From a virus, in IMG/VR virus record IMGVR_UViG_3300027674_000006, positions 1 through 46,140 of that record: a stretch of 46,140 bases of DNA, one strand, 5' to 3'. How positions within the stretch are numbered: position 1 is the stretch's first letter; the number at the start of each line of letters is the position of its first letter. The notes under the pieces were generated by a model. It did no database searches. It was given only the letters and a program-made list of their open reading frames with translations, and was not told the origin of the DNA. Both the position numbers and the translations under genes were made by a program. Positions 1-46,140 of the stretch are shown here, piece after piece.

Positions 1-471
1 TTGCAGCGGCGAGTTGCCGGCTTGCGTCGAGAGAGTCCGCACGAAACCATCGGGGCCAATCTGGTATATCTCCCCGCCGTCGCCGCGGGACGGCGTGAAG
101 GTTGTCGGGCCACCGCCGGCCCATGCCGGATACCGCTCGAAAGACCAATCGAGGATCACCGACTGCCCGCTCGCCGACAGCACCGCATCGAGGATTTGAG
201 CGATGCCGTTCGGGTCGCCGGGATTGCCGAAGTCGCCGCGCCGCCAGGTCAGCGGCGTATCGACCGTCATTGGAACCGGGTTTGTGCAGTTGTTCGGAGA
301 TGACCCGTCCGGACAGACCTTGGCGGCGAGATAGTCGAGTGGATTGAAGCCCGATGCCGGAGCCGTCACGGTCAGCGTGTCGCCGGGATTGAGGATGACG
401 GCCTGCTGAGCCGCGCCGGCCGGGCCGCAGCCGGCGAGCACGAGAGCGGAAAGCAGAATGAGACGGGTCAT
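1..471 (-). CDS. Lipoprotein-like N-terminus of a tail-fibre-type protein, cut by the window edge
   Basis: An open frame begins with ATG at 471, preceded by an AGGAGAA ribosome site, and runs off the left edge after 157 codons without a stop. The N-terminus is a lipoprotein signal peptide: positive MTR, a hydrophobic stretch and the lipobox LAGC with Cys15. A proline- and glycine-rich extracellular-type sequence follows. The frame continues exactly into the fragment at 44458-46140 if the sequence is a circle, giving a protein of about 717 residues. It follows the tape measure gene in the late operon, where tail-tip and fibre genes are expected. A phage structural protein with a lipobox is unusual, so it may be an exported surface protein instead. 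The start is well supported; the function is inferred from position and composition. Confidence 0.7.
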   Translation of the reverse strand, partial: MTRLILLSALVLAGCGPAGAAQQAVILNPGDTLTVTAPASGFNPLDYLAAKVCPDGSSPNNCTNPVPMTVDTPLTWRRGDFGNPGDPNGIAQILDAVLSASGQSVILDWSFERYPAWAGGGPTTFTPSRGDGGEIYQIGPDGFVRTLSTQAGNSPLQ

Positions 472-532
472 TTGGCAGAAGTTCTCCTGTCATGAGTCAG
501 CAATGCGTCGAGGGAACCCAAATATATAAAGC

Positions 533-632
533 TACCACAACGGACACGAGGGATACGCAAAGTACACGATGGCGCATGCGCCGCCTCGTCGGCTTCGTAT
601 CTTTCGTGCATCCTTTGTGTCCTTTGTGGTAA
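533..632. repeat. Intergenic long inverted repeat, copy A
   Basis: Two imperfect inverted arms of about 40 nt (533-572 and 593-632) enclose a short centre. The arms are built on the pattern taccacaaaggacacaaagg. The element lies in the gap between the lipoprotein-like start at 471 and the tape measure stop at 657. A relative lies at 5217-5306 and shares the central ACACGATGGCG. Elements of this composition are known as dispersed intergenic palindromes in many bacterial genomes. No T-run follows it in the direction of late transcription, so a classic terminator role is not shown. Confidence 0.75.
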
Positions 633-656
633 ATCTTCGCTTTGCACCGATTTCCC

Positions 657-3600
657 TCAGATCGTCCGCATCGTCAAACTATTGGAGCGGAACAGGTCGC
701 GAATCGCGTCTGGATTACGGCTGACGATCGTCCGGAACAGCCTTTCCGTCGCCGGCGCGTCGAGTGCGGTCGCATGCAAATGCAGGTGCATATCGCCGGC
801 GCCGGCGCCGGCCGCGATCATGCCCTGCAACCCCTCGCTGATATGCGACGGCAGCACCATCTCGCCGCCATGCAGCATCGCCGGCTGCATCCCGGCAAAC
901 TGCGGCAATGCCCAGCCGCCGGCCGCCGACGGCACGATGCCGCCGCGCGCGAACCAGAGCGGCGCGGCCGCTGCGACACCACCTCCTCCGAACAAACCAC
1001 CAAGCCAGCCGAAGAACCCGCCGCCGCCGCCGATGCTGCCGGCCGCCGAGATGCCGCCGCCGGCGACACTGCCGGCCGCCGAGGTCGCCGCACCGGCGGC
1101 GGCTATCGAGGACGCCGCGGCGCCGCCCAGCGCGGCCGTCAGAACACCGAGCGCGGTGGTGTTGGCGAGCAGCGCCGTGTCATGAGCGACATCGCCCACC
1201 GTGCCGAAGAGCTGCTTGCCGACCCAGCTCCCGAGCACGTCGCCGATCCCGGCGCCGGCCGCCGCCTGGCCCATCCCGAGCAGCTTGGCAAGCGGGCCGG
1301 CCGCCGCTTTCGAGCCGACGCTTTCGACCATGGTCAGGATGCTGCTCACCGCGGTCTGATAGATCTGTTGCCAGGCCTTGGCCCAGGTGGTCTGGCGCAT
1401 CAGCAATTGGCCGAAACTGCGCTCGAAGCTGGACCCGATCTGGTCGAACGCCTGGATGAACGGCGCGGCGTATTTCGCGGCTTCGGCTCTCGCCTGGTCA
1501 GCCTGGAGCTTGAGAAATTGCTCCTGCGCGGCATTGGTCTTCGCCGCCCATTGCAGCGACTGCTCGAAGGCCTTCTGGCGCTCCTCGGTGGTTTTCGCCG
1601 CGGTCGCGACGGTCGTGTCGAGGATCTGTTTTTCGCTGAGCGCCAGTTCGCCGGCGTAATTGGCCTCGGCGGCGATCGCCGCCGCTGCGGTGATCTGGTG
1701 CATCGCGACCTTCTGGCCCTCGATCGCCTTGAAGCCGGAGAGTTTGAGCGCGTCGATCCGCTGCTGGCTGGCGAGCCCCTCCTCCGCCAGGCGGTAATCG
1801 GCGCGCCCCGCCTGGACCGTCAACCGCGCCAGCTCGGTCTTCTCGGCGGCGAGACGGCCCTGATCGACGCCGCCGCCGAGCGGGGCATTGCCGCGCGCCT
1901 CGGTCGTCGCGATGATCTGGCGCTGGATCTTGATTTTTTCGGTGATTTCGATGGCCGCCGCCTGCTGCGCCTTCAGCGCATCGATCATCTGGCGGGTGTC
2001 CTGGTCGTAGAACTGCGCCAGCTTGGTGGTCAGCTCGCGCTTTGCGGTAAGCTCCGGCGCCGATCCCTCGCCGGCGAGCCGCTTGATCGTCTCATAATGC
2101 TCGAACGCGGCGCGCGCCTGGTCGCTCAGCGAATGGCGATAGGCGACGGTCTGGCCCTGATAGGTCTCGTTGGCGGCGCGCTCGCCGGCCTTGGTCGTCT
2201 CGGCCTCGAACCCTTGCGCCCCGGCGACGCGCTGCGCCAGAAGACTGCCGCCGGAGCGCTCAAAGACCGAGTCGAAGCGGCGCGCCAGGGCGCCGGCCGA
2301 ATCGCCCGAATTCTTGAACCCGGCGTCGAGCTTTTGCAGCTCGGCGTCCATCAACTCCATCTGTTTGTTGAAATCGGTCGAGCCGCCGAGCGGTTGCTGG
2401 CGCGTTTTGTCCCATTGGAACAACCCGAAATGCCCGCTGGCGTTGGAGGCGCCGGTATCAAACCCGCTCTCGACCTGGGCGTTGCCCATGATCGCCGCCG
2501 CCGCGGTCGGCGAATAGTCGTGTTGCGCCAGCCAGTCCGCCATCCGCGTCGCGCCGGCGGCGGCGAGCGGGCCGCCGCGGCGGCCGCCCCGTTCGGTGCC
2601 GACCGGCCGCGTCCCGCCGGCCGGTTCGCCCTCGCCGGTGGGCGGATTGCTGAGATCGGGGAGCCCAAGCGCCCGCTCGGCGAAGCCGAGCGCCGCATCG
2701 GCCATGCCCAGAAAGGCGCTGATCGAACCGATTGCCCGGTCGATCCCCTGGACAAAAAAATCGAAGACGGCGGTGGCGGCGCGGATCACCGGCGCGATAA
2801 AGCCGAACCCGTCATTCGCCAGCGTCTTCAGATCGGTGCTCAGCCGGTTGGTCGCTTCGGCCTGGGCCAGCATCTGAGGTTCGTTGTCGCGCAGCGATCG
2901 GGCGTAATCGGCCGCTTTTTGGCGCAGTTCGTCGAACCCGCCGGCGCCGCGGCTCATCAGCGGCACCAGGCGGTCGATCGAGCGGCCGAGCAGCTCGTAA
3001 AGCTCGCCGGTGCGCGGCAGCCCCGGTTCGAGTTCGGCGGCGCGTTCGACGATCAGCCGTAAGAGGCCGATCAGATCGTGCGAATGCGCCTCGACCTCGG
3101 CGATCGACACCCCAATGTTGCGAAAGCTGGTCGCCGCCTTCGAATTGCCGTCGACCAGTGCCTGCTGCACCGAGCGGCCGAGCCGCTCGAGGGTGCGCTG
3201 CATCGTGTCGAGATCGCCGCCGGCGAGTGTTGCCATCCCCGACAGCTCGCCGACCTCCTTGACCGAGAGGCCAAGAATGAATGCCGTGTTGCGGGTCTTT
3301 TCGCCGAGCTCGCCCATCTTCTCGGCGAATTCGGCGATCTCCCTCACCGCGAACGCGGCGCCGGCGACTTCAACGGTCTGGCGCAGCCCCGATCGCATCA
3401 TCGCCAGCGCATCGAGCGGTTCGCGCACTTTGGCCGAGATTTGGCCAAAGCTGTGATTCAGCGTCTCGGCCAGGCTGCGGCTCGGCGCGTGCAGGCCTTC
3501 GATCTGTTGCCTGAGCCGCGCCACCTCGCCGGTGACGGCGTTGAAATGCGATGCCGCCTGGCCGACCTTGGCGAATGACAGGTCGTCGCCGGCCCGGCGC

Positions 3601-3716
3601 GCCGTGTTGGCGAGGCTGTTCAGCTCGCGCGTCGTCGCGCGCATCTCCGACTGCGCGACCGCCAACTGGGCGCGCAGTTGCGACGCGTCGGCGCCGATCG
3701 TTATCGTCAGTGCCAT
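657..3716 (-). CDS. Tail tape measure protein with internal lysozyme-like domain
   Basis: A 1019-residue protein, by far the longest in the tail module, lying directly after the tail chaperone genes as tape measure genes do. The first 300 residues are helical and coiled-coil-like. Residues about 390-500 match the phage tail lysozyme (Phage_lysozyme2) pattern, with MADWLAQHDYS, a VES acidic residue (Glu416) and GLFQW. After that come more helical segments, then an alanine/glycine-rich hydrophobic stretch with membrane-like character. The C-terminus has a LHGGEMVLPSHIS motif. In this family the protein sets tail length, and the enzymatic domain helps cut peptidoglycan during entry. The start follows the preceding stop by a few bases; the ribosome site is weak. 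Confidence 0.93.
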   Translation of the reverse strand: MALTITIGADASQLRAQLAVAQSEMRATTRELNSLANTARRAGDDLSFAKVGQAASHFNAVTGEVARLRQQIEGLHAPSRSLAETLNHSFGQISAKVREPLDALAMMRSGLRQTVEVAGAAFAVREIAEFAEKMGELGEKTRNTAFILGLSVKEVGELSGMATLAGGDLDTMQRTLERLGRSVQQALVDGNSKAATSFRNIGVSIAEVEAHSHDLIGLLRLIVERAAELEPGLPRTGELYELLGRSIDRLVPLMSRGAGGFDELRQKAADYARSLRDNEPQMLAQAEATNRLSTDLKTLANDGFGFIAPVIRAATAVFDFFVQGIDRAIGSISAFLGMADAALGFAERALGLPDLSNPPTGEGEPAGGTRPVGTERGGRRGGPLAAAGATRMADWLAQHDYSPTAAAAIMGNAQVESGFDTGASNASGHFGLFQWDKTRQQPLGGSTDFNKQMELMDAELQKLDAGFKNSGDSAGALARRFDSVFERSGGSLLAQRVAGAQGFEAETTKAGERAANETYQGQTVAYRHSLSDQARAAFEHYETIKRLAGEGSAPELTAKRELTTKLAQFYDQDTRQMIDALKAQQAAAIEITEKIKIQRQIIATTEARGNAPLGGGVDQGRLAAEKTELARLTVQAGRADYRLAEEGLASQQRIDALKLSGFKAIEGQKVAMHQITAAAAIAAEANYAGELALSEKQILDTTVATAAKTTEERQKAFEQSLQWAAKTNAAQEQFLKLQADQARAEAAKYAAPFIQAFDQIGSSFERSFGQLLMRQTTWAKAWQQIYQTAVSSILTMVESVGSKAAAGPLAKLLGMGQAAAGAGIGDVLGSWVGKQLFGTVGDVAHDTALLANTTALGVLTAALGGAAASSIAAAGAATSAAGSVAGGGISAAGSIGGGGGFFGWLGGLFGGGGVAAAAPLWFARGGIVPSAAGGWALPQFAGMQPAMLHGGEMVLPSHISEGLQGMIAAGAGAGDMHLHLHATALDAPATERLFRTIVSRNPDAIRDLFRSNSLTMRTI

Positions 3717-3722
3717 GGTGGA

Positions 3723-4381
3723 TCAGGCCTGTGCCATGTTCATGTTGCGCCGCGCGATCTCGACGGCGCGCGCCTTGTTGCGGGCGCGGAATTCATCAAG
3801 ATCGAGGATCGCGGCGGGCATATCGAGATTGCCAACCGCGAGCGGCACTCCGGCCGCCGCCGCATCGGCGGCAATCGCGGCGAGCGGCAGGCGCGGCCCG
3901 ATCGGTTGTCGCCGCGGCTTCCAGCCGAGCATCGCGGCAATCGTCTGGACCATCAGATGCGTGGGCGGGTTCTCGACCCAGTAATCGAAGATCTCGCCGG
4001 CCTCGGCGAGCGTCAGCTCGTCGATGGCCCGATGATCGAAACCGCAGCCGGTGGCGAGAGCGCCATAGATCCGCCGGAGTTCGGCGCGGGGATCGCCACC
4101 GGCAGCGCTTCCCCCGACTGCAGCCCCGCGATGCGCAGGATGGTCGCAACGGTCTCGTTGAGCGCGACGACCGTAATCGGGAGATCCAGCAGCGTGTCGA
4201 CGGTCAGATCCGGATGGGCCGGCGCCAACCCTGCCACGATCAGCGCGGCGGCGCTGTCGATCAGCGCGCCGCCGGTTTTGCCGGGCAACGCGTCGAGCGC
4301 ATCGAGCAGACCGCGCAACTGGCCGAGCTTCAGCGGGCGGATCTCGAACCGTTCGCCGCCCAGGCTAATTGTCTCACTCAT
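3723..4381 (-). CDS. Tail assembly chaperone fusion (G-T type) made by probable -1 frameshift
   Basis: The frame -1 to the G-like chaperone stays open from the slip candidate at 4109-4115 to a stop at 3723. It encodes a coherent C-terminal domain with ELRRIYGALATG, IDELTLAEAGEIFDYW, NPPTHLM and LGWKPRRQ. This domain has no good start of its own near its beginning; the first ATG inside it is at 3953, well into the conserved part. A -1 shift would give a 219-residue fusion, the usual arrangement for the lambda G/GT pair and analogues in other siphophages. The fusion binds tape measure and tail tube proteins during assembly. The conserved overlap and position are seen; the frameshift itself is inferred. 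Confidence 0.75.
4013..4381 (-). CDS. Tail assembly chaperone, G-like
   Basis: A 122-residue protein between the major tail protein and tape measure genes. It opens with MSETISLGGERFEIRPLKLGQLRGL, a pattern common to tail assembly chaperones of alphaproteobacterial siphophages and gene transfer agents, and ends in a low-complexity tail. Its last third overlaps the -1 frame that encodes the T-like domain. The non-shifted product is expected in excess over the fusion, as in lambda gpG. The start ATG at 4381 follows a GGAGAG-type ribosome site. Confidence 0.8.
   Translation of the reverse strand: MSETISLGGERFEIRPLKLGQLRGLLDALDALPGKTGGALIDSAAALIVAGLAPAHPDLTVDTLLDLPITVVALNETVATILRIAGLQSGEALPVAIPAPNSGGSMALSPPAAVSIIGPSTS
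4109..4115 (-). promoter_or_regulatory. Candidate -1 slippery heptamer GGGGGAA
   Basis: On the minus strand the heptamer reads G GGG GAA in the frame of the G-like gene (codons TCG GGG GAA), the canonical phase for a -1 slip. The P-site GGG can re-pair perfectly; the A-site GAA would re-pair imperfectly on GGA, so this is a weaker site than lambda GGGAAAG. Downstream the -1 frame is open to 3723. Confidence 0.55.
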
Positions 4382-4391
4382 TCGCTCTCCT

Positions 4392-5159
4392 TTATTCGTT
4401 GACGCTCAGCGTGCCGATCGCGCCGGTCGCATCGGCGAAGGCCATAAAATCCATCTCCTGAATTAGGTAATCGTCGATCTTGGTCGGCAACGACAACTTG
4501 TTCGCGGTGCAGGCGTTCAGCACCAGCGCCAGCCCGGCGGGCGTCCCCTGCGTCGTCTTGGTGGTATAGAACGTCGCCTTGAAGGTCGGCGTGTAGCCCA
4601 TGAATTGGTTCGTGAGCACCAGCTTCCTGCCGCCGGCGCTGATGTTGTAGAGATAGCTGATCAGCACTGCGGCATTTGCATCAGCGGTGCTGAAGGTATA
4701 GATCCCGGTCGCCAGGTTGACCGAATACTGCCCGGCGGTTGACGGCGTGGTGACCCGGGTAAAGCGGTTGCCGGCATTGGCGCCGGTTGCATAGTAGACG
4801 CCGAGGTCATCGACATAATTGGCGGCATTGGTGACCGTGACCTGCCAGGGAGTGCTCGCCGGGACGGTCGCCGCCTCATTCTCCGAAACCGTCAACTGGC
4901 CGGCGACCGGCGTCTGGCCGAAGAACAGACTGCCGTAGATCGCGCCGAAGATGCGGGCGAATTTCGCCTTGCCGGCGATCTTGCCCTGGCCGCGCGCGAT
5001 GTCGACCGGCATCTGGTACTGGCCCCACAGTTCCTTGACCGTCCAGTCCCAATCGATCTGCACGTCCTGCATGATGCCGAACTGTTCGGGGCTGATACCC
5101 GAGCCGGTGACATCGGTGCGGCTGCCCCACAGGGCGCCGGCGCCAAACGCGAGCTGCAT
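4392..5159 (-). CDS. Major tail (tube) protein
   Basis: A 255-residue protein directly upstream of the tail chaperones, the standard place for the tube protein. The first part, FGAGALWGSRTD then PEQFGIMQDVQIDW and KELWGQYQMPVDIARGQGK, matches the style of tail tube proteins from rhizobial prophages. The middle carries a threonine- and alanine-rich beta-strand region, which may be an Ig-like insertion, and the end returns to LPTKIDDYLIQEMDFMAFAD. The start ATG at 5159 has GGAG nine bases upstream. Assigned from position, size and sequence style. Confidence 0.82.
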   Translation of the reverse strand: MQLAFGAGALWGSRTDVTGSGISPEQFGIMQDVQIDWDWTVKELWGQYQMPVDIARGQGKIAGKAKFARIFGAIYGSLFFGQTPVAGQLTVSENEAATVPASTPWQVTVTNAANYVDDLGVYYATGANAGNRFTRVTTPSTAGQYSVNLATGIYTFSTADANAAVLISYLYNISAGGRKLVLTNQFMGYTPTFKATFYTTKTTQGTPAGLALVLNACTANKLSLPTKIDDYLIQEMDFMAFADATGAIGTLSVNE

Positions 5160-5216
5160 GGCTCAATACTCCGTCAGAGGAAATGGGCCGGCCTCAGCCC
5201 GCGGTAAAGGTAACTC

Positions 5217-5306
5217 TCACCACGAAGGACGCAAAGGATTGCGCGAAGGACACGATGGCGATTATCCCTTTGCGTCCTTTGTGCACCCTTTGTAACCTTC
5301 GTGGGT
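5217..5306. repeat. Intergenic long inverted repeat, copy B
   Basis: Two imperfect inverted arms (5217-5260 and 5265-5306) built on caccacgaaggacgcaaagg. The element is related to copy A at 533-632 and has the same ACACGATGGCG at the end of the left arm. It fills the gap between the small late gene ending at 5321 and the major tail protein start at 5159. A T7 run at about 5312-5318 follows it on the plus strand only, so it could stop antisense transcription but not the late operon. Confidence 0.75.
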
Positions 5307-5320
5307 AAAGCGTTTTTTTA

Positions 5321-5560
5321 TTAGCCAATCCGCTTTATCAGATCGGCGAACGCATCATGCGCATGATGCCAGGCGCCCGACAGGTATGGCACCGGATGGT
5401 TCGCCGGCGGGTTCTCGGGAAACCATTCGGCAAACCAGGCCTCGAGCTGCCCGGCAGGGGCCGACTTCACATGCGGGGCGGCAGCAGCGGCGGTCGGTAC
5501 CGGCTCGACTTGCGGCTGTTCGGCAATATCATCCATCGATTCGCTTCCTTCTTCATTCAT
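5321..5560 (-). CDS. Small late protein of unknown function
   Basis: A 79-residue acidic, alanine- and proline-rich protein. Its ATG overlaps the stop of the upstream tail completion gene as ATGA, which fixes the start. The C-terminal half has LEAWFAEWFPENPPANHPVPYL and many histidines. It lies between the tail completion gene and the major tail protein, so a role in head-tail joining or tail tube assembly is possible. I do not recognise a family. Confidence 0.65.
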   Translation of the reverse strand: MNEEGSESMDDIAEQPQVEPVPTAAAAAPHVKSAPAGQLEAWFAEWFPENPPANHPVPYLSGAWHHAHDAFADLIKRIG

Positions 5561-6225
5561 TGCGGCACCAGGATCCTGATCGGCACGACCGCGATGCCCT
5601 GACCTTCCATGTGGCCGGAATATTTGCGCATGCGGCCCTCGATGCGGACGTGCCCGACATCGCTGCGGCCGAGCGTCTGGACATTCTGGATCGATCGGCC
5701 GGCCCACACGGCCTGCGGCGCGAGCGCGGCTTCGAGCGCCTTGAGCAGCGCGTTGACCAGCGTCGCCGGGTTGAGGTCGGGGTCGATCGTCCTGGCGTAG
5801 ATCCACAGCTCGGCTTCGAGGTCGGGCTTTTGCGGCACTCCGGCCGCCGCAGCGGGCCAGATCTCGTCGCCGTCGTCGATGTAGAGCGCCGGCTGCTCCG
5901 CGACGTCGAGCCAGTGCTCGAGCCGGCCCCGGCTGCCGTCGGCGTTGACGCCGATCGTCTGAAACCCCTGGCGCAGCGCGACGCCGCTGCCGGTGCCGGT
6001 CGCCGGGATACTGAGCGTCGCCGGCGTGGTCAGCGCCAGCACCGTGTCGATCGCGATGTTGGCGCCGACGATCGGCAATCCGGCGAGCAGGTTGCCGCCG
6101 GCGCCGGCGACATTGCCCAGCAACAGCGAGCCGGTCTGGGTATCGGCGGTGAAATTGACGACGCACGGCGGCCCGCTCGCCGCCGCCAGCAGCGCGTTGA
6201 GGATACCCTCGCGATCAATCGCCAC
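5557..6225 (-). CDS. Tail terminator/completion-like protein
   Basis: A 222-residue protein starting with DREGILNALLAA, a pattern seen in phage minor tail and tail-completion proteins. It sits between the HK97 gp10-like protein and the major tail protein, where the tail terminator of siphophages is normally encoded. Later parts include a pair of beta-strand motifs (YIDDGDEIWPA) and EAELWIYARTIDPDLNPATLVNALLKALEAAL, typical of this group. The start used is GTG at 6225; no strong ribosome site is visible. It overlaps the next gene by ATGA. Confidence 0.7.
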   Translation of the reverse strand: MAIDREGILNALLAAASGPPCVVNFTADTQTGSLLLGNVAGAGGNLLAGLPIVGANIAIDTVLALTTPATLSIPATGTGSGVALRQGFQTIGVNADGSRGRLEHWLDVAEQPALYIDDGDEIWPAAAAGVPQKPDLEAELWIYARTIDPDLNPATLVNALLKALEAALAPQAVWAGRSIQNVQTLGRSDVGHVRIEGRMRKYSGHMEGQGIAVVPIRILVPQ

Positions 6226-6243
6226 TGGCGCCGCCGGCGATGC

Positions 6244-6708
6244 TCACAGGCCTCGCGCCGCCTCTTCGACCGCGCTCTTTGCGGCATCGCGGAAATCGTC
6301 GAGTGCGCCGCGCGCAAAGCGGCGCTCGATGATGTTGACCCTGCGGCTGTAGGCTTCGACGATCTGCTCGGCGGCGGCGCCGTAAGGGGTATGGCCGTGC
6401 CGCTCGAAAGAGCGTACCGCGGCGGTGCCGTGCGCGCCGTATTCGAGCGCGGCGGCCTTGACATGATCGCCCGGCCCGGTCGCCTCGACCCTGACCTGGG
6501 CGCGCACCAGATCCGGAGCTTCCTGCACCCGGCCCTTGATCTCGGAACGCAGTTTGCCGGTGCGCTCGGGCGCCCGCGCCCGCTCGTCGGCCGCCATCCG
6601 CTCGGCGAGCGGCACAAATCGCTCGAGCAGCCGCCGGTGCAGCAGATCGGGCAAGGTGTCGAGCCGCACCGCGACATCGCGCTCGCCCTCGACGACCGCG
6701 CTGATCAC
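6244..6708 (-). CDS. HK97 gp10-like tail component
   Basis: A 154-residue protein starting at GTG 6708 in a GTGA overlap with the connector gene. The pattern RTGKLRSEIKGRV, then EYGAHG, GHTPYGAAAEQ, and a C-terminal basic helix is characteristic of HK97-gp10-like proteins, which complete the head-tail joint or tail end. Position between the connector and tail completion genes agrees. Length is normal for the family. Confidence 0.8.
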   Translation of the reverse strand: MISAVVEGERDVAVRLDTLPDLLHRRLLERFVPLAERMAADERARAPERTGKLRSEIKGRVQEAPDLVRAQVRVEATGPGDHVKAAALEYGAHGTAAVRSFERHGHTPYGAAAEQIVEAYSRRVNIIERRFARGALDDFRDAAKSAVEEAARGL

Positions 6709-7631
6709 AGCGCCACCCGCACGCGATACCTGTCTAAGCGCCCCGCAACCTCCTCGGGCAGACTGCCGCTTTTCGGCGGACCGCCGATCCAGTAGGTTTC
6801 GCGGCCGCGCACCGGATGGTCGCGTTCGCGCAAGGCCGGGTCGCGACCATGCGCAAACCATCGGTTGGTCAGCAGCCGCAACGCAGCCCCTTCGACGTCG
6901 GACGGCACCGTCGCATAGCCGGCGTAATAGGCGACCGAAGTCGGCAGTTCCTCCCAGGCGATCAGCCGGCCCCACTGGTCGAGTCGGAACAATTCGCCGA
7001 CGTCGGGGTCGATCGTGTAATCGCTGTTGAGCACCAGCCCGGTCAGCGTGCCGTCGGATTGCAGCTGCCACACCGAGAGGCCGAAGGTCACGGGGGTCGA
7101 CGCCGGAACATCGGCGAGCACCGACCGGCTCAGCGTGACGCTGGTATTGGCGACAAGGCTCGCGACGGTCGTGTTGGCGGGGATATTGGCGCCGGTTTCG
7201 AGCGTGCCGTTGTTGATCCCGCCGCCGCCGCCCGATACCGGATAATTGGCGGCGACCCCGGCCGTGCTGCCGAATGGCAGGATGGCACCCGATGGCGTGT
7301 CGGTGCCAGTGCTGAGGATCGCGACATTGGCGATCGGCCAGCGGGTCAACGGCAACGGCGCCGCCCCGGCCGGCCGACGCGGCGGCAATGACGCGCGGTC
7401 GACATAGATCAGGTCGGTCAGCCCCTCGACCACGAATTTGCGGTTGCAATACGAGGTGATGTCGGTCGAGGCCTCGGTGATGTAGCGGGCGAGCCTGGCG
7501 TCTTTGGTCTGGTCGGCGGCCGGGATGTCGAGTTCGTCGTGCGCATTGGCGAGGCTCGTCAGATCGTAGGGTCCTGCGGGCAGGGTCGCCGTCGCCGGCG
7601 CCCACACGGTGGTGATGATGCGCAGCGTCAT
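6705..7631 (-). CDS. Head-tail connector (gp6-like) with central insertion
   Basis: A 308-residue protein. The N-terminus (DLTSLANAHDEL, DARLARYITEASTDITSYCNRKFVVEGLTD) and the C-terminus (YYAGYATVPSDVEGAALRLLTNRWFAHGRDP) are typical of head-tail connector proteins that bind below the portal. The middle (roughly residues 95-190) is a glycine-, threonine- and alanine-rich beta-type stretch that makes the protein longer than the usual 100-200 residues, so it looks like an inserted domain. The downstream gene overlaps it by GTGA. Confidence 0.78.
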   Translation of the reverse strand: MTLRIITTVWAPATATLPAGPYDLTSLANAHDELDIPAADQTKDARLARYITEASTDITSYCNRKFVVEGLTDLIYVDRASLPPRRPAGAAPLPLTRWPIANVAILSTGTDTPSGAILPFGSTAGVAANYPVSGGGGGINNGTLETGANIPANTTVASLVANTSVTLSRSVLADVPASTPVTFGLSVWQLQSDGTLTGLVLNSDYTIDPDVGELFRLDQWGRLIAWEELPTSVAYYAGYATVPSDVEGAALRLLTNRWFAHGRDPALRERDHPVRGRETYWIGGPPKSGSLPEEVAGRLDRYRVRVAL

Positions 7632-7637
7632 CGGCGA

Positions 7638-8006
7638 TCAGAAGAGGCCGCGGGCGATCAGCGTCAGGTTGCGGGTCGCGCCCTGGTTGACCGGCGCGGC
7701 CGCGGTACCGGAGCGCACCTTGAAATTGTTGACGCCGCGCAGATAACGCGGGTCGAAGAGGATAATTTGCGATGCGGCCGGCGCATGCAATTGCAACACC
7801 GTGACGGCGTTGAAGTCGCTGATGTTCAATTCATCCCAGGTGATGCCGCCATCCGGCGAGGCCTGAAATGTCAGATCGGCAGCGGTCCACGCGCTGTCCA
7901 TCGCGACGCCGGCCAGCGTCTTCGCGCCGATCGCGACGGCGTTTGAAAGTGCCGTGCCGGAGGCGATCGTCGCGGTGTAATATTCGAGATCCTGGAAAAG
8001 CGACAT
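7638..8006 (-). CDS. Hypothetical virion-associated protein
   Basis: A 122-residue protein between a lectin-like protein and the connector. It contains SPDGGITWDELN and ends in a beta-strand pattern (FKVRSGTAAAPVNQGATRNLTLIARG). The aspartate/glycine/tryptophan turn resembles beta-sandwich or BNR-like turns, which suggests a small beta-fold head decoration or adaptor. No family is recognised; the start is by frame and the short gap to the upstream gene. Confidence 0.6.
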   Translation of the reverse strand: MSLFQDLEYYTATIASGTALSNAVAIGAKTLAGVAMDSAWTAADLTFQASPDGGITWDELNISDFNAVTVLQLHAPAASQIILFDPRYLRGVNNFKVRSGTAAAPVNQGATRNLTLIARGLF

Positions 8007-8018
8007 GGTACGCGGCGC

Positions 8019-8777
8019 CTACGACCGGTTCATGCCGAGCTGGATCATATCGATGTCCAGCGATCCGACCCCGACGCCGGAGGCCTTGTAGACGCTCGCA
8101 TAGGGCTGCAGGATTGCGTTGGCGCCGGTCGCGGCAAAGCTCATCTTGCGGGCGCTGACCACGGCGCCGTCGATCGCGAACAGGACATTCGTCGGGTCGG
8201 TCGCATCGATCCGGAAATTGTGGAACGCGTCGGCGGCCATCGTAATGTTGGTGGCGCGCGACAGCGTGTTGACGCCGTCCTTGGTGCGCATGTTGATCGC
8301 ACCCGACGAGAGCGCCTGGAATTCGGCGTAGAATGAGGCATTGTCGGGGCCGTCGATCCACGCCGACTGCATCCCGAGGACGATCTCGACGACGCCGGTC
8401 GGGATCGCATGAAACGCCGCGCGCGCCTCCCACACCGTAGATCTGGTCAGGTCCCAATTGAGGACATCGGCGGCGTAGAGCGAGGCCTCCTGTTTTTCGC
8501 TGGTGGCGTCGAGCGCCAGGCGGACGATGCCGCCGGCGGCGTTGGCGATTGCAGCAACCGACGGCGCGCCGCCGGCCTGGACCGTCTTCCTGATCCACGG
8601 ATAGCCGACCGTCGCCACGGTCGGCAGACCGGCGGTATGCGACGGGCCGATAAAATCCTCGTCGAGCACCGCCGCCGCGTACCGCGCCACCGTCTCACCA
8701 GTCGCCGCGTCGAACAACCCCTGCGCATTGCCCTCGCTCGCCTCCTTGTGCGAGCGCGTGATGATCACCGATCCCAT
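8019..8777 (-). CDS. Lectin/LamG-like head decoration candidate
   Basis: A 252-residue protein with a good ribosome site (GGGAGC) before ATG 8777. After a short leader it shows a jelly-roll pattern: WDLTRSTVWEARAAFH, IVLGMQSAWIDGPDNASFYAEF, DAFHNFRIDAT, NVLFAIDGAVV. This alternating beta pattern is that of concanavalin-like domains. Located between the capsid and connector genes, it probably decorates the capsid and may bind glycans. The jelly-roll reading is from pattern, not alignment. Confidence 0.6.
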   Translation of the reverse strand: MGSVIITRSHKEASEGNAQGLFDAATGETVARYAAAVLDEDFIGPSHTAGLPTVATVGYPWIRKTVQAGGAPSVAAIANAAGGIVRLALDATSEKQEASLYAADVLNWDLTRSTVWEARAAFHAIPTGVVEIVLGMQSAWIDGPDNASFYAEFQALSSGAINMRTKDGVNTLSRATNITMAADAFHNFRIDATDPTNVLFAIDGAVVSARKMSFAATGANAILQPYASVYKASGVGVGSLDIDMIQLGMNRS

Positions 8778-8814
8778 GTTTCAGCTCCCCAAAAAAGCGC
8801 GCGCAGGGCGTTGT

Positions 8815-9318
8815 TTACACGTAGCAGGTCGGCGGGTTCTGCCGCTGGTCGCGCAACGGCATCACGACGAGATAGGCGTCGGTGATGTTGGCGGCGTTCG
8901 AGGCGCCGGTCTGGATCGCGATGTGCTCGAACGGTTTGGTCGTGTTGTTGATGTCCATGCACTCTGAGGGCTCGATTTCGAACATCACCAGCTTGTTCTT
9001 CAGGCTCGCGTCGGTGGTGAAGCCGGCCGCCGCGGTCTGCACGACATTCTGGTCGGTGCCGGTCGCGGTCGAGGTGTCGTTGTTGAGCGTGACCGGCACC
9101 GCGGTGATCGCCTTCGACGAGGTGCCGGAGCTGTCGGTCGCCTGCAGTGGCGTGAAGGCGACGGGCGCGGCGTTGCCCTGGTTGACGCCGCAGACCAGGT
9201 AGGCCTTGTGGCCATGCCTCACCGAAACATAGCTCGAGGTGCGGCCGGCGGCGTCAGCGGCCGCCGGCAGCAGGTTGGTGACGATCGCGTTTTCCCAAAG
9301 GCGGAACGGTGCGGACAT
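8815..9318 (-). CDS. Hypothetical head protein downstream of capsid
   Basis: A 167-residue beta-rich protein starting MSAPFRLWENAIVTNLLP, followed by GHKAYLVCGVN and a threonine/serine-rich region, and ending in ASNAANITDAYLVVMPLRDQ. Position directly after the major capsid gene suggests a decoration or stabilising protein. No family is recognised. The start follows an AGGAGA ribosome site on the minus strand. Confidence 0.6.
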   Translation of the reverse strand: MSAPFRLWENAIVTNLLPAAADAAGRTSSYVSVRHGHKAYLVCGVNQGNAAPVAFTPLQATDSSGTSSKAITAVPVTLNNDTSTATGTDQNVVQTAAAGFTTDASLKNKLVMFEIEPSECMDINNTTKPFEHIAIQTGASNAANITDAYLVVMPLRDQRQNPPTCYV

Positions 9319-9461
9319 CGATGGATCTCCTCAGGAGGCATAACGAAGAACGAACGCGGCCGATCGCAGGATCATCAGCCCGGCACGGCGATGCCACAGG
9401 CGCAGCCGCAATGCGAGCAGTTGCCGGCGCCGGCCGGCGCGGCGCAGCGCGGCCCGGCCGG

Positions 9462-10724
9462 TTATCGGCTCCCCAGCGTGACGAACGGGGTCAGCGTGTT
9501 GCCGCCCTTGAACGGGGTCAGCGGCGTGTGCCAGATCGGCTGGCCATCGACCCGATAGGTGAGACGGAACGTCGTCTCGTCGGTCAGGAACCGGACGTGG
9601 ATCGAGGTCATCTGCTGCATCGCGGCGCGGTCGGCCTCGACATATTGCGAGAAATCGGCCAGCACGATATCGCCCTCGGTGCCGAGGGTGTTGCAATATT
9701 CGAGCGGGATCACCGGGATGCCGAGCAGTGTCGCCTGCGGCCGTCCTGATGCCTGGCTGCCCAGGGGTCCGTTCGGCAGGAACACCGGCATGCCGCCGGT
9801 GCCGATCACCTGGCTCATCGAATAGAGCTGCGGCTCGGTGTCCTGGTTGACGATCCACACCGCGCTCTTGCGCGAGCGCGCCCACATGTGGGCATACATC
9901 GCCAGGATGTTCTTATAAGTGATCGTTTTGGTTTCCTGGCCCTTGTCCCCGGCCGCCGCGACCTTGGCCGGCGCGTTCATGACGCCGAGCGGCATCCCGG
10001 CGCCGCTGCCCTCGAAGATCGCGTCCTCGAGCATGAACATGATTTCTTCGGCGAACGCCTCGTTGGCGATGCCGGTCAGCGCCGTCGCGTCGGCGAGCAG
10101 CTCGTCGGTCATGTACCAGACCGACATCAGCTTTTTCAGGTACAGTTCAATCAGGCGGAATTTCGGCCTGGTCGCGGTCACCGAATCGCCTTCGCCGACC
10201 CAGTACGACTGCACGCCGCCCCAGCGCGACCCGGTGACCCGGCTCTGCTCGTCGACGCCCGGGATCTTGATCCCGACGCCCTCGATCGGCAGCCGGAAGG
10301 TGCGCTTCAAAATCTCGCCCATCTCGTAAGTGCGAGTGAGGATCGTCGCGGCGAATTCCGGCGCCAGGGTGAACCCGCCGCCCGACGGATCGGTCTCGCC
10401 CATCCCCTGCGGCGCCTTGATCAGTCGCTGGTCGATGCCGCCGCCGGAGCAGGCGCGGACGATCGCCCGCAGCTGGTCGCCGAGCCGAGCGAACCCGTCA
10501 TTGCCGACCAGTTCGCCGCCGCGCACCAGCTTGGCGCCCGAGCGCGCCAGTTCGATCGTCTTCTCCTGGCGCGCAATCATCTCGTCGATGGTCTCGATTT
10601 CCGAAGCCTTGGCGTTGAATTTTTTGATGTCGGGATGATCGACGAGCTTTTGCAGTTCGTCATAGGCCTGGGCTCGCTGCAATTTAAGCTGGTGCAGTTT
10701 AGGGCGCGGATCGATTTCAGCCAT
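9462..10724 (-). CDS. Major capsid protein, HK97 fold
   Basis: A 420-residue protein taken from ATG 10724, which has GGAG eight bases upstream; an in-frame ATG at 10739 lacks one. The first 90 residues are a coiled-coil, charge-rich delta domain (LQRAQAYDELQKLV, IDEMIARQEKTIELA). The capsid core follows: GGGFTLAPEFAATI, the E-loop region RWGGVQSYWVGEGDSV, LMSVWYMTDELLAD, and the C-terminal VRFLTDETTFRLTYRVDGQP. The delta domain is normally removed by the protease encoded just upstream. Confidence 0.95.
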   Translation of the reverse strand: MAEIDPRPKLHQLKLQRAQAYDELQKLVDHPDIKKFNAKASEIETIDEMIARQEKTIELARSGAKLVRGGELVGNDGFARLGDQLRAIVRACSGGGIDQRLIKAPQGMGETDPSGGGFTLAPEFAATILTRTYEMGEILKRTFRLPIEGVGIKIPGVDEQSRVTGSRWGGVQSYWVGEGDSVTATRPKFRLIELYLKKLMSVWYMTDELLADATALTGIANEAFAEEIMFMLEDAIFEGSGAGMPLGVMNAPAKVAAAGDKGQETKTITYKNILAMYAHMWARSRKSAVWIVNQDTEPQLYSMSQVIGTGGMPVFLPNGPLGSQASGRPQATLLGIPVIPLEYCNTLGTEGDIVLADFSQYVEADRAAMQQMTSIHVRFLTDETTFRLTYRVDGQPIWHTPLTPFKGGNTLTPFVTLGSR

Positions 10725-10813
10725 CACTATGGGCTCCATCGTCGGGAATGCGGCGCCTCACGGCGGCGCGGGCGCCTTGCCCAAGGGCGTTTCGGGCCGA
10801 AAGAGAGGCGCCG

Positions 10814-12604
10814 TCAGCGGCGCAGCGAGGCAAGGCGCAGGGCGCGGCCCTGTTCGCCCTCGGGATCGCCGATCGCCGGGCGCGCCGTGGCGTCGCCCAA
10901 GGCGCTGCGATAGGCTTCGAGATAGCCGTCGGCGGCCTTGGCGTGCGCGTGCATGCCGCGCACCGCCTGCTGGGCATCATCGTTGCCGGTCAGGTCCTCA
11001 TCGCCGTCGGGATCGATGATAATCAGGTCCTTGAGGTGCTCGTGCATCGCCTTGACGTGCTCGTGCGCCCGCTTCAGGTGCTCTTCCGGCGCCAGCCCCT
11101 CGCGCTCCGGGTTGATCGGCGCCTCGCGGCGGCGCAGACCCTTGCCGGCCGGCCCGCCGACCATCCCGCGATAGTGACCGAGATAGGTATCGGCCGCCTT
11201 GGCGTGCGCGTGCATGCCGCAGACGGCCTTGTGGCCCGCTTCCGGATCGGCGAAAGCGTTGCCGCCGGACGGGTCGGCGACCATCAGGTCGCGGTGATGG
11301 TCGTGCGCCGCCTTGACGTGCTCGCGCGCCCGTTTCAGGTGCTCCTGCGGTTCGCCGCCGGCGGCCATGCCGGCCTCGCGCAGCACGCCGGCGACGACAT
11401 GGCGCAGCAGCGCGGCGAGCCCCTTGTTCTCGTTGAGCAGCGGCCCGTGGATCGCGCATTCCTCGGGGTTCTTGAGGCCGCATTCCTCCTCGATCGCGCG
11501 GCCGCAATTGGCGATGTAACCGCCGGCCGCCGGATCGCCCTCGCTCATGCCGCCACCATCGCGGCGGCGCAGATTCCTGCCGGGTTCGCCCATGCCGAAT
11601 CGCTCCTCGTAATGATCGACGACCTTGCGGGCGTCATCGAGCACGTCCTGCGGCGCATCGGTCTGCGGCAGCCGCGACGCCGCCGCCTTGATGCCGCCCT
11701 TGACCGCCTTGAGCCGGCCGTCGACGATGTCGGCGAACGGCAGCTTGTACGAGCCGCGCAGTTCCAGCGCCGCTCCGTCATAGATCAGGAAGCCGCGCCG
11801 CGCCGTCGCCGGGTGCGGGCTGTCGCCGTCAAATCCGGCGGCGTCGAGCATGCGTTTGGCGGCGGCCGGGCCGTCCCATGCGTCGCTGTCGTCGAGCGGC
11901 AGGTCTCGCGCGGCGGCGACATGCCATTCCTCACCGCCGGCGCGCTGGCGCGCCCTAAGCGGTTGTGCCAGGCTGCGCATCCGTTCGACCTCCGTTCGCG
12001 GCAGGATCACCCGGCCCTCGCCGTCGAGCAGCTTTTCGGCCCAGTCGACGAGCGGGCGCGTGTCGATGCCGTGCGCCCGCGCCTCGGCCAGCGCGTTGGG
12101 GTTGGCCGGCACCGGGCAGATCGAGAATTCGAGCAGCTCCTGACGCTCGAAATCGATGCCGAACTGGCGGTCCTCATCGCTCGAAAACGAATAGTCGAGC
12201 GGCAGGAAACCGACCGAGCCGGCGTTGAGGTATTTTGCCTTGACCAGACGATAGATCAGATCGGCGAACTCGTAGACCTCGGGCGCCGCGAACTCGACAT
12301 CGCCGGCCAATGCCATCCCCTCGATCAACAGGTTCGAGCCGCGCGCGATCGGCGGCGACCAGCTTTCGTGCGCCCACAGCACCACCGGGTTGCGCAGATA
12401 GTCGGCGATCTGCCAGCCCTGCGGGTCGATCGTGTCGCCGACGCGGTCGAGCGTGCCGTCGCTGAAGACAAAGCGCACCTTGCGCGCCGCCTCGTCGACC
12501 AGCAGCGGGCTCGCCACCTGCAGGCGGTAGACGCCGGCATTCGGCCGCGTTCCATCGCGCAGCGCGGCGCGGAACCGGTCGAGCGAGATCAGGTCCTGCG
12601 GCAT
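10814..12604 (-). CDS. Prohead protease with scaffold-like, duplicated His-rich C-terminus
   Basis: A 596-residue protein, about three times the usual length of an HK97-type (S78) prohead protease. Residues 1-170 are the protease, with His79 in WAHES and Ser130 in LNAGSVGF, then the conserved LLEFSICPVPANPNA. Residues 225-337 carry a second phage domain (EEWHVAAARDLPLDD, GFLIYDGAALELRGSYKLPFAD). Residues about 420-480 and 507-567 are two copies of a repeat (EHLKRAxEHVKAxHxH and GMHAHAKAAD). Such extensions often act as scaffold cleaved in cis. It lies between the portal-side genes and the capsid gene. Confidence 0.88.
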   Translation of the reverse strand: MPQDLISLDRFRAALRDGTRPNAGVYRLQVASPLLVDEAARKVRFVFSDGTLDRVGDTIDPQGWQIADYLRNPVVLWAHESWSPPIARGSNLLIEGMALAGDVEFAAPEVYEFADLIYRLVKAKYLNAGSVGFLPLDYSFSSDEDRQFGIDFERQELLEFSICPVPANPNALAEARAHGIDTRPLVDWAEKLLDGEGRVILPRTEVERMRSLAQPLRARQRAGGEEWHVAAARDLPLDDSDAWDGPAAAKRMLDAAGFDGDSPHPATARRGFLIYDGAALELRGSYKLPFADIVDGRLKAVKGGIKAAASRLPQTDAPQDVLDDARKVVDHYEERFGMGEPGRNLRRRDGGGMSEGDPAAGGYIANCGRAIEEECGLKNPEECAIHGPLLNENKGLAALLRHVVAGVLREAGMAAGGEPQEHLKRAREHVKAAHDHHRDLMVADPSGGNAFADPEAGHKAVCGMHAHAKAADTYLGHYRGMVGGPAGKGLRRREAPINPEREGLAPEEHLKRAHEHVKAMHEHLKDLIIIDPDGDEDLTGNDDAQQAVRGMHAHAKAADGYLEAYRSALGDATARPAIGDPEGEQGRALRLASLRR

Positions 12605-12640
12605 CCGTTCAATCCCCGAACAGCCGGCCGTCAGACGGCG

Positions 12641-13192
12641 TCAGACGGCGCCGGAGACCGTATCGCCGCCCGAACTGATATGCGTCGGCAGCACCGTCTC
12701 GCCACCGTGCAGCTCATGGTAGCCGCTATCCGACACCCGCGTTGCGCCATAGACCAATGGCACCGGGTTCCCGGCCACGCCGCCCCAATGCACCGCGCCC
12801 GACGAATAATCCCCGACACCGCTGTCGGTCGCACCGGCCGACAACGCGGCGGTCTGCGCAGGGTCGAGGTGGGGATGCAGCGGTTCGAGGCGGGCATTGG
12901 CGATGTCGAACGCGACCCGGGTGATGCGGGCGGCGCCGATCGTTACTTCGAGTGTGTCGCGGACCGGCAGCGGCCCGTCGCGCTCGATGACGACCTGCGC
13001 CATCGCCCCCGGTGCGCCGGCGGGTATCAGTTTGACCTCGCGGCGATCGTCGGAAAATTCGACCGCGACCACCTGGGGATCGCCGGAGACGACCGCCCAG
13101 CCGGCGACCGGGTCGAGCGAGACCGAATTGTCGTCGCGGTAGATCACCGGGACATAGGCGATAGCGTCGGCCGGAAGACTGTAGGCCACCAT
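12641..13192 (-). CDS. Hypothetical protein with mosaic C-terminus
   Basis: A 183-residue protein between portal and protease. The first 100 residues look like a beta-sandwich (WAVVSGDPQVVAVEFSDDRR, LPVRDTLEVTIGAARITRVA). The last 45 residues combine GNPVPLVYGATRVS, which recurs at the N-terminus of the tail hub protein, with LHGGETVLPTHIS, which recurs at the C-terminus of the tape measure. DNA in both places is also similar. A 10-bp tandem duplication (tcagacggcg, twice) lies at its stop codon. I do not recognise a family; the chimeric end suggests a local recombination product. Confidence 0.6.
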   Translation of the reverse strand: MVAYSLPADAIAYVPVIYRDDNSVSLDPVAGWAVVSGDPQVVAVEFSDDRREVKLIPAGAPGAMAQVVIERDGPLPVRDTLEVTIGAARITRVAFDIANARLEPLHPHLDPAQTAALSAGATDSGVGDYSSGAVHWGGVAGNPVPLVYGATRVSDSGYHELHGGETVLPTHISSGGDTVSGAV

Positions 13193-13233
13193 GTCGTGAC
13201 TCCTTTTTCCATTACGCGCTGATTATTCGGGGA

Positions 13234-14604
13234 TCACACGCTCGGGCTCGAATCTCCGGGGTCGGGCGGCAGCTCGGTCGCCGGCGGCGATGCCGGGTCG
13301 CCGCGGCCGCCCTCGGCCGGCGCACCGGTCAGATCGCTGCCCAGGCCGCCGGCCGCGCTCTGCAGCGTAAAGCCGATCGGCGCGACATTGACCGGCTGGT
13401 ACAGCGTGTCGCCGCCCTTGACATCGGGCAAGGCCTCGCCGCGCCGCGCCTCGTTCGGGGTCAGGATCATGCCGATGACGCCGAGCCGCATCGCCGTCAA
13501 CCGGGTCAGGATGTCAGCCTTGAGAAAATGCGCGTAATCGAACTCGACAAAGAACTCGTCGCCGTCGACCTCGCCGAGTTCCTCGAACTTGGGTACCCAG
13601 CGCTCGGCCCAGGTGGCGATGACGTCGTTGATGTACAGCTGCTGCAATTGGATCAGGTCGCCGCGCTCGATCGGCAGCCCGACCTTGAAACGCGGGATGC
13701 GAAACCCGCGCGCCACATCCTCGAGCTGGAACTCGCGCGATTTCATGAACTCGGCGTCGACCAGCGACATCGCTGTCTGCTGCCATTTGACCCCGTCCTC
13801 GAGTATTGCGGTGCCGCCGGCGTTGCGCCACCCGCCATGCGACGCATTCCAGGCGTCGCGCAGCTTTATCCCGGCCGCCGTGGTCAACTGCTTGTCGGTG
13901 GACAGGTAGCCCGACGGGCGCGCTCCCGATCCGGCGGTGCGCGCCGCCATCTGCTCCTGGGCGATGCCGACGCCGATCGCCTCGCGCATCAGCCGCACCC
14001 GCGACGTGCCGAGGAGGCTGTGCCAGGTCTGGCCCCAGCGGACGTGCAGCATGTCGTCGTTGTGGATCAGCACCGGCAGGTCGGCGAGGACCGCCATCTC
14101 GTGCAGACCCTGGCGCGCGACAGCATAGAACCACTCGCCGCCCGGCGCCTCGAACAGCGTCACCCGGTCGGGATGAATCGGCACCAATTGCCTCGGCAAC
14201 CCCCGGTCGTCGCGGATGATGACCGCATAGGCGTCGCTGCGCAGCGCCAGCGCGAACTGCTCCATCTCGACCCACTCAAACCGGGTCTGCCAGGCGTTCG
14301 GTTTGCGCAGCAGTCGCGCCAGCGCGGCATGCTCAAGTTTGATACCGGGATCATCGGCGTCGATCGCGACCTTGCCGCCGTTCGGCAACCGCCGCATCAG
14401 CCGGATCGGCAATTTGGCGAGGTCCTCGGCGATGATCGAAACGCAGGTCAGCACGGCGACGTATTGCAGCGCGGTGACCGCGTTGACCGGCACCCCGGCG
14501 GCGGAGATCCCCCAGTTCTCCCACGCATCGCTCAGTTCCGAGCCGACCGTCCCGCCCTGCGCCTTACGGCGGGCAAAATCTGCGATGCGCGACCAGATGC
14601 CCAT
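13234..14604 (-). CDS. Portal protein, HK97 type
   Basis: A 456-residue protein of normal family length. Landmarks are VAVLTCVSIIAEDLAKLPI, HAALARLLRKPN, LALRSDAYAVIIRDDRGLP, the central MREAIGVGIAQEQMA and the C-terminal LTRLTAMRLGVIGMILTPNEAR. These match HK97-family portals, which form the dodecameric DNA gate at the capsid vertex and dock the terminase. The last 45 residues are a proline/glycine-rich tail. It follows the terminase large subunit with a 14-bp gap, the usual order. Confidence 0.95.
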   Translation of the reverse strand: MGIWSRIADFARRKAQGGTVGSELSDAWENWGISAAGVPVNAVTALQYVAVLTCVSIIAEDLAKLPIRLMRRLPNGGKVAIDADDPGIKLEHAALARLLRKPNAWQTRFEWVEMEQFALALRSDAYAVIIRDDRGLPRQLVPIHPDRVTLFEAPGGEWFYAVARQGLHEMAVLADLPVLIHNDDMLHVRWGQTWHSLLGTSRVRLMREAIGVGIAQEQMAARTAGSGARPSGYLSTDKQLTTAAGIKLRDAWNASHGGWRNAGGTAILEDGVKWQQTAMSLVDAEFMKSREFQLEDVARGFRIPRFKVGLPIERGDLIQLQQLYINDVIATWAERWVPKFEELGEVDGDEFFVEFDYAHFLKADILTRLTAMRLGVIGMILTPNEARRGEALPDVKGGDTLYQPVNVAPIGFTLQSAAGGLGSDLTGAPAEGGRGDPASPPATELPPDPGDSSPSV

Positions 14605-14618
14605 CGGATCGCGGCTCC

Positions 14619-16313
14619 CTACAGCACCAGCAGCTCGCGTTCCTCATAGACCGAGCGCACCGATTCCGGATGCAATGACATGACGACGACGGCGTCGAAC
14701 AGGGCCGCCAACGGGTCGATCTTGCCGGTGCCCGAGGATTGCTTGGTGATCAGGATCGCGTTTCCGTGCACCTCGACGCGCGCGTTGCCGACGCACCAGT
14801 CCATCAGCGGCTGGACCGCGTGGCGAAACGACCCGTCGGCGAGGCGCACCTCGCTGTCCTTGATCGCGCCGGTCAGCTTCCAGCCCTGCGGGATGCCGGC
14901 GACCAGCGCGTCGACATCGAGCCCACGACCCGCCAGCGAGCTGCTGACCAGGGCGCGCGGCCCGTACTGGTCCTGACCGATCCCGTTTTCCTGCGGCATT
15001 AAGCCGGTCGCAACGATGCGCTCGACCAGACCGGCGACCTCCTCGGCGGCATCGGCCAGCACCTCGACGACGACCAGATCGCCGTCCGCGGCGAACCCGA
15101 GGAGCCGTGCCGCCTCGCTCTGGCGCCGCTCGAACACCGAGCGGTGCGCCCAGGCACGCGACCACGACAGCCAGTCGCGCGTCTCGATCTCGCGGCCGAT
15201 CACGGTCAGCCCGAGCAGGTCGTCGAGCCCGCCGTCGTCGATGCCGATGACGATCAGCTCGCTGCGCTCGATCAGGCTGTCGAATGTCAGGCCGGGGTCG
15301 GCCGCCGCTTCCCAGAAGTCGGCGCCGCGCCAGCGGTCGCTGTGCTGCCCGATCCCGACCTCGATGTTGAGGTGCTGCGATGCCCACAGCCGCGCCGCGG
15401 CCTCGCCCTTGGCGCTTTCGGCGGCGAAATCGTCGACCAGGCTCTCGATCCGCAGCGAACGGCCAAGGTTCGGCATGACCATCGGCCAGTTGGTCGGGTC
15501 GGACCATTGCGCGCGGTCCCTGGCGATTTCCAACGGGAACTCACAGAGGACCGCCAGCATCTTGCCGCTGCGCCTGCCGTCGCGGATCGCCCGCGCGGTG
15601 TCGAGTTCCTCCTTGAAGACGCCGGCCGGGCGATCGTCAGACTGCGTCGTCGCGATGACCAGGAACGCCTCGGGATAGGCCTGGCGGCCGCCGCGCAACT
15701 GCCGCAGCACCTTCGACGCCGATGGCGTCCGGCCGAGCAGGTGCAGTTCGTCGAGAAAGACAAAGGCCGGGCGCGGGCCGGTCAGGATCGCCAGGTCGAA
15801 GGTCTTGATCTTGAGCTTGGCGCCGGTCGCCAGGTCGCGGATCTCCTTGAGGTGCTCGCGCGTCTTGAAGCGTTTGCGCAATTCCGGGTCGAGCGCGATC
15901 ATCCCCTCGGTCTGGCTGTAGGCGAGGTCGGCGGTCGCCTGGTATTGGCCGACAAACATCCCCTCGGCGCGCGGCCGCTTGTTCATGAACAGCGCGGTCA
16001 GCATCAGACCGGCCCCGAGATAGGTGGTCTTGGCGTTCTTCTTGGCGATCAGCGCGAAGAACTCTTCGATGTAGCGGACCTGACCAACGGGGTCCCATGA
16101 GCCGAACACCGCGGCGACGATCTCCCGCGCCCAATCGCCGGCGGCCTCTTCCATCGTCGGATTGCCGGGGACATCGGGCAGCCGCAGCTGATCGAAGAAC
16201 GTCACCGCAATATCCGCTTCCCCGCGGTAGAGCGGCAGGTCGGGGATCGGCAGGCGGCCGGCGCGCAGCCGGTCCTGCCAATCCGGGCACGAGAGATCCC
16301 AGGGCGCCGCCAT
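14619..16313 (-). CDS. terL: Terminase large subunit
   Basis: A 564-residue HK97-type (Terminase_1) protein. The N-terminal ATPase has a Walker A-like IAKKNAKTT (about residues 89-97) and Walker B FVFLDELH (Asp188/Glu189). The C-terminal RNase-H-like nuclease shows acidic clusters at VIGIDDGG and DPLAALFDAV. The enzyme pumps DNA into the prohead through the portal and cuts concatemers. HK97 relatives usually cut at cos sites, which would fit a genome that circularises through cohesive ends, though I cannot locate the cos site. Confidence 0.95.
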   Translation of the reverse strand: MAAPWDLSCPDWQDRLRAGRLPIPDLPLYRGEADIAVTFFDQLRLPDVPGNPTMEEAAGDWAREIVAAVFGSWDPVGQVRYIEEFFALIAKKNAKTTYLGAGLMLTALFMNKRPRAEGMFVGQYQATADLAYSQTEGMIALDPELRKRFKTREHLKEIRDLATGAKLKIKTFDLAILTGPRPAFVFLDELHLLGRTPSASKVLRQLRGGRQAYPEAFLVIATTQSDDRPAGVFKEELDTARAIRDGRRSGKMLAVLCEFPLEIARDRAQWSDPTNWPMVMPNLGRSLRIESLVDDFAAESAKGEAAARLWASQHLNIEVGIGQHSDRWRGADFWEAAADPGLTFDSLIERSELIVIGIDDGGLDDLLGLTVIGREIETRDWLSWSRAWAHRSVFERRQSEAARLLGFAADGDLVVVEVLADAAEEVAGLVERIVATGLMPQENGIGQDQYGPRALVSSSLAGRGLDVDALVAGIPQGWKLTGAIKDSEVRLADGSFRHAVQPLMDWCVGNARVEVHGNAILITKQSSGTGKIDPLAALFDAVVVMSLHPESVRSVYEERELLVL

Positions 16314-16314
16314 T

Positions 16315-16650
16315 TCAGTTCATCGCAAAACGCTTGGCGAGCAGCGCGCCCATCTCGGTCGTGGTGTCGGGGTTATGCGCGGCAACAATCTCGGCTTCCT
16401 TCTTGCCGGGCGCCGGCCCGAGCGGCAATTCCGGCTCGTCTTCGTCGAACGGCTGCAGCGCGAGGCGTCTGTGCAGGTAGGGCGCGGCGCCCTCGGCCAT
16501 GCGATCGCGGCGGCGCGGGTCGGCCTCGGGGTCACGCATCACTGCGAGCATGTATTCGAGCGGCAACCCCTCAGGCCCGACATAGGCCTTGAGGGGCTGC
16601 GACGATTTCGGCTTACGCCCGGCACCCGGCCGGGCCCCCCCACGCGGCAT
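16315..16650 (-). CDS. terS: Terminase small subunit-like protein
   Basis: A 111-residue basic protein opening with RGGARPGAGRKPKSSQPL, a very common N-terminus of small terminase subunits in alphaproteobacterial prophages, then EYMLAVMRDPEADPRRRDRMAEGAAPYLH. It sits directly before the terminase large subunit with only one base between genes. It should recognise the packaging site. The family assignment is from motif and position; the usual length is somewhat larger. Confidence 0.8.
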   Translation of the reverse strand: MPRGGARPGAGRKPKSSQPLKAYVGPEGLPLEYMLAVMRDPEADPRRRDRMAEGAAPYLHRRLALQPFDEDEPELPLGPAPGKKEAEIVAAHNPDTTTEMGALLAKRFAMN

Positions 16651-16697
16651 GCTCTGATTACCTGATTATTTTTCGATATGCGGCGATTTTTCAAAGC

Positions 16698-16729
16698 GCC
16701 GCCACACAAAAAAACCCGCGCGTGGCGGC
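16698..16729. other. Inverted repeat GCCGCCAC/GTGGCGGC before the packaging genes
   Basis: Perfect 8-bp arms at 16698-16705 and 16722-16729 with a 16-nt loop containing an A/T run. It lies in the roughly 130-bp gap between the HNH gene and the terminase small subunit gene, the only sizeable gap between the early and late blocks. The gap may hold a terminator, late promoter or cos site; none of these could be confirmed by eye. Confidence 0.45.
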
Positions 16730-16779
16730 ATAGCGGTTGCCCGGGAGAGTTGCCGCAGGGGGCCGAAACCCCCATCCCC

Positions 16780-17151
16780 CTATGCCGTCCGTGCCGCGCG
16801 GACCTGCGCTGTCTTCAGCGAATGATGCGCCCCGCAAAGGCATTGGCCGTTGCGCAGATCGAGTGCCGCGCCGCCATCCTTCAGTTCGCCGATATGGTCG
16901 GCGAACATCCGCCGCTCGGCCCGGTCGCAACCCGGCCATTCGCAGCGCCCGCCGGCGCGCCCGATCACCGCCGCCCGCCAGGCGCGATGCTCCGGCGTAT
17001 GGTACCAGGGGTCGGCGGTCTTGTCGGGCGGCGCGGCGCGCCGCAGGTCGAGCGGCCGGCCCCGGGTCGTCGCGATCTTGGAAGTCAGTTTTGGGATGAT
17101 GGTCGAATCGGCTACATCTTGTGGCACAGCCCTGTCAACCCCCAAAATCAT
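16780..17151 (-). CDS. HNH endonuclease next to terminase
   Basis: A 123-residue protein taken from ATG 17151, which overlaps the upstream gene by 17 nt. The N-terminal part has PKLTSKIATTRGRPLDL and DPWYHTPEHRAWR, typical of phage HNH proteins. The catalytic part has CEWPGC, ADHI, LRNGQCLCGAHH and LKT, with zinc cysteines and the H-N-H residues. HNH proteins encoded beside HK97-type terminases are known to take part in DNA packaging cuts. A start inside this frame near residue 9 (GTG) is also possible. Confidence 0.88.
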   Translation of the reverse strand: MILGVDRAVPQDVADSTIIPKLTSKIATTRGRPLDLRRAAPPDKTADPWYHTPEHRAWRAAVIGRAGGRCEWPGCDRAERRMFADHIGELKDGGAALDLRNGQCLCGAHHSLKTAQVRAARTA

Positions 17152-17716
17152 CCTCGAGCAGATCGAGCGCCGCCAGCACCACACCCGCTGCCTGATGAAC
17201 GTTGCCGCGGCAGGCTTTCTGCCCCCACCGGCGCAACGACCATTCGAGCCCGAGGACATGCCACGCGGCGCTGGCGGTAACGCTGCACTCGCCGCCGAGC
17301 CGGGTCATCGCCGCGGAGATTCGGCGCCGCGCCCGCTCGTGCCCGCTGCCCGGTCCCGGCATCAGCGGCGCCGTGCCGCCCGACACCCGCGCCATGTCGG
17401 CCGCCCTCAACCCGTCGAGCTGGGCCACCCGAAAGCACGCGTGAAAGGCTTCGCCGGCCCGCCGCTGCGCCAGGGTGATCGTGCCGCGCCGCTCCATCAG
17501 CGCCAGCGTCGACAGGGCCAGCACCGGCTGGCTCACCCCGCCGGCCGCATCGGCGATCGACCGCGACAATCCCATGACGGCGCCCTGCCGCAGCCGCGCC
17601 GGTTCCAGCCCGGCGCGCTCGCCCTCGGTCAGGTTGCGCAGCCGCAGCTGATCGGCCTGGCCGATGCCGCCGCCGACGTTACCCAACGCTGTCGCGATCA
17701 ATCGATTGGCCGCCAT
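17135..17716 (-). CDS. DUF6456-like protein
   Basis: A 193-residue protein taken from ATG 17716 with purine-rich GGGGAATTGAGGAAA upstream; TTG at 17725 is an alternative. The C-terminal half (ARRRISAAMTRLGG, then SAAWHVLGLEWSLRRWGQKACRG and HQAAGVVLAALDLLEDDFG) matches the pattern of the DUF6456 domain found in Rhizobiales. That domain is often linked with DNA-binding proteins, but its role is unknown. It is the first gene after the iteron-like repeats, suggesting a link with replication or regulation. Confidence 0.65.
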   Translation of the reverse strand: MAANRLIATALGNVGGGIGQADQLRLRNLTEGERAGLEPARLRQGAVMGLSRSIADAAGGVSQPVLALSTLALMERRGTITLAQRRAGEAFHACFRVAQLDGLRAADMARVSGGTAPLMPGPGSGHERARRRISAAMTRLGGECSVTASAAWHVLGLEWSLRRWGQKACRGNVHQAAGVVLAALDLLEDDFGG

Positions 17717-17740
17717 TTTCCTCAATTCCCCCTTTGGCCC

Positions 17741-17963
17741 GGACAGTCGGCGGACGGTCGCCGCCCAACTGTCCGCCCACTTTCCCCTTATTTCACAAGC
17801 ACTTTGGATAGTTTGGACAGTTTGGATAGTTTTCTACGCACACCCACACGCCCGCCCGCCCGCTATGAACCGAACCGCCCCAACTGTCCAAACTGTCCAA
17901 CCGTCCAAAGCGACTGAAATCGCTCAGGTTATTTCTGGACAGTTGCGGACAGTTTGGACAGTT
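17741..17963. repeat. Iteron-like cluster of 9-bp TTTGGACAG repeats, candidate replication origin
   Basis: The gap between the helicase stop (17967) and the DUF6456-like start holds three arrays of a 9-bp unit. Plus-oriented TTTGGAYAG occurs three times in tandem at 17803-17832. Inverted copies (aactgtcca) occur at 17882-17910. Plus copies (yGGACAGTT) lie at 17936-17963. Scattered single copies occur at 17741-17775. Unit phase is exactly 9 bp within arrays. Iterons beside a replicative helicase/primase module usually mark a phage or plasmid origin; operator sites for a regulator are the alternative. Confidence 0.7.
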
Positions 17964-17966
17964 TGC

Positions 17967-19493
17967 CTACATGCTGCCGAACCCCTGCGCCCACTCCCAG
18001 TCGCATTCGCCGGACCACCGGACGCCGAGCCGGGCGACCGTGCCGCGCTTTTCGGCGGGGATGTTTCTCTTGGTCAGTTCTTTGCCAAAGAGGGTCAGGG
18101 ACATCGGCTTTACTTCGTTGGCCCGGCACCAGCCTTCATAACACGCATAAATATCGCTGGCGCTGAGCCGCACATTCGGGTCGAACGGGTCGGTCCGCAC
18201 CAGCGCCGCGGCGATGAACTGGCCGATCCGGTCCGACTCGCTGCGATAGTCTCCGGTCGCGGTGCGGATCGCCTCGGGCGGGTCGAGCCCCTCTTCGCGC
18301 CACGCCCGATACCCGGCGACCGCCCAGTTGAGGACCCCCGGCCCCTCGCCCTTGAGCTTGTCGAGCAGCCCCTTGTCGGCGCGCTCCTCAGGGATGATCA
18401 CACCGAACGGCACCAGCCGCACCCGCCGCCACATCCCGTGCGTGTCGTCGCGCACCACCGGCTTGTTGTTGAAGTTGAGGATCAGCTTGAACACCGGCTG
18501 CAGGTCGAAGAACTCCTTGTTGAGCTTCCGCACCGGGAATTCGTCGTAGCTCGTCAGGCTCTTGATCCTGCCGTCGTCGATCCGCGCCCCCTTCCTCGGC
18601 TCGGCAGCAAAGACCGCGCGCACCCCGGGCAGCTTCGCCAGGTCGGGCGAGGCGTCCGAGCCGCGCTTCGGGCCGCCGTCGGTCAGGATCGTGGCAAACT
18701 CGATCGTCGTCGCATAGTCGCCGTAGAGCCAGCGAAACAGCTTGCACAGCGTCGATTTGCCGTTCTGCCCGTCGCCCCAGAATGCCGCCATCATGTGCTC
18801 GCTGGTGGCGCCCGACAGCGCATAGCCAAAGAGTTTCTGCACCCACTGGCGGACCTCGGGATCGGGCAGCACCTCGGCGAGAAACGCCTCGAACCGGGGG
18901 CATTCGGCGGCTTCGTCCCAGCCGACCGGCAATATGCGGGTGCAGAGATCGCGGCGCTGGTGACGCCGCAGCCGCACCGCGACCCCGCCGGTGTCGCTCG
19001 CCTCGGCGCCGAGCTCGAGGCTGCCGTTCTGACAGTTGACCAGCAGCGGGTCGCCGTCGAGCTCGTCGGGATAGTGCATCAGATGCGGCCGCGCCGCGCT
19101 GAGCATCCCGGCGAGCCGCGCCGAATTGCCGCTTTCGTTGGCCCAGCCGCGCAGCCCGGCGACCTGTCTGGCGTCGAACAGGTCGGGGTTGCCCGCCGCG
19201 GCCGCGGCCTCGGCGTTTATCTTGACGGCGGTCTTCTGCAAGGCCAGCCCGAGGAGCCGGTCGCCGTCGCGCAGCGACCAGTGGGTCTTGACCCAGGCAA
19301 ACCAGCCGATCTCCGGCACCAGCATGAAATTGGCGGTGCCGTAGCGGATCCGGAACCGCTCGCCGTTGCCGATGTCGTTGAGCGCCTTCTTCGCCATCCG
19401 TTCGTCGAGCGTCCCGCCGCCGTCGTCGCCATCGGCCTCGGGGGCGCCCTTGACCAGACGCAGGATTTCCGACTCGCCGCGCGACCGGGCCAC
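17967..19493 (-). CDS. D5-like SF3 replicative helicase
   Basis: A 508-residue protein of the phage/plasmid primase P4 family C-terminal (D5-like) type. The D5_N part includes LLVNCQNGSLELG near residue 150. The helicase has a Walker A GDGQNGKST at about 240-248, FAAEPRKGARIDDGRIKSLTSYDEF, and the arginine-containing WRRVRLVPF. It lacks the archaeo-eukaryotic primase domain; the priming activity is supplied by the separate CHC2/Toprim gene two genes upstream. The product should unwind the phage origin, probably at the adjacent repeats. Start follows the upstream stop by a few bases. Confidence 0.92.
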   Translation of the reverse strand: MARSRGESEILRLVKGAPEADGDDGGGTLDERMAKKALNDIGNGERFRIRYGTANFMLVPEIGWFAWVKTHWSLRDGDRLLGLALQKTAVKINAEAAAAAGNPDLFDARQVAGLRGWANESGNSARLAGMLSAARPHLMHYPDELDGDPLLVNCQNGSLELGAEASDTGGVAVRLRRHQRRDLCTRILPVGWDEAAECPRFEAFLAEVLPDPEVRQWVQKLFGYALSGATSEHMMAAFWGDGQNGKSTLCKLFRWLYGDYATTIEFATILTDGGPKRGSDASPDLAKLPGVRAVFAAEPRKGARIDDGRIKSLTSYDEFPVRKLNKEFFDLQPVFKLILNFNNKPVVRDDTHGMWRRVRLVPFGVIIPEERADKGLLDKLKGEGPGVLNWAVAGYRAWREEGLDPPEAIRTATGDYRSESDRIGQFIAAALVRTDPFDPNVRLSASDIYACYEGWCRANEVKPMSLTLFGKELTKRNIPAEKRGTVARLGVRWSGECDWEWAQGFGSM

Positions 19494-19496
19494 CAG

Positions 19497-20231
19497 CTAA
19501 TCCACCCGGTGATTTTGCATCGAGGCAATCCAGCGGAAGATCGCTTCGCGCTCAGGGGGCAAAAGACTAAGAAAGGCTTTTTTAAAGGTATCGATCCCCA
19601 CCTTACCCTCGCTTACCTGCCCCGCCAGGACGCGTTGACGACGGCGGTCCTGGCCGCGGCGCACGGTCTCCGCTTGCCGTTCGGGGTCGCGAGCCGAGTG
19701 CAAATAGTAGTTGATGCTGTTTACCTTCTTACCGAAACGCGCGGCCGCCCATTTTGTGAAGCCGCCGCTTCTTCCCGTGGGTGGGCCGAGCACCTGCCCG
19801 CGATTGGCCTTCTTTAGCGCATCCTTCACGGAGTTGGGCGATATCCCCAGTCTTACCCCGATCTGCCCATGCTTCATTCCCTCCGCCGCCAGCCTGCCGA
19901 TCTCCTTCTGACGCTCCGCCGGCTCAATGGCCATTGCAGCCCTCCAGATACGCTGCAGCTTGAGCAGTTCCCGGCCGGCGACGATCGCCAGCCTTTCCGC
20001 CTGCGCGCGCCCGCTCTCGGCGGCGTTCATCGCCCGGGTAACGACCGCAATCTGCTCCTCAAGCGCCAGCGCCTCCGGCCGGACGTTGTGCACCACCGCG
20101 CCCGCTGGCGGACGGTTGTGCCCGAGACCTGGCGCCGCATCTTCATCATCGGCGATGACCGGCTTGATGATCCGATGGAGCGCCTTCATTTCCCCGCCGC
20201 CGACCCAATTGGCGCCCTGCTGCCCTATCAT
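19497..20231 (-). CDS. Helix-turn-helix replication-module protein
   Basis: A 244-residue protein starting at ATG 20231 in an ATGA overlap with the primase gene, with GGAGG upstream. It contains APGLGHNRPP, a short motif seen in many alphaproteobacterial phage proteins, a helical middle, then GQIGVRLGISPNSVKDALKKA, which reads as a helix-turn-helix, and a basic C-terminus. It lies between primase and helicase and could be an origin-binding or helicase-loading protein. The role is inferred only from position. Confidence 0.65.
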   Translation of the reverse strand: MIGQQGANWVGGGEMKALHRIIKPVIADDEDAAPGLGHNRPPAGAVVHNVRPEALALEEQIAVVTRAMNAAESGRAQAERLAIVAGRELLKLQRIWRAAMAIEPAERQKEIGRLAAEGMKHGQIGVRLGISPNSVKDALKKANRGQVLGPPTGRSGGFTKWAAARFGKKVNSINYYLHSARDPERQAETVRRGQDRRRQRVLAGQVSEGKVGIDTFKKAFLSLLPPEREAIFRWIASMQNHRVD

Positions 20232-21409
20232 CCTATTTCCTCCGCCATTCCGAAATCGCCAGCCGGCATAACCGCGCCTGCGGCGAGCAGATCGTTGAAG
20301 TCGGTCCCGGCCGGCGGCCGGGCGATGCGCACCAGCCGGCCGGCCTGGCGGTGCGGCTCGGCGGCGCACGCCAGCAGCTCGTCGGGGGCGGGCTGTTTTG
20401 CGTGGCATGCGCCAACCGCCGGCACCTTGCCGTCGCTGTCGGCGGCGAGGATCACCTCGCGCACCCGGTCGGGCAGCCACAGTTTGCCCAGGTTGCCGAG
20501 CGACAACGCCGCCCACACCCCAATCGGCTCGCCGTCGAGATGGGCGCACCCGATGTCGTCATCCCACAGCGCCATCAGCAGCGACAGGGCGGTTTCGATC
20601 CCCTCGGCGATAACCATCAGGTCTTCCGCCGCGGTCAGCCGGACCGCGCCGCCCCAACAGGCGCCGCGCATGATCTTCGCCTTCCAGTCGGCATCGAGCG
20701 CCGTGCCGGCCGGCGCCGCCGCCTTGCCTGACCCGTCCGGCGCGAGATAGGTGCAGTGCACCCCGACGATGCGGCGATCGCCGGCCGGGTCGTCGGGCGG
20801 CCCGTCGTCGATGCCCTGCACCGCGCCGACCAGCGCCGGCAGCCCGGCCGCGCCGCGCTCCAGATACGGATGCGCCAGGGCCGGCGCAAAGCGCAGCGTC
20901 GGCGGCAGCGTCGCCAGCCAGATATGCCTGGCGCGCCGCAGATAGGTGTCCGCCGGGGTCGACAGGATCGGCCTGGTAACGGCCCAGATCGCCCGCGCGA
21001 TCTTGATCTTGCGCGCCCGCTCGGCGGCGAGCGCCTCCGACCCGTGGCGCCTTACGATCGGCTTTGGCGCGAGGACCGGCCCGCTGCCCGGTGCCGTCAT
21101 CCCGACCCGCGCCGCGAGCCAGGCGACCGCATCGCGAAACTCGCGCGCATCGGTCGTCTGCATGATCCAGCCGACCGCGTCGCCATGCGCGCCGCAGCCG
21201 AAACAGTGCCAGAACCCCTTGCGCTCGACGACATAGAAGCTCGGTGTCCGCTCGTGGTGGAACGGGCAGAGGCCGCGCCCCCCCTCGCCGCTCGGCTTCC
21301 ACTTGTCGAGCGCCGGCGCGATCAGTTCAACGAGGCGCACCCGCCGCTTGACCTCGGCAAGCCACCCCGGATCGATCCGCCCGCCACGAATCTGCCCCTG
21401 GCCATTCAT
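20228..21409 (-). CDS. CHC2 zinc-finger/Toprim DNA primase
   Basis: A 393-residue DnaG-type primase. The start at ATG 21409 is chosen because it overlaps the previous stop as ATGA; an in-frame ATG at 21424 is an alternative. The N-terminal zinc finger reads LCPFHHERTPSF and FWHCFGCGAHGD. The Toprim-like part has VIAEGIETALSL and EVILAADSDG. It makes RNA primers for the phage replisome together with the separate SF3 helicase. Length and domain order are those of phage-encoded stand-alone primases. Confidence 0.92.
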   Translation of the reverse strand: MNGQGQIRGGRIDPGWLAEVKRRVRLVELIAPALDKWKPSGEGGRGLCPFHHERTPSFYVVERKGFWHCFGCGAHGDAVGWIMQTTDAREFRDAVAWLAARVGMTAPGSGPVLAPKPIVRRHGSEALAAERARKIKIARAIWAVTRPILSTPADTYLRRARHIWLATLPPTLRFAPALAHPYLERGAAGLPALVGAVQGIDDGPPDDPAGDRRIVGVHCTYLAPDGSGKAAAPAGTALDADWKAKIMRGACWGGAVRLTAAEDLMVIAEGIETALSLLMALWDDDIGCAHLDGEPIGVWAALSLGNLGKLWLPDRVREVILAADSDGKVPAVGACHAKQPAPDELLACAAEPHRQAGRLVRIARPPAGTDFNDLLAAGAVMPAGDFGMAEEIG

Positions 21410-21627
21410 TCGCGGATCGCCCACGACAGCGCCGACACCGAGCCCCGCCCGGTTTCGCTCGCGGGCCGGGCCGGCATATGCCAGGAGCCACGATCGATCG
21501 CTGCCTCCGGCGCATCCTCAAAACACTGCCCGACGAACCGGTCGCGGCCGATCGGCCACGGCACGGCCGGTTCGCGCAGATCGACCGCACCCGATTGCGG
21601 CGCCGGGTGCTCGCCGCGGCGGCTCAT
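21406..21627 (-). CDS. Small early protein
   Basis: A 73-residue frame ending in an ATGA overlap with the primase start, consistent with an expressed, coupled gene. It starts MSRRGEHPAPQSG and contains GQCFEDAPEAAIDRG. There is a 43-bp gap to the gene upstream and no clear ribosome site. No family is recognised. Confidence 0.45.
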   Translation of the reverse strand: MSRRGEHPAPQSGAVDLREPAVPWPIGRDRFVGQCFEDAPEAAIDRGSWHMPARPASETGRGSVSALSWAIRE

Positions 21628-21670
21628 TGCCCGACCCCCGGCGGCGACGCCGCCAACTGGTATGGCGCGC

Positions 21671-21910
21671 TCACGCCGGCGGCCGCCGCAAGGCGGCGCC
21701 GAGGTCGCGCATCGCGCGCAACTCGGCGATCACGATTTCGAGTTCGTCGGCCGGGATGTGGGCGCAGGCCATGACCTCGCCGGCCCTGTCGTAGAAGACG
21801 ATGACCGGGCAGCCGCCTCTGCACGACGCAACGGCGAGCCGCGCCGCTGTCGGTGCGGCCGAGATCGCCGCCAGCTGCGCCGCATCCAGCGGTTCGCCGA
21901 ACTCGCTCAC
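21671..21910 (-). CDS. Small early protein
   Basis: A 79-residue protein whose GTG start at 21910 overlaps the preceding stop as GTGA. It contains CRGGCPVIVFYDRAGEVMACAHI, which has three cysteines and alternating beta strands, followed by a helix (ELEIVIAELRAMRDLG). This reads as a compact alpha/beta fold. No family is recognised. Confidence 0.6.
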   Translation of the reverse strand: MSEFGEPLDAAQLAAISAAPTAARLAVASCRGGCPVIVFYDRAGEVMACAHIPADELEIVIAELRAMRDLGAALRRPPA

Positions 21911-22206
21911 GGCCGCCTCCCTTCCGGTGCATTATTTGCGGTGTCCCGACCATTGCCTGCGCGGCCGGGCGAAAAATTCGATCGCACGCAAAACATGCCA
22001 AACCCGGCCGACTCCACCCGGCAATGGCAGCGCACCCCTTCCGCCGCCCAGTGCCGGGTGATCCGCCGCGCCAGCTCCTGGGCGCCGCGCAGCGAGGACC
22101 AATCCTCGCCCGGGTCGGCCGGCGCGCGCCGGCGATCCTGCGCCGCCGCGACGACCGCCTCGCCGGCACCGGCCCAGCTCGCGCCGCGGTGCTCCGACCG
22201 GCTCAC
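21907..22206 (-). CDS. Small conserved-style phage protein
   Basis: A 99-residue protein from GTG 22206, coupled by GTGA overlaps at both ends. The core SSLRGAQELARRITRHWAAEG followed by CRVESAGFGMFCVRSNF resembles small phage proteins from Rhizobiales in which an amphipathic helix precedes a VRSDL-like strand. Function is unknown. The longer frame to 22245 is less likely because it would ignore the coupled start. Confidence 0.6.
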   Translation of the reverse strand: MSRSEHRGASWAGAGEAVVAAAQDRRRAPADPGEDWSSLRGAQELARRITRHWAAEGVRCHCRVESAGFGMFCVRSNFSPGRAGNGRDTANNAPEGRRP

Positions 22207-22622
22207 AGCCCGATCCCCGGCGGCGCGGCCAGCAGGCAATGGCACGGGCCGCCGCGCTCAGCCGGGCAATCGCGGCAGGCCGCCAGGCGCGCCTGGAGCG
22301 CGAGCCGCGCCCGCTCGAGCCGCTCGATCTCGGCGAAGATCAGCGCGCCGGCGATCACCAGCATCCGCTGCGGCGAGCGTTTCTCGCGCAATTTCTCGGG
22401 CGCAAACGGCCACACCGCGGCGGCCCATTTGCGGATCTCGTGCGGCTGCACCGAAACGCCCGCCGCGGCGAGCAGCGCAAACGCCGCCGCGGCGCGCGAC
22501 AGCTCGGCCATGCGGAGCCCGTCATCATCGGCCGGGGAATGGCCTTCCACCTGAATCTGCCGGTAGCGCTCCCGGTGGATCGCGATCAGCGCGGGGATAT
22601 CTCTCAGCCAGGGCACCGTCAT
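22203..22622 (-). CDS. Conserved phage protein with RERYRQIQVEG motif
   Basis: A 139-residue protein starting at ATG 22622 in an ATGA overlap. The motif RERYRQIQVEGHSPADDDG, then ELSRAAAAFALLAA, WPFAPEKLRE and MLVIAGALIFAEIERLERA is a widespread pattern in phage proteins of unknown function found in many tailed phages and prophages. A cysteine-rich tail (CRDCPAERGGPCHC) is added at the C-terminus. Seen here in the early operon between the TSCPD protein and small genes. Confidence 0.7.
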   Translation of the reverse strand: MTVPWLRDIPALIAIHRERYRQIQVEGHSPADDDGLRMAELSRAAAAFALLAAAGVSVQPHEIRKWAAAVWPFAPEKLREKRSPQRMLVIAGALIFAEIERLERARLALQARLAACRDCPAERGGPCHCLLAAPPGIGL

Positions 22623-22978
22623 CGCGATTCCTCGGTTTCGTATGCCACCAGCAGGTCGAGCGCGGCGCCGATCACCGAGACCGGGGCGCTGCCGCACAGC
22701 ACCCGGCTCGGCGCGTCGGGCCACGCCGGGAGGCGGCTGATCGAATGCGCCAGGGCGCTCGCCGGAACGCCATGCTGCAACGCGACCGAAATGATGACCG
22801 CGGCGTCGCTGAGGAGCGCGCTGATATCGCTGCCTTCCTTGCCGCCCGACAGGAAGAGCTCTTTCGGCGCGCCGTCTTCGGCGAACCCGACCGCGGCATG
22901 GACCTCGCTGCCGATCGCCAGCGTCTCGGTCTGCGTCTCGCGGCGGTTCGGCAGCCCGATGCGTTGCGGCCCGCTCAC
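22619..22978 (-). CDS. TSCPD-domain protein
   Basis: A 119-residue protein from GTG 22978, coupled to the methyltransferase stop by GTGA. The sequence RRETQTETLAIG, FAEDGAPKELFLSGGKEGSD, DAAVIISVALQHGV and SVIGAALDLL matches the TSCPD domain. TSCPD domains occur at the C-terminus of B12-dependent ribonucleotide reductases and as stand-alone proteins in prophages. No reductase is present here, so the stand-alone form may act on a host enzyme or have an unrelated role. Confidence 0.8.
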   Translation of the reverse strand: MSGPQRIGLPNRRETQTETLAIGSEVHAAVGFAEDGAPKELFLSGGKEGSDISALLSDAAVIISVALQHGVPASALAHSISRLPAWPDAPSRVLCGSAPVSVIGAALDLLVAYETEESR

Positions 22979-23616
22979 AACAGCCTCCCGCCGGCATCCT
23001 CCTCCGGCATATCTGGGTCGGGCAGCCAGCGCAGCACCGGCGGCCCCCGATACCGCCAGTCCCACAGATACCAGGCATACGGGAACCGCGGGCTCGCCGT
23101 CTCGGGTTCGTCCGACCAGGTCGGCCGCCGCGGCAGCACCAGCTTGGCGGCGAACGGCGGCGCGAACAGTGCGTGGTGCGACACCGGCGCGTCGAACTCA
23201 TGGCGCTGCAATAGCGCGACCTTGCCGCCCACCGGCTGCATCAGTTGCAAGGCACGGCCGATGAACAGAACCGCCTGATCGAACGGCGGGTTGGTGACGA
23301 TCGCGATGCAGGCCAGGGCATCGCTCGCCGTCGCGCTCGCCGGATCGAGAAAATCGACGTGACGCGCGCCATAGCCCCAGTCGCCGATGTCGCTGGCGCA
23401 GACTTGGTAGCCGGCCTCCTCGATCGGCCGCGCCATCCGCCCGTCGCCGCACGCCGGCTCCCACACGACAGTGTGCGCGCGCGCCACACCGGGCGCCCCG
23501 AGATCGACCGCGGCAAGCAATGCCCTGGTCACCCACGGCTCGGTGAAATAGGCATCATGCGGCCGCCGCGCATACCCGGCCTCGCCATGCGATTCCGATT
23601 TACGTTCGCCGCCCAT
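22975..23616 (-). CDS. N6-adenine-type DNA methyltransferase
   Basis: A 213-residue SAM-dependent methyltransferase. Motif I is VWEPACGDGRM at about residues 51-61, an acidic ASDIGD follows (about 74-79), and the catalytic motif is TNPPFD at about 108-113, the NPPF form of amino-methyltransferases. No target recognition domain of normal size is present and no restriction enzyme is adjacent, so it looks like an orphan phage methylase that may protect phage DNA. It overlaps the TSCPD gene by GTGA. Confidence 0.87.
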   Translation of the reverse strand: MGGERKSESHGEAGYARRPHDAYFTEPWVTRALLAAVDLGAPGVARAHTVVWEPACGDGRMARPIEEAGYQVCASDIGDWGYGARHVDFLDPASATASDALACIAIVTNPPFDQAVLFIGRALQLMQPVGGKVALLQRHEFDAPVSHHALFAPPFAAKLVLPRRPTWSDEPETASPRFPYAWYLWDWRYRGPPVLRWLPDPDMPEEDAGGRLL

Positions 23617-23619
23617 CGC

Positions 23620-23778
23620 TCAAGGCCCATGCAGGCGGCGGTCGGCGGCGCGCACGGCCAGCCGCCGCAGCCAGGTCAACACCAGCGCGAAGCCGCCACC
23701 GAGCATCGCGCCGAGGCACAGCACCAGCAGCAGGAATTCGGCCGCGACGATCTCGCCGGCGAGGCGTTCGGCCCCCAT
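23620..23778 (-). CDS. Small single-span membrane protein, holin-like candidate
   Basis: A 52-residue protein whose ATG overlaps the stop of the lysozyme-like gene by one base (TGATG). It has a short amphipathic start, a single hydrophobic segment (AEFLLLVLCLGAMLGGGFALVLTWL split over residues 13-37) and a basic C-terminus. The size, topology and coupling to a lysozyme-like gene suggest a holin or lysis accessory. No family can be recognised at this length. Confidence 0.6.
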   Translation of the reverse strand: MGAERLAGEIVAAEFLLLVLCLGAMLGGGFALVLTWLRRLAVRAADRRLHGP

Positions 23779-24149
23779 CAGCACCCCCTCCGCCTGAGAA
23801 AATGCGCGCAGAACACATCCCAGGCCGCCGCGCGGTCGGTTGCCCGGAAAAATCGCGCGCTGACCGGCATCGCCCGCCATTCGCGGTCCATGAATTCGAG
23901 CTGCGCTGTCGCCTGGGCGAGCCGCAGGTCGCGACCGGGTGCGTCGCGCATCAATTGCGCGATCCGGCCGCGCTCGTAATACCGCAGCCGGGCCGCCCGC
24001 GGGCCGGCCCACTGCATGAGGCCGCGGTGCGGGCCGTTGCGGATTTCCGGACGCAGCCCCGATTCGACGCGCGCCGCGACAAACACGACATCGCGCTGCA
24101 CCGAATCGTAGCCGTGCGCCGCGAGCCAGGCGAGGATCAGCCAGGCCAT
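23778..24149 (-). CDS. Tail-lysozyme-like protein, endolysin candidate
   Basis: A 123-residue protein taken from ATG 24149, which overlaps the upstream stop (TGATG); an in-frame start at 24164 adds five residues. It begins with a hydrophobic WLILAWLAAHGYDS, has an acidic VESGLRP, GLMQWAGPRAARL and a helical C-terminus. The same order (WLAQHDYS, VESG, GLFQW) occurs in the lysozyme domain of the tape measure. It is therefore likely a peptidoglycan-cleaving enzyme. With the small membrane protein next to it, it forms a probable lysis pair in the early operon. Confidence 0.65.
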   Translation of the reverse strand: MAWLILAWLAAHGYDSVQRDVVFVAARVESGLRPEIRNGPHRGLMQWAGPRAARLRYYERGRIAQLMRDAPGRDLRLAQATAQLEFMDREWRAMPVSARFFRATDRAAAWDVFCAHFLRRRGC

Positions 24150-24442
24150 CACAGCTTCTGCCACCAGTATTCAGGTGCCGCCTCGGTCGGCGCAACGGCC
24201 GTCGCCGTCGGAGCGGCGGGCCGCACCCGCTGCCAGCGCCGCCGCCGGCGTTCCCAGCGCTCGCCGGAGACCGCATGCTCGGCCCGCGCCGCGCCATAGA
24301 CAAAAACCCGATCGGCCAGCAGCATCGCGTCGGCGAGCGACGCGGCAAAGCGCAGCGTGGCGCCCCGCTCGCGCGCCGCCTGGCTCGACACCACCCACGG
24401 GCAGCCCGGCGGCAGCATCCCGGCGAGCCCCTCGTCAGCCAT
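24149..24442 (-). CDS. Small early protein of unknown function
   Basis: A 97-residue protein whose start overlaps the previous stop by 8 nt (ATGGCTGA). It contains GCPWVVSSQAARERG and LADAMLLADRVFVYGAARAEH, then a strongly basic ERWERRRRRWQRVR segment, and ends in EYWWQKL. The mixed hydrophobic and basic character gives no clear function. Confidence 0.6.
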   Translation of the reverse strand: MADEGLAGMLPPGCPWVVSSQAARERGATLRFAASLADAMLLADRVFVYGAARAEHAVSGERWERRRRRWQRVRPAAPTATAVAPTEAAPEYWWQKL

Positions 24443-24899
24443 CGCCGCACTCCGCCCGATAGAACGCGAGATGGGTGCGCCACTCTTCCGGCATCAAGAG
24501 CCAGGCGAGATGCGCCGCGACCGCGGCATCGGCGCGCAACGGCCGCGACCCGGAGATTTCGATCATCCGCGCCCCGTCGGGCAGCGCGGTGATGCTCCAA
24601 TGGTCGACGATCGGCATCCGCCAGCGTCTGAGGCCGTGCGCGGTGCGCACCCAGACATCGACCGGCGCCCCGTCGGGGGCGCTTTGCGTAGGCGACAGCC
24701 GTGGCGGCTGCACGGGAGGCATGGGGGCGCTCACGTGCGACGTGGGGAGCACTCTCCCCTTTTCCACAGCGCCGCGCCCTACAATCTTCTGAGTCGGTTC
24801 GCTCACGGCTGACCCCCGCCGAAATACGGCGCGGATCCGCGCCATCGCGCGCGCCGTGCGCTCGGCCATGGTCAGCGGGGTGTTGTCGCCGCCTGCCAT
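24435..24899 (-). CDS. Early protein of unknown function
   Basis: A 154-residue protein taken from ATG 24899, which overlaps the stop of the Cro-like gene as TGATG. The N-terminal half is basic and low in structure (MAERTARAMARIRAVFRRGS, then a proline/serine-rich linker). The C-terminal half looks folded (VWVRTAHGLRRWRMPIVDHW, PEEWRTHLAFYRAE). No family is recognised. It is the second gene of the early operon. Confidence 0.6.
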   Translation of the reverse strand: MAGGDNTPLTMAERTARAMARIRAVFRRGSAVSEPTQKIVGRGAVEKGRVLPTSHVSAPMPPVQPPRLSPTQSAPDGAPVDVWVRTAHGLRRWRMPIVDHWSITALPDGARMIEISGSRPLRADAAVAAHLAWLLMPEEWRTHLAFYRAECGDG

Positions 24900-25126
24900 C
24901 AGGCCGCCTCCTCGCGCTCGCCGGCCGCGGCGGGCAGCGCCGGCAGGTCGTAAAAATCGTTCGGGCTGACCCGGCCGCCGGTCGCCAGATAAATCCGCAA
25001 CATCGTTGCCCTGCGCGGCACCCGGCCGTAGGCGAACTGGCGGGCCGCGGATTTCGTCACGCCGACGCGCCGCCCGGCCTCGGCCCAGCTCAATGTGCAG
25101 TCGGATATCCAATCGCCCCATTTCAC
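24899..25126 (-). CDS. Cro-like helix-turn-helix regulator
   Basis: A 75-residue protein from GTG 25126 with a GGGGAAG ribosome site. The helix-turn-helix reads LSWAEAGRRVGVTKSAARQFAYGRV, split over residues 12-36. It is the first gene of the leftward early operon and is divergent from the CI-like repressor with three operators between, as Cro is in lambda. It probably shuts off the repressor or tunes the early promoter. Confidence 0.75.
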   Translation of the reverse strand: MKWGDWISDCTLSWAEAGRRVGVTKSAARQFAYGRVPRRATMLRIYLATGGRVSPNDFYDLPALPAAAGEREEAA

Positions 25127-25156
25127 CGGCGCGTCTTCCCCACATCGCGTGCTATG

Positions 25157-25185
25157 ATAGTGTCGGGTTTCGATACTAATGTCAA
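25157..25185 (-). promoter_or_regulatory. Leftward early promoter (PR-like)
   Basis: On the minus strand TTGACA (25185-25180) is followed after 17 bp by CACTAT (25162-25157). The first operator at 25160-25176 lies between and over these boxes, so repressor binding would block it. The predicted transcript begins about 25 nt before the Cro-like start. Confidence 0.6.
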
Positions 25186-25235
25186 GGGGTAGCGTGTCGG
25201 CTTCCGGGACTGCACAAGGTGTTGTTTTTCGACAC
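25160..25235. promoter_or_regulatory. Three-operator switch region (OR-like)
   Basis: Three 17-bp sites of the form GTRTCG-N5-CGAYAC lie between the divergent regulators. They are 25160-25176 (GTGTCG/CGATAC), 25194-25210 (GTGTCG/CGGGAC, imperfect) and 25219-25235 (GTGTTG/CGACAC, inside a perfect 7-bp AAGGTGT/ACACCTT palindrome). Centre spacings are about 34 and 25 bp. The arrangement resembles the lambda right operator. The sites are directly visible; binding is inferred. Confidence 0.75.
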
Positions 25236-25244
25236 CTTCAGTTG

Positions 25245-25664
25245 ATGACGACGCGCAGATTCCTCCTGCCCAGCGGCTATGATCCGTCGCGGCCCAACCG
25301 ATTGCGCGCCTTGCGACTTGAGCGCGGGCTATCGCTGGACGCGCTGGCCCAGCGGTGCGTGCCGCCCACCACTAAGGGGCAGATCGAAAAGCTCGAATGG
25401 GGGCCGCACCACGTGCATGGCGTGCGGATGGACATCATGTGGATGTATCGGCTGGCGGCGGCGCTCGACTGCCATCCCTCAGACCTCTTGCCCGACCTGC
25501 CGCCGACGATTTTGCCGCTGGCCGAGCGCGACCACCTGGAGCGCTATCGCGAGCTTGCCGAGCCTGATCGTGGCCTTGTCGAATCGGTCATCGAAGGCCG
25601 CCTCGCGGCGGTTAACCGAGCGAGCCAGGCGCCACCCCGGCGCCACGCTAAAAAGGGGCCATAA
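25245..25664 (+). CDS. CI-like repressor, short form
   Basis: A 139-residue protein in the XRE helix-turn-helix style: RPNRLRALRLERGLSLDALAQRC, split over residues 15-37, then a DNA-contact helix and LAAALDCHPSDLLPDLP. The C-terminus is short and basic, and no LexA-type peptidase domain is present, so SOS self-cleavage is not expected. The ATG at 25245 has no ribosome site and may be leaderless; TTG at 25242 and ATG at 25179 are in frame. It is the only plus-strand gene between the two operator groups. Confidence 0.78.
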   Translation: MTTRRFLLPSGYDPSRPNRLRALRLERGLSLDALAQRCVPPTTKGQIEKLEWGPHHVHGVRMDIMWMYRLAAALDCHPSDLLPDLPPTILPLAERDHLERYRELAEPDRGLVESVIEGRLAAVNRASQAPPRRHAKKGP

Positions 25665-25728
25665 TCATTCGTTTTCGCGACAAGAGCGGCGAGCCTTCAA
25701 GCGAGTAACATTTCGCCCCCACGCGCGG

Positions 25729-25780
25729 GTATCGCAAACCGACACGTTTCGCTTGACAGGCTAGTCTCGCAACCCGATAC
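25729..25780. promoter_or_regulatory. Second operator pair (OL-like)
   Basis: Two more copies of the 17-bp operator lie downstream of the repressor: 25729-25745 (GTATCG/CGACAC) and 25764-25780 (GTCTCG/CGATAC), centres 35 bp apart. They flank and overlap the plus-strand promoter at 25753-25781. The same half-sites as in the first group indicate control by the same regulator. Confidence 0.7.
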
Positions 25781-25781
25781 T
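25753..25781 (+). promoter_or_regulatory. Rightward promoter (PL-like)
   Basis: TTGACA (25753-25758), exactly 17 bp, then GATACT (25776-25781). The second operator overlaps the -10 box and the first lies just upstream of the -35 box, so it should be repressed in the lysogen. It would drive the plus-strand genes from 26160, passing antisense through the secreted-protein gene at 25828-26118. Confidence 0.65.
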
Positions 25782-25827
25782 TCTCCCGTCACCCGCGGGA
25801 GGCCCGCCTTTGCCCGACCCAGCTGCG

Positions 25828-26118
25828 CTATTTCGCCTCGACCGACCATTTGCCGCCGTGGTTGGCGAGTTCGAACCGATACCGCATTCCGTTGCACCAC
25901 ACCGTCCAGCCCTCGCTGAACGCGAACGGCAGCATCTCGTCGACCGCGCGGCAATCGTAACCCAGGGCGTTGATCAGTTCGCGCGCCTCGTAAAGCTGCC
26001 CCGGCGTCGCATGACGGCTCGACCGTACCGGTTCGGGCTGCGCACCCGGCTGGCAGCGCTGCTGCAATGCCAGCCCTGCAAACATCGCAAGCACCATGAT
26101 TGCGGCCATCCAGCGCAT
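25828..26118 (-). CDS. Small secreted protein, probable moron
   Basis: A 96-residue protein with a strong GGGAGG ribosome site before ATG 26118. The N-terminal MRWMAAIMVLAMFAGLALQ is a signal peptide. The mature part has EARELINALGYDCRAVDEM, GWTVWCNGMRYRFELANHGGKW, with two cysteines that could pair. This pattern is that of small exported proteins common in rhizobia. It lies convergent to the repressor and antisense to the second operator-controlled promoter, and it may change lysogen properties. Function unknown. Confidence 0.7.
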   Translation of the reverse strand: MRWMAAIMVLAMFAGLALQQRCQPGAQPEPVRSSRHATPGQLYEARELINALGYDCRAVDEMLPFAFSEGWTVWCNGMRYRFELANHGGKWSVEAK

Positions 26119-26159
26119 TTGCGCCTCCCTTTGCCCTCCCCGGTTTAACGAGGCCCGCG

Positions 26160-26390
26160 ATGCAGGACAATCCCAGGCTCGATCTCGACGATGAGACCGC
26201 CGACATCCTGCGCGAGCTGCAATATTGCGCACACGGGCCGGGCTGGCATTTTGCCGCGGGCCAGGTGGCCCGCGCCCAGACGGTCGCGCTCGAGCGCGGC
26301 TGGCTCGTGCCGTGCGCGATCAAGCCCGGTTATCTGTCGACCAGCCCCACCGGCAAGCGCCTCCTCGCGGCCTGGGAGACCGGCCGATGA
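26160..26390 (+). CDS. Small plus-strand early protein
   Basis: A 76-residue protein from ATG 26160 with a CGAGG ribosome site. It contains LDLDDETADILRELQY and ALERGWLVPCAIKPGYLSTSPTGKRLLAAWE, which reads like a small winged-helix fold (a helix pair followed by a strand with a basic tip). It is the first gene downstream of the rightward promoter. No family is recognised. The following 160 bp up to the HU gene hold no gene that I can support. Confidence 0.6.
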   Translation: MQDNPRLDLDDETADILRELQYCAHGPGWHFAAGQVARAQTVALERGWLVPCAIKPGYLSTSPTGKRLLAAWETGR

Positions 26391-26552
26391 CCCGGGCTTA
26401 ACCAAACAGCCTTCGGCGCAGACCGCGCCGGAGCGCCCCGGCTTCCAGCGCTCGGCGGACCGGATGGAAGCCGGGGCGAGCCATACCGAGACGGCAGCCC
26501 GGCGGCGCATCTGCCATCTCGCTCGAGTTTTTTCAGAGGAAGGAGAATGAGG

Positions 26553-26963
26553 ATGACCAAAGAAGACATGATCACCGCGGTCCGCCGCGAACTCGATTGT
26601 TCGCGCGAGACGGCGGCGTGCGTCGTCGACGCCCTGTTCGCCGAGATCGCGGCCCGGCTCGCCGCCGGCGACCGCATAACCCTGCCGGGGCTTGGTGTGC
26701 TCATTCCCGGGTTGACCCGCGGCGGCATCGGGCGCAACCCGGCCACCGGCGAGTCACTGATGCTGACGCCGAAGCCGACCGCCAAATTCAAGATGAAACC
26801 GGTGTTGCAGCGGACCCTCGCCGCCGCGATGGCACCGGAGCAGGAGGCGCCCGATCGCGGTGTTGTCGGCCATGGTCAATCTGGCCTCCGGTCCGGCCGG
26901 CGGCGATGCGCGGTCATGCCGTCCTTGCCCTCATGCTTAAACAGCGTCACCCGGCCGGGATGA
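26553..26963 (+). CDS. HU/IHF-family DNA-bending protein with extra C-terminus
   Basis: A 136-residue protein from ATG 26553, with AGGAGA seven bases upstream; ATG 26547 is in frame but too close. Residues 1-95 are a DNABII protein: TKEDMITAVRREL, FAEIAARLAAGDRITLPGLGVL, then the arm GRNPATGESLMLTPKPTAKFKM. The last 40 residues are low-complexity and not part of the fold. The stop overlaps the next start as ATGA. It may assist excision, replication or packaging, like IHF. Confidence 0.85.
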   Translation: MTKEDMITAVRRELDCSRETAACVVDALFAEIAARLAAGDRITLPGLGVLIPGLTRGGIGRNPATGESLMLTPKPTAKFKMKPVLQRTLAAAMAPEQEAPDRGVVGHGQSGLRSGRRRCAVMPSLPSCLNSVTRPG

Positions 26964-28039
26964 ATCGGCAAGAGCGCGAGTGGGCCGATGCGAGCTGGAA
27001 CCCGGTGCGCGCCCGCGATCGCGAGACCGGCAGGATCAGCTGGTTCTGCACCCATCTCAGCGAGGAGTGCCGGTTCTGTTGCCGCCTCGGTACCGGCATC
27101 GACTACCGGGCGCAGTACGCCGACCGGCTCGACATCTTCATCGACGACAGGATCCTCGCCTGGCCGCTGCACTGGCGCCGACCGTGGGTGTTCACGCTGT
27201 CGATGTCCGACCTGTTCTGCGAATTCATCCCCGACGCAATGATCGACCGGGTGTTCGCGGTCATGGCGCTGGCGCCGCAGCATACCTTCATAGTTCTGAC
27301 CAAACGCGCCGAGCGGATGCGGGATTACATGGGCACAGCAAAGCGCCTCGCGCTCGACGGCGTCGTGCACCATGAATGCCTCGAATATCGCGATCTCTGG
27401 GTGCCCCTGCCGAATGTCTGGCTCGGGGTCTCGGTCGAGGACCAGACAACCGCCGACGAGCGGATCCCCGAGTTGTTCGCGACGCCGGCCGCAGTGCGCT
27501 TCATCTCGGCCGAACCGCTGCTTGGGCCGGTCGATCTAACCGCATTGCGATTGCGCGACCCGCCGTCACCCGATTGGACTGAATGCCGTCGTGACGCTCT
27601 GCGCGGCCTTTTTAGCGGGTGCCCATTTTATAGCGCGGCCGATCTTTGCGCGGCCGAAGAACGTGGCCAAGAGCATCCGAACGACCGTCCAAGCGGCACG
27701 ATGCGCATCGAAGCCGGGCCGCATCTCAATTGGGTTATCGTCGGCGGCGAGAGCGGCCCCCAAGCGCGGCCGATGCACCCGGCCTGGGCGCGGAGCTTGC
27801 GCGACCAGTGCCTCGCCGCCAGCGTCCCGTTCTTCTTCAAGCAATGGGGCGAGTGGGCACCCGCCGCCGATTACGCATCCGAGACCCTCGAAGATTTGGA
27901 CGTTCGTGGTCTCACCGATGACGGGGTTGTCCGCGTCGGCAAGCGCGCCGCCGGCCGCCGGCTCGACGGCCGCGAATGGTCGGATTTCCCGGTGAAACAT
28001 GGCGCGCCCGGCATGAGTGCGCGTATCGGCGATGCCTGA
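26960..28039 (+). CDS. DUF5131 (phage Gp37/Gp68) family protein
   Basis: A 359-residue protein of the DUF5131 family. It has the family start SWNP, the cysteine pattern FCTHLSEECRFCC (Cys30, Cys37, Cys40), DLFCEFIP, FIVLTKRAERM, WLGVSVEDQ, RFISAEPLLGPVD, WVIVGGESGPQARPMHPAW and FFFKQWGEW. The three-cysteine set suggests a metal or Fe-S centre. The family is common on phages and integrative elements, and its biochemical role is not established. The ATG overlaps the HU-like stop. Confidence 0.92.
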   Translation: MNRQEREWADASWNPVRARDRETGRISWFCTHLSEECRFCCRLGTGIDYRAQYADRLDIFIDDRILAWPLHWRRPWVFTLSMSDLFCEFIPDAMIDRVFAVMALAPQHTFIVLTKRAERMRDYMGTAKRLALDGVVHHECLEYRDLWVPLPNVWLGVSVEDQTTADERIPELFATPAAVRFISAEPLLGPVDLTALRLRDPPSPDWTECRRDALRGLFSGCPFYSAADLCAAEERGQEHPNDRPSGTMRIEAGPHLNWVIVGGESGPQARPMHPAWARSLRDQCLAASVPFFFKQWGEWAPAADYASETLEDLDVRGLTDDGVVRVGKRAAGRRLDGREWSDFPVKHGAPGMSARIGDA

Positions 28040-28289
28040 GCCGGCGCGCACCCGGCCGGCGCGGCTGCTCTACACGGCGCGCGAGGCGGCAGAGCTGCTC
28101 AGCATGAGCACAAGGAGCCTCGCCGGGTTTGTCGCCGCCGGCGCGCTGCGCTATGTCCTGGTCGGCAAGCGCAAGCGGTTTGCGCCCTCCGACCTCGACA
28201 CCTTTATCGCCGCCCGGAGACAGCCCCAAGGGAGCATGGCATGGGTCTCTACCGCCGCCCCGACTCGCCCGGTATTATGGCGCAAGTGA
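28032..28289 (+). CDS. Excisionase-like MerR/HTH_17 protein
   Basis: An 85-residue protein from ATG 28032, overlapping the DUF5131 stop by 8 nt. LLYTAREAAELLSMSTRSL, GFVAAGALRYVLVGKRKRF and SDLDTFIAAR are the pattern of the HTH_17 excisionase-type domain. Such genes usually sit directly before the phage integrase and control recombination direction. Here the following integrase frame is broken, and the 3' end of this gene overlaps that remnant. Confidence 0.82.
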   Translation: MPEPARTRPARLLYTAREAAELLSMSTRSLAGFVAAGALRYVLVGKRKRFAPSDLDTFIAARRQPQGSMAWVSTAAPTRPVLWRK

Positions 28290-28366
28290 TCAATCGGAAT
28301 ATTGGGGCGCGGTCGGCAAGTCGAGCACGATGCGGGGGTGCATCGTGTCTTAGGAGCGTGCCGTGA
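28241..28366 (+). pseudogene. Remnant of a tyrosine integrase N-terminus
   Basis: ATG 28241 opens MGLYRRPDSP, a very common start of tyrosine-type phage integrases of alphaproteobacteria. The next residues (GIMAQVINRN and onward) have no integrase character, and the frame stops at 28366. It lies exactly where an integrase is expected, overlapping the end of the excisionase-like gene. About ten codons of a true integrase appear to remain, the rest having been lost or replaced by the cargo segment that follows. The match is short. Confidence 0.55.
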
Positions 28367-28467
28367 GCGCGCGGGTTGCGCGGAACTCCCGCCTAAGTAT
28401 ATTTGTTGCCTTCCTCGCGTGCTGTCATTTGTGCCACGATCAGACCTTCGCCATCGCAGGTCCACTG

Positions 28468-29361
28468 TTAATCAGCGCGCCAGGAGCCGATTATCGAGGT
28501 GACGAGTCCCAGGTTCGATGCTGGAATGGTGTCGTCGTCTACCCAAATGGGACCGACCGCGCGGTTTGGACCGAGGCTACGGCTAGCGCGGAGAATGTAA
28601 ACAAACGGTGTGTGGTGGACGAGTGTATCCGATGGCGAGAGGTAGACGATGCATGCGACGACAACCGGAAAGATCGCAGGACGCAATGTCGGGAATCTGT
28701 GCCACCATTCATCCACCGCCTCTTTGCTGAGAATAATCCCGATCGGCTGCTCCCACTGTCCATTCGGGAAAATATCGACCCCGATAATACCAGGCGCATT
28801 AGCGCACTCTTTCTGGACTGCGGCCGTAATATCGCCTGGTTCAGTGACGAATATGTTGGGATGAATCCAAGCGCGGGTTGCTGGCGTCAATCCTGTATTT
28901 CGCAATGTGAACGTGAGGCCGATATTCACCCCGTTGACGTTGTAATAAAGATTTTCGGTCACCCGCGCGTCCATCGTCAGCCAGGGACGGCGAGTCGCCC
29001 GCATTTCATCCAACTGACCGCGCATTACGACGGCCTGCTCGTTCAATGCGGCGATGGTGGCATCGGTCTTCCGGAGTACGGCTATGGTGTCCATATGTTG
29101 CTGATCGCCGCCCCGGCGCATTTCCAAAAGCATCCCGAGATTGACGGCCGCCAGCACCAGCGTACCCAGCGTCAAGAGAACTGTGGCGTTCGCGGTACGT
29201 CGATTGTGGTCGCCGCCTCGCCACCAACGGCGGGGCCACCTGAGCAGGTACCATATCAGGGTACCGGCTTGATGAAGGCTCTTGTAATAGCCGCCGTGGG
29301 GCTGCTCTGCGCTGTTCTGATGTGGTTCGGCGCTCCCGCCCTCTTTATCGGGATCGACCAA
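28468..29361 (-). CDS. Membrane-anchored protein of unknown function
   Basis: A 297-residue protein with a hydrophobic segment at about residues 60-80 (VLLTLGTLVLAAVNLGMLLEM), a short coiled-coil (TDATIAALNEQAVVMRGQLDEMRATRRPW) and a beta-type C-terminal domain (GLTFTLRNTGLTPATRAWIHP). This architecture, a membrane anchor then RRPWL and a soluble domain, is frequent in unrelated cargo genes of rhizobia. The start is uncertain because a small plus-strand gene overlaps the first 30 codons. It lies in the segment after the integrase remnant and looks like acquired cargo. Confidence 0.6.
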   Translation of the reverse strand: MVDPDKEGGSAEPHQNSAEQPHGGYYKSLHQAGTLIWYLLRWPRRWWRGGDHNRRTANATVLLTLGTLVLAAVNLGMLLEMRRGGDQQHMDTIAVLRKTDATIAALNEQAVVMRGQLDEMRATRRPWLTMDARVTENLYYNVNGVNIGLTFTLRNTGLTPATRAWIHPNIFVTEPGDITAAVQKECANAPGIIGVDIFPNGQWEQPIGIILSKEAVDEWWHRFPTLRPAIFPVVVACIVYLSPSDTLVHHTPFVYILRASRSLGPNRAVGPIWVDDDTIPASNLGLVTSIIGSWRAD

Positions 29362-29451
29362 GGCTCACTCCCCTTACTTGTCGGGGGCATTCTAGCCATG
29401 GGTGCACAGGCGACGGCAATCCTCTACACGATCGATTTCTGTTTCTTCTGA
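29271..29451 (+). CDS. Small membrane protein
   Basis: A 59-residue protein with two hydrophobic segments (ALVIAAVGLLCAVLMWFG and PLLVGGILAMGAQATAILYT) and a short loop. It overlaps the 5' end of the minus-strand membrane-anchored gene; both cannot use all of the overlap comfortably. It ends DFCFF. No family is recognised. Confidence 0.45.
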
Positions 29452-29516
29452 ACCTATACGTCCGCGAGGCTGACACCATCCAATTCGAGCGCAGCAATCA
29501 CGGCCAAAAGGAAGGT

Positions 29517-29663
29517 TTGCTGGAAAGGTGCCGCGTCTCAAGTTTGGCGGTAATCGAATTGCGGGTCTCAGACAGCCCGTACAATTTTTCGATCACGGCC
29601 GGGACGCTCGAACAACTCGAACGCGCGAGCATGGCATTGCGGCGGCGGCAACCGCCAGCATAG
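29517..29663 (+). CDS. Possible small protein
   Basis: A 48-residue frame from TTG 29517 with AAGGAAGG immediately upstream. The sequence SSLAVIELRVSDSPYNFSITAGTL, split by a turn, then LEQLERASMALRRRQ reads like a real beta-plus-helix end of a protein. The ribosome site is too close and the start is non-standard, so this could be the end of a decayed gene. Confidence 0.25.
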   Translation: MLERCRVSSLAVIELRVSDSPYNFSITAGTLEQLERASMALRRRQPPA

Positions 29664-29686
29664 AAGAGATTAATCAGAGGAAGCCA

Positions 29687-30166
29687 ATGGCAAAGCAGAA
29701 CTGGCTTAATAAACAACTTGATCAGGCAAGTACGGTCGTTCGGTCCTGGAGCGAATGGAAGCGCGAAACGATCAAATCACAGATAGCTGATATTGCGCCC
29801 GGTGGCACGTCTGCTAACCATCAGGAGCAAGTGCCCTCCGAATACGGCACACGAAAGGATGGGGCGCCCGATAGGCGCACAACACTAGGGCGTTCCCAAC
29901 CCTATCCAGAAGCACGCGATGCCACTCGGAGGGTGCCCGAAATGACCCAGGCCATGATCGAGGCTGGTATTCGGGCCTATGGGTCCGATGACGATCGCTC
30001 AACTCCCGAGAAGGTGCTCGATATCTGGCAAGCAATGAACGAGGCTCATGACCGACCAGCCGAAACCGCCAGACATCCTAAACCGCTTCGTGCGGATGGT
30101 GCTCGCCTACAAGCCGAAGCCAAAGACAATTCCCGCGCCCCCCTTTTTGTTGGGGAATTATATTAG
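29687..30166 (+). CDS. Cargo protein of unknown function
   Basis: A 159-residue hydrophilic protein with a clear AGAGGAAG ribosome site before ATG 29687. It begins with a basic amphipathic helix (KQNWLNKQLDQASTVVRSW), then a polar, disordered-looking centre, and a C-terminal helix (TQAMIEAGIRAYGSDD). No family is recognised. It is convergent with the end of the late operon at 30192, in the cargo segment. Confidence 0.6.
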   Translation: MAKQNWLNKQLDQASTVVRSWSEWKRETIKSQIADIAPGGTSANHQEQVPSEYGTRKDGAPDRRTTLGRSQPYPEARDATRRVPEMTQAMIEAGIRAYGSDDDRSTPEKVLDIWQAMNEAHDRPAETARHPKPLRADGARLQAEAKDNSRAPLFVGELY

Positions 30167-30191
30167 ATGACTTCCTGGCGTGAGGAAATGC

Positions 30192-30509
30192 TTATGCGGC
30201 GGCTGCGTGCGCGGCGTCCTTGGCCGCATTGAGCGCGGCGACGAGCTCGGGCTCGGCGACGGTACCGACGGCGATCGCGACCGTGACGGTCGACCATGCC
30301 GCCTCGAGGTCGGCGACGAGCTTTTCGATCGCCGCGACCGACGGGCTGGAGCGCAAACGCAGGATGTCGGCGATCAGCCCCGGCATGACCAGCGCGACGC
30401 CCTCGGCAACATGCGCCGCCCGGGCGACGGCCGGCAGCACGGCGCCGAGATTGGGCAATGCCGCGGTGATCTTCGGCAGCTCGCCTTCGATCGTGGTCAA
30501 CAACGACAT
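30192..30509 (-). CDS. Last gene of the late operon, unknown function
   Basis: A 105-residue alanine- and valine-rich helical protein (MSLLTTIEGELPKITAALPNL, ADILRLRSSPSVAAIEKLVADLEAAWSTV), ending in an alanine-rich tail. It lies after the tail hub genes at the 3' end of the minus-strand operon. This position often holds lysis or accessory genes, but the sequence shows no transmembrane segment long enough for a holin. Start chosen at ATG 30509. Confidence 0.55.
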   Translation of the reverse strand: MSLLTTIEGELPKITAALPNLGAVLPAVARAAHVAEGVALVMPGLIADILRLRSSPSVAAIEKLVADLEAAWSTVTVAIAVGTVAEPELVAALNAAKDAAHAAAA

Positions 30510-30618
30510 GATCAGTCCTTTCGCGAAAATGGCCGCGTCTGGCGGCCGTGGGATGCAGGGAGCGAGGGTGCCGGGTAGGGGGTTAGCGGGCGGCAGATGT
30601 CGCTCGCCCACGGGCTTC

Positions 30619-30711
30619 CTACGCGGTTTTCGTCGGGCGGAAGAAATCGGGCAGCGGCGCGCCGGCCCTGACCTGGGCGCGGACCGCGCATAACGGACCG
30701 CCGCACCTCAA
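30619..30711 (-). CDS. Possible very small protein
   Basis: A 30-residue frame starting with TTG in a TTGA overlap with the previous stop, the same coupling seen elsewhere in this operon. It reads RCGGPLCAVRAQ then PLPDFFRPTKTA. The remaining gap to 30509 holds nothing I can support. Too short for family assignment. Confidence 0.35.
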   Translation of the reverse strand: MRCGGPLCAVRAQVRAGAPLPDFFRPTKTA

Positions 30712-30926
30712 TCCATGCAGCAATCGTCGTGGGCGGCCACCGCCGTTGCCTTTGGCGTTTCTTTGGCCGGACCGGCATCGCGCACTTTGCCGCTGCCGCC
30801 GCAGCGCATGCACAGTTCTTCGGTGCGTTGATCGAACGCGTCTGGCACGCCGTCGATCAGCCGCCGGGTGCGCGGCATGACGCCACTCCCCCGGCATGCC
30901 GGGCAGGGCTTGCGTAGAGGCTCCAT
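30708..30926 (-). CDS. Small zinc-finger protein (CxxCxGxG type)
   Basis: A 72-residue protein with a strong GAGGGGAG ribosome site before ATG 30926. Two cysteine pairs (CPACRGSG and CMRCGGSG), each followed by glycine repeats as in DnaJ zinc knuckles, could bind one zinc. Small proteins of this type are common in phage late operons; their role is unclear. It follows the second tail hub protein. Confidence 0.65.
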   Translation of the reverse strand: MEPLRKPCPACRGSGVMPRTRRLIDGVPDAFDQRTEELCMRCGGSGKVRDAGPAKETPKATAVAAHDDCCMD

Positions 30927-30939
30927 GGGCTTTCTCCCC

Positions 30940-31977
30940 TCAATGCGTGCCGGCGAGCACACCGGACAGGTTGGCCAGCGTCGCGTCAGTGCGGCGCGGG
31001 ATAAGCGTCAGGACGTCGCCCGGGACAAACGATGCCGCGGTCCCCGAGAACGTCGCGGCCGTGCCGCCGATGGCAAAGGTCATCGTCGCGAAGTTGGTGC
31101 CATTCTGGGCGATGTCGAAGATCGTCTGCGCCGTCGCGGCGAGACCGGCGGTGCACAGGCTGCCGGTAAAATTGGTGACGAAATTGACGCTCTCGCCAAA
31201 GGTGTAGCGCTCGACCGGCGCGCCGATCTGCGGGATGCCGAGATACTGGAAGAGGATCGTGGCCGGCATCACCGCGCCGGCGCCGGTCAGGACATAGGTG
31301 TCGACGATGAGGCCGGCGAGCGATTGCAAGGCTTGCCCAAAGGTGTTGAAAGCCGGCAGTTTGACCGAGATCGTCTGGCCGATCAGGTTGGCCGGGTAGA
31401 CGTATCTGAACAGCGACGGGTCGTTCGGCCCGAACCGGGCGAACCCGGCGCCCGACGAGTGGGCGCCGATCGGCGTGCCATAGACGCCGCGGCGCAGCCG
31501 GGTCCCGAGGTTGTATTTGTAGGCGGCGGTCAGCGTCGCCGACTGGTAGCTGACCAGCTCGCCGGCGCAATAGCACAGCGTCGTGAAATTGTCGGCGTCG
31601 GTCGCCGTGCCGCCGAGCAGCTGCCCGAGGCTCTCGGTCAGGTCGACCGCCAGCGTGTCGACCGTGTCCGGGTCGCTGTGGCTGGCGAGATTGGCGCTCA
31701 GCACGCCCTGGCGCGCGCCCTTGTAGATCGTCCCGGCCAGCGCATAGGTGTTGCCGCTGAGCGAGACCCACGCCTGGCAGCCGCCCCAGTTGGCGCCGCC
31801 CGAGGCGATCATCCACACCTCGAGCGCGCCGCCGGAGAGCGCCGCCGGCGGCTCGAAGATGATCGGCGGGTTGGTGTTGCCGGGCGGCACCAGCATGTTG
31901 TAGCCGGCCCCGGCCGTCGTCAGCTTCGGGTACAAGGTCGCGGTGCCGACCCCGATCGGCGTGATTGTCCCGGTCAT
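30940..31977 (-). CDS. Tail hub/tip protein, second part
   Basis: A 345-residue protein resembling the C-terminal part of large phage tail hub proteins: IIFEPPAALSGGALEVWMIASGG, LCYCAGELVSYQSATLTAAYKYNLGTRLRRGVYGT, SFVPGDVLTLIPRR. In gene transfer agents and many rhizobial siphophages these regions are fused to the upstream hub domain; here they are split by a helix-turn-helix gene. The ATG overlaps the stop of that gene (ATGA). It should form part of the baseplate or tail tip. Confidence 0.78.
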   Translation of the reverse strand: MTGTITPIGVGTATLYPKLTTAGAGYNMLVPPGNTNPPIIFEPPAALSGGALEVWMIASGGANWGGCQAWVSLSGNTYALAGTIYKGARQGVLSANLASHSDPDTVDTLAVDLTESLGQLLGGTATDADNFTTLCYCAGELVSYQSATLTAAYKYNLGTRLRRGVYGTPIGAHSSGAGFARFGPNDPSLFRYVYPANLIGQTISVKLPAFNTFGQALQSLAGLIVDTYVLTGAGAVMPATILFQYLGIPQIGAPVERYTFGESVNFVTNFTGSLCTAGLAATAQTIFDIAQNGTNFATMTFAIGGTAATFSGTAASFVPGDVLTLIPRRTDATLANLSGVLAGTH

Positions 31978-32186
31978 CGCTCTTTAGCGTCCGCGATCAA
32001 TTGCAATCGCCGGCCACGCGGCAGTGCTCGAAACACACGAAGAAAAGCTGTGACCGGCCCCGGCACTCTCCGCTGTCCCGCGCACCACAAATTCACCGCA
32101 CGCGGGGTTACCTCGATCAGCCGTGCTAAATCCGTCTGCATCAGGCCCAACGCAGCGATCTCCGCGCGCAGCCGCTCGCCGCTCAC
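31974..32186 (-). CDS. Helix-turn-helix protein coupled between tail hub genes
   Basis: A 70-residue XRE-type protein: GLMQTDLARLIEVTPRAVNLW is the helix-turn-helix, followed by a basic PGPVTAFLRVFRAL. The GTG start overlaps the hub stop (GTGA) and the stop overlaps the next hub start (ATGA), so it is translated as part of the tail operon. A DNA-binding protein here is unexpected. It might regulate late genes or be a leftover of an insertion. Confidence 0.75.
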   Translation of the reverse strand: MSGERLRAEIAALGLMQTDLARLIEVTPRAVNLWCAGQRRVPGPVTAFLRVFRALPRGRRLQLIADAKER

Positions 32187-33553
32187 GGCGTCACTCCCGG
32201 GATTTCCTCGGCGGTGACGGTCATCTCGCCGTTGTCGTCTTCATCGATCTGGGTGATGCGCACCGCTGCGCCCGAGAGCCCGGTCGTCGCATCGGTCAGC
32301 AGCACGATGTCCATCGGTTCGAGCAGCGAATAACGGAAGCCGAGCTTGAATTTAAAGGTGTTGCGGATATAGGCCTTGCGCTGCAGCATCAGCGTTGCCG
32401 AGATTGTGGCGCCGGCGGCGTTGGTGAATTCGTGCGCCTGGATGCTCGGCGCGGTGCGGGTGCCGAACTGGTCGATGAGGCCCTGGTCCCACACCGGCAG
32501 GATCTGCGGGTTGTAGTTGTTGTTGGCGTCCTGATATTCGAGGCTGAGCCAGTTGGTCGCCGCCGTCGGATCGCTCCTGGTGATGACGACCGGATCGGTG
32601 CCGCCGCCGAAATCGATCAGGTCCGCATCGCCGAGGCTGTACTGCCAGGTCAGGTTCGGGTTCCACGTCGCGCCGTTGCTGGTCAGCGTCTGGTCGCCGT
32701 AGGGGATGATCTTCAAGAGGCTGCCCGACCACAAAACGGCCGACACGGTCAGTTCGGCGATCTCCTCGAGCCAGCGGGCGCACGGCTGGCACCGGTCGAG
32801 CAGCAGCGACATCGCAAGGCCGGCCGCCTGACAATAAGTGCCGAAATCGGCGAGCGATCCCGCGGTGTCGAGGTTGGCCGCCGGAAACCCGGCGCCATAG
32901 CGCGGGTTGGTCAACAGATCGGTGACGATGAACGTCGGGTTGGCGTCGCCCGGAAAGCCCGGCCCGCACCCGGCGCCGCCGTTGGCTGTGCTGCCGAACC
33001 CGCTGATCTCGAACGACAGGTTCGGCAGGGCCGGGGTCGAGCCGAGCTGCATCGGCGTACCTGTCACATAGCTGGTGCCGGAATAGCCGACGACCGGGGT
33101 GTTCGAGTCGGAGCTGAGAAACACCGGGTCGGCCGCCTGGCCGTCATTGCCGAGGTAGTAGTTGAGCCCGACCGTGTTGGCCCCGGCGACGGTGCCGTTG
33201 GCCCACACCTGGTTGTTGCCGGACAACCCGTGCGGCGAACCGAGATAGCTGACCGGCCCCTGGCACACGCCGAACGCGACGTCGACCGAATAATTCGAGC
33301 CGGTCGAGCCCTTCTTGCCGGTCGAGCTGCCGATCCCCTTGCCGCCCTTCGAGTTGGTGCTCTGGTTGAGGCCGCCGGCCTGCCCCCACAGCTCGATCAG
33401 GTTGATCGACACCCGCTGCGTGCCGTAGACCAGCGGCACCGGGCTCCCGGCCTGACTGGTGTTGTAGCGCAGCGACGCGACCGACGACGGCTTGAACGCG
33501 TTTGTGAACGGTGTTGGTCCGCCGCCCTTGCCGCCGGAAAATTCGCCGCTCAT
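32183..33553 (-). CDS. Tail hub/tip protein, first part
   Basis: A 456-residue protein taken from ATG 33553. It starts with a glycine-rich leader and the motif GSPVPLVYGTQRVSINLIELWGQ, typical of putative phage tail hub proteins, then VAFGVCQGPVSYLG, TDLLTNPRYGAGFPA, CARWLEEIAELTVSAVLWSGSLLKIIPYGD and YRNTFK-type strands at the end. These match Phage-tail_3/GTA hub style. The frame continues upstream to 34675 without a stop, but that part is antisense to a transposase and is rejected. Confidence 0.85.
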   Translation of the reverse strand: MSGEFSGGKGGGPTPFTNAFKPSSVASLRYNTSQAGSPVPLVYGTQRVSINLIELWGQAGGLNQSTNSKGGKGIGSSTGKKGSTGSNYSVDVAFGVCQGPVSYLGSPHGLSGNNQVWANGTVAGANTVGLNYYLGNDGQAADPVFLSSDSNTPVVGYSGTSYVTGTPMQLGSTPALPNLSFEISGFGSTANGGAGCGPGFPGDANPTFIVTDLLTNPRYGAGFPAANLDTAGSLADFGTYCQAAGLAMSLLLDRCQPCARWLEEIAELTVSAVLWSGSLLKIIPYGDQTLTSNGATWNPNLTWQYSLGDADLIDFGGGTDPVVITRSDPTAATNWLSLEYQDANNNYNPQILPVWDQGLIDQFGTRTAPSIQAHEFTNAAGATISATLMLQRKAYIRNTFKFKLGFRYSLLEPMDIVLLTDATTGLSGAAVRITQIDEDDNGEMTVTAEEIPGVTP

Positions 33554-33579
33554 AAAACTGGAATTATACGCTTTAGGGC

Positions 33580-33609
33580 TTGACTGTCTAACCCTTGATC
33601 GGCTACATT
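33580..33609 (+). promoter_or_regulatory. Promoter of the plus-strand cassette
   Basis: TTGACT (33580-33585), 18 bp, TACATT (33604-33609), followed within 70 bp by a gene with a good ribosome site. It is divergent from the tail hub gene start at 33553 and would express the inserted cassette independently of the late operon. Confidence 0.5.
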
Positions 33610-33673
33610 CCTGCTTACCGGACGGGGACTTCCCTCCGGCCCGCGCCTCGGGGTTCCGGGGCGGAGACGAGAG

Positions 33674-33991
33674 ATGGCCACGATCGTTAAAGCCGCCGAG
33701 CCTCGCAAAACATCGAATCATTTCGGCGAGATTGGTGACCGCATCAGAATAGAAGGTGTGATCCGCCACATGGTTGGTAACAAGCCTGTCATGCACATTA
33801 TTGAGGACATCGACGGTAATCAGTTTGTGCTGCGGCGCAAGTCGGCACTCGGTAGTAAGGCGGGCGTGCTGGTGACGGTCGAGGCGGATGTGCTTGAGCA
33901 CCGGACATATCAAGACATCAAGCAAACCGTCGTGAGCAGTGGCCGCCAGGAAATCGTAACCGATGACCATGCATTTCGGCGGGAGGGTTAA
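33674..33991 (+). CDS. Cassette protein, OB-fold-like
   Basis: A 105-residue protein with GGAGACGAGAG before ATG 33674. IGDRIRIEGVIRHM, KPVMHIIEDIDGNQFVLRRK and GVLVTVEADVLEHRTYQDIK form a five-strand pattern reminiscent of small OB folds. It is the first gene of a plus-strand cassette that interrupts the tail operon. No family is recognised; DNA or RNA binding is a guess from the fold pattern. Confidence 0.6.
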   Translation: MATIVKAAEPRKTSNHFGEIGDRIRIEGVIRHMVGNKPVMHIIEDIDGNQFVLRRKSALGSKAGVLVTVEADVLEHRTYQDIKQTVVSSGRQEIVTDDHAFRREG

Positions 33992-33994
33992 GCT

Positions 33995-34228
33995 ATGGTC
34001 AACCATCCCAATCGTAGCCGTGGGCCATATGTCGCCCACGTCGGAGGCGACAGTTCGATTTTTACACCGATCCAGTTCGCGACTATTCGCGAGTGCCGCG
34101 CTCATGCCGAGAGCTACGGCCGTTTGGCGGACTGGTGCGAGATCAAAGACGCCAGGGGTCGTGTCATCGGGCGCCATTCCCGCGACAAGAATGGCGACGG
34201 TAGCCGCTGGTTCCGGGCGCAAGGTTGA
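33995..34228 (+). CDS. Cassette protein of unknown function
   Basis: A 77-residue protein four bases after the previous stop, with GGGAGGG upstream. NHPNRSRGPYVAHVGG, ATIRECRAHAESYGRLADWCEI and a DKNGDGSRWFRA end give a basic small protein. It belongs to the same plus-strand cassette as the truncated transposase. No family is recognised. Confidence 0.6.
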   Translation: MVNHPNRSRGPYVAHVGGDSSIFTPIQFATIRECRAHAESYGRLADWCEIKDARGRVIGRHSRDKNGDGSRWFRAQG

Positions 34229-34231
34229 TCG

Positions 34232-34678
34232 ATGACCGGCATCGTCGAAGTCTATCGCCGCTGGCCCACACGCGAAGCGTGCATCCAACACCTCGAAACC
34301 GTGCGGTGGGGCGAAAGCCCCACTTGCACTTATTGCGCATCCGCCAAAGTCGCGCGCCACCGGGAAGTCACTCGTGATGATCGATGGCAATGCCAGGATT
34401 GCAAGAAGTCCTTTTCCGTCACGGTCGGCACGATCTTCCACAAGACTCATATCGACCTGCAACGCTGGTTTTTGCTGATTTCGTTGATGGCCGCGAAGAA
34501 AGGTCTGTCGTCCATGCAGGCGGCGCGCGATCTTGAAATGCGCCAGCCCACGGTGTGGTCGATGATGCACCGCGTACGGAAGTCGATGGCGGACGATGGG
34601 AAACTGCTGAGCGGCATCGTCGAGATGGACGAAGCCTACATCGGCGGGAACGCGCGGATTCAGTTGGCCGAACATTAG
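34232..34678 (+). pseudogene. Truncated IS1595-family transposase
   Basis: A 148-residue frame with the N-terminal zinc ribbon of IS1595-type transposases (CTYC and CQDC, then KKSFSVTVGTIFHKTHI), the helical LISLMAAKKGLSSMQAARDLEM and QPTVWSMMHRVRKSM, and the first catalytic aspartate in VEMDEAYIGG. Full proteins of this family are about 300 residues; here the frame leaves the family after IGG and stops at 34678, so the remaining DDE residues are missing. It is the right-hand end of a plus-strand cassette inside the tail operon. Confidence 0.85.
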
Positions 34679-34860
34679 CTTCCCTCTATCTTCAACCCTG
34701 GATGCCCCGCAACGCGGGGTGACGCTGGAAATGCACCTGCTCTAGGAGGTCGCGCAATTCTTCCGCCAATTGCTCCGGCGGGTTCCCAATCAGGGCCGTA
34801 CAAACAAAGCTCGGAATGATACGCTGTTTCTTTCCGTGGCGGGGATCGCTTATTATTCAT
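34675..34860 (-). CDS. Doubtful small minus-strand gene
   Basis: A 61-residue frame from ATG 34860, just downstream of the tail-operon gene ending at 34863. It overlaps the end of the transposase remnant and includes a hairpin (CCCCGC/GCGGGG at 34705-34719). The composition is not protein-like beyond its first half. It may be a decayed junction fragment. Confidence 0.25.
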   Translation of the reverse strand: MNNKRSPPRKETAYHSELCLYGPDWEPAGAIGGRIARPPRAGAFPASPRVAGHPGLKIEGS

Positions 34861-34862
34861 CG

Positions 34863-35291
34863 CTACCACCCGACTCCCCACATTTTGAACTTTGAGAGGC
34901 AGGTCTCGATTGTCTTGTCGTCTTCGCCAATATAGCAGCAAGGCGCATCACCGAAGGAATGCCGGCATTCCGCCGTGTATTGGGCGCCCCGGGGCCGGAT
35001 CGCTCCTCCAGATTCGCAGTTCCTGAACAGCTCGCGCAGCTTCTCCCCGCTGATCTGGCCTTCCTGCGGCAGCGGCGCCGCCCGTTCCGCAAAGACCAGC
35101 GTGAATGCGTGCATCAGGTAGTCGGCGACATTGACGTCGGCGGCAACACGCACCGACTGGACCAGCGCCCGGCCATCGGCGATCGCAGCAATGATTTTCA
35201 GCAGGCCCTCGATGGTCTTTTCGCGCAACGGCACACCAAAGCTGTGGCCGGTTGATGTCTGCCCGGCAAAATCCTTGGCCTCGATGATCAT
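34863..35291 (-). CDS. Tail-operon protein of unknown function
   Basis: A 142-residue protein from ATG 35291, overlapping the peptidase stop (ATGA), with GGAGGC upstream. It starts IIEAKDFAGQTSTGHSFGVPLREKTIEGLLKI and has cysteines late (CRHSFGDAPCCYIGEDDKTIETC). It lies between the NlpC/P60 gene and the hub gene, next to the inserted cassette. I do not recognise a family; a tail-tip assembly role is likely from position. Confidence 0.6.
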   Translation of the reverse strand: MIIEAKDFAGQTSTGHSFGVPLREKTIEGLLKIIAAIADGRALVQSVRVAADVNVADYLMHAFTLVFAERAAPLPQEGQISGEKLRELFRNCESGGAIRPRGAQYTAECRHSFGDAPCCYIGEDDKTIETCLSKFKMWGVGW

Positions 35292-35722
35292 GTTGCCTCC
35301 GTGAACGGCGAGAAGAACCGCACCGGGCGGTCTTTCAGCGGGAACAGCGTCGCGTCGCCCCACACCACGCCGACGCCCCAATAGGCATGCACGACCCGCG
35401 GCCATTCGACGACGATCGCACCGTGCGAAAAGGTCCGGCCGAACTTGAACAGCGCGATGTCGCCGTGCAGCGGCGGCCCCTCGATCGCGTGCGCATGCTC
35501 GAGCAGCCCTTCCCTATAGCGCTCGGCGTCGCGGTGCATGTGCCAGTCCGGCACATAGAACGGCGGCTCGATCGGCCCGGTGACCCCGGCACGCTCGTAG
35601 ACCTCGGCGAGCAGCATCAGGCAATCGACGCCAGCCCCCTTGATGCGCGCGGCATGATGAAACGGCGTGCCGATCCAGCTCTCGGCCTCGGTGACGACCG
35701 CGGCGCGGCGCGGGTCAGGCAT
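35288..35722 (-). CDS. NlpC/P60 peptidase, tail assembly type
   Basis: A 144-residue protein with the catalytic cysteine in GVDCLMLLAEVYERAG, the histidine in FSHGAIVVEWPRVVHAYW, and the start TEAESWIGTPFHHAARI. This is the phage NlpC/P60 family that sits next to the tail hub in siphophages and gene transfer agents, where it processes tail proteins or cuts peptidoglycan peptides at entry. Length is normal. It overlaps both neighbours. Confidence 0.92.
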   Translation of the reverse strand: MPDPRRAAVVTEAESWIGTPFHHAARIKGAGVDCLMLLAEVYERAGVTGPIEPPFYVPDWHMHRDAERYREGLLEHAHAIEGPPLHGDIALFKFGRTFSHGAIVVEWPRVVHAYWGVGVVWGDATLFPLKDRPVRFFSPFTEAT

Positions 35723-35897
35723 CGCCCGGCCATGCGATCGGCGCAGCCGCAGCTTCAGCGCCTTCCGGCAGCTTCACGCGCTGATAGATGTTGCGCGGGA
35801 ATTCCCAGGCGCGGCCGGTCCAGTACAGACAGGCGAGGCGATTGCCGATCAGCACCGCATACCAGCCTTCTTCTCGCTTCGCCAGAGGCGAGATCAA
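35715..35897 (-). CDS. Small tail-operon protein
   Basis: A 60-residue protein from TTG 35897 in a TTGA overlap with the beta-helix gene, ending in an 8-nt overlap with the peptidase start. It contains EEGWYAVLIGNRLACLYWTGRAWEFPRN, a compact beta pattern with several tryptophans. No family is recognised. Confidence 0.55.
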   Translation of the reverse strand: MISPLAKREEGWYAVLIGNRLACLYWTGRAWEFPRNIYQRVKLPEGAEAAAAPIAWPGDA

Positions 35898-38674
35898 AAC
35901 AGACCCCCGCCGGCAACCGGCGGCGATGATCCAGGCGCGAATTGCTCTGCCCCGATATCATACCGCCCGGCGGTCGGACGTGCCGAGCCGAAGATGTCGG
36001 TCGGCGGCGGTGCCAGCGGTGCGCCTTGCCAAAAGCTGTCGTTGGCGAACGAGAACACCGCGCCGGCCCCGTAGATGTTCGCGCCGGTTCCCTTGACCCG
36101 CATGTCGAGCGCGGCGCCGACCGTCGGGTTGACGAACTCGTTTGCCGGCGTGAGGCTGTAGCACGAGGCGCCACCGCTGCAACCCGAGGCCGAGATGCCG
36201 GGGAGCATGACCGAGGTATATGCCTCGCCAAACGAATTCGTGAACGAGCCGCCGCTGAACGACGATGCGACATCGGTAGCATTGTTCGCGCCGAGGGCTG
36301 AGGGCCAGGCGCCGCCAGAGGTCAAATAACCCCACGGATTGGGAAAGCCGACGAACACGTTGTTCTTGAAAGGCGGCGGGAAATAAGCTCCGGTCGGATA
36401 ACCTCCATTGGTGCCATATGTCCCGACACCATCGTTTTGACTTTGGATGAATGTGCAATTCGCTGTCCCGTTACCGATCGCCGTGTTGTTGTAAACCGGC
36501 CCCGGATAGCTCACCTTGATCGCATAGCATCCGGGCGTCGAACCACGATAGATCAACAAGTTGTTCGCAAATACAATGGCACTGTCAAGGTATATGACAC
36601 CTGGCCCTCCCCCGGCATCAAGAATAGATTGCGTCAGAACAATGTTGTTGGCAGCCTGGTTTCCTGGTCCACCCGAATGAGCGAAGGCGCCGATCGTGCT
36701 TGCAACAGCTTGAAATTGCAGTCTAGAGACATAACCTTCCTGATCGCTGAACGCAAACGGCTCCCCCGCTGAGGTATAGTAGTTGCCCGATACGCTGAAT
36801 GCCTGTGTCGAATAAAACATTACCCCTTTGGTCGGATCCGCCCGCATCGGCCCGGCTGCGGCAGTCACGTTATCGACCCAGCTATCACCTGCCACGGCGG
36901 TCACCGTCCAGGGAAAGTCTAGTCCGGTTCCATTACAGCTCACCTGCCCCGCTCCGGCATAGGCGAGCGTTATCCCACTTGCGAACCACCCCTGCTTGCA
37001 GTTCTGAAGGTAGGGCGGCCCGTCGCTTACATCATTATGGAACGTCATCAGGATCGGGTTCTTCTCGCCGTTCTGTCCCGGCTGATAGACCTGGCGCTCC
37101 TTGCCGCCATACCAGACATTGAGATTGACGCGATAATTAGTCTTCACTTCCCCGAAGTCATTGTTTGTTTTTGGGTTGAATTGATGCGGCCATTGGTTCG
37201 CAAGCGACGTATATGTGATGGCCCCCTGGTACTGCCAATTGCAGGTGTTGTCAGCGATATCCAATCCGAGGGTCGTCCCGGTCGGACCAGAGCCGGAGGA
37301 TGCCGACAGACAAGTGTACGGCGGCGAGGCCATTGATGCCGTCATGCGATAACCGTTGCCTGCGTTGACCACCCAGGCGTTGTTGAAATAGGTCGTCCCC
37401 GTCGCCCACGCGCTCGGATCGTCCGCGAACGCCCCGGTCATCGTGACGTAATCGACCTTCGACAGACAGGTCCAGGTGATGCCGTTGTCGCTGGCGGTCG
37501 TGGCGCCGGACCAGCCGGCGGGTGCAGATGTCGGGTTGACAATGCCGCCGCCGGTGTTGGCCGGCGTGCCGCAGGTCTGCGGGCCGTTGCCGCTGCCCAG
37601 CGACGTGCCGCCGTTGGTCGTCGCCCACAGGTAAACCGCGCTCCCGTTGGTGTACGAGCCGGGAGATCCGGCAACCCACGCTGGCCCGGCGACGACTCGA
37701 TCTCCCGCAACGTAGACGTGACCTGTCTGCCACTCCGGCGCGTTCGCCACGTTAATCGTCATTGGGTTGGTCGGGCCGGGATTTGGCGCCGTACCGCTGC
37801 CGTCGACGTTCGAGTTCCACGATGTGTACCCGGTCGGCAGCGTCCCGACAAAGCTGGTCGCACCGAAGTTGAACGTGGCCTCGTCGCCGGTCAAGGCGAC
37901 GAATGCCGGGAAATAGGCATAGCCAGGAAAAAACATCTGCGCGCCAGTCCCGCCGGTAGTGCCGGGGATGCCGGAGCCGGGCACGGTCGGCGAGGACGTG
38001 GCGCTGTTGTTCCACAGCGGACCCCCAGATAAACCGCCGGTCCCGGTGACATCGCAGGTTGTCCACACCTGCGGCGGGTCGGTATTGAGGTCGGCCGCGA
38101 TCCCGACCGTCTTGCCATTGGCGGCCGGACAGCTCGTGCCGCTGGTCTGAACAGAATTCCACCACGTCGTACCATTTTTCAGGCCGGCGTCAAAAAAAGT
38201 AGTGCCAAACTGCGCGCCTGGGGTGGTGATATTGTAAGCGCTGCCGACCCAGATGGCGGCGAGCGGAGGCACACCGGCGACGGTATTGGCGGTCGTGTTG
38301 GCCGATACGCCAATCTCCATCTGGTTCGGCGTGACGTTGGGCGTCGCCTCGTAATACTTGAGGCCGCTCCATTTCGGCGTGCCGGCGATGCAGCCGGTTT
38401 GGCTGCCGCCGCTCGACGGCCCCAGCGTCAGCCCGCCGTTCGATATCGGAAGGTTGGAGTTGCAGTTGGCGGACGCGAAACTGGTGATCTGGGCGTGCGC
38501 GGGCCACGCGAGGCCAAGCGCCAACACAACGGCGCCAAGCACCAATATCAAAACGTACCAGCGATACACCGTGCGCAGATCAGCCAAGTCCGCCTCACTA
38601 ACCTCACTAAGGATCATGCGAATCGCCGCTCGTACTCTCATAGCTCGATCATCACTCGTCACCGCCGCCGTCAC
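35894..38674 (-). CDS. Exported beta-helix protein, tail-spike candidate
   Basis: A 926-residue protein from GTG 38674 (ATG 38641 is in frame). The N-terminus has a short cytoplasmic part, then a hydrophobic segment YVLILVLGAVVLALGLAW and an AHAQ cleavage-like end. The C-terminal half shows the repeating short strands and asparagine turns of a right-handed parallel beta-helix (AIVFANNLLIYRG, GPVYNNTAIGNGTANC), a fold used by tail spikes and pectate-lyase-like enzymes. The membrane/signal segment is unusual for a virion protein. The 3' part has visibly lower GC than neighbours. Confidence 0.7.
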   Translation of the reverse strand: MTAAVTSDDRAMRVRAAIRMILSEVSEADLADLRTVYRWYVLILVLGAVVLALGLAWPAHAQITSFASANCNSNLPISNGGLTLGPSSGGSQTGCIAGTPKWSGLKYYEATPNVTPNQMEIGVSANTTANTVAGVPPLAAIWVGSAYNITTPGAQFGTTFFDAGLKNGTTWWNSVQTSGTSCPAANGKTVGIAADLNTDPPQVWTTCDVTGTGGLSGGPLWNNSATSSPTVPGSGIPGTTGGTGAQMFFPGYAYFPAFVALTGDEATFNFGATSFVGTLPTGYTSWNSNVDGSGTAPNPGPTNPMTINVANAPEWQTGHVYVAGDRVVAGPAWVAGSPGSYTNGSAVYLWATTNGGTSLGSGNGPQTCGTPANTGGGIVNPTSAPAGWSGATTASDNGITWTCLSKVDYVTMTGAFADDPSAWATGTTYFNNAWVVNAGNGYRMTASMASPPYTCLSASSGSGPTGTTLGLDIADNTCNWQYQGAITYTSLANQWPHQFNPKTNNDFGEVKTNYRVNLNVWYGGKERQVYQPGQNGEKNPILMTFHNDVSDGPPYLQNCKQGWFASGITLAYAGAGQVSCNGTGLDFPWTVTAVAGDSWVDNVTAAAGPMRADPTKGVMFYSTQAFSVSGNYYTSAGEPFAFSDQEGYVSRLQFQAVASTIGAFAHSGGPGNQAANNIVLTQSILDAGGGPGVIYLDSAIVFANNLLIYRGSTPGCYAIKVSYPGPVYNNTAIGNGTANCTFIQSQNDGVGTYGTNGGYPTGAYFPPPFKNNVFVGFPNPWGYLTSGGAWPSALGANNATDVASSFSGGSFTNSFGEAYTSVMLPGISASGCSGGASCYSLTPANEFVNPTVGAALDMRVKGTGANIYGAGAVFSFANDSFWQGAPLAPPPTDIFGSARPTAGRYDIGAEQFAPGSSPPVAGGGLF

Positions 38675-38807
38675 CGGGCAGATTGATGTTGGGCCAGAAA
38701 AGCTCCATCAATAACGACTGATTCCGACCGAAGAAGCATCGACAGTCGCTCCCATTCCCGCTAGACTGGTCAGCAGGTGGAAGGGCTTCCATCAAAATGC
38801 GACGGTC

Positions 38808-38953
38808 GTGGGGGTGCCAGCCCCACCCGTAGCGCGGCTGACACGGTGAACTCTCGCGGCCGTGGCCTGCTGATCAGCGGGACATATGTGGGGGATTGCG
38901 AGTCCCCACGCCGCGCTTAGGGCGGGCGACTGCCTGGGGGTGGTCGCCCGCCC
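38808..38953. other. Structured intergenic region with three stem-loops
   Basis: The 314-bp gap between the lyase-like and beta-helix genes holds three stems: GTGGGG/CCCCAC at 38808-38826, GTGGGGG/TCCCCAC at 38888-38909, and a perfect 11-bp GGGCGGGCGAC/GTCGCCCGCCC at 38920-38953 (loop of 12). The rest of the gap has no gene I can support. In the late direction it is the 5' leader of the beta-helix gene. A small RNA, RNA-stability element or terminator/attenuator is possible; no T-run follows the stems on the minus strand. Confidence 0.5.
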
Positions 38954-38988
38954 GCCACTTCGGCAACGCGCGTGGGAATAGCACACCA

Positions 38989-41919
38989 TCATGGCGAGAT
39001 CGACCACTTCCAGCTCCGTCCGAACGGCTCGCCGAGGTACAAATTCATCAACGCCGGCATCTTTGCGTCGACATAGGTCATCGCTGAATCGGCGATCGTC
39101 TCGCCGTTAAGGTGAGCCAAGTGAAAAACGAACTGGTTCTCCAGAAAGTAATCGGCCCCTTGGTTCGTTAATTCCTTGATCAGCGGGCCGGTGCGATTAC
39201 AAGCGGCCAGCGTTGGTATGGGATTAAGATTGTAATCGACCGGAGGCGGCCCGGTGTATCCGGTAGAACCCCAGGTCGAATACCACCCATTATAAAGAGC
39301 GGCCAATGAGGTGTAAGTGGTAGAGTCGAACTGCCCGCTGTAGTTTTCCCATATATAGTGCACCCCGGCAGGCCCAAAGGTACTGGTGTATGGTCCATCG
39401 ATCCACGCCGGAAGCTGATTACACCAGCCCAAAACATTCGGATCGGAATACTGCGACAGACTGGTAAGCATATATTGATAGAATGACTCCCAGCCTGAGA
39501 ATTGTCCGCTCCACTTCGCCAACCCTAATGTGGACAGCACATAGGCGTGCCACCACGACGAATTAGGTCCAAGGGCGTTATAAGCTTTGAGAAGGCCACC
39601 GAAAGCGAGCGAGGTGCTGGAAACAAACTTGTTGACGACGACGAGGTTGTCCGAAACCACCTGGTCCCAGTAGCTCAATGGCAGGAGCCAGGCCGGCGGG
39701 GTGCCGCTGTAGGTCGACATGGCCATCCGCGCGACCATGATGTTCCGGATGGCCCACGCCGAACAACGCTCTGCCTGATGATACCCATTAACAATGCCCT
39801 GCAGCGTGGTGCCGAAGGCAGCGTTAAAGAGAGGGCGGGAGGTATTGTCGGCCCAGATTGCGAAGTCGGCCGATGCCTGCACTTCTTCCAAGAGGAAGGG
39901 GTCGTCGGTCATCAGGAATGGCAGGTACGCCGTGAGCGGCCAATGACATATGTCGTCCGTAAACATTGAGGGCGTGCCAGTCACTCCCTGCGTGTAATTT
40001 GTACCAAATGGAATAGGGACCGTGTTCCCAAGCGTGTTGCCATTATAAATCTGCGTTGATCTTGTGCCAGGAGAAGGATAGATCATAAGATATACGCGAT
40101 ACCCTAATGCTCCGCCTCCCGGGTCAGAGGGAGAGTGAACAACCACTCTATTATTTGTTGGGGTCAGCGATATAACAGCATCTTCGGACGCCGGACTGGT
40201 CATACCTCCGGGGTAGAGTATAGCGACAGAAGTGTTGACCTGAGTCGCGAACGGTCCGTTGTTGATCTGGTTGTTCGCCAGACCGCCGGTGGTCAGCGTT
40301 ACGGTCGGCGCCGCCGGCGCGCTGCCCGTCTCAGTACCGTCGAGCGTGCAGGCCGGTGGATGGGCAGTCCACCACGAAGCTGCCGGATTGCACGGCGCTT
40401 TGATATAAGTACGATCAGGACCGTATTGCAGCCATCCGGTATTGAACGCCCAGTCGCTGGGGCTGACGATCTCTGTGTTTATGAATGAGCCGTTGTTCGC
40501 GAAGCTGTGGGCGCCGAGGTCGCGGAAGTGGATCTGCATCGAGGAGGTCGCTTCGCCCCAGGCCATGCAACTCGGCTGAGCAAGCACGTCGGTCGGGTTG
40601 GCAACCCAGGCGGCGCACATATCTGGTAAAAGGCCGATGTCCGCCCGTGATCCACCATCCGGCATGTAATAAGCGATTCCAGCCCCGTCTCCGGGACCGG
40701 AATAGATGAGCGGTGTTGGCGTATTTTGATACGCGGCGCCTGGATAGGCGCTCGACATCCCGTACAACATGCTGTTGTCGAACGGGATCATCAGCTTCAT
40801 CGTGTGGGCGACGTCGGTTGCTCCGCCTCCCGTCAGGGTGCGCACGAGCGGGCGGGCGGCCGATTGCCAGCGCCAGCGGGTGCCCCAATACTGGTGGTCG
40901 ACGAGCTGCGTCGCCAGCGTGGTGGCACCCGACATGATCGTCGCGGTGAACTGGTCATCCTGCTGAAACGGCGTACTGGTATCGTGCTGGGCCAGCAATT
41001 GGGAACCAAGCTCGACGACGACCTCGACGCGCCCGCCGCTGCAATCTGGCCGGAAGTAGACCACCCAGAACCCGTCGGTGCTGATCTGGCGGTAGTTGTG
41101 CTGGCAGACGTAAGGACCGACGTAATCTCCGAGGTTTGTTGCGCTCGACTGGCTGAAGTTCAGCGTCGTCGCCGAGCCGGTCGAATCGAGGCCGTTGGTG
41201 AAATTGAGCGCTACCGTGAGATTTGCCGTCGCATTAGACGTGATGCTGAATGCGGTGCTCTTTGGGTTTGCGCCGATCCCGCTCTGCGTCGCAACGACGT
41301 TGATCGAATATGAGCATGGCGGCGACCCGCAGAGAACGCCCTGGGTCTCCAGGTTGCTCGGCAGCGTGGCGCTGGAAAGCTGGAAGCTCGCCGCATCCGT
41401 CCCGGTCAGCGAGAGCACGCACCCGACGCCGCAGGTCCCGCCGATTTCGTTGACCCCGATCGCTCCGACCACCGTACCAGACGATGCCCCGGGAGCAAAC
41501 GTCGTCCCCGACAGCGTGTTGCCGGTGAAGCCGTTGCCGGTGACCGCGAGCGATGAGCCGGACGTGAACGGCGATCCGGTCGCGCCGGCGATCGTCGCGG
41601 TATAGGTCGTCGAGTAGTTCCCCGGCGGCGGCGTGCCGTTCGTCTCAAGCGTTGCGCCGCTCGTCTGAAAATCGGTGCTGTCGCTGACCGTCCAGGACGG
41701 CGAAGCGCAGGAGCCGCTCGTCGTCGCCGAGAAGGTGCCGACCGCGGTGCCCGACGCGTCGCCGTTCGGGTTGCCGGTAAACGTCGTCGCGCCCGAGTGG
41801 CTGACGCCGGTGATCGTGCAGCCGGGAGGAGGTGCTCCTCCGCCCAACATGCGGCTTGCATCGCTCGAGCCGGCGGCGGCGAGCAGCAGCAGTATCGCAA
41901 AGAGAAGACGACGGTTCAT
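38989..41919 (-). CDS. Large exported glycan-lyase-like/fibre protein
   Basis: A 976-residue protein from ATG 41919, which gives a clean signal peptide (NRRLLFAILLLLAAAGSSDA) after the previous stop; TTG 41937 is an alternative. Residues about 30-250 are threonine/serine-rich repeats of an Ig- or cadherin-like kind (SWTVSDSTDFQTSGATLE and SLTGTDAASFQLSSATL). The rest is aromatic-rich with helical hairpins (WADNTSRPLFNAAFG, GYHQAERCSAWAIRN) that recall alpha/alpha-toroid polysaccharide lyases or glycosidases. It may degrade host capsule. The 39.2-40.2 kb part has lower GC. Confidence 0.6.
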   Translation of the reverse strand: MNRRLLFAILLLLAAAGSSDASRMLGGGAPPPGCTITGVSHSGATTFTGNPNGDASGTAVGTFSATTSGSCASPSWTVSDSTDFQTSGATLETNGTPPPGNYSTTYTATIAGATGSPFTSGSSLAVTGNGFTGNTLSGTTFAPGASSGTVVGAIGVNEIGGTCGVGCVLSLTGTDAASFQLSSATLPSNLETQGVLCGSPPCSYSINVVATQSGIGANPKSTAFSITSNATANLTVALNFTNGLDSTGSATTLNFSQSSATNLGDYVGPYVCQHNYRQISTDGFWVVYFRPDCSGGRVEVVVELGSQLLAQHDTSTPFQQDDQFTATIMSGATTLATQLVDHQYWGTRWRWQSAARPLVRTLTGGGATDVAHTMKLMIPFDNSMLYGMSSAYPGAAYQNTPTPLIYSGPGDGAGIAYYMPDGGSRADIGLLPDMCAAWVANPTDVLAQPSCMAWGEATSSMQIHFRDLGAHSFANNGSFINTEIVSPSDWAFNTGWLQYGPDRTYIKAPCNPAASWWTAHPPACTLDGTETGSAPAAPTVTLTTGGLANNQINNGPFATQVNTSVAILYPGGMTSPASEDAVISLTPTNNRVVVHSPSDPGGGALGYRVYLMIYPSPGTRSTQIYNGNTLGNTVPIPFGTNYTQGVTGTPSMFTDDICHWPLTAYLPFLMTDDPFLLEEVQASADFAIWADNTSRPLFNAAFGTTLQGIVNGYHQAERCSAWAIRNIMVARMAMSTYSGTPPAWLLPLSYWDQVVSDNLVVVNKFVSSTSLAFGGLLKAYNALGPNSSWWHAYVLSTLGLAKWSGQFSGWESFYQYMLTSLSQYSDPNVLGWCNQLPAWIDGPYTSTFGPAGVHYIWENYSGQFDSTTYTSLAALYNGWYSTWGSTGYTGPPPVDYNLNPIPTLAACNRTGPLIKELTNQGADYFLENQFVFHLAHLNGETIADSAMTYVDAKMPALMNLYLGEPFGRSWKWSISP

Positions 41920-41920
41920 C

Positions 41921-42919
41921 CTAATGCCCCACGCCAAGCGTTGACAGCCCCCGGCCCGTCGGCGGTGGCGCCGCCGCGATCAGCTCCCAGCATCCGATGT
42001 CCCAATTCGATCCCTGCGGCCGTGCGGTGCCGGCAATGTCGGTCGCGCCGTTGGTCGCGTCCGCCGTGCCCGCGGCCTGGAGGTTTGCCCCGGTCTTCTC
42101 CCGGTAGTCGCCGCTCGCGATCGTCGTGTTGACGAACTGGTTGGCGTAGGTTTCGGTCGTGAAGCCGGCCGGCGGCGAGGCCTGGTTGGTCATGCAGGTC
42201 GTGATAGTCGCGGCGCCAATGTTAACAGCAGTGGTTGCGCCAAAAATAGCACAATTCTCAACAACAACCCCAACTCCATACCCCACAGCGAGTCCGTAGC
42301 CGACCGGCGTAGCGACATCACTTGGACAAACAAACGTACAAAAATAGCATTTTACGGTGCCAATTACCAGCATTATATAGTTTCTTCCGATGCCCGTATT
42401 TATAAATAGCGAATTTCTTGCTGTTCCGTTAAAGTAAGCTGCTCGCCCCCCACCGGATACGATACAATTATTTATCTGATTATTTGGGCTTGTACCGTTA
42501 GTGCTGGCGACGGCATCTACGTTAGCATCCGATGCATCCGATCTTATCTGGAGATTAGATAGAATCACATTGTCGTCGAGGGTATTGACAGTATTGGCAT
42601 AGCCTCCCGTACATCGCAGTCCGACCCCATTCGTTGCGTTGTAATTCAGTGGATTGCCCTGGACCCCGGCGTTGTCGCGGAAGCTCTGTCCCGCGCCGGT
42701 CGTCAGCGTGATCGTGCGTGTCGCATCGGTCGTGTGGCCGGAAAGCGTCAGGATCGCCGTCGCCGAGACGAATTCGCTGTCGTTGAAGCACTGGCCGACG
42801 CACACGTTATCGGCGGTGACGAGATTGGTCGGGACAGCCGCGGTGTCGGCTTCCCACAGCGCCGGGGTGGTATAGTTCCGCCCGCTGCTGCCGATCGTCT
42901 TGGTGATCGTCGTCGGCAT
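41921..42919 (-). CDS. Beta-helix fibre protein
   Basis: A 332-residue protein starting MPTTITKTIGSSGRNYTTPALWE, followed by short repeating strands and asparagine turns (LDDNVILSNLQIRSD, NNQINNCIVSGGG, VVENCAIFGATTAVNIG), the mark of a right-handed beta-helix. It ends in GTARPQGSNWDIGCWE, a motif that closes many such phage and bacterial surface proteins. The 42.2-42.6 kb part is clearly richer in AT than neighbours, suggesting recent exchange. ATG overlaps the previous stop (TGATG). Confidence 0.68.
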   Translation of the reverse strand: MPTTITKTIGSSGRNYTTPALWEADTAAVPTNLVTADNVCVGQCFNDSEFVSATAILTLSGHTTDATRTITLTTGAGQSFRDNAGVQGNPLNYNATNGVGLRCTGGYANTVNTLDDNVILSNLQIRSDASDANVDAVASTNGTSPNNQINNCIVSGGGRAAYFNGTARNSLFINTGIGRNYIMLVIGTVKCYFCTFVCPSDVATPVGYGLAVGYGVGVVVENCAIFGATTAVNIGAATITTCMTNQASPPAGFTTETYANQFVNTTIASGDYREKTGANLQAAGTADATNGATDIAGTARPQGSNWDIGCWELIAAAPPPTGRGLSTLGVGH

Positions 42920-43341
42920 CAGGCGACCTTACCGATGGCGTGCGGTCCCAATAAATTGGCCAGCCAAAGCCTTCGATCGAGAGGTGCATCGCCTTGATTC
43001 CAGTTGGCGTAAAGCTGCGAGGGGCCGCAGTCGCAATTGAACTGCCCCGCGCGCTTAACCGCAGCGAGCAACGCGACGGCGTGGGCGGGATGCAGCCAAT
43101 AAGCGTTCCAGCACCAATTACCGTACCATTCTTTGCTACCCAAGATCGGCCAGTTGCGGCGGCAGAGACGGATTGAAAGTGCGCCTTCGGTGAACCGTGG
43201 TGCAGGATCGCGCACACTAACCAATTCGATGCTCTCACCATCCCGGGTATCGATTTGCAACTGCTCAGCACGGTGGGCAAAGATGCCGTTATCCGGGTCA
43301 TTGCAGCACACGTCGAGGCGAACTCTTGGCAAGGAAGTCAT
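42919..43341 (-). CDS. Tail-operon protein of unknown function
   Basis: A 140-residue protein from ATG 43341 with cysteine-, tryptophan- and aspartate-rich segments (VCCNDPDNGIFAH, GSKEWYGNWCWNAYWLHPAHA, FNCDCGPSQLYANWNQ). The stop overlaps the next start. It has no signal peptide, in contrast to its neighbours. No family is recognised; a fibre accessory or chaperone is possible. Confidence 0.6.
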   Translation of the reverse strand: MTSLPRVRLDVCCNDPDNGIFAHRAEQLQIDTRDGESIELVSVRDPAPRFTEGALSIRLCRRNWPILGSKEWYGNWCWNAYWLHPAHAVALLAAVKRAGQFNCDCGPSQLYANWNQGDAPLDRRLWLANLLGPHAIGKVA

Positions 43342-43355
43342 TTTATTATAATTCC

Positions 43356-43931
43356 CTATCCGATCACGTTGTTGGAGGTCGAACCGATCACGGTCGGATC
43401 GTCCGGCAGCTTCTTGTGGCGCATGACCGAGCGCAGCAGCGCCGCCGGCCACGGCCTGATCGGCTCGGCACGCGCGTCGTCCTCCAGCCATGCCGCGAGC
43501 GGCGCCGGGATCGCCGGGTGCTCGACCTCGAGATACGCGAGCCGCCGAAGCGGCGCCCGGTTGGCAAACTGGCCGGCCCAGCGCGGCGGGCCATGTGTCT
43601 TCAATTGATTTGCCTGCTCGACCGTCCATCCCGTCACATGCACGATCCGCCAGCCCGGATGCGTCAGCTCTCGCTCGGAGAACCGCCACCCATCCGGCAG
43701 CACCTCGATCACGTCGCCGCGGTCGTAGCCGCCCGGCGCCAGCATCGGGTCCGGGTTGCGCTGGTCCCGTACCGTGAACACGATCAGGGGCTCGGCGAGC
43801 AGCGCGGCCTCTCCGGATACGGTAGCCCCCAACGCCATGTGCGAAAAATCCAGGCCAGGGGATGCCCGCGCAATAAATATCGTTTGAGGAAACAGAGCCG
43901 CGAGGCTCTGGAGGAGGCGGCGCCGATTCAT
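43356..43931 (-). CDS. Exported protein of unknown function
   Basis: A 191-residue protein from ATG 43931 in an ATGA overlap. The N-terminus MNRRRLLQSLAALFPQTIFIARA is a signal peptide with twin-arginine character. The mature part has RGDVIEVLPDGWRFSERE and HPGWRIVHVTGWTVEQANQL, an alpha/beta pattern. It belongs to the block of exported proteins after the tape measure. Confidence 0.6.
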   Translation of the reverse strand: MNRRRLLQSLAALFPQTIFIARASPGLDFSHMALGATVSGEAALLAEPLIVFTVRDQRNPDPMLAPGGYDRGDVIEVLPDGWRFSERELTHPGWRIVHVTGWTVEQANQLKTHGPPRWAGQFANRAPLRRLAYLEVEHPAIPAPLAAWLEDDARAEPIRPWPAALLRSVMRHKKLPDDPTVIGSTSNNVIG

Positions 43932-44461
43932 CGGAAAATCTGCGTCCCTATTGCCCACACGGATGCATATATGACAACCCAAACAACCGCAGCCACCACT
44001 CCGATCAACGCTACGTTCGCCCCCACCTTTAATAGCCTCGGCCACCACCATGGCCGCACCAGGACCGCCACCGGCGGAGCCGGCTCGTTGATGTCCACCT
44101 TCGGATCGGCCAGGAAGCACCCGCTCTCGTCATAGTGCGAGAACATGCAACAGAAGGCGCCGATCTCGCCCTCCTTCAACCAGATCCGGTGTTTGACGTA
44201 GCGCTTGATGAGCGCGCAGACCCCGGCCCCGGCAACCCGCTTCGTCTCAAGATCGACGCGCCGCCCGTCCGGCAGGATCGCCTCGACGCCGTATACCGCG
44301 TCCGGGAAGGTGCAATCGAACAGCACGAGATGATCGTGCGGGTGCTCGTGCAGCTCGGCTTCGCCGCCCGCCGTCAGCCGGTTCGGATAGAGATGAAACA
44401 GCGGCTCATCCGGCGGCATCGAAACCACGCCGTCAAAGATCCTGGCCGTCAGAAAATTCAT
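43928..44461 (-). CDS. Membrane-anchored tail-operon protein
   Basis: A 177-residue protein from ATG 44461, coupled by ATGA at both ends. A histidine-rich turn (ELHEHPHDHLVLFDC) and FPDAVYGVEAILPDGRRVDLE form a beta-type domain, and the C-terminus has one hydrophobic segment (VALIGVVAAVVWVVIYASVWA). A C-terminal membrane anchor is not expected in a free virion protein. No family is recognised. Confidence 0.58.
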   Translation of the reverse strand: MNFLTARIFDGVVSMPPDEPLFHLYPNRLTAGGEAELHEHPHDHLVLFDCTFPDAVYGVEAILPDGRRVDLETKRVAGAGVCALIKRYVKHRIWLKEGEIGAFCCMFSHYDESGCFLADPKVDINEPAPPVAVLVRPWWWPRLLKVGANVALIGVVAAVVWVVIYASVWAIGTQIFR

Positions 44462-46140
44462 TTGTAGCTGGCCTCGATGTAGACGCCGGTCGCGGCGTTG
44501 CTGTTGTCGGTGTCCGCCCCGCCGGCCGTGACGCAGAACCCGATCCCGTTGGCATAGGCTTCGCCGACCGCCAGCGAGCGGATGAAGCCGCCCCCGGCCC
44601 CCGTGTTCTGCGGGATCGGGTAGACGTGCTTGAGGTTGGTCGCGCTCGAGCAGGTCGGCGCGGTCGCGCTGTCGTACAATTTCAGGAAATAGATCGCCGA
44701 CGTGGTGTTGATCGGCGTCAGATCGTAAAGCGTCCCGGCCGAACCTTTGATACTGGTCGAATTGTTGCTGGCCGCGGTCCCGCCCGAGAGGTGGTATGGC
44801 GTGGCGCCGCCCGCAGCCGCTGCCGCCGGCGTGGTCGCACCGATCGTATTGGTCCCGGCCGGCACCGCCGCGCCGTTGGTGCTGATAATCAGCGGCGTTG
44901 CCGCCGTACCGACCTCGGTGCCCGCCGCATTGCGCAGATTCATAAACAGCGCACGGTTGGCGGTGAGCTGGAATGCGCCCTGCTGGCCGGCCGTCAGCGG
45001 GTTGCTCGTCGCGGTTGTCTGGTAGAAGCCGCCGCCGGCGGCAAACACCGACGTGCCAGCGGTAAAGCTCGCCTCGTCTGCCGCGCTGACCCCGGAGCCC
45101 GAACAGTTGGCGCATTGCACATTGAGATTGTTCGAGGTCGAGGCGATTACGCTGCCCGCACCATCGACGAGCTGGGTCTTCTGCGACGCATTGGTCTGGT
45201 TCGCCGCGCTCGCGGCCCCGGTCGGCAACGGCAGGCTGGCGGCGCTGACTGGTTGCGTGACGGCTGATCCGTCCACTTTCCACGCTGTCGTATTGGCCGT
45301 GTTGCCTGGCTGGACCGTCCAAACCCCACTCTGGGCGGCGTGCACCAGATCAGTCGTCCCGGGCGTGGTCTGATCGGTCGTCACCACGCCGATCTTCGCC
45401 GAGCCGGCGACCAGCCCGACATTGCCGATCGTGTTGGCGCCTGCCGGCACCGATTGATTATCGGTGACGATCAGCCGGCCCGAGCTGTCGAACTGGAGCG
45501 CGGCCTGCTGGCCGTTGGTCAGGGTTGGGAGCGTGCTGCTGTAGACCCCGCCGACCAGCTCGGAATTCGCCGCCGCGGTCCCGCCCGATGCCGAGCCTTG
45601 CACACCGGTTTGATTGGCCGCGGTCGCCGCACCTGTAGGCAGCGGCAGGCTCAATGCGCTGACCGCGACCGCCGTGCCGTTGGCGCCGGTGTTCGCCAGG
45701 CTGACCTGAAGCGGCGTCGAAGATGTGCCGACCTCGGTGCCGGCGGCATTGCGGAGGTTCGTGAACAGAGCCCGGTTGGCGGTGACTTGAAACGTGCCTT
45801 GCGTCCCACTCAGAAGCGGATTGCTCGTGGGGGTGGTCTGGTAGAACCCGCCACCGGCGGCAAACAGCGTAGACATAGCGGTAAAGATCGACTCGTCAGC
45901 CGCGCTCACGCCGGACCCCGAACAGTTGGCGCATAGCACGTTGAGATTGTTCGAGGTCGAGGCGATCACATTGCCCGCACCGTCGACGATCTGCGTCTTC
46001 TGCGAGCCGTCGCTTTGTTTTGTGGAGGTGGCAGCCAAGGCCGGCAGCGGCAGGCTCGATGCGCTGACCGGCTGCGTCGCCTGCCAGAATGTGCCGGTGA
46101 CCGCGATCGAGCCATTGAGCTTTGTCAGGAGCGATTGCAG
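44458..46140 (-). CDS. C-terminal part of the wrapped fibre-like protein
   Basis: The frame is open to the right window edge (first codons read LQSLLTKLNGSIAVTGTFWQ) and stops at 44458 after 560 residues. It continues the lipoprotein-like N-terminus at 1-471 if the ends join. It contains two copies of a roughly 128-residue module (TQPVSAxSLPLP, SQKTQxVDGAG, STSNNLNV, CANCSGSG, FAAGGGFYQTT, ANRALFxNLRNAAGTEVG) and a C-terminal domain ending TGVYIEASYK. Modules of this TQPVS/NRALF type recur in phage fibre and head proteins of rhizobia. Confidence 0.75.
   Translation of the reverse strand: MQSLLTKLNGSIAVTGTFWQATQPVSASSLPLPALAATSTKQSDGSQKTQIVDGAGNVIASTSNNLNVLCANCSGSGVSAADESIFTAMSTLFAAGGGFYQTTPTSNPLLSGTQGTFQVTANRALFTNLRNAAGTEVGTSSTPLQVSLANTGANGTAVAVSALSLPLPTGAATAANQTGVQGSASGGTAAANSELVGGVYSSTLPTLTNGQQAALQFDSSGRLIVTDNQSVPAGANTIGNVGLVAGSAKIGVVTTDQTTPGTTDLVHAAQSGVWTVQPGNTANTTAWKVDGSAVTQPVSAASLPLPTGAASAANQTNASQKTQLVDGAGSVIASTSNNLNVQCANCSGSGVSAADEASFTAGTSVFAAGGGFYQTTATSNPLTAGQQGAFQLTANRALFMNLRNAAGTEVGTAATPLIISTNGAAVPAGTNTIGATTPAAAAAGGATPYHLSGGTAASNNSTSIKGSAGTLYDLTPINTTSAIYFLKLYDSATAPTCSSATNLKHVYPIPQNTGAGGGFIRSLAVGEAYANGIGFCVTAGGADTDNSNAATGVYIEASYK
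44878..46079. repeat. Long direct repeat inside the fibre-like gene
   Basis: Two units of about 383 bp, roughly 44878-45260 and 45697-46079, offset by 819 bp (273 codons) with no indel that I can see. They encode the duplicated module described for this gene. High DNA similarity (for example gaacagttggcgca in both) points to a recent internal duplication. Boundaries are approximate. Confidence 0.7.

Follow-up and report, generated by a model that had tools for sequence, protein, structure and literature searches.

In the immunity region of phage lambda (cI, cro, OR1-3, OL1-3), the OR operators are spaced about 24 and 23 bp apart. An M78 peptidase cleaves the short XRE repressors of the DdrO/ImmR type. 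The immB region of N15 and phiKO2 has three operators in the interval from the repressor gene to cro and another two past the opposite end of the repressor gene; the repressor lacks the residues for RecA/LexA-type self-cleavage, and phiKO2 Cro binds only OR3 (PMC4997575). In Rhizobium phage 16-3, the operators of the C repressor are oL1, oL2, oR1, and oR2 (PMC12429752). Switches outside the enterobacterial lambdoid phages have been little studied.

The window analyzed here is an entire viral contig of 46,140 bases that carries terminase, portal, tape-measure, primase, and other phage genes, and its terminase has its nearest relative in a Bradyrhizobium phage, at about 50% identity. Judged from its sequence layout, the region compiled in Table 1 is very probably the immunity region, that is, the lysis-lysogeny switch, of a temperate siphovirus-type phage working like lambda, N15, or phiKO2. 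From left to right, it consists of the leftward Cro-like gene, OR1, a leftward -35 box, OR2, OR3, the rightward CI-like gene, OL2, a rightward -35 box, and OL1.

Table 1. Coordinates of regulator genes, predicted operators, promoters, and downstream features in the window.
Feature	Position	Strand	Sequence	Basis or remark
Cro-like regulator gene (75 aa)	24899-25126	-		GTG start; phrog_35 transcriptional repressor, E 8e-6
PR-like promoter toward Cro	25185-25157	-	TTGACA (25185-25180), 17 nt, CACTAT (25162-25157)	sequence
OR1, predicted operator	25160-25176		GTGTCGGGTTTCGATAC	perfect, 0 mismatches
OR2, predicted operator	25194-25210		GTGTCGGCTTCCGGGAC	2 mismatches, both in the CI-side half
OR3, predicted operator	25219-25235		GTGTTGTTTTTCGACAC	1 mismatch; 9 bp ahead of the CI-like start codon
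CI-like XRE repressor gene (139 aa)	25245-25664	+		HTH_31, E 0.0018; phrog_3, E 8e-5
OL2, predicted operator	25729-25745		GTATCGCAAACCGACAC	perfect, 0 mismatches; beyond the 3' end of the CI-like gene
PL-like outward promoter	25753-25781	+	TTGACA (25753-25758), N17, GATACT (25776-25781)	promoter scan
OL1, predicted operator	25764-25780		GTCTCGCAACCCGATAC	1 mismatch; over the spacer and -10 of the PL-like promoter
Short hairpin CTCCCG...CGGGAG	25783-25801	+	CTCCCGTCACCCGCGGGAG	start of the PL-like transcript
HU-like gene	26547-26963	+		profile match
DUF5131 gene	26957-28039	+		profile match
HTH_17/excisionase-like gene	28017-28289	+		profile match

With at most one mismatch, the form GTRTCG-N5-CGAYAC occurs in only four places in the contig (expected 0.6), OR1, OR3, OL2, and OL1, all of which flank the single gene encoding the CI-like XRE repressor; the Poisson chance of four such sites within 621 bp is about 2e-10. 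The first-pass annotation had proposed a lambda-like three-operator switch, with three sites of this form between a Cro-like and a CI-like gene. Sites are present at all three positions, although only OR1 fits the form exactly, and a scan of the whole contig for equally good sites elsewhere returned only OL2 and OL1, which flank the same repressor gene. These two sites, missed in that annotation, are as good as the others and have their own promoter. The lambda-like switch between divergent regulators is well supported, but it comprises five sites in two groups rather than three operators, and its CI-like repressor lacks an S24 domain. The sites are spaced 34 bp (OR1 to OR2), 25 bp (OR2 to OR3), and 35 bp (OL2 to OL1) from start to start; the likeness to lambda OR1-OR3 that had been seen in the spacings and in an imperfect middle site is kept in the weakness of the middle site, but not in the distances. 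Exact copies of OR1 in two other viral contigs (L082 and L083) are single sites with no divergent regulator pair and were dismissed as chance matches.

OR1 and OL1, together with their promoters, mirror each other: in both cases the operator lies over the -10 region of a promoter directed outward from the repressor gene, and the -35 box falls between the two members of the operator pair. OL1 is an inverted copy of OR1, with 17 of 20 bases shared between positions 25159-25178 and 25762-25781 (85% over 20 nt). As had been noted for the TTGACA-N17-CACTAT promoter, the first site does cover it, OR1 lying inside the spacer and over the -10 box. This -10 box is poor (3/6), and therefore the promoter scan did not list the PR-like promoter; the PL-like promoter was the only promoter-like site that the scan returned between 24800 and 26600. 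Among loci with related regulators, 10 of 16 have a -35 box matching TTGACA in at least five of six positions upstream of the Cro-proximal operator, and 9 of 13 have one upstream of OL1, both counts including the window, compared with 8.7% at random positions.

Both regulators are, in structure models, HTH proteins of the 434/P22 type. The Cro-like protein, encoded by the first gene of the leftward (lytic) transcript, gave an AlphaFold model with a pLDDT of 92, whose best structural matches (TM 0.65) were phage repressors, among them P22 c2. For the CI-like protein, Pfam HTH models matched only below their cut-offs; its family profile matches the 434, P22, and DdrO repressors, with DdrO among the best sequence matches. 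The first 80 residues of its model fold like the DNA-binding domains of the 434 and P22 repressors, and the pLDDT of 78 makes the long C-terminal helix uncertain. No S24 peptidase domain was detected in this repressor or in any other protein of the contig. The CI-like frame is open from position 25179, within the operators, so that the start codon listed is a predicted one. No Shine-Dalgarno sequence is visible before this start, located a few bases past OR3, in the window, L005, L012, or the L021 group, which suggests that the CI-like mRNA may be leaderless, as in lambda.

Relatives of the CI-like protein were found in L012, L006, L007, and L005, but no close relative was detected in viral contigs or phage records, and a collection of bacterial genomes yielded one partial relative, that in L007. 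The comparison was therefore run through the Cro-like partner. A search with this family gave matches in 72 viral loci, and in many of these an HTH gene is encoded divergently. Operators were sought in each locus by a de novo palindrome search followed by scans with hand-set consensus sequences; motifs that the automatic motif finder returned for L036 and L037 (meaningless CG repeats) and for L006, L028, L029, L038, and L039 (noise) were left out. Because some of the loci, all of them uncultivated, nearly duplicate one another, the pooled distance test used a single representative for each operator type.

In L005, the operator GTTTC-N7-GAAAC is perfect at 2160, 2194, 2914, and 2972, with a weak site between the last two; the sites are laid out as in the window, with spacings of 25 + 33 bp between the genes and 34 bp beyond CI. 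L012, with the operator TATGTC-N7-GACATA, has 25 + 34 bp and a distal pair at 34 bp, and L021, L024, L025, L027, and L031, with RCACCA-N3-TGGTGY, have 26 + 34 bp; four of these five also have a distal pair, spaced 25 bp. Four families with unrelated operator sequences thus far show the combination of 25-26 and 33-34 bp in the Cro-CI intergenic region, and TTGAC usually precedes the operator that covers the promoter. OL pairs elsewhere are spaced 34-35 bp in L015 and L035, 33 bp in L040 and L051, and 31 bp in L009, L017, and L022. When 14 families were pooled, the best distances from the Cro-proximal site to a partner were 33-34 bp, followed by 58-60 and 78-79 bp. Exceptions to the 25 + 34 arrangement are L045 (25 + 25) and L040 (41 + 16), and in L015 and L008 no more than two strong sites were seen, at distances of 70 and 77 bp, respectively. 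The repressors of L005 and L025 contain an S24 domain.

The middle site is weakened on a defined side. Its mismatches in the CI-side and Cro-side halves number 2/0 in the window, 3/0 in L005, 2/1 in L012, 1/0 in L021 and L025, 2/0 in L024, L027, and L031, and 1/0 in L030 and L045. The CI-side half is degraded across unrelated operator sequences in the families where it can be read, an asymmetry that constitutes good but not blind evidence, the consensus having been set partly by hand. OR2, which would be doubtful alone, is supported because relatives with unrelated operators keep a weak site at the same distances.

For the window, we infer binding and its gradation, the proteins that bind, the filling order, cooperativity, autoregulation, and the target of the Cro-like protein in the following manner. 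The CI-like protein would bind both operator groups, on either side of its own gene. Bound to OR1 with help from OR2, it would block the leftward promoter of cro and of the replication and lytic genes, and bound to OL1 and OL2 the rightward outward promoter, so that in a lysogen both outward promoters would be closed by occupation of OR1/OR2 and OL1/OL2. The weak OR2 would be filled mainly through cooperation with OR1, which is 34 bp away and on nearly the same helix face, and OL1-OL2, at 35 bp, would be the counterpart pair. OR3, just upstream of the CI-like start codon, would serve autorepression at a higher repressor level, and the Cro-like protein, made first in lytic growth, would probably act at this site. 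Because the repressor has no S24 domain and a search of the contig for an M78 (ImmA-type) peptidase found none, induction by RecA-stimulated self-cleavage is unlikely, and another route, for example an antirepressor, is probably used.

The same arrangement can be read in other ways. A division of labor like that of N15 and phiKO2, with the CI-like protein binding all five sites and the Cro-like protein only the one adjoining the repressor gene, would give the region the look of lambda with a different way of working, and we consider this possible, if somewhat doubtful. In phiKO2, the same 3 + 2 sites go together with a repressor that lacks self-cleavage residues, and Cro binds OR3 alone (PMC4997575); the repressor in the window likewise has no S24 domain, and O3 is usually among the better sites in the relatives. 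However, the operator sequence differs, the specificity of the regulators is not readable from sequence, and the marks of these plasmid prophages, protelomerase (PF16684) and ParA, were searched for in the contig, which may be incomplete, and neither was matched. That OR is a two-site region (OR1 and OR3), with OR2 a chance half-site near the -35 box and not an operator, appears improbable. OR2 is two mismatches off the operator form, about eight such matches are expected by chance in the contig, and in several relatives no more than two of the intergenic sites are clear. The chance of a match at this spot, over 26 possible positions, is nevertheless about 0.008, which is weak evidence by itself, but the 25/34 placing recurs with other operator sequences in L005, L012, and the L021 group, where it is always the Cro-side half that matches better, and 33-34 bp is the best pooled distance.

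It is also conceivable, but quite unlikely, that the CI-like gene encodes an ordinary regulator of a lytic phage, such as a timer of early genes, and not a lysogeny repressor. This would agree with the lack of integration or partition genes among those found in the contig: searches of the whole contig matched no integrase/tyrosine recombinase, serine recombinase/resolvase, or rve transposase, and no CII activator (PF05269), absences that carry little weight in a contig that is possibly incomplete. As neither these nor a protelomerase or ParA was found, the lysogenic state gains no independent support from the contig. Operators that flank the repressor gene and cover two outward promoters are, on the other hand, the arrangement of an immunity region, several relatives carry S24-type prophage repressors at the same position, and the contig contains an excisionase-like HTH_17 gene. 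The last is an observation of its own, present as it is in a contig in which no recombinase, rve transposase, protelomerase, or ParA was matched.

The PL-like promoter would transcribe the HU-like, DUF5131, and HTH_17/excisionase-like genes. The first 12 bases of the hairpin at the start of its transcript are common to L035, where they are found in the same place. Other loci contain a structured RNA element of about 40 nt (TGATCGCCCNCGGGCCGAAGACG within a covarying outer stem), with seven pairs changed on both sides and 87% of cells paired (L021:599-643, L022:1724-1768, L023:1723-1767, L040:1666-1710, L085:689-733, L086:2183-2227, L087:653-697, L089:1901-1945, and L091:11114-11158). In four or more related loci the element comes immediately after the outward PL-like promoter-operator, and in the others it comes after promoter-like sequence. 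It may be a put-like antitermination or leader RNA; an Rfam search of three of the loci (L021, L022, and L040) found no match to it. The element is absent from the window, where the PL-like transcript begins with the different hairpin described above and an Rfam search gave no match. A small gene on the minus strand (25828-26118) is convergent with the repressor gene and runs antisense to the presumed PL transcript; its product has a signal-peptide-like N terminus and a weak match to a PHROG of unknown function, and the gene may serve in lysogenic conversion or exclusion. Among the tail genes, the minus strand carries a further small HTH gene of the Cro/YdaS-like kind (31974-32186).

A broader reading, possible if somewhat doubtful, is that a widespread phage group, probably mostly alphaproteobacterial, has a switch of five operators that conserves the spacing and the asymmetry of the half-sites while the operator sequence and the repressor type, with or without S24, are replaced. 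The conserved part would be intergenic distances of 25-26 and 33-34 bp, in many cases a distance of 34-35 bp at OL, and a middle site weakened on the CI side. If this holds, the repressor-repressor contact would be one helical turn longer than that of lambda and would work without an S24-type C-terminal domain. The comparative data predict that O1-O2 pairs 33-35 bp apart form a cooperative unit across phages with unrelated operators and that the weakening of the middle site is confined to one particular side; the repressor of this switch, moreover, is unable to self-cleave by the S24 route.

The layout is the lambda one, and the 3 + 2 count of sites around a repressor that does not self-cleave is that of N15 and phiKO2; the longer O1-O2 spacing is common to a set of relatives. 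With DdrO/ImmR repressors, the CI-like protein shares an HTH followed by a short helical C-terminal part and the lack of an S24 domain, but no M78 peptidase accompanies it in the contig. As in lambda, the CI-like and Cro-like HTH genes are divergent, three related operators (two good and one weak, the weak one being OR2) separate them, a second operator group lies beyond cI, each group overlaps an outward promoter, and cI starts near OR3 without a Shine-Dalgarno sequence. Unlike lambda, the window has an O1-O2 spacing of 34 bp, five sites instead of six, no S24 self-cleavage domain, and no CII, and because spacing and S24 were both tested and found to differ, the region is not lambda immunity in the strict sense. 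N15 and phiKO2 likewise have three OR and two OL sites around a repressor without self-cleavage residues; their operators are 16-bp TA-N10-TA sequences with OL upstream of repA, in contrast to the 17-bp operators of the window with OL ahead of the HU-like, DUF5131, and excisionase-like genes, and their prophage is a linear plasmid with a protelomerase, a trait not seen in this possibly incomplete contig. Phage 16-3, whose host is an alphaproteobacterium, likewise has repressor operators in oL and oR groups, but four named ones. The loci L005, L012, and the L021 group share the Cro-like family and nearly equal spacings, including the 34-bp OL pair in the first two; they differ from the window in their wholly different operator sequences, in the S24 domain of some repressors, and, for the L021 group, in the shorter distal pair.
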